A DNA stretch of 21,400 nucleotides from a virus: positions 1 to 21,400 of IMG/VR virus record IMGVR_UViG_3300025759_000841; one strand, written 5' to 3'. The position numbers and the translations under genes are program-made. Below are positions 1 to 21,400 of the stretch, one piece after another; position 1 is the first letter of the stretch, and every line of letters starts with the position of its first letter. The notes under the pieces were generated by a model. The model had not been told where the DNA came from, searched no databases, and was given only the letters and a program-made list of their open reading frames with translations.

Positions 1-1824
1 ATTGTATGTCGCCGTTGTTACATCAAATGGAGTAGTTAGTTTCCATTCTGTTATGCAATGAGTCAGCGACGAATATATAAATAACTTACCACCTGAATCA
101 GTCATATCTGCCGCTTCAGGATATCCTGAGTAGGTGATTGTTTGAGTAGTCGTATAAATAGCTTCACTACTAACATTTTTAGTAACTGTTCGTATATCAT
201 ATGGTGTAGATACATCATACATATAAAGATCCGCATCAGTTGCAGATGCTGAAATATAGCTTGCATCATCAGGCATAGATGCGGCGAACAACTTTCTACC
301 TTGGTCTACCCATTTTAACTCTGTAAACCCCTGTTGAGAATTATTAAGAGCAATAACTACATCTGTGCTTGTGCCAGCCCATCTAAAATCAACAGTTGTT
401 TCATTATGCTCAAAAATGGCATCACCGCTATTATCTGTATCATCATGAGAGTAACGCACCCACGAAGTACCGTCGGGATTCCAAGCTACGCCCCAACTTC
501 GGCCAGTATCTCCGGAAGGCCAGTTCGTATCAGTAAAAGTATAATCAGTGCCTTCTTGATTTTGGATATCCCACTTTGTGGAACCATTAAAACTCAGTAT
601 TCTAGCATACCACTCTTTACTCCCAGATTGTGTAAGATAAGCTACAGCAGAATCGCCACCAGAAATGCTTCCTGTTACCGCATTACCATTAAGCAAAGAG
701 CTACCAGATCCTTGGTTCGAAGCAAAATCACCAGTACCCCCCAATGTGTTAGAAGTAACGGTGCAACCCGCCTCACTTAATGCGTTAGCTGAAGGCATTG
801 CATAGGTATAGACTTTATTATTTTCGCCAAATAAAATAGTAAACTTATCGTTATTACCGTCAGGTATAAAACGAGCATTTTTATAAATTTGCAAAGGGTA
901 ATAGCTGTACGGGTCTGCCGATGTTCCCCCTGTAGTGGGAGTAAAATCAAAAGTGCCTGTGCCTAATTCACCAAAAATAGAAGTATGACCACCCACACTA
1001 GCAACGGAGCTAGGCCAACTCGAAGGTGGGTCATAAGTGCCATCTGCGTTATCAAAATCTGAAACAATTAACTTTCCTTCATGAAAAGTTATAAGCGCAA
1101 AAGTGCCGTCACTATTAAATGAAAACCCTGAAACATTTTCAATTTGTGACCAAAACGGGAAATTATTTGTGCCTGTCGCGCTAGTAGAACTCACACTATT
1201 CCCCCATGCCGCAGAAACAGTGTCAAAACCTAATCTATCAAACAAAGTAGCAGAACCATCAAAATTGCCACGGTAAAGTCGGGTATTGGCAGTCGGTACA
1301 CTATTTGTAGTAGGATCAATATCTAGCCCACCGTAAGATGCTTGATTTTCAATAGAACCAATACTTGATGAAGTAAAAGTGCTTAAATCATTAGCTACGC
1401 TACAAGTCCCTTTGTAATAAAAACCTTTTTCGTTAACACCATCTATTTGCATCATTCTAATCAGGATATTAGTCCCGTTGGTTACAAATGCGGTAGCACT
1501 ATACTCAGTTTGAGTAACTAAACTGCCTGTTAGATAAGCTTCCCAACCATCATTATAACTAGCAGTTGTGATATCATACGGAGTTGAGCAAGTATAACTG
1601 TTCATTTGTAGCTCAGTACCGTTTGTGGTCGCTCGCCATAATGTCCACAATTGATTGCCGCTATCAACAAATGCGGCGTCCACAACATAACAGGTTGCCC
1701 CGCCAACAGACATAGTGCGGGAGCCAAAATCATAAGTAGCCGTTAACCTGACAGTATTGTTAGGAAGCGTAAAATCGCCACTGGCTCCAGCGGCGGCTAA
1801 CATTCTTGGACCAGTTCTACTCAT
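1..1824 (-). CDS. Large tail/fibre-associated protein, 3'-truncated by the window edge
   Basis: Read in frame from the ATG at 1824 to base 1, this stretch contains no stop codon, giving 608 residues with the C-terminus outside the window. It starts two bases after the TAG of the preceding fibre gene, so it is the next cistron. The protein is rich in Ser, Thr, Gly, Asn and aromatic residues, typical of secreted beta-rich virion proteins, and has no evident signal peptide or membrane segment. A short motif of the form TP-aromatic-D-(I/V)-x-T recurs with its Pro at residues 82, 541 and 599. The last two copies are 58 residues apart, which suggests a repeat array, perhaps propeller-like blades, beginning near residue 530 and continuing past the edge. 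Similar 'LSTPYDITTA' repeats occur, from memory, in marine phage tail proteins. A host-binding or tail-surface role is inferred from its place in the fibre cluster. Confidence 0.85.
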   Translation of the reverse strand, partial: MSRTGPRMLAAAGASGDFTLPNNTVRLTATYDFGSRTMSVGGATCYVVDAAFVDSGNQLWTLWRATTNGTELQMNSYTCSTPYDITTASYNDGWEAYLTGSLVTQTEYSATAFVTNGTNILIRMMQIDGVNEKGFYYKGTCSVANDLSTFTSSSIGSIENQASYGGLDIDPTTNSVPTANTRLYRGNFDGSATLFDRLGFDTVSAAWGNSVSSTSATGTNNFPFWSQIENVSGFSFNSDGTFALITFHEGKLIVSDFDNADGTYDPPSSWPSSVASVGGHTSIFGELGTGTFDFTPTTGGTSADPYSYYPLQIYKNARFIPDGNNDKFTILFGENNKVYTYAMPSANALSEAGCTVTSNTLGGTGDFASNQGSGSSLLNGNAVTGSISGGDSAVAYLTQSGSKEWYARILSFNGSTKWDIQNQEGTDYTFTDTNWPSGDTGRSWGVAWNPDGTSWVRYSHDDTDNSGDAIFEHNETTVDFRWAGTSTDVVIALNNSQQGFTELKWVDQGRKLFAASMPDDASYISASATDADLYMYDVSTPYDIRTVTKNVSSEAIYTTTQTITYSGYPEAADMTDSGGKLFIYSSLTHCITEWKLTTPFDVTTATYN

Positions 1825-1826
1825 GG

Positions 1827-2897
1827 CTAACTCATGTCTCTACCAGCTACAAAGCCAAAATAAGTAGTACCTCCATCATGCGTTAAGAAAACCAAAAAAT
1901 CAATAGCATTTGCACTAGTTGTCAAAGTAGGCGTAGTGCCGTTTTGGAATTTAACAGAAGCAGGATAGCTTACTGTAAACGCACTCGCACTAGCATCTTG
2001 TACTATTTTAAGAGTAAAGCTGTAAGAAGTGCCACTTGTTGGAGGATTAGAAAAAGCTAATGTTGTGTTTTCAGACAATGTTGTTTCAAACATATTTGCT
2101 GTTTCTAAATCTAAAGTAGTTGTATTACTAGAAGAAGAAACACTTGAATACGTTTCATTGTAACTTTTTGCTTTTAGCTCTTCTGATATTATTACATCGC
2201 CATTAGCATCTGCTGTTACAACCTTGCTTGCTTCACTAGTACCAAGAGTAGTTATATCATTATAATTTAACTCGTCAGTGGTAGCTGTAACACCGTCTAA
2301 AATATTTAGCTCGGCTATTGTTGAAGTTATACCAAAATTGCTTATAGCATCCGCACCTGTAGATGCCCCTGTGCCGCCATCAGCTACCGCAAGATCTGTA
2401 ATACCCGTTACAGAACCACCTGTAATTGCAACACTACTGGCTTCTTGTGTAGCCATTGTACCAAGAGCATTAAGCGTAGAAGTAAGATCTACAACTGCAC
2501 CATTGGTTGCACCCGCCCCATCAGAGTACACAATAGCAGATTTACCATCAGCAATAGCTACTGTGCTACCAGAACTACCCTGTTTTACAGTGACTGTATA
2601 ACCAGAGCTATTTAGTATTATCCAAACACCTTTTTGACTGTCTGGTACAATAGTTAGATCCGAAGCACCACCTAATCCCCCGTCGGTTAATTTGAGAGTT
2701 AAATAGTGACCATCAGAAGCAACTCCTGTCAGGCTTGTGGTGATTGTATCACCAGTACCCGTCATAGCAATAGTGCTAAAAGATTTAAATCGGTCAACAA
2801 TACCTAAATTTGTATTGGTAGTTGTACCCCATGTTCCAGATTGCTCGCCATTTGCGATTAACTGAATGTAGTAATTTGTACTATATGTAGAAGGCAT
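1827..2897 (-). CDS. Phage tail fibre protein with tail-repeat segment
   Basis: This 356-residue protein is a probable tail fibre or host-contact protein. Its N-terminus (residues about 5-32, including 'GEQSGTWGTTTNTNLG') matches, from memory, a virion-attachment segment shared by many marine phage fibres. A middle part contains 'VADGGTGASTGADAISNFGI' followed by 'AELNILDGVTATTDELNY', the pattern of the phage tail repeat family in which short I-L-D-G-V-T/A-T-x-x-E-L-N units repeat. The C-terminal part (about 240-356) is a beta-rich domain ending in 'YFGFVAGRDMS'. No enzymatic motif is visible. It lies just downstream of the repeat-rich fibre gene and just upstream of the large truncated tail gene, all one operon. 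The fibre class is well supported; the receptor is unknown. Confidence 0.85.
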   Translation of the reverse strand: MPSTYSTNYYIQLIANGEQSGTWGTTTNTNLGIVDRFKSFSTIAMTGTGDTITTSLTGVASDGHYLTLKLTDGGLGGASDLTIVPDSQKGVWIILNSSGYTVTVKQGSSGSTVAIADGKSAIVYSDGAGATNGAVVDLTSTLNALGTMATQEASSVAITGGSVTGITDLAVADGGTGASTGADAISNFGITSTIAELNILDGVTATTDELNYNDITTLGTSEASKVVTADANGDVIISEELKAKSYNETYSSVSSSSNTTTLDLETANMFETTLSENTTLAFSNPPTSGTSYSFTLKIVQDASASAFTVSYPASVKFQNGTTPTLTTSANAIDFLVFLTHDGGTTYFGFVAGRDMS

Positions 2898-2904
2898 ATC
2901 AACC

Positions 2905-3933
2905 TCAAGCCGCTAAATCGTCGTATGTATTAGATGTAGAAGGCGCATTCTCCGCGTAAGTATTAGACGTTGAAGGCGTTAAATCGTTATACACTGTACC
3001 TCCAGGAACTATCTCTGAATACGTATTAGATGTAGAAGGTACACTTTCCGCGTAAGTATTAGACGTTGAAGGCGTTAAATCGTTGTACACTGTGCCTCCC
3101 AGAACTATCTCCGAATACGTATTAGATGCAGAAGGTACACTTTCTGCGTAAGTATTAGACGTTGAAGGGTTCAAATTGCTATACACGGTGCCTCCTGGAA
3201 CTATCTCCGAATACGTATTAGATGTAGACGGACTAATACCGTTATACACATTTCCGGGAGCAGGAGCAATATTACCCCAAACAATGGCTTTTCCTGCCTG
3301 ACCTGTAGCAGAAACACCGCCTACAGTGGCACTCGCGCCAGATGTAACAGTTACCGCGCCAACCTGACCTGTAGCCGCTGATCCTGAAACAATTACACTA
3401 TTATCAGCCGATACAACAACACTGCCAACCTGACCTGTAGCGGCGATACCCGTGACTGTAGTATTGCTGTTACCAGATGTAGTAACTATTCCAACTGCAC
3501 CAGTAGCAGATACACCTGTAATATTTACAGAAACACCTGTACCTTCTGATACAGTTACCGATCCAACTTGACCTGTAGCGGCAACTCCACTAACTGTGAC
3601 ACTATTGCTTATCGCGACAGTAACACTGCCAACCTGACCTGTAGCGGCAACCCCCGTAACTGTTACATTACTATCCGCAGTAGTAGTAACACTGCCAACC
3701 TGACCTGTTCCCGCGACACCTGTGACGGTTACATTATTATCAGCAGTGATAGTAACACTGCCAACCTGACCTGTAGCGGCAATACCTGTGACGGTTACAT
3801 TATTATCCGCAGTAACAGTGACACTACCGACTTGACCAGTAGCGGCAATACCTGTTATAACGACAGATGCACTAGGTGATTGAGTTAGTTTAGCGGCTAA
3901 AGAAGCAGAGGCTAGAGGTATAAAACCTAACAT
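2905..3933 (-). CDS. Fibre-like protein made of two different tandem repeat families
   Basis: The 342-residue product starts after a good ribosome binding site (GGAGGATAA-ATG). A hydrophobic N-terminus 'MLGFIPLASASLAAKL' looks like a signal or virion-anchoring segment. Residues 24-221 are nine repeats of mostly 22 residues with consensus VTVTGVAATGQVGSVTVTAD; the fifth copy has 24. Residues 235-342 form a second array of 32-residue units built from 'PSTSNTY(A/S)E' and 'VPGGTVYNDLT' pieces. There is no Cys and few charged residues. Alternating V-T-V segments suggest short beta strands, so a beta-solenoid or fibrous shaft is plausible but not shown. The position between a tail-assembly-chaperone-like gene and a tail fibre supports a tail or fibre role. 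I do not recognise a named family beyond similar 'ATGxVGSVTV' repeats recalled from marine phages. Confidence 0.85.
   Translation of the reverse strand: MLGFIPLASASLAAKLTQSPSASVVITGIAATGQVGSVTVTADNNVTVTGIAATGQVGSVTITADNNVTVTGVAGTGQVGSVTTTADSNVTVTGVAATGQVGSVTVAISNSVTVSGVAATGQVGSVTVSEGTGVSVNITGVSATGAVGIVTTSGNSNTTVTGIAATGQVGSVVVSADNSVIVSGSAATGQVGAVTVTSGASATVGGVSATGQAGKAIVWGNIAPAPGNVYNGISPSTSNTYSEIVPGGTVYSNLNPSTSNTYAESVPSASNTYSEIVLGGTVYNDLTPSTSNTYAESVPSTSNTYSEIVPGGTVYNDLTPSTSNTYAENAPSTSNTYDDLAA
2908..3231 (-). repeat. Tandem 96-bp coding repeats
   Basis: A second in-frame array lies in the C-terminal third of the same protein. Equivalent points at about 2974, 3070 and 3166 are exactly 96 bases apart. 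Each unit encodes 32 residues with two 'PS(T/A)SNTY' pieces and one 'GGTVY' piece. The units are very similar, so the array probably expanded recently. Confidence 0.88.
3271..3864 (-). repeat. Nine tandem 66-bp coding repeats
   Basis: In-frame repeats encode residues 24-221 of the 342-residue fibre-like protein. The best conserved core encodes ATGQVGSVTV, and most units are 66 bases long (one is 72). Copies nearest the N-terminus are most alike; the later ones have drifted. Confidence 0.9.
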
Positions 3934-3941
3934 TTATCCTC

Positions 3942-4307
3942 CTAGCTTGGCTCAGTCGGCCACGTTATGTTTAAGGGGTCACTTTGGCTTGTAACATCCC
4001 GCAATGCTTGACGATATGTTGCCCATTCAGTTTTCTTTGCATCTGCCAAAGGGCTATCAGACGACTGTGTCCAATCAGAATTATATAGTTTATTATCGCG
4101 TTTGCGACGTACCTCTTTCCAATTATCAGCAGTGACAGCAGAAGGTATTTCAGCTTCTACTTGCGCCTGAGTAGGGGCAGTACTTCCGTCTTCATACCCC
4201 CACTCTGTAGTTCCATCTGGTTTAGTGCTAACCCAGCATTTCTTTCCCGCCGCTTCAGCAAGTTTTTTAAGCCCTAGAAAAAACTCTTCATGCGAAAAAG
4301 AACTCAT
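3942..4307 (-). CDS. Phage tail assembly chaperone-like protein
   Basis: This 121-residue protein overlaps the preceding fibre gene by an ATGA junction. Its C-terminal half carries 'RRKRDNKLYNSDWTQ' followed by 'KKTEWATYRQALRDV' and ends in 'ITWPTEPS'. That arrangement (R-x-x-R-x-x-x-L-x-x-(S/T)-D-W, then W-x-x-Y-R-Q-x-L-R-D and a terminal W-P) is the hallmark of the phage tail assembly chaperone or fibre-assembly family found beside tail fibre genes. The N-terminal half contains 'KCWVSTKPDGTTEWGYEDGS'. It probably helps fold or trimerise a neighbouring fibre, although in some phages the domain is part of the virion. No frameshifted partner was seen, unlike the chaperones of long-tailed phages. 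Confidence 0.75.
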   Translation of the reverse strand: MSSFSHEEFFLGLKKLAEAAGKKCWVSTKPDGTTEWGYEDGSTAPTQAQVEAEIPSAVTADNWKEVRRKRDNKLYNSDWTQSSDSPLADAKKTEWATYRQALRDVTSQSDPLNITWPTEPS

Positions 4308-5593
4308 GATAAAGCACTTTCTATGAACATATATTTAACATCATAACAATTAAGAGTATCTGTAGCTGTTCCCCCTACCCCGTTAACAAGTATTCTAACT
4401 CGAACATTACCTGAAGAATCTGTAAAATCAGATGTCAGAAACCCTCCCGTTGTATCTGTTCCGTCATGAGTTACAATGGTTCCTGGAGTCCCATATATAT
4501 AGTTGGCTGATCCTCTATCTGCATATCTTCCTCTTATATACGCAGCATCAGTCGGTTGATTAGGAAATATAGTTGAAACATCGCTGTTATTATAATAGTA
4601 CGTTCGAAAGTATGCTCCTGGATCATCAGAGTTTTCCACATACCTAATAGAAGCAAAAACTATAAGATTAAAACGAGAGTTAGTGCGTTGTGGCGTAAAA
4701 CTCACATCACCTGTATATAGCGAACTAGTGGTACTGCTATAATTAGTAGCATCTACTTTAGTTTGCATATTTATGGGGCGCAGATTTTCTGTCTCAGTAA
4801 ACGAGACCGTTTGGTAAAGAGTAACGCCACTAGTGGTTATCAATATTCTAGTAGAAAAATTGCTTCTGAAATACGTGAGCGTAGTACCAGCGGCATCAAA
4901 AAAATTAGCACCAGAGTGATATATGGATAAATCATCAGTATTGCCGAAGAAAAGTCTATCATTATCTTGAAAAGAAGCATTAGCAAAAAAATCTACAGTA
5001 TTATTAAAATTTGCTTGTTGATTAAACTCGACCGTATCATCAAACTGCCAGTAATCTTCTAAAGGATTAGAAACAAGGGTTAGCTTGTTTGTACCATCTT
5101 GTTGGAATTTAATTTCCCCATCATCTCCTGTAGCGTTTATGATTATATCTCTGTTTGTTTCACCCCTTAATGTAATAGTGCTACTAGTTACATCAATTGA
5201 TCCGGAATCAGCCCCTGCTTCTGAACTAAAATCTTTTAACCTATAAACACTTGTCGTAGTGTCTTTGTGGCGAGCCATAAAGCGGTCTGCTGTAAGCGTC
5301 ACAAAAGCTACTTTAGTACCTGCCGCAAAATTCACAGCAGAACCTGCATTACTACTGTCTAAAATAGTATCTCTAGAAAGAGTCGTTCCTGTAGCCGTAT
5401 ATGTACCAACGCCTACTTCAAAATCATTAGTAGCACTATCAAATAAAGTGTACTGAACTTCTGCCGTACCCGAAGAAGTTATGCCATCATTAAAAGTCTG
5501 AAACCCAGAAGAAGCCCCAGCTAAAGTAATTGTTCCTGTTCCTGTGGTAGTAAAGTCTTCTTGGACTCTATTACCAAATACAGAATCAGCCAT
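4304..5593 (-). CDS. Probable tail fibre / receptor-binding protein
   Basis: The product has 429 residues and starts at a TAATG overlap with the 145-residue gene before it. The N-terminal about 115 residues ('NRVQEDFTTTGTGTITLAG' through 'GTTLSRDTILDSSNAGSAV' and 'AAGTKVAFVTLTADRF') match a widespread phage virion-attachment domain that I recognise from fibres and baseplate-type proteins. Residues about 120-230 are a polar shaft with 'FNNTVDFFANASF' type strands. The last about 180 residues form a distinct domain ('YSSTTSSLYTGDVSFTPQR' to 'CYDVKYMFIESALS') that could be the receptor-binding or capping domain. No catalytic motif of a depolymerase is apparent. The function is inferred from domain pattern and position. 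Confidence 0.78.
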   Translation of the reverse strand: MADSVFGNRVQEDFTTTGTGTITLAGASSGFQTFNDGITSSGTAEVQYTLFDSATNDFEVGVGTYTATGTTLSRDTILDSSNAGSAVNFAAGTKVAFVTLTADRFMARHKDTTTSVYRLKDFSSEAGADSGSIDVTSSTITLRGETNRDIIINATGDDGEIKFQQDGTNKLTLVSNPLEDYWQFDDTVEFNQQANFNNTVDFFANASFQDNDRLFFGNTDDLSIYHSGANFFDAAGTTLTYFRSNFSTRILITTSGVTLYQTVSFTETENLRPINMQTKVDATNYSSTTSSLYTGDVSFTPQRTNSRFNLIVFASIRYVENSDDPGAYFRTYYYNNSDVSTIFPNQPTDAAYIRGRYADRGSANYIYGTPGTIVTHDGTDTTGGFLTSDFTDSSGNVRVRILVNGVGGTATDTLNCYDVKYMFIESALS

Positions 5594-6030
5594 TACGCAA
5601 TCCTTATAACCGCGTTAGTCGCATCCGCAGTAGGGAAGATTACAGTAAAATCACCGCTTGTTGATGTTTTATCAGCAGTAAAATCAAGCACAACGACCGA
5701 AGGGTCTCCTGCGGCGGTATCATTGTATATAAGCGCACCACGAGCTGTAATAGTAGCCGATGTAAAGGTTATATCAGCAAAATCAGTAAACGCTGTAGTT
5801 CCAGAAGTAGCGGGGTCTACACGAGTAAGTTCGCCGCCCCCCGCCACATAGCTACCTGAGTCACCAACTTCGTCAGTGGCTGTATAGGCCGTTGTCGCGG
5901 CAGTAAACGATGCGTTATTATCGTATAAAGCAAGTTTAAATGTTGAGCCCCCTACATTTAAAAAATTATGCACTCCTTCCATTAGCTCTTTTTTAAAAGA
6001 AGTACACATAAAATCACCAGTAAAAGCCAT
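5593..6030 (-). CDS. Conserved virion protein, connector/tail region
   Basis: This 145-residue beta-rich protein begins with 'FKKELMEGVHNFLNVGGST' and 'FKLALYDNNASFTAATTAY', a pattern I recall from small conserved proteins encoded near the tail genes of marine and other phages. The GGAGG six bases before the first ATG supports the start at 6030, which shares bases with the TAA of the 92-residue gene. The rest is Thr/Ala/Gly-rich with predicted strands ('ARGALIYNDTAAGDPSVVVLDF'-like stretch near residues 95-117). It may be a small tail component. No precise assignment is possible. Confidence 0.75.
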   Translation of the reverse strand: MAFTGDFMCTSFKKELMEGVHNFLNVGGSTFKLALYDNNASFTAATTAYTATDEVGDSGSYVAGGGELTRVDPATSGTTAFTDFADITFTSATITARGALIYNDTAAGDPSVVVLDFTADKTSTSGDFTVIFPTADATNAVIRIA

Positions 6031-6308
6031 TAAAGCCTCCTTATGTATTCTGATAGTTGTAATTGCCCTGAATCTTTTATAGCATTACAGATTGTGGTGC
6101 GGTCACTTTTTTTGACTTGTTCCATATAATAAAGAACAACTTTCCTTGTACGCTCCTTAAAAGCTTCAGCTTGTAAACGTATGGGCTCAGGGGCTTCCTC
6201 AGAAATAGATATAATTTTATCAACGCACAGATATGAGAGTTCCTCAACCGATAAACCTCTATTATCAGTAGTCTTTACATCTACACTGCCTACCATTAAA
6301 TTCATCAT
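6030..6308 (-). CDS. Small helical protein of unknown function
   Basis: A 92-residue product between the adaptor-like gene and the conserved virion protein. Its start overlaps the TGA of the upstream gene (ATGATGA), indicating translational coupling; no strong ribosome binding site is visible. The sequence is mainly helical and amphipathic, with an acidic middle ('VDKIISISEEAPEPIRLQAE') and a basic segment ('FKERTRKVVLYYMEQVKKSD'). The one-helix-bundle look and the position just after the connector genes would suit a small tail or assembly factor, but I recognise no family. Confidence 0.75.
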   Translation of the reverse strand: MMNLMVGSVDVKTTDNRGLSVEELSYLCVDKIISISEEAPEPIRLQAEAFKERTRKVVLYYMEQVKKSDRTTICNAIKDSGQLQLSEYIRRL

Positions 6309-6955
6309 CGTTTTGGACTAATTACCATACCTGTTCTATAAAAATCCGTTGTTTCTTTACTGTCGCCTAATAATTTCAAGCCGAGTAAAGATTCTTCAAA
6401 CCTTTGGTTATACACAGCCATTATATCTTGCTCACCTTTCATAAAGGTGTACGCCTCCACAAGAGAACCATACAAAAGGGCTATTTCTCCATTTTGGCTT
6501 AACCAAGTTGTGCCACTGTCTGAACCCGCTGTTAAACTAGCAGGTCTGTAAATATAGTGTAACTCTGCGGTGTGGGCTGTATCAGGTGTGGGTGCTAAGA
6601 TAAAATTATTTATGTCAAAAAAAGCGTAGTATCTAGGTGTACCTGTTTCACTGGCATCTGGGTGAAAAGATTGCAAAAAGTTCACATCTTTATACTCTAG
6701 AAATACCTTATCTCCGTCTGTGTTTGTAAAACTTAAAGAGATGGGGGCAATAAAATCAGAAGGTACACCTAAATATTGATCAGATACAGCAAAACTAGTC
6801 GTGACATTTTTACGAAAAAGTTCTAGTTGAATTATTTTAAATATTTTTTCTTCTGTCAAACGGATAAACGTAGGAAGATTATTCACGAACGTCGTTTCAT
6901 CGTTCTGTGTATAATCCTGGATAGCTGTTTTTAATTCACCGTATGTAAATGTCAT
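6305..6955 (-). CDS. Head-tail adaptor protein (SU10-adaptor-like)
   Basis: The 216-residue protein starts at an ATGA overlap with the zinc-ribbon gene. It opens with 'TYGELKTAIQDYTQNDETTF', followed by 'LPTFIRLTEEKIFKIIQLE', then 'SDQYLGVPSDFIAPISLSF', and later 'AELHYIYRPASLT' and 'GEIALLYGSLVEAYTFMKGE'. This order of an N-terminal helix pair, a 'hhVPsDhh' strand and a C-terminal helical 'L-Y-x-x-L-x-x-A-y-x-F-x-k' segment is typical of adaptor proteins that form the ring beneath the portal in short-tailed phages such as SU10. It would act in the virion neck. Assignment rests on motif pattern and the neighbouring connector gene, not on an alignment. Confidence 0.72.
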   Translation of the reverse strand: MTFTYGELKTAIQDYTQNDETTFVNNLPTFIRLTEEKIFKIIQLELFRKNVTTSFAVSDQYLGVPSDFIAPISLSFTNTDGDKVFLEYKDVNFLQSFHPDASETGTPRYYAFFDINNFILAPTPDTAHTAELHYIYRPASLTAGSDSGTTWLSQNGEIALLYGSLVEAYTFMKGEQDIMAVYNQRFEESLLGLKLLGDSKETTDFYRTGMVISPKR

Positions 6956-7305
6956 GTCGTTGTCACCGTTACTGAACCTACACTACCTGTAGCGGAAAAA
7001 CTTTGCAACTCTGTGGGAAGTTGAGCTTCTGTCGCAGTTGACCAAAATCCATCACCTAAATAAGTAAGACCATTTGTAGTAACAACTTGGAAAGTAGTGG
7101 TCTCAACACCGTTTTGAGGACGCGGGTCATACAGAGCTTGAGGATCAACAGGCTGTTGTACAGGTTCTAGCTGTGGGTGTTTAGGCTCATAACACTCAGG
7201 ACATACTTTTAGATTATTCCATTCTTTACGCAAAGATAAGTACGGGTACTCAAAACCACACCTATCACATAAAGCATTAGAGTATTTTCCTACTGCAAAA
7301 GCCAT
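6952..7305 (-). CDS. Zinc-ribbon protein with fibre-type repeat motif at its C-terminus
   Basis: The 117-residue product has two CxxC pairs, C13-x2-C16 and C35-x2-C38, in a short domain ('ALCDRCGFEYPYLSLRKEW' and 'VCPECYEPKHPQLEP') that should bind one zinc ion. A Pro/Gln linker follows (about residues 45-62). The remainder is beta-like and ends 'FSATGSVGSVTVTTT', which closely resembles the ATGQVGSVTV core repeated nine times in the fibre-like protein at 2905-3933. The gene sits between two adaptor-like genes, with TAATG and ATGA junctions on both sides. Small zinc-ribbon proteins of this start occur, from memory, in neck regions of marine phages. A structural neck role is an inference. Confidence 0.8.
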   Translation of the reverse strand: MAFAVGKYSNALCDRCGFEYPYLSLRKEWNNLKVCPECYEPKHPQLEPVQQPVDPQALYDPRPQNGVETTTFQVVTTNGLTYLGDGFWSTATEAQLPTELQSFSATGSVGSVTVTTT

Positions 7306-7985
7306 TAGCCAAACCCATAATAATCACGCCTTGGAACAAGAGATAAATTAGCGCGATCTACATCTTCGTACGCCGCCCGTGTAAACTCTTCTTCATACAC
7401 AGATTTTAATAATTCTGTTCTTTCAGGAGCTCGTTTTATAGATAAATAATAAGCTAACCCCGCCGCTAGGCATGGATAAAACCTAAACGGGACATCCATT
7501 GTATTTGTAAATGTATCAGCATCTTGTATTCTAGTCAGCCTGTCGTAAACATAGGTATAAGATTGATCAGGAGTAGGCCATACATTTAGCACGGGGGTAA
7601 TAGTGCGATCCACATACCATTGCGTAGGTCGACCTTCTGTGAGCTTACTAGGTATATTCAAAAACTCATCACGACTAATTCGGTCGATCATAATATCGGA
7701 TTGCGTAGAAAGCCCTGCGTTTGTACGAATAACAGCATTTAACACATCTACTGTATTGGCATCTAGATTATACGCACTCGTGCCTTTAACCAAAGCTACC
7801 GTATTTTGCTCTATCGTCCACAGATTCAAGCCCCTATTTGCCCATTCTGCAAACATAAGGTTAAGGGAACGCTTTGCAGTTTTAAGATCGTAACCCGTAC
7901 GAACTTCTTGACCGCAACGCTCAAACGCCTCTTCAATGTAATCAGAAACGTCTAGCTCGAAATCTGTGGAGTTAGAAGTAGCCAT
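7305..7985 (-). CDS. Head-tail connector protein, P22 gp4-like
   Basis: This 226-residue protein contains, near residues 14-62, 'DYIEEAFERCGQEVRTGYDL' and 'AKRSLNLMFAEWANRGLNLW'. This helical pattern (A-x-x-x-L-N-x-x-x-x-E-W-x-x-x-G-L-N-L-W) resembles the tail accessory factor family typified by P22 gp4, which binds under the portal and closes the head after packaging. The C-terminal part has 'YPCLAAGLAYYLSIKRAPER' and finishes with 'VPRRDYYGFG'. It is longer than P22 gp4 (about 166 residues). Its place just upstream of the zinc-ribbon and SU10-like adaptor genes agrees with a neck location. The exact family still needs a profile search. Confidence 0.75.
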   Translation of the reverse strand: MATSNSTDFELDVSDYIEEAFERCGQEVRTGYDLKTAKRSLNLMFAEWANRGLNLWTIEQNTVALVKGTSAYNLDANTVDVLNAVIRTNAGLSTQSDIMIDRISRDEFLNIPSKLTEGRPTQWYVDRTITPVLNVWPTPDQSYTYVYDRLTRIQDADTFTNTMDVPFRFYPCLAAGLAYYLSIKRAPERTELLKSVYEEEFTRAAYEDVDRANLSLVPRRDYYGFG

Positions 7986-8324
7986 TTATCTTCCTTTTCG
8001 ACGCATAGGTCTTGAACGAGCTTTGAGTTTTTGGGTCATTCCACCCAACCCTTTTTTGAGAGCCCCGCCAACCTTTGGTCTTGAACGAGCTTTGAGTTTT
8101 CCGGTCATTCCACCCAACCCTTTTTTGAGAGCCCCGCCAACCATTTTACCAACATTAGCTGATTTTAAGTTTTTCCCCAGAGCACTGCCAAAACCTCTTC
8201 CTGTTTGCATGGGCTTTTTCTTTGAACCTGCTACGCGACCTCTAAGAATCGTGTTTGTAGCGGTTCCAGTTTTCTTTTTCATAGCCGCGCCACCTTTAGC
8301 GTAGCCTTTTTTACCTTTCATCAT
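7986..8324 (-). CDS. Small Lys/Arg/Gly-rich basic protein with an internal duplication
   Basis: I place the start at the ATG at 8324 rather than at an ATG 60 bases upstream, because AGGAG lies six bases before it and the longer form would overlap the 228-residue gene deeply. The 112-residue product is strongly basic, with many Lys, Arg and Gly and almost no acidic residues ('GKKGYAKGGAAMKKKTG' at the start, 'RPMRRKGR' at the end). Two 23-residue units, 'VGGALKKGLGGMT(G/Q)KLKA' plus RSRP, stand in tandem near the C-terminus. No fold is evident. The charge suggests nucleic-acid contact or binding to the capsid interior; that is inference only. Confidence 0.75.
   Translation of the reverse strand: MMKGKKGYAKGGAAMKKKTGTATNTILRGRVAGSKKKPMQTGRGFGSALGKNLKSANVGKMVGGALKKGLGGMTGKLKARSRPKVGGALKKGLGGMTQKLKARSRPMRRKGR
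8008..8142 (-). repeat. 69-bp tandem duplication inside the basic protein gene
   Basis: Copies 8008-8073 and 8077-8142 are offset by 69 bases and differ at only two positions (TG versus CC near 8031 and 8100). The period is a multiple of three, so the frame is kept. Confidence 0.93.
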
Positions 8325-8997
8325 CGCTATCTCCTGCATAAAGGTTATTAAATGTAACAGAGGGATCCATATAACTTTCATCATTTTCCGCGCTATGCGT
8401 CCACTGACTCGGTTTAAAATCTGGTGCTCCAGATCCTGTTTCCCAAAGTGCAGGGGAAGTAGCTCTTACCCTGTTATTCGGCAACGCGACAATATTACCT
8501 GTCCATTTACCGGCATTTGTAAGTTCTATAACATGACTCTGCTTATGTTGTGCAGGATCATCAGCTATATCTGTTTCAGTATAGTCTACGGTAAACATAT
8601 ATCTACCTGTATAAAACTCACCATCTATTTTACAAAGCCATGGGCTTGAACTTACTCTATCAAGTTTTACGACAGAATGATAGTGAGAACTACAATCCCA
8701 AGGTTGTGCATGGTGTGTAACCATACGCTCAGGCCATTCTTCCAAAGGTGTGTCTGCTACTAACGCAGTAATAGGTAATCTTGCCCACATAGCCCCACCA
8801 TGCACATTTTCAGTATCTTCAATATCAGATTCACAACCTGTAAAGACTACTTGAAAACTCAAACAACGGTCAGGAACTGTATTGACAGCAATAGCCATGG
8901 CGTGAATAAACTCACCGTGATACTGCTCATGATTATGTGTGAATTCTTTCCGCACCCAACATTTAAAGTGCGGGATATTACTTATAAGATAACTCAT
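8311..8997 (-). CDS. Conserved marine-phage protein of unknown function
   Basis: The 228-residue product starts at an ATGA junction with the upstream basic-protein gene. It opens 'SYLISNIPHFKCWVRKEFTH' and contains 'HGEFIHAMAIAVNTVPDRCL', 'FQVVFTGCESD', 'GGAMWARLPITALVAD', and a later region rich in Trp and His ('HHAQPWDCSSHYHSV', 'GRYMFTVDYTETD'). The C-terminus is acidic ('AGDSDDER'). I recall homologues in cyanophage and uncultured marine phage genomes, always near the structural genes, without a known function. Several conserved His, Cys and Trp residues make it look like a folded globular protein rather than a fibre. A minor virion protein or maturation factor is possible. No catalytic signature can be named. 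Confidence 0.82.
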   Translation of the reverse strand: MSYLISNIPHFKCWVRKEFTHNHEQYHGEFIHAMAIAVNTVPDRCLSFQVVFTGCESDIEDTENVHGGAMWARLPITALVADTPLEEWPERMVTHHAQPWDCSSHYHSVVKLDRVSSSPWLCKIDGEFYTGRYMFTVDYTETDIADDPAQHKQSHVIELTNAGKWTGNIVALPNNRVRATSPALWETGSGAPDFKPSQWTHSAENDESYMDPSVTFNNLYAGDSDDER

Positions 8998-9263
8998 GAT
9001 TTTTTAGGCGGCTTTTTCGGTTTTTTACCTTTACCAAAGATATGAGCATCAACTTTAGCCGCTTTCCCCCCTGTTAAAACACTATTCACGCGAGCCATAG
9101 CCCATTGATTAGGTGTAGCTCCGGGACGATGCCCTGTCCTATAAGCCGCTAACCCTTTGTTGTAGACACGGCCTAGTTGACCAGCAGTAACCTTTTTTCC
9201 TTTTTTGCGAGCCGCCGCCGCTTTGTTGGCTAAAGACTTTTTGACACTTGCAGATAATGTCAT
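8994..9263 (-). CDS. Small basic protein with 'HRPGATPNQWAMARVNS' motif
   Basis: An 89-residue protein with an alanine/lysine-rich N-terminus ('SLANKAAAARKKGKK'), then 'GQLGRVYNKGLAAYRTGHRP' followed by 'GATPNQWAMARVNSVLTGG', and a Lys/Pro tail ('FGKGKKPKKPPKKS'). The central 'VYxxGLxAYxxGHRPGxxxxxWAMARVNS' pattern recurs in small proteins of marine phages and some large DNA viruses, from memory, but I cannot give a reliable family number. The ATG overlaps the TGA of the previous small basic gene. The role is unknown; its position in a run of basic head-region proteins suggests a virion or packaging-related part. Confidence 0.8.
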   Translation of the reverse strand: MTLSASVKKSLANKAAAARKKGKKVTAGQLGRVYNKGLAAYRTGHRPGATPNQWAMARVNSVLTGGKAAKVDAHIFGKGKKPKKPPKKS

Positions 9264-9532
9264 CAGGCTCTCCCAAATTTTTTCTTAAACTTCTTGGTGT
9301 GGACAGAGGGCTTTGTTTTGCGCCGAGTTCCACTGCTAGTAAAATCACTTGCGAAAACATAAGCTGAAGGATCCTTAGAAGATTTTTTAGAATTACGCTG
9401 TATTTCTTTTCGGCGTTTAGCTTTATCAGCAGAGCTAAGACCCGCTAAATATTTCGCTGGTATTTTACGCTTTTTACGAGTCGCAGGAGCTTTACTAACT
9501 TGCTTACTCATTTGAGCGCGTGACATCGCCAT
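9263..9532 (-). CDS. Small very basic protein of unknown function
   Basis: The start is placed at the ATG at 9532, which overlaps the TAA of the 52-residue membrane protein gene (TAATG); a longer form with 18 more residues would overlap that gene heavily. The 89-residue product is rich in Lys, Arg and Ser. It has 'KKRKIPAKYLAGLSSADKAK' and 'RRKEIQRNSKKSSKDPSAY' and ends 'KKFKKKFGRA'. The order 'YLAGLSxxxKxKRxxEI...DPxAY...K...FKKKFG' recurs, from memory, in small phage and giant-virus proteins. Together with the adjacent 89-, 94- and 112-residue proteins it forms a block of basic polypeptides. DNA or RNA contact is possible but not shown. Confidence 0.78.
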   Translation of the reverse strand: MAMSRAQMSKQVSKAPATRKKRKIPAKYLAGLSSADKAKRRKEIQRNSKKSSKDPSAYVFASDFTSSGTRRKTKPSVHTKKFKKKFGRA

Positions 9533-9690
9533 TATAGTAGCCTCGGTATTGCCGCCGCCGCTATAATTAAAATAGCTAACCCCCACATACGTTTGTCTAG
9601 CTTATCTAAAGCTGACTGGATATCCGCATAACGTCGGTTACACTCATCTTCATGTTTTTCTAACAGCCTTAATACTTCTTCTGCTTTCAT
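9532..9690 (-). CDS. 52-residue coiled-coil protein with C-terminal membrane helix
   Basis: I choose the ATG at 9690, one base after the TAA of the 94-residue gene, instead of an ATG 57 bases upstream that would run back into that gene. The product begins with a charged helical segment (residues 1-33, 'EVLRLLEKHEDECNRRYADI', then 'LDKLDKR'), followed by a single hydrophobic helix 'MWGLAILIIAAAAIPRLL' at the very C-terminus. This tail-anchored layout resembles small phage membrane proteins of the haemolysin XhlA type or holin accessory proteins. It would sit in the inner membrane with the coiled coil in the cytoplasm. A lysis role is a guess. Confidence 0.7.
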   Translation of the reverse strand: MKAEEVLRLLEKHEDECNRRYADIQSALDKLDKRMWGLAILIIAAAAIPRLL

Positions 9691-9691
9691 T

Positions 9692-9976
9692 TTACCAAGC
9701 CTTACATGACCAATATCGTGCGGTGAATTTATCCTTAGCGGTTTCACAGTTGTGGCGAGCCCTAAAGTTTTTCCTACGTCCTGGAATATTTTTCTTTATT
9801 GTCATATTCGGATCACCAAACCGTACCAGTTTTACTTGATCGCCTTTTTTAGCAAGGACTGCTGACTTTTTGGGACCGTTTGGGGTACGCTTGGGTTTAT
9901 TATAGCCGCTGAAAGTTTCGCCCCTGTACTGTAACTTCCCGCTAGGCGTACGTTTTACGTTTTTGGTTGAAGCCAT
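9692..9976 (-). CDS. Small basic conserved phage protein ending in 'RYWSCKAW'
   Basis: The product has 94 residues, starts at a TAATG overlap with the 265-residue virion gene, and is strongly basic. The C-terminal half reads 'VRFGDPNMTIKKNIPGRRKN', then 'FRARHNCETAKDKFTARYWS' and CKAW. The 'DPNM-x-IKK-x-x-PGRRK-x-FRARHNC...ARYWSC-x-x-W' pattern is, from memory, strongly conserved in cyanophages and other marine phages; its function is unknown. Two Cys residues (C77 and C91) and several His/Arg could form a small metal- or nucleic-acid-binding site, which is inference. Its neighbours are virion genes. Confidence 0.85.
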   Translation of the reverse strand: MASTKNVKRTPSGKLQYRGETFSGYNKPKRTPNGPKKSAVLAKKGDQVKLVRFGDPNMTIKKNIPGRRKNFRARHNCETAKDKFTARYWSCKAW

Positions 9977-10773
9977 TACAAAGCATCTCCGTTTTGGATG
10001 TAAATAAACTCCATTGACGCGGAGACATTAAAGTCAACAGACCCTGAAGAAGAAAACGCCCTCATTTCCAAGTCTGTTTTTTCTGTAAACCTTAACGGAA
10101 AAGTATAGAACTGCTCGTGTGCCCCATCTGTCAGGGTAAATCTTTCTTTTATCTGGAAGACTTCTTCGTATGGCCTAGCAACAAGACTAGCATTCAGAAT
10201 AGCGGGTGTCTGAGTTGACGTACCTGTAGATAAAGACATTTTTGTAAGGAACGCTGTATATCCTGCGGGAACTGTCCAAAGACCCATCAATGTTTGATTA
10301 TCACCATCACCATTGATGCTAAGATAAATATTAGCAGGAACTCCAGCGGTCACTGTGCCTGTTCCTGCGTAAATTGTACCAGCATTTCCGCCACCACTAC
10401 CCGCACTACGAACAATACCACGATTTATACGGAGGTAAGACTTTGTGGTGCTAACTGCTGTTTGCCCGTTCAATGTGACAATTTCGTCTATTTCGTTGTA
10501 ATCGGCGTCTAGGCCAAAAACTTCTACTGTTCTTGCACCAGTTCCTGCGGCAGTGTCGTCAGTTGAACTGCTTGATACAGTCATTACTGTGGCTGATGCG
10601 GGATAAACGTATAAACCGCCCTGTTCCCAGATAGTTTCCTTGGTGGCTCCAACAACAGCGTTATAACCAAACTTAAAAACAGTTTTATGGAACGATATTT
10701 GCCCACGAGCAACTTGAAGCTCGAACGGCTCAGACGTTCCTACTCTTGTAATAGAGCTAACTTCACGAGCCAT
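9976..10773 (-). CDS. Beta-rich virion structural protein, probable capsid-associated
   Basis: The 265-residue protein opens 'MAREVSSITRVGTSEPFELQ' and continues with 'FGYNAVVGATKETIWEQGG', 'YPASATVMTVSSSSTDD', 'VEVFGLDADYNEIDEIVTLN' and 'LMGLWTVPAGYTAFLTKMSL'. This sequence of segments (an 'ETIWE' start, 'Y-P-x-S-A-x-x-M', 'GLDAxYxExxExVxLNG', 'xYTVPAGYTxFLxxM') is one I recognise from conserved virion proteins of marine phages. It is predicted to be a beta sandwich without a catalytic motif. It follows two other beta-rich proteins downstream of the capsid gene, so a capsid surface or decoration role is likely. How it attaches is unknown. Confidence 0.8.
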   Translation of the reverse strand: MAREVSSITRVGTSEPFELQVARGQISFHKTVFKFGYNAVVGATKETIWEQGGLYVYPASATVMTVSSSSTDDTAAGTGARTVEVFGLDADYNEIDEIVTLNGQTAVSTTKSYLRINRGIVRSAGSGGGNAGTIYAGTGTVTAGVPANIYLSINGDGDNQTLMGLWTVPAGYTAFLTKMSLSTGTSTQTPAILNASLVARPYEEVFQIKERFTLTDGAHEQFYTFPLRFTEKTDLEMRAFSSSGSVDFNVSASMEFIYIQNGDAL

Positions 10774-10784
10774 TCGAGTTTCCT

Positions 10785-11057
10785 TTAGTTATAAAACACC
10801 GTCATAGCAGTAATATTAGTAAAAGCAGATACATAGATATCTGTTACACGAATACCCTCTGCAGGAATGTTTACTGAGTGTGAATCAGATGCAAGAAAAT
10901 CTAAATCCAAAACGGTAGCCCCGCCATTACCATCTGTGATGGTAAGGCGAGGTGTACCTGTCGTGGTTAGAACCTGTATCTGACGGATACGCGCAGGACC
11001 AACACCAGCAGAGCCAGTGGCAGTTAACCGCTTTGATTGTACATCAGATCCAGCCAT
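10785..11057 (-). CDS. Small beta-rich protein, probable capsid decoration
   Basis: A 90-residue product with 'SKRLTATGSAGVGPARIRQI' near the start and 'TPRLTITDGNGGATVLDLDF' in the middle, ending 'FTNITAMTVFYN'. It reads as one small beta sandwich with no Cys or Trp. Similar small 'ARIRQI-x-V ... R-x-x-x-x-D-G...' proteins are found, from memory, next to capsid genes in marine phages. It lies between the 157- and 265-residue beta proteins with gaps of 11-12 bases that hold ribosome binding sites. The function is inferred from context. Confidence 0.78.
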   Translation of the reverse strand: MAGSDVQSKRLTATGSAGVGPARIRQIQVLTTTGTPRLTITDGNGGATVLDLDFLASDSHSVNIPAEGIRVTDIYVSAFTNITAMTVFYN

Positions 11058-11069
11058 TGTGGTCTCCTA

Positions 11070-11543
11070 TTAAGCGTCAGCAAATGGAGTAGCAAGTGTG
11101 CCTGATCCCAACAATGTGCCAGTAACAAGATATTCTGCCGTAGCGATTGCTGTAACTTCCACTACAGAACCCGCGATCCCACCTGTGGTAGTGCCATTCA
11201 TTGAGATCACGTCGTTGGTCGCTCCTGGAGCGAAGCCACGAGCCTGTGAAGTTGCGCTTGCGGCAAGAACAAGGTTTCCAACAAATTTATCTGTGCCATC
11301 TGTTTTGATATCAAGATCAGATGCAGTTGTACCCACAAAAAATTTGTATGAAGCACCTATAGTGTCAGAAGTGATGGTTGGAAGTGTGACCGCACCGTCT
11401 GCATCATTGATTTCAATAAGGCGACCAACATGGTCAACGTATGTCAAAGTAGTTTCTGCAGTGATGTTTACCACTGCTGTTGAACCGACTGCGGTAAAAC
11501 CGCGCTCAGATCTAACTGGACCTGAAAAAGTAGTTTGACCCAT
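11070..11543 (-). CDS. Beta-rich virion protein, probable head decoration or head fibre
   Basis: The product has 157 residues. AGGAG six bases before the ATG supports the start; it is the first gene after the terminator that follows the capsid gene. It opens 'GQTTFSGPVRSERGFTAVG' and contains 'TYVDHVGRLIEINDADGAVT' followed by 'LPTITSDTIGASYKFFVGT'. The 'GPVxSxxGF...GxxVxLNxAxGxxxTLPxxxGTGxxYxF' style is shared by phage head-fibre and capsid-surface proteins that I recall from marine and other phages. The C-terminal part ('GIAGSVVEVTAIATAEYLVT' then 'GTLLGSGTLATPFADA') fits a small beta domain. A capsid surface location is likely. Confidence 0.78.
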   Translation of the reverse strand: MGQTTFSGPVRSERGFTAVGSTAVVNITAETTLTYVDHVGRLIEINDADGAVTLPTITSDTIGASYKFFVGTTASDLDIKTDGTDKFVGNLVLAASATSQARGFAPGATNDVISMNGTTTGGIAGSVVEVTAIATAEYLVTGTLLGSGTLATPFADA

Positions 11544-11565
11544 TTTACTCTCCTGTCTTGGGTTA

Positions 11566-11590
11566 TGTCAACCACACGATATGGTTGTCA
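11566..11590 (-). other. Imperfect inverted repeat between terminator and next gene
   Basis: Arms TGTCAACCA (11566-11574) and TGGTTGTCA (11582-11590) pair except at one position, with a 7-base loop. A TTGACA occurs in the minus-strand reading, but no good -10 box stands 16-18 bases from it. It could be an operator, an RNA processing hairpin, or chance. Confidence 0.45.
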
Positions 11591-11610
11591 GGGGTATAGT
11601 TACTTTACTC

Positions 11611-11642
11611 AAAAAAGAAGGGAGGCACAAGCCTCCCTTCTT
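11611..11642 (-). terminator. Intrinsic terminator after the major capsid gene
   Basis: A perfect 12-base inverted repeat (arms 11615-11626 and 11631-11642, sequence AAGAAGGGAGGC with loop ACAA on the plus strand) is followed on the minus strand by a run of T (plus-strand A at 11611-11616). It lies 20 bases past the capsid stop codon. Stem strength and U-tract make it a convincing rho-independent terminator. Confidence 0.93.
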
Positions 11643-11661
11643 ATTTCTTTAGCTATGTGTA

Positions 11662-12570
11662 TTAGGCTCCTGGAGAACCAAATACACAACGTGGGTCAGA
11701 AACACCGAAGCTATAACGCTCACGGGCTTTGTAACGCACGTTACCAGTGTCGAAGTCACCTTCCATGCTGTTTTGGATAGGTGTGCGAACAAAGTGCTTG
11801 AAGCCGTTAGGTGCATCCGTTTTAATGAAGAATGCGTCAGTATCTGTCAGGAAGTGGTTAACCACATACCCGTCAGGAAGCATTCCCATGTTGCGGATTG
11901 CGTTTACGTCGTTATCTGCTGTTGCAGGACGCAAGTTTGAGGCCATCAAACGCTCAGCTACGAACTGGAGGTTTGTTGGGATAATCAACTTCATGCCACG
12001 AAGTGCGATTTTTAGACCGCGTTCGTCAATGAAGTTTGAAATGTCAATCAATGACTGCTCCAATGAAGTTTCATTGAGGTCAGCCGCAGTTGACAGTTCG
12101 TTGCGGAAGTTGCCACCACCCGTAGTTGGGTGGTCAGTAGCACACAGCTCTTTACCATCGCCAATAGCAAAGTTGCTATCAAAAGCGTTATTCAAAATTG
12201 AAGCCGCTTTTACTTGCTTGGTATTTGCCATAGAACGAGCCAATGCACGAGTGTAGCGTGAGCTGAGTCGGTCATAAAGGTTATCCTCTACAGCCTCTTC
12301 AGTGATAGCAAACGCAAGTGCGATTGTTTCGTGTGTATAGCGAGCAGTGAACGCTTCGTTTGCTGTATCAAAAGATACAGCCGCACCTTCACCTTTAGTG
12401 GGAGCTTGACCGAAGCCAGCGAGCATTACCTCTTCTTCGAACGCCCGATCTGAATTTTCGGTGTCAAAGATTTCAGCGTGCTCGTTGTCGTAACGATCAT
12501 ACTCCATTCCAAAAAGAGCGTTGAGTCCTGGCTCAAGCTCTTTCATGAGTTGTGCTCTAGAAATAGCCAT
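11662..12570 (-). CDS. Major capsid protein
   Basis: The 302-residue product is the capsid building block. It begins 'MAISRAQLMKELEPGLNALF' and contains 'EEEVMLAGFGQAPTKGEGAA', 'FAITEEAVEDNLYDRLSSRY', 'ALARSMANTKQVKAASILNN' and 'LCATDHPTTGGGNFRNEL'. It ends with 'RYKARERYSFGVSDPRCVF'. The order of segments (an extended N-arm, an 'AFAITEEAVEDNLYDRL...AxARSMxxTKE' spine helix, a 'LCATDHP' element, a 'RGMKLIIP' strand and a final 'ARERYSFGVSDPR') matches HK97-fold capsid proteins of the Mu gpT-related class, as recalled from marine phages. AGGAG eight bases before the ATG supports the start. It is followed by a strong terminator, as expected for the most highly expressed structural gene. Confidence 0.9.
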   Translation of the reverse strand: MAISRAQLMKELEPGLNALFGMEYDRYDNEHAEIFDTENSDRAFEEEVMLAGFGQAPTKGEGAAVSFDTANEAFTARYTHETIALAFAITEEAVEDNLYDRLSSRYTRALARSMANTKQVKAASILNNAFDSNFAIGDGKELCATDHPTTGGGNFRNELSTAADLNETSLEQSLIDISNFIDERGLKIALRGMKLIIPTNLQFVAERLMASNLRPATADNDVNAIRNMGMLPDGYVVNHFLTDTDAFFIKTDAPNGFKHFVRTPIQNSMEGDFDTGNVRYKARERYSFGVSDPRCVFGSPGA

Positions 12571-12582
12571 TCTCAGGTCTCC

Positions 12583-13200
12583 TTATACGCCAGCACCAGT
12601 ACCGTTAGCACCGTAACGATAGAAGTGATTGTTAAGCATTACAATCGCTAACCGACCTGCCGCAGTTGCGTCATCGTTAGAAGGAGAATCTTCAAAACCG
12701 ATAATACGCATATTGAGGGTATTTGTCGTATTTGCTGTTGATACAGCCAACTCAGCACTGGAAATACCAGAAGTTGCATCGCCAGAAGTACCAGAAGCAA
12801 AATTAGCGTTTGCGTGAATTGTTGAATCAGCCGCCGCCGCATCACAATTGATGAGGAAGAGTTGATCAGGATGTGCCGCAATTACACAAGTAGCCTCAGT
12901 GGAGGACTTCACAGAGGAAGTTCCAGGCCACTTGTTAGCCCAACGGGGCTTCCCGTCAAGATCAGTATAATTACAACCCATAAACGCACCGAGGAGGGGT
13001 ACAGTACCACCAGCCGCCGCACCTACAATATCCACAAGACCATTGGCAAGGGGAATAACAGGGCTTCCTTGATAAATCACAGAAGAAGTTCCTGCAGTCC
13101 CAGTCAGTTGGATTTTGAAGGTCATCAGGCCATTGGAATTGTTATCCGCCCCGAGCATTTTATACGGACGTAGTCCGAAAGCAGCATCAAGATTTGCCAT
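12583..13200 (-). CDS. Capsid-associated structural protein next to the major capsid gene
   Basis: The product has 205 residues. It opens 'MANLDAAFGLRPYKMLGADN' and has 'VIYQGSPVIPLANGLVDIVG', 'LLGAFMGCNYTDLDGKPRWA', 'NKWPGTSSVKSSTEATCVIA' and 'HPDQLFLINCD'. The pattern 'FGLRP...G..VxLxxDG...G.FxGVxYxDxxGKxxxSxxWPxGT...V.DDPxxxFxI' is recurrent in a phage family found next to capsid genes in marine and other phages, from memory. It is probably a capsid decoration or minor head protein. It starts 18 bases after the previous gene's stop and ends 12 bases before the capsid start. Confidence 0.82.
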   Translation of the reverse strand: MANLDAAFGLRPYKMLGADNNSNGLMTFKIQLTGTAGTSSVIYQGSPVIPLANGLVDIVGAAAGGTVPLLGAFMGCNYTDLDGKPRWANKWPGTSSVKSSTEATCVIAAHPDQLFLINCDAAAADSTIHANANFASGTSGDATSGISSAELAVSTANTTNTLNMRIIGFEDSPSNDDATAAGRLAIVMLNNHFYRYGANGTGAGV

Positions 13201-13218
13201 GCTCTTAGATTCCTTCTA

Positions 13219-13674
13219 TTATTCAGAGCCACCTTTGGCTCCGAAAGTTACACGAGACTGCCTATCAGGTTTAATGATAGGCATCGAACTATGCTCTTCC
13301 CTAAATAAATCATTATCGACCGCTTGCATTTGATCCGCAGTTTTGCCACGGAAATAAGCATCACGCTCTTTTTTAGATTCAAGTGGGAAACGAGCTAATA
13401 AGAGACCACCAACTCCAATAACTCCTGCGTGTTTACCATCTTGGACGGTAGGAGCTTCAAAATCAGGGTACTCATCTGCGCGAACTAAGTCAAAGCCTTC
13501 GCGTAAGCGAGCAGAAAGGTTCTTTTTATCATCTTGACCCATAACTGATTCACGGATCCAACGATGTGTATAACCTTCCGGTGGGGGTGGAGCATCCAAT
13601 GTGGATGGGGGTTGCCAAGGTTTGCGGCGTGAGTCTTTCTCACGAGTACTAGCTGTGCGTGGGGTACGATCCAT
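13219..13674 (-). CDS. Conserved head-region protein of unknown function
   Basis: I prefer the ATG at 13674 (AAGGA seven bases upstream) over an in-frame GTG at 13689 that overlaps the scaffold stop. The 151-residue product starts 'MDRTPRTASTREKDSRRKPW', then 'PPPPEGYTHRWIRESVMGQD' and 'KNLSARLREGFDLVRADEYP', and later 'IGVGGLLLARFPLESKKERD' and 'AYFRGKTADQMQAVDNDLFR'. I recall this family (RxxxxPWxPPxxLxxPxPPxGYxxRWIR) between scaffold and capsid genes of marine phages, with no assigned function. A possible assembly or accessory scaffold role is inferred from context. No membrane segment or catalytic motif is visible. Confidence 0.8.
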   Translation of the reverse strand: MDRTPRTASTREKDSRRKPWQPPSTLDAPPPPEGYTHRWIRESVMGQDDKKNLSARLREGFDLVRADEYPDFEAPTVQDGKHAGVIGVGGLLLARFPLESKKERDAYFRGKTADQMQAVDNDLFREEHSSMPIIKPDRQSRVTFGAKGGSE

Positions 13675-13685
13675 GATCTTTTCCT

Positions 13686-14570
13686 TCACGATTGTAAGCG
13701 AGCTAATTGCTTCGCATATTGTTCATAACTTACACCAAGTTTATCCGCTATGGCAACCTGAGAAGGAGATAATTTTATTTTTCCTTTTTTGGCTACACCA
13801 CCAGAAGATCTCGATGCAGGGGCTACAGGACTTCTGCTTTGGGCAGATTTCTTAAATTTATGCGGGAACGCTTCACGCATTCTGTTGTCCAATTCAGAAT
13901 AATAATCATCTGAATTAGGGTCATAAAACTCTTCTTCAATAAGAGTCCTATGGATACTAAATGCAGTAAGCGTCATTGGCTCATCTTGACCAAACCACTC
14001 ATTTTTCTGAGCCCAAGAACGTGCTTTAGGATCAGGGGTTGTCTGAGCGGGTGCTTGTTGAGCAAAATTTTGTTCAGTTTGTTGCTGTTGAGGAGGAGCT
14101 TTTTGGCGTCTTTCCAGCTCTCTTTTTGCAGATAAAGCCTGATTTTTTTCAACAGCTAGATTTGCAAGTTCAGATTGAGCTTTAACCTGAGCTTCAACAT
14201 TACCTATATTTATAGCATCCTGTAACTCTCTTTGTATTTTTGCTTCTTGGGTTTCAATACGCCCAGAAAGCTCAGTTACAAAAGCGTTATCAAGAGTGGA
14301 ACTCCTAGCATTTAATTCTTCGTTTGCTTTTTGGAGGCCTTTTGCGTACTCGATAGCGGCTTGTTCCCGCCTTTCCGACTCACGCATTTTATAGGTAAGG
14401 TTTTTAATACGTTTTTTAACTTTTTCGCTATAACCTTCAAGGTCGTCTTCACTTGCTTCCGAAGCTTCGACAACATTTTCGTCATCATCTTCTGTAGAAA
14501 CTTCAATTTCTTGATCAGTTTCTTTTTCATCGACATCAACCTCGATTTCTTTTTCATCGTTTTGTTGCAT
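13686..14570 (-). CDS. Probable capsid scaffolding protein
   Basis: The 294-residue product sits upstream of the capsid gene in the usual place of a scaffold. GGAG six bases before the ATG supports the start. It has a very acidic N-terminus (residues 5-50, many Asp and Glu). A long helical coiled-coil-like part follows (about 50-150, with 'VKKRIKNLTYKMRESERREQ' and 'ELERRQK'), then a Gln/Pro linker (about 152-175), a conserved middle with 'ARSWAQKNEWFGQDEPMTLT' and 'YYSELDNRMREAFPHKFKKS', and a basic C-terminus ('RSSGGVAKKGKIKLSPSQVA'). Acidic head, long helices and basic capsid-binding tail are the recurring layout of phage scaffolds. The gene shares bases with the next start candidate. Confidence 0.85.
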   Translation of the reverse strand: MQQNDEKEIEVDVDEKETDQEIEVSTEDDDENVVEASEASEDDLEGYSEKVKKRIKNLTYKMRESERREQAAIEYAKGLQKANEELNARSSTLDNAFVTELSGRIETQEAKIQRELQDAINIGNVEAQVKAQSELANLAVEKNQALSAKRELERRQKAPPQQQQTEQNFAQQAPAQTTPDPKARSWAQKNEWFGQDEPMTLTAFSIHRTLIEEEFYDPNSDDYYSELDNRMREAFPHKFKKSAQSRSPVAPASRSSGGVAKKGKIKLSPSQVAIADKLGVSYEQYAKQLARLQS

Positions 14571-14582
14571 AACTTACTCCTG

Positions 14583-15008
14583 TTATGTGTGCAGAATATC
14601 TTCTGGGTTGTTAATAGTAGCCAATATTTCATCATCGTTTAGTAGTCTAACTTCGCCACCATCAATTTTAAAACGGCTACCCGCATATCGGCCAAAAATG
14701 ACCCAATCACCTTCCTTGCACCACGCACCAGTTTCCCCAAACTTTTGAGGATCTTTGTACGCTAACGGTCCAACTTTCATCACATAGCCACATACGGTAG
14801 CTAGTGCTTCACGCTCAACTGCTTGATCTGGAAGATAAACACCGCCTTCAGTTTTCTTTTTACCCTTAAAAGGTAAAATCAAAATACGCCAACCTGTTGG
14901 CTGTGGCATTTTTTCTATTGCGGGGGTGTCTTTAGTCTTTTCGGCTTCTTGTTTTTTAACTTCTTGCGCTTTTGCGAGGTATTCGGGTACATATAGTGTT
15001 TTACTCAT
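14583..15008 (-). CDS. GroES-like co-chaperonin (Cpn10)
   Basis: The 141-residue protein matches the Cpn10 family from about residue 37. It has 'PTGWRILILPF', a mobile loop with 'KKKTEGGVYLPDQAVEREAL' (the GGVYLP tripeptide region corresponds to the GGIVL of GroES that contacts GroEL), 'GYVMKVGP', then 'CKEGDWVIFGRYAGSRFKID' and the closing 'LLNDDEILATI'. It is longer than bacterial GroES (about 97) because of an N-terminal extension of about 36 residues, a longer central loop and a short C-terminal tail. It presumably pairs with the host GroEL to fold the capsid protein encoded nearby. The start overlaps the coiled-coil gene by eight bases. Confidence 0.92.
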   Translation of the reverse strand: MSKTLYVPEYLAKAQEVKKQEAEKTKDTPAIEKMPQPTGWRILILPFKGKKKTEGGVYLPDQAVEREALATVCGYVMKVGPLAYKDPQKFGETGAWCKEGDWVIFGRYAGSRFKIDGGEVRLLNDDEILATINNPEDILHT

Positions 15009-15192
15009 GTTCTACCTTTTTTAGCAGGGCATAAAGCTCCTGTTCTATGGTTGCAAGTTCTTCGCGGCGAGCACGAAGCACCTTGAATGCAGAAAAATCT
15101 TCTATCGCGCCTTCAATAATCTGGCTTTCAATTAGATGTTTCCGTTCATTGATTATATTACGGAGTTTTTCGTGAATGTAAAGGTCTGACAT
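15001..15192 (-). CDS. Small coiled-coil protein
   Basis: A 63-residue, entirely helical product ('YIHEKLRNIINERKHLIESQ', then 'IIEGAIEDFSAFKVLRARRE', 'LATIEQELYALLKKVEHE'). The heptad-like spacing of hydrophobic residues suggests a helical hairpin or dimer. Similar small proteins ('...I.ER...L...L..G...DY.EY..LRG...gL..ai.ei..LL') occur, from memory, beside portal and chaperone genes in marine and other phages. It lies between the holin and GroES genes. Function unknown. Confidence 0.8.
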   Translation of the reverse strand: MSDLYIHEKLRNIINERKHLIESQIIEGAIEDFSAFKVLRARREELATIEQELYALLKKVEHE

Positions 15193-15193
15193 C

Positions 15194-15589
15194 TTATTTT
15201 GTCACTTTTTTCACTTTTTCAAAGGTGCGAAGACCACCAAGACCCAGCATACCCATCAAAACAGTCATAAGCGAACTCATATCAAACTCCGGTAAAGCTG
15301 GTATTTCTACACCAGCCCATGATACACCAAACAAAATCAACGGATTTAACACAAAATGGTAGGCTAACGCGATACCGCAAGTCCAACCAATGAAAGGACG
15401 CCACCCCGCCACAAACAAACTGCGGTGCTGTGCTTCCATTTTATTGACTTCAACCTGTGCCATTGCCGCTTCATGGGCGGCTTTTTCTGCCATAGTCGCA
15501 ATTTCATGCGCCATAGCGTTTTTGGCATCTTTGTCTTCAATAAATTTATCCAGTATACCTGTAACTGGACCGATTAGTGCTTGTAACAT
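15194..15589 (-). CDS. Holin, GTA three-TM type
   Basis: The 131-residue protein opens with 'MLQALIGPVTGILDKFIEDK', has an amphipathic Ala-rich segment ('EIATMAEKAAHEAAMAQVEV'), then 'RSLFVAGWRPFIGWTCGIAL' followed by a hydrophobic stretch to about residue 90, and a final hydrophobic segment near 105-120 ('SLMTVLMGMLGLGGLRTFEK'). The 'S(I/L)FVAGWRPFIGW' motif and the terminal 'LxGMLGLGGLRTxEK' are the marks of the holin family first described for release of gene transfer agents in alphaproteobacteria. It should form inner-membrane lesions at lysis. Its position inside the head gene block is unusual. Confidence 0.88.
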   Translation of the reverse strand: MLQALIGPVTGILDKFIEDKDAKNAMAHEIATMAEKAAHEAAMAQVEVNKMEAQHRSLFVAGWRPFIGWTCGIALAYHFVLNPLILFGVSWAGVEIPALPEFDMSSLMTVLMGMLGLGGLRTFEKVKKVTK

Positions 15590-15601
15590 ACCCTACTCCG
15601 T

Positions 15602-15817
15602 TCAATACACTTCCACTTTGTCACTGTCTATTCTTACTGGTTTGCAATATGCGGTAGCCCTATGCTCTGCGGGAACGCCACTAATACTTCCATAATTGCC
15701 GTATCTTTTTACTACCCTAGCCGCAAAGTAATTACAGTCATCAATAGACCGAAAATACATATCTTGGCTCTGCACCTTTCCACCTAATAACACAACCAGT
15801 AAAAACGCATGGATCAT
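15602..15817 (-). CDS. Small exported protein with two Cys
   Basis: A 71-residue product with a short signal-peptide-like start (residues 1-17, 'MIHAFLLVVLLGGKVQS'), and a mature part with C28 and C58 that could form one disulfide in the periplasm ('SIDDCNYFAARVV', 'ATAYCKPV'). The gene overlaps the two-TM protein gene by ATGA and precedes the holin gene. A spanin-like or other envelope role is suggested by context. The signal peptide lacks a clear lipobox (no Cys at the cleavage zone), so an outer-membrane lipoprotein spanin is not supported. Confidence 0.78.
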   Translation of the reverse strand: MIHAFLLVVLLGGKVQSQDMYFRSIDDCNYFAARVVKRYGNYGSISGVPAEHRATAYCKPVRIDSDKVEVY

Positions 15818-16053
15818 TTTTTATCAACAGATTTGACCTCTACTGATTTATGCTCATGACCCATCCATATGCCAAAAACGCCAGTCATAACGCCCATGAC
15901 AACAGAAACAAAAGCAGATTGAGGAGCTGAAGGATCTTCTAATGCCATAAACCATTCAGCGCAACGCCATGACATCGCTGTGCTAACTAACATCATAAAC
16001 CTAGGAAGTATTTTCCATCTAAGAAAAATATCCACAGATTTAGCACTTATCAT
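15814..16053 (-). CDS. Two-TM membrane protein, holin-like
   Basis: The 79-residue product has two predicted membrane segments, about residues 17-40 ('LPRFMMLVSTAMSWRCAEWF') and 47-65 ('SAFVSVVMGVMTGVFGIWMG'), with a short acidic loop between them ('ALEDPSAPQ') and a charged C-terminal tail. It begins directly after the stop of the Met-rich gene (TAA then ATG). Its size and topology agree with a holin or a holin partner of the three-TM protein two genes on. From memory, similar 'MsW(R)C.eWFm...P...Qa.fvs.vmg..tG.f..Wm' proteins occur in marine phages. Confidence 0.8.
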   Translation of the reverse strand: MISAKSVDIFLRWKILPRFMMLVSTAMSWRCAEWFMALEDPSAPQSAFVSVVMGVMTGVFGIWMGHEHKSVEVKSVDKK

Positions 16054-16653
16054 TTAGGCAAAGCCTCTCATCATACCAGCTAGGCCGCCAATCCCGCCTG
16101 TAGGCATTGGTCGCATTGGGGGTCGCATTCCACCGTACATTGCGTCTGTAGGTCTAGGTGGAGTTGGGCGCATTCCACCACCAAACATCATAGGAGGCAT
16201 TGGTCGCATTGGGGGTCGCATCCCACCACCAAACATCGGAGGCATTGGTCGCATCCCACCACCAAACATCGGAGCTTGCATTCCACCACCAAACATTGGT
16301 CTAAATGGGAACGGGCGCATTCCACCACCAAACATTGGAGGCATTGGTCGCATCGGAGCTTGCACTCCCATGCCAGTGCCGCCACCACCAAAAAGCATCG
16401 ACAATGGCTGACCACCAAAACCACCTATACCAGCCGATATTGGAAGAGGAGCGGGGTCTACCTGAGGAGATGGAACAGAGTTATCAGGGTACATTGGCCG
16501 AGGGGTTGGGCGTGTAGCTCCATACATTGAATCTGCAGGTGCGGGAGGTTGTGGCATCGCATTATTAGTTCTTATAGGCATAGGAGCTGGTGCCATCCCA
16601 TAAGAGTTATTCATGTAACTAGGGGCTTGCATTCCACCATACATCATAGCCAT
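16054..16653 (-). CDS. Met/Gly/Pro low-complexity protein
   Basis: The product has 199 residues, of which about 34 are Met and most of the rest Gly, Pro and Ala. It has no Lys, Glu, Cys, His or Trp; Arg is the basic residue. The C-terminal 110 residues are tandem copies of variants of 'PMFGGGMRPMPP'. The N-terminal part contains 'GMAPAPMPIRTNNAMPQPPA'. It starts at a TAATG overlap with the Lys-rich gene, so expression is coupled. The sequence must be intrinsically disordered. From memory, Met- and Gly-rich ORFs of this kind do occur next to portal genes in uncultured marine phages, but no function is known. An internal virion or ejection component, or an assembly factor, is conceivable. Confidence 0.8.
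   Translation of the reverse strand: MAMMYGGMQAPSYMNNSYGMAPAPMPIRTNNAMPQPPAPADSMYGATRPTPRPMYPDNSVPSPQVDPAPLPISAGIGGFGGQPLSMLFGGGGTGMGVQAPMRPMPPMFGGGMRPFPFRPMFGGGMQAPMFGGGMRPMPPMFGGGMRPPMRPMPPMMFGGGMRPTPPRPTDAMYGGMRPPMRPMPTGGIGGLAGMMRGFA
16076..16393 (-). repeat. Degenerate tandem repeats encoding MFGGGMRPMPP
   Basis: Minus-strand coding repeats, seen on the plus strand as CCACCACCAAACAT blocks (for example near 16170-16190, 16223-16237, 16256-16270, 16284-16298 and 16321-16335) with intervening GGAGGCATTGGTCGCAT. The spacing is irregular (about 30-55 bases), so the array is degenerate. Confidence 0.8.
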
Positions 16654-16961
16654 TAGAATACCCCTTTGAAAGAAGTTCCGCGGATAGCCGCACCACCGCC
16701 ACGCGATACCTTGTTCGAACTACCGCGATTACTGGTGGCTACATCTAATGCTTTTACTTCACCACCATCTTTCATTTTTACGCCACGGCCTTTTTTAGCT
16801 TCACCACCTTTTGCGGCTTTCATCCGCTTTGATGTTGGCTTTTTATCATTAGAACTCATTTGGAAAATTTCAGCTTCAAGCTCGATGACTTTATCATCAT
16901 CTTGGTTTTCTTTTGCTTCATCCAAAAGCTCTTGTAGCTGTTTTAATCTTTCATCATCCAT
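16653..16961 (-). CDS. Small Lys-rich protein of unknown function
   Basis: The 102-residue product has an acidic helical N-terminus (residues 1-35, 'MDDERLKQLQELLDEAKENQ'), a basic middle ('KKPTSKRMKAAKGGEAKKGR'), and a Gly/Ser/Arg-rich C-terminus ('SRGGGAAIRGTSFKGVF'). The ATG stands two bases after the TAG of the 31-residue gene. 'AxxGGExKKGRGVKMKxGGEVK' and the 'RGGGAAIRGTxFxGVF' ending recur, from memory, in small proteins downstream of portal genes in marine phages. An adhesive or portal-proximal virion role is possible. I recognise no domain. Confidence 0.8.
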   Translation of the reverse strand: MDDERLKQLQELLDEAKENQDDDKVIELEAEIFQMSSNDKKPTSKRMKAAKGGEAKKGRGVKMKDGGEVKALDVATSNRGSSNKVSRGGGAAIRGTSFKGVF

Positions 16962-16963
16962 AA

Positions 16964-17059
16964 CTAGCCTAACCTCTCATTCATAATATCTGATAAGATA
17001 TTTTCAGTTACCTTAGCATAAGGGTATTCATTTGAAAATAGATCTGTTGGATTAGCCAT
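16964..17059 (-). CDS. 31-residue ORF coupled to the portal gene
   Basis: A short ORF begins at the ATG that overlaps the portal stop (TAATG) with GAGGTGG just upstream, and ends two bases before the Lys-rich gene. The product begins 'MANPTDLFSNEYPYAKVTEN' and ends 'ILSDIMNERLG'. It has a normal amino-acid mix and fills what would otherwise be a 97-base gap in a region where genes are packed end to end, which supports translation. Function unknown. Confidence 0.65.
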   Translation of the reverse strand: MANPTDLFSNEYPYAKVTENILSDIMNERLG

Positions 17060-19485
17060 TATCCACCTCGATTCATTGTTCTCGCCATGGCAATCTGAGC
17101 TCTCATTTCAGCAATATCTTCAGCACTGTCGATACGCTCCCTAGCTACAGCGGTTTGCTCCATAGCCCGTCTAGTATCTAGCTCTAACCTCTGCTGATCG
17201 TTTTGGGCTTCTTGCATCATTTGTTGCTGTCTTATCTGCAACTCTTGTGCTTTTAAGTCAACCAATGGGTCACTGTCTTGACCAGCAAACAGCTGAGCTT
17301 CTTGTTGCACATACTGAGTCATCAATTGTGCCTGTATTTGTGATACCATAGCATCCATTTGTGGATTTGGTTGAGGCGGCTGTTGCTGTTGCTGTTGCAT
17401 CTGCTGTTGCATTTCAGGCGGCATCTGCTGTTGTGCTAATGCCTGTGCTTTAAGGTTGATATGTTGCAAAATATGGTTTTGCATAACCGAAATAAGCGCA
17501 GGATTTAACTGAACAATTTTGCTAGACATATACGCTAGATGCGTTTGAATATGTGCATCATGGTCTTGCTCAGGGAAAGCCTGAAGTTGCATTTGACCAG
17601 TAAGCGCACCTTGCGCCATAGAGTTTTCTGTTACAGCATCCATAGGTGCTGGCTCAGATGGTGGCGGTAGTATTTGTTCAATATTATCTACGCCCAACGC
17701 CGCATACATTCTACGGAAGGCTTCGTAAATATTGTGCATATCAGGGTTAGCTTGGGCTAATTGCAACTGCTCTTGTGCCAAACTTACACGCTGAGACATA
17801 CTGAAAATGTTGGGATTAGCGACAGGTACAATATCTATACGCCCATCAAAATCCTGTTGCTTCATACCCTGTACTGCACCTTGTACAAAGTACGGATAAT
17901 CATCTTGTTGCTCGGCAATAATTTCTGCCATGAGCTTAAATTCAATCCGCATAGAATTATACAAGCGTTTATGCACCGCCGACATAATTCGGCTACCGCG
18001 CTCCATAAGGGCTACTGTTGTTCCTACAGGCATTTCAGTATTTTGGATATTACCTGTGCCAATATCTGTAGTACCTACAAATTTTTGTGCGGCTTCTACA
18101 ACAAAAGCTAGGAGTTGGAACAGAGTCGCGCTCGGCTCTTTGTAGGGCAAGGGTAAAAGGGAGCGGCTGAGCTCCGTTCCAACAACATCGACATCACGCC
18201 ATTCTCCTGGCTGTAAAGGCTCGTCATCATCGCGGATACGCAACCCTCTAGCCTTAAATCCGGCTGGCATATTAGCCAATGTACCCGCATCTACTAACTG
18301 TCTTAGGTTAGCTGTGGCTGTGCGGGACAAATTACCTAATAAATGAATTAAGCCATTGCCGTAAAAACCCAATCCAGGAGTAAACACATAGTGAACAAAA
18401 AACTGTTTCTTGCGTTTTAGCGGGTCATCTTCTTTATAATTTCGGTAAATAGACAAAACTTCGCCTGAATCGGCAGATACCGTTACTATATAGGGTAATT
18501 TTATACCTGTGCTTTCGTTTTCTTCATCTGTATCCGGAAAATCTTCCAAATCTAGATAACAATGGCACTCGTACAGTACAATTTCGTCAGATGACCCTGT
18601 TTTTTCCAAACCAGATAATGATTCTTTAGTTTCATCAAGCTCACTATACTCATCATCGCTACCTTCTATTTCAACATCTTTGTAAAACCCGCTAACTTGC
18701 AGTTTACGGAGATCATTTGGTAGCATTTTTACGATATGTGTGACTCTTTCTACAGAGGCTAGATCTGTAGCATTGTATGGAACTAATAAATCCTCGGCTT
18801 GCACAAATTTGCTGACCTGCCGCCCTACTTGTGGGTCTAAATACACCTTTTTAAAGGCACTACCGCATAGCCCGAGGTAGTAAAGCATTTGGTCAAACTC
18901 AGAATCGTACTCTTCCATTACATGAATTATCTGGTAATTCATGAAATCTTTAACACGTTCCGCTTGTTTTTCTATTTCGGGGTTAGTATCACCCAAGATC
19001 TGCGTACGAACTGGTCCTCCAGGAGGCAAAAGCTCCTTATACGCTTGGCTTTGGAACTGGCTTACTGCTTCATTCAGCATGGGGTGAATTACACCCGTAG
19101 CACCAGCAAAAGGTTGAGTACGGTTTTCGTATTTTACCCCTAAAAGCTCTAACCCCTTTACATAGGCATTCATCCATTCCTTGCGTGAAGACTTATCATC
19201 CTCCACTTTTTCAAGGATCATACTGGAAATGCCAGCTAACTCATCATCATTTACATACTCTGCAAGGTTGCTAAAAAACCCTGCCTCACTCAAATCTTTC
19301 TTTTCATCTTCTGGGTCAGCAAATTCTACCGAACCATCCTCCATTTTCAAAACTTCTAAACCCTCTGTAGTCAATTCAGGGGCTTCTTGCGGTATTTCTA
19401 TATCCAATGGGTCTTCAGGCAACGTCTGCCCGACCAATGTAAACTCACGTTCAATGCTGTTGTATGGGTTCGGTTCTCTAGCCAC
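17059..19485 (-). CDS. Portal protein
   Basis: I place the start at the GTG at 19485, preceded by AAGGAGG with a five-base spacer; an ATG 21 bases upstream lacks such a site and would lie inside the ribosome binding region. The product is then 808 residues, opening 'VAREPNPYNSIEREFTLVGQ'. It forms the dodecameric DNA channel at the capsid vertex. Segments such as 'WMNAYVKGLELLGVKYENRT' and 'PFAGATGVIHPMLNEAVSQF' followed by 'QSQAYKELLPPGGPVRTQIL', then 'GLGFYGNGLIHLLGNLSRTA' and 'PVGTTVALMERGSRIMSAVH' are characteristic of large portals of the P22-related and marine podovirus type. The C-terminus is very rich in Gln and Met and ends with a helical, coiled-coil-like barrel tail. P22 portal is 725 residues. 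Confidence 0.92.
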   Translation of the reverse strand: MAREPNPYNSIEREFTLVGQTLPEDPLDIEIPQEAPELTTEGLEVLKMEDGSVEFADPEDEKKDLSEAGFFSNLAEYVNDDELAGISSMILEKVEDDKSSRKEWMNAYVKGLELLGVKYENRTQPFAGATGVIHPMLNEAVSQFQSQAYKELLPPGGPVRTQILGDTNPEIEKQAERVKDFMNYQIIHVMEEYDSEFDQMLYYLGLCGSAFKKVYLDPQVGRQVSKFVQAEDLLVPYNATDLASVERVTHIVKMLPNDLRKLQVSGFYKDVEIEGSDDEYSELDETKESLSGLEKTGSSDEIVLYECHCYLDLEDFPDTDEENESTGIKLPYIVTVSADSGEVLSIYRNYKEDDPLKRKKQFFVHYVFTPGLGFYGNGLIHLLGNLSRTATANLRQLVDAGTLANMPAGFKARGLRIRDDDEPLQPGEWRDVDVVGTELSRSLLPLPYKEPSATLFQLLAFVVEAAQKFVGTTDIGTGNIQNTEMPVGTTVALMERGSRIMSAVHKRLYNSMRIEFKLMAEIIAEQQDDYPYFVQGAVQGMKQQDFDGRIDIVPVANPNIFSMSQRVSLAQEQLQLAQANPDMHNIYEAFRRMYAALGVDNIEQILPPPSEPAPMDAVTENSMAQGALTGQMQLQAFPEQDHDAHIQTHLAYMSSKIVQLNPALISVMQNHILQHINLKAQALAQQQMPPEMQQQMQQQQQQPPQPNPQMDAMVSQIQAQLMTQYVQQEAQLFAGQDSDPLVDLKAQELQIRQQQMMQEAQNDQQRLELDTRRAMEQTAVARERIDSAEDIAEMRAQIAMARTMNRGG

Positions 19486-19612
19486 GCTTACCTCCTTGAA
19501 TAACACGAAGAACAGGCCGTGGACGGAGAGCCTGTTCAGCTTGCTCCATCAAGCGTTTGAGGTACTCGAATTTAGCCGTAATAGTTTGCAACTCTTGGGG
19601 GTCCCTCAACAT
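19478..19612 (-). CDS. Nested 44-residue ORF between terminase and portal
   Basis: Starting at the ATG at 19612, an ORF overlaps the last 41 bases of the terminase in another frame and the first 8 bases of the portal. The product reads 'MLRDPQELQTITAKFEYLKR' then 'LMEQAEQALRPRPVLRVIQG' and GKRG. The helical first half and the 'RPRPVLRVIQGGKRG' ending look like real protein; 'VIQGG' endings recur in small alphaproteobacterial and phage proteins, from memory. Its Gln-Gly-Gly-Lys codons carry the portal's Shine-Dalgarno sequence. AGAGG stands about 12 bases upstream, a weak site. Function unknown; a small terminase-like role is not supported. Confidence 0.55.
   Translation of the reverse strand: MLRDPQELQTITAKFEYLKRLMEQAEQALRPRPVLRVIQGGKRG
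19486..19496 (-). promoter_or_regulatory. Ribosome binding site deciding the portal GTG start
   Basis: On the minus strand AAGGAGG is followed by five bases (TAAGC) and then GTG at 19485. It is the best ribosome binding site in the neighbourhood and lies inside the 3' end of the nested ORF. Confidence 0.85.
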
Positions 19613-21044
19613 AATCGTCATAATCCTCTGGGTGCTGTATAAACCCTCCTTCGCGAAACCGTCGGAGAGCCTGTGTTACTGTATCAACAAAGTCATCGTT
19701 TTCGCCAGCCGGAAAAGCCGCACACTCCTCAATAACTTCTTCTGCCCATCTTGTATCTGGAGCCCATACTAACCCACTTTCTAGGAGAGGCGCAATCGCA
19801 TTTACTCGGGTATACTTATCATTACCTCTGGACGGGCTGTAATTCTGCACCGGAATACCCATACTGCGTAATTCTTGCGTTAAAGGCATACCACTAGCCT
19901 TCGCCTCAATTAACACACATTCCGGATCCCAATAATTATACTCCTCCATTGCAATACGCCGTAACTCAGGAAAATCCCATCTGCCACGCCGCGCATCACA
20001 CAGAATAATGTTTGGTGGTCCACCATCCTCAGGATAAAATACACCCCACGTTGTTATAGCACTATAATCCGCATTCGTCTGCTTACTAAACGCCGTATCA
20101 TAACTCTGCATAACATAACTTAATTTTGGGATATCTTCCTTTTCCCACTTCTGCCACCAATCACGCTTCAATATAGCACTCGTCTCAGAAGTAGGGTTCT
20201 GTTGCCACTGCGCTTCCCACTTACCAACAGACAAAGAAGCCTTAACCTTTAACAACTCTTCCTTTTTCCAAAACTCCGGCCACAGTACCTTTTCATCATC
20301 CAATAACGCCGGAAACTCAACCACCTCCCACTGGTCAGCCAATATATCGCGAGCCTGTTGCTTCAACAACTTACCCGTCAAATCTATCTCGGACCATCGC
20401 GTCATCACAATAACAATCGCTCCTCCCGGCTGTAATCTTTGCCGTGGACCAGAAGTATACCACTCATAGGCATTCTCCAACGCCGCAGGGGATAACGCAT
20501 CCTGCTCCGAGTGCGGGTCATCAATAATCATTAAATCCGCACCACGACCAGTAATCGCACCACCCACACCAGCCGCAAAATATTCGCCACCAGCATGGGT
20601 CTCCCAACGTCCCGCCGCACTACTATCCTGCCGCAACTTCACATCAGGAAAGACCAGAGAGTATTCGTTACTGTTCATAAGGTTACGCACCTTTCGGCCA
20701 AACCTCACCGCCAACTCACCAGTATGCGTCGCCTGAATAATCTTCAACTTAGGGTTTAAACCCATCAACCAACTCGGCAACAAATAACTAGCAAATTCTG
20801 ACTTCGTATGTCGCGGTGGCATATTCACTATCAACCGCTTTATCTTACCAGTAGCCAAACCATTAAACTTCTTTGCCATCACCTTATGGTGATTACCCTC
20901 AATAAACTCAGGCCATACCGTTTTACAATAGGCCATAAAATCCTTCTTCGCGCGATCACTCGAAGCATACTGTCCACTCTTTTCAAGCAAACGTGCATAC
21001 TGCTTCAATACATCTTCTGGAATGTTCAGTGGAACGTTCGACAT
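19572..21044 (-). CDS. terL: Terminase large subunit (packaging ATPase and nuclease)
   Basis: The 490-residue product pumps DNA into the prohead and cuts the concatemer. The ATPase domain has a Walker A-like 'PPRHTKS' (76-82), an adenine-binding-like 'WPEFIEGNHH' upstream, Walker B 'LMIIDDPHSE' (171-180, with the catalytic acid position after the Asp pair) and a coupling motif 'VIVMTRW' (211-217). The RNase H-like nuclease domain has 'SYDTAFS' (D316), 'CVLIEAKASG' (E380) and 'GENDDFVDTVTQA' (D451/D454), which supply the metal-binding acids. The length is normal for the family. The start overlaps the end of the preceding 59-residue ORF by 19 bases. No small terminase gene is recognisable in the window. 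Confidence 0.96.
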   Translation of the reverse strand: MSNVPLNIPEDVLKQYARLLEKSGQYASSDRAKKDFMAYCKTVWPEFIEGNHHKVMAKKFNGLATGKIKRLIVNMPPRHTKSEFASYLLPSWLMGLNPKLKIIQATHTGELAVRFGRKVRNLMNSNEYSLVFPDVKLRQDSSAAGRWETHAGGEYFAAGVGGAITGRGADLMIIDDPHSEQDALSPAALENAYEWYTSGPRQRLQPGGAIVIVMTRWSEIDLTGKLLKQQARDILADQWEVVEFPALLDDEKVLWPEFWKKEELLKVKASLSVGKWEAQWQQNPTSETSAILKRDWWQKWEKEDIPKLSYVMQSYDTAFSKQTNADYSAITTWGVFYPEDGGPPNIILCDARRGRWDFPELRRIAMEEYNYWDPECVLIEAKASGMPLTQELRSMGIPVQNYSPSRGNDKYTRVNAIAPLLESGLVWAPDTRWAEEVIEECAAFPAGENDDFVDTVTQALRRFREGGFIQHPEDYDDYVEGPPRVANYYG

Positions 21045-21205
21045 TCACCATGCCCCATAGCCAACATCAAACACGCAATCAAACTACATAAATCTTCAGA
21101 CTCTAAATAAATATACTGCGCCTCGCCATTATCAAAAAACAACGTCAACGCTATATCACCATCTTCATTAGTAGTTACGCCCACATAATCTGGATCTCTG
21201 CTCAT
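21026..21205 (-). CDS. 59-residue ORF upstream of the terminase
   Basis: An ORF from the ATG at 21205 to the TGA at 21026 overlaps the terminase start by 19 bases in another frame. The product begins 'MSRDPDYVGVTTNEDGDIAL' and has 'TLFFDNGEAQYIYLESEDL', then 'CSLIACLMLAMGHGECRTFH'. Its acidic composition with beta strands followed by a helix looks like a folded small protein. No clear ribosome binding site precedes it, but TATACT lies 14 bases before the ATG and could be a -10 box, which would imply an almost leaderless transcript. It is too small and lacks the DNA-binding helices expected of a small terminase. Function unknown. Confidence 0.6.
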   Translation of the reverse strand: MSRDPDYVGVTTNEDGDIALTLFFDNGEAQYIYLESEDLCSLIACLMLAMGHGECRTFH

Positions 21206-21252
21206 AAATTCAAAATAGTATAAAAATTTCTAAAGGGCAATGAACCTATAAC

Positions 21253-21339
21253 TCATATTTCAAAAAAGGGGGGTGGGGGTACGCGAATAATTTTCTGAGT
21301 ACTAACGATATCGACAGAACCGTGTATACGCTGGTGCAT
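21253..21339 (-). CDS. Doubtful 28-residue ORF
   Basis: An ATG at 21339 follows GAGGAG with an eight-base spacer and opens a 28-codon frame: 'MHQRIHGSVDIVSTQKIIRV' then PPPPFFEI. The Pro run comes from the C-tract of the minus strand. The good ribosome binding site is the only support; the start lies within an inverted repeat. It may be a leader peptide or chance. Confidence 0.25.
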   Translation of the reverse strand: MHQRIHGSVDIVSTQKIIRVPPPPFFEI

Positions 21340-21345
21340 ATACAC
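21322..21345. repeat. Inverted repeat, 10-base arms
   Basis: Arms GTGTATACGC and GCATATACAC pair at nine of ten positions around the loop TGGT. There is no adjacent T-run in either direction, so it is not a standard terminator; an operator or RNA hairpin is possible. Confidence 0.6.
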
Positions 21346-21371
21346 CACTCCTCAGGCAAGGGGGGTTGGGG

Positions 21372-21399
21372 TGTTGCAAAAGTGCAACAGTGTTGCAAA
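21372..21399. repeat. TGTTGCA repeat cluster
   Basis: TGTTGCA and its reverse complement TGCAACA form a 7-base inverted repeat with loop AAAG (21372-21389), and a further direct copy TGTTGCAAA follows at 21391-21399, repeating that at 21372-21380. Three half-sites in 28 bases look like a protein binding site. The cluster reaches the window edge and may continue. Confidence 0.6.
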
Positions 21400-21400
21400 T

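Follow-up and report, generated by a model that had tools for sequence, protein, structure and literature searches.

The minus-strand reading frame MGP, lying in the 21,400-nt stretch of viral DNA analysed here (the window), is probably a genuine gene, as judged from its layout and repeats, and it is an optional member of a variable cassette of small late genes, outside the conserved head set. Its product is predicted to be intrinsically disordered. The role tentatively preferred, at somewhat less than even confidence, is that of an accessory late-operon protein, a disordered multivalent polymer that would bind late virion-assembly partners, structural proteins or nucleic acid.

Composition, repeats and selection

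The frame runs from 16653 to 16054, with an ATG start, a TAA stop and 199 aa, at the position given by an earlier reading of this DNA (the original prediction). Its main features are as follows.

16054..16653, minus strand: MGP, 199-aa Met/Gly/Pro/Arg protein, accessory late gene (from ORF, composition, repeat divergence and AlphaFold2)
16354..16653, minus strand: MGP residues 1-100, Pro/Ala/Met-rich, non-repeat, net charge 0
16102..16353, minus strand: MGP residues 101-184, the degenerate MFGGGMRPMPP repeats, in which nearly all of the net positive charge resides
16661..16667, minus strand: AAAGGGG, Shine-Dalgarno-like by sequence, 7 nt ahead of the MGP start

The protein comprises 42 Pro, 38 Gly, 34 Met, 15 Ala, 14 Arg and 10 Phe, Met making up 17% (1 in 5.9, close to the one in six first noticed), and Lys, Glu, Cys, His and Trp are indeed missing, with zero of each counted. 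These five amino acids constitute 13.4% of the residues in the remaining window proteins, giving a nominal probability of 4e-13 of meeting none in 199 residues. Among 2765 distinct plus-strand ORFs of at least 70 aa from 308 loci, MGP ranks first in its Met+Gly+Pro fraction (0.57; next 0.43, mean 0.15, sd 0.05). Its charged residues are 14 Arg and 4 Asp, Arg being the sole basic residue, and this Arg-only polycation character had been overlooked originally. The charge is unevenly placed, residues 1-100 being neutral overall and the whole of the +10 falling within residues 101-199. The degenerate repeats previously assigned to the C-terminal half were found at residues ~101-184, and Tandem Repeats Finder independently reported a 33-nt unit at 16214-16354. 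In a survey of prokaryotic and phage low-complexity regions, hydrophobic residues, aromatic residues and Arg are heavily under-represented (PMC6821194), and against this background such a strong enrichment of Met, Phe and Arg is unusual. Tandem repeats are also present elsewhere in the window (2927-3228, 3563-3855 and 8008-8142, with units of 96, 66 and 69 nt), two arrays in a 342-aa gene at 2905-3933 and one in a basic 132-aa gene at 7986-8384.

Regarding the layout, the MGP start sits inside the stop of the upstream gene p102 (TAATG overlap) and its TAA stop directly abuts the ATG of the downstream gene TM79. This bears out the translational coupling that had been proposed, with the adjoining p102 and TM79 as partners. 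The region shows no excess of promoter-like sites over shuffles, giving no indication of a separate MGP promoter, and Gly and Thr codon choice in MGP is close to that of the remaining window genes.

Self-comparison of the MGP nucleotides, assuming no frame, gave 18 pairs of similar segments, every offset being a multiple of 3. The mismatches fall at 13 of 131 third codon positions versus 3 of 271 first and second positions (nominal Fisher p 6e-5, from few repeat copies and non-independent segment pairs). A protein-guided comparison of the repeats gave 26 third-position differences versus 1 elsewhere, the choice of pairs itself favouring synonymous change. Within MGP, contig L003 differs from the window once, and silently (codon 103, CCA to CCC). 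Taken together, the third-position mismatches and the silent change suggest that the repeat protein was kept while its DNA drifted, and the repeats seem to be under protein-level selection.

Predicted disorder and compositional look-alikes

AlphaFold2 gave a model of MGP with mean pLDDT 55, pTM 0.13, no secondary structure and no helix, from a single-sequence run of the kind that often yields poor models even of folded proteins. The most hydrophobic 19-mer has a Kyte-Doolittle mean of 1.02, with no transmembrane helix, and the protein falls on the ordered/collapsed side of the Uversky plot, making a sticky, compact yet unfolded chain plausible. MGP is thus predicted to be intrinsically disordered, as first proposed, a sticky collapsed coil being as likely as an open chain. 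The statement that it has no ordinary hydrophobic core agrees with the AlphaFold2 model, although the Uversky plot places the chain on the collapsed side. The suggestion of a membrane-active protein received no positive support, in view of the low maximal hydropathy, and MGP may still bind membranes in a non-helical manner. The composition is consistent with a sticky polymer or one that undergoes phase separation.

Several known protein types were considered and rejected. MGP has no Cys and hence no lipobox, and no strongly hydrophobic segment, which speaks against an Rz1-type Pro-rich spanin lipoprotein, and the hydropathy and helix-free model speak against a holin or other membrane protein. 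Its repeat is MFGGGMRPMPP and not the G-X-Y of collagen-like phage proteins, and RGG-box nucleic-acid binding is disfavoured by zero RGG, Arg occurring mostly as MRP.

Searches with MGP gave no match in Pfam, PHROGs, PDB sequences or NCBIfam and nothing convincing by tblastn of phage records (one stretch with E=3), and 84,980 prokaryote genomes yielded no relative that could be confirmed. Its compositional look-alikes likewise matched no PHROGs family. The protein itself is limited to the window and two IMG/VR contigs 99.8-99.9% identical to it. Likewise, a DNA pattern scan of IMG/VR for MFGGGM.P recovered the repeat array only in two near-identical contigs, the other 35 stretches belonging mostly to proteins unrelated to MGP, in many cases an ATPase with MFGGGMLPGS, together with three small proteins of the Met/Gly/Lys type. 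Small Met/Gly/Lys repeat proteins of marine phages were located in IMG/VR contigs compared with the window (L-numbers throughout).

L281 4529-4687: small Met/Gly/Lys repeat protein
L289 3533-3718: the same type
L300 4541-4705: the same type
L318 4216-4410: the same type
L321 4135-4431: the same type
L329 43-348: the same type

They resemble MGP in their 17-24% Met, their GG[MV] or M[FY]GGGM motifs and their basic character, but they are Lys- and not Arg-based, have mostly hardly any Pro, are 52-101 aa long and lie at other genome positions. Example sequences are KKMMRGGVAKKMMRGGMAKKK and MMYGGGMTPRKPMMYGGMAKKKK.

Closer look-alikes by position, between portal and holin/GroES and with few Lys and Glu, were seen in other marine phages: Gly/Gln/Met-rich proteins of L214, L216 and L217 (175-180 aa), placed between an EF-hand/TM-type gene and the holin; proteins of L200 and L201 (150 aa), Pro-rich, then Gly/Phe/Tyr-rich; and gp77 of roseophage CRP-902 (102 aa), compositionally MGP-like and directly past the portal. 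Look-alikes share with MGP a Pro-rich first half and a Gly/Met/Phe/Tyr-rich second half, whereas they differ in a lower Met content (3-9%), in a lower net charge and, for L200, L201 and L214, in a short predicted coiled coil. Alignments of MGP with the cassette proteins of L214, L216, L200 and L201 reach z 3-4.7 over shuffles; that with L214 (z 4.5) is colinear over DPxPLPxS..GGFGG, against a background of 1424 ORFs in which six non-self ORFs score as high or higher and the sd of z is 2.0. In BLASTP against the look-alikes one pair reached E 0.007, spanning 23 aa. Because of the background scores and a profile-comparison (hhalign) probability of 6%, homology with the L214 protein is not claimed, and the likeness to this group is taken as compositional and positional. 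Met/Gly/Pro-rich, Lys/Glu-poor ORFs are present in 13 of 95 portal-GroES cassettes, an enrichment that is not significant (13/363 versus 1/97 ORFs, p 0.32). The search for similar ORFs at this position, as originally recommended, returned a few distant marine phages but no significant enrichment.

A variable cassette between portal and GroES

On the minus strand the gene order is TerL, portal, p102, MGP, TM79, s71, holin, p63, GroES, scaffold-position gene, p156, p205 and MCP, where the scaffold label rests on position and the MCP label on position, a weak NCBIfam match and the annotation of relatives. Every neighbour of MGP belongs to the head, packaging or lysis genes and shares its strand.

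17059..19506, minus strand: portal protein, PHROG 1216, left border of the variable cassette
16653..16961, minus strand: p102, 102 aa, acidic N-terminal half and C-terminal tail SRGGGAAIRGTSFKGVF, overlapping the MGP start (TAATG)
15814..16053, minus strand: TM79, 79 aa, hydrophobic with predicted membrane segments, PHROG 10198, beginning directly past the MGP stop
15602..15817, minus strand: s71, small, with a signal-peptide-like start (by eye) and two Cys, overlapping TM79 by 4 nt
15194..15589, minus strand: holin, Pfam GTA_holin_3TM (E 8.7e-21), PHROG 3427
15001..15192, minus strand: p63, small conserved gene ahead of GroES
14583..15008, minus strand: phage GroES co-chaperonin (Cpn10), conserved right border of the cassette

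MGP had been placed right after the portal, but p102 (16653-16961) intervenes. Of the holin-like genes described just downstream, the membrane-type TM79 does adjoin MGP, but the recognisable holin is three genes away. The interval from portal to GroES holds none to eleven small genes in cultured relatives: none in Alcaligenes phage vB_Af_QDWS535, one in Planktothrix phage Pag-Yong1, three each in DSL-LC04 and Caulobacter phage RW, four in HTVC023P and eleven in HTVC027P. This range marks it as a cassette of variable content, made up of lysis genes together with genes for small proteins.

Six relatives with a closely similar, not strictly identical, gene order (L004, L005, L006, L007, L087 and L088) have no MGP. 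In L004, L005, L087 and L088, which are 96-97% identical to the window in the holin and 88-90% in GroES, p102 and the start of TM79 share 4 nt, no gene lying between them; in L006 and L007 the gene that p102 overlaps is another small one, with a hydrophobic segment and an EF-hand-like motif. MGP was gained in the window lineage or lost in the relatives at a clean cistron boundary. Given these absences, MGP is not a conserved head protein of the phage group, and a core head role is unsupported. According to the original prediction, absence of the ORF from close relatives would mark it as dispensable or spurious; MGP is dispensable on this count, but the third-position divergence of its repeats speaks against a spurious frame.

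The cassette shows further signs of variation. A Gly-rich gene of 223-233 aa, absent from the window, lies between portal and p102 in L004 (3322-3993), L005 (3617-4309) and L088 (1450-2151), forming a second optional slot, and these three contigs have further small cassette genes that the window lacks. In many relatives, the slot directly past p102, taken here by TM79 or MGP, holds a small protein in which hydrophobic segments come after an EF-hand-like DxDxDGxxxxxE loop (L006 5343-5681, L214 1257-1577, L201 3626-3979). TM79 resembles copies in other marine phages (up to 91% identity over its core, in L233) more than those of the nearest portal relatives (62-65%), a sequence pattern read as a sign of exchange within the cassette. 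In addition, many small cassette proteins close with the C-terminal tail [IV]SRGGGAAxRGxxFxGVx, including p102 (16653-16961), L147 861-1121 and L161 1343-1606, as do two consecutive genes in each of L220 (2007-2258 and the next gene) and L221. A regular-expression survey gave 55 distinct ORFs with this tail, none bearing it internally, whose N-terminal parts form three BLAST groups, and the tail could be a portable tag for targeting or virion incorporation.

Possible roles of MGP

In the preferred reading, MGP would be an intrinsically disordered, multivalent chain, probably rich in polyproline II, where Met, Phe and Arg would act as weakly binding stickers and Gly and Pro as flexible spacers, the repeat half being a polycation. 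Its gene position implies expression alongside the head and lysis genes, so that it would presumably act late in infection, through weak and redundant binding to partners in virion assembly, to structural proteins fresh from synthesis or to nucleic acid that is packaged. It would thus be comparable to the Gly/Met/Phe-rich low-complexity tails of chaperones and not to a folded structural part. Among prokaryotic low-complexity regions, G/M/F-rich ones are enriched in chaperones and K/R-rich ones in DNA/RNA binders (PMC6821194), and as MGP joins G/M/F with Arg, it may bind structural proteins, nucleic acid or both. In GroEL tails, Gly/Met segments form polyproline-II helices (PMC12571646). The C-terminal GGM tails of GroEL and the G/M/F-rich chaperone regions share with MGP a Gly/Met(/Phe)-rich low complexity prone to polyproline II by composition, but they are short extensions of a folded chaperone, whereas MGP is free-standing, Pro- and Arg-rich and without a predicted fold. 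The Met-rich domain of yeast Pbp1, which undergoes redox-regulated condensation/phase separation (PMC8394241), has Met-rich low complexity in common with MGP, but Pbp1 is a large eukaryotic RNA-binding protein with demonstrated condensation, while the likeness of MGP is one of sequence. A more specific version, in which MGP is a free-standing polymer serving as a chaperone-like or condensate-forming assembly helper alongside the phage GroES of the same operon, is quite improbable. Against the preferred reading as a whole, GroES borders the cassette in nearly all relatives, with or without MGP, and for this reason gives no co-occurrence signal, and close relatives manage without MGP.

The rival readings rank in the order minor virion protein, nearly neutral ORFan, lysis helper and host-directed effector. 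It is unlikely, although this heads the rivals, that MGP is a minor virion component, either an internal protein, disordered and cationic, that is packaged along with the DNA, or an accessory protein of the head that leaves it at infection by loss or ejection. Already put forward in the original prediction, this agrees with the Arg-only polycation of the repeat half, the enrichment of K/R-rich low-complexity regions in DNA/RNA binders (PMC6821194) and the place of MGP as second gene past the portal, but the closest relatives lack it and +10 in 199 aa is a modest charge density for a DNA condenser. Virion proteomics of relatives was not found in the literature consulted, PMC10149686 containing no mass spectrometry, and a phmmer search of the PDB for a solved virion structure of a relative gave no match for portal or MCP. 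A similarly low probability is given to MGP being an accessory ORFan that is nearly neutral: a repeat gene of recent growth, translated through its operon position with little or no benefit. Its confinement to near-identical contigs, an array made by local duplication and the average of 17 +/- 9 unique genes per HTVC023P-type phage (PMC9599517) would all fit, but the third-position bias among repeat copies and the silent L003 difference point to selection on the protein.

Improbable, too, is a lysis helper acting with TM79, s71 and the holin, for example by membrane binding or by tuning lysis time: MGP adjoins TM79 and is coupled to it, the holin lies no more than three genes away, and a protein of similar composition directly precedes the holin in L214, L216 and L217, but MGP has neither a transmembrane helix nor the Cys of a spanin lipobox, and TM79 and the holin work without it in relatives. 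Least probable, and very unlikely, is a host-directed disordered effector whose Pro/Met motifs bind a host protein such as the chaperonin GroEL, since a late-operon position suits host take-over poorly, in spite of the compositional resemblance of the Gly/Met repeats to the GroEL tail (PMC12571646, PMC6821194) and the accessory presence of MGP.

A 199-aa protein predicted to be unfolded, with repeats apparently held at the protein level, implies selection for a physical property and not for a structure. Should MGP condense or bind partners in assembly, it would offer a small and experimentally tractable case of a disordered assembly helper from a phage; should it be neutral, it would illustrate the extent to which the composition of accessory phage genes can drift.
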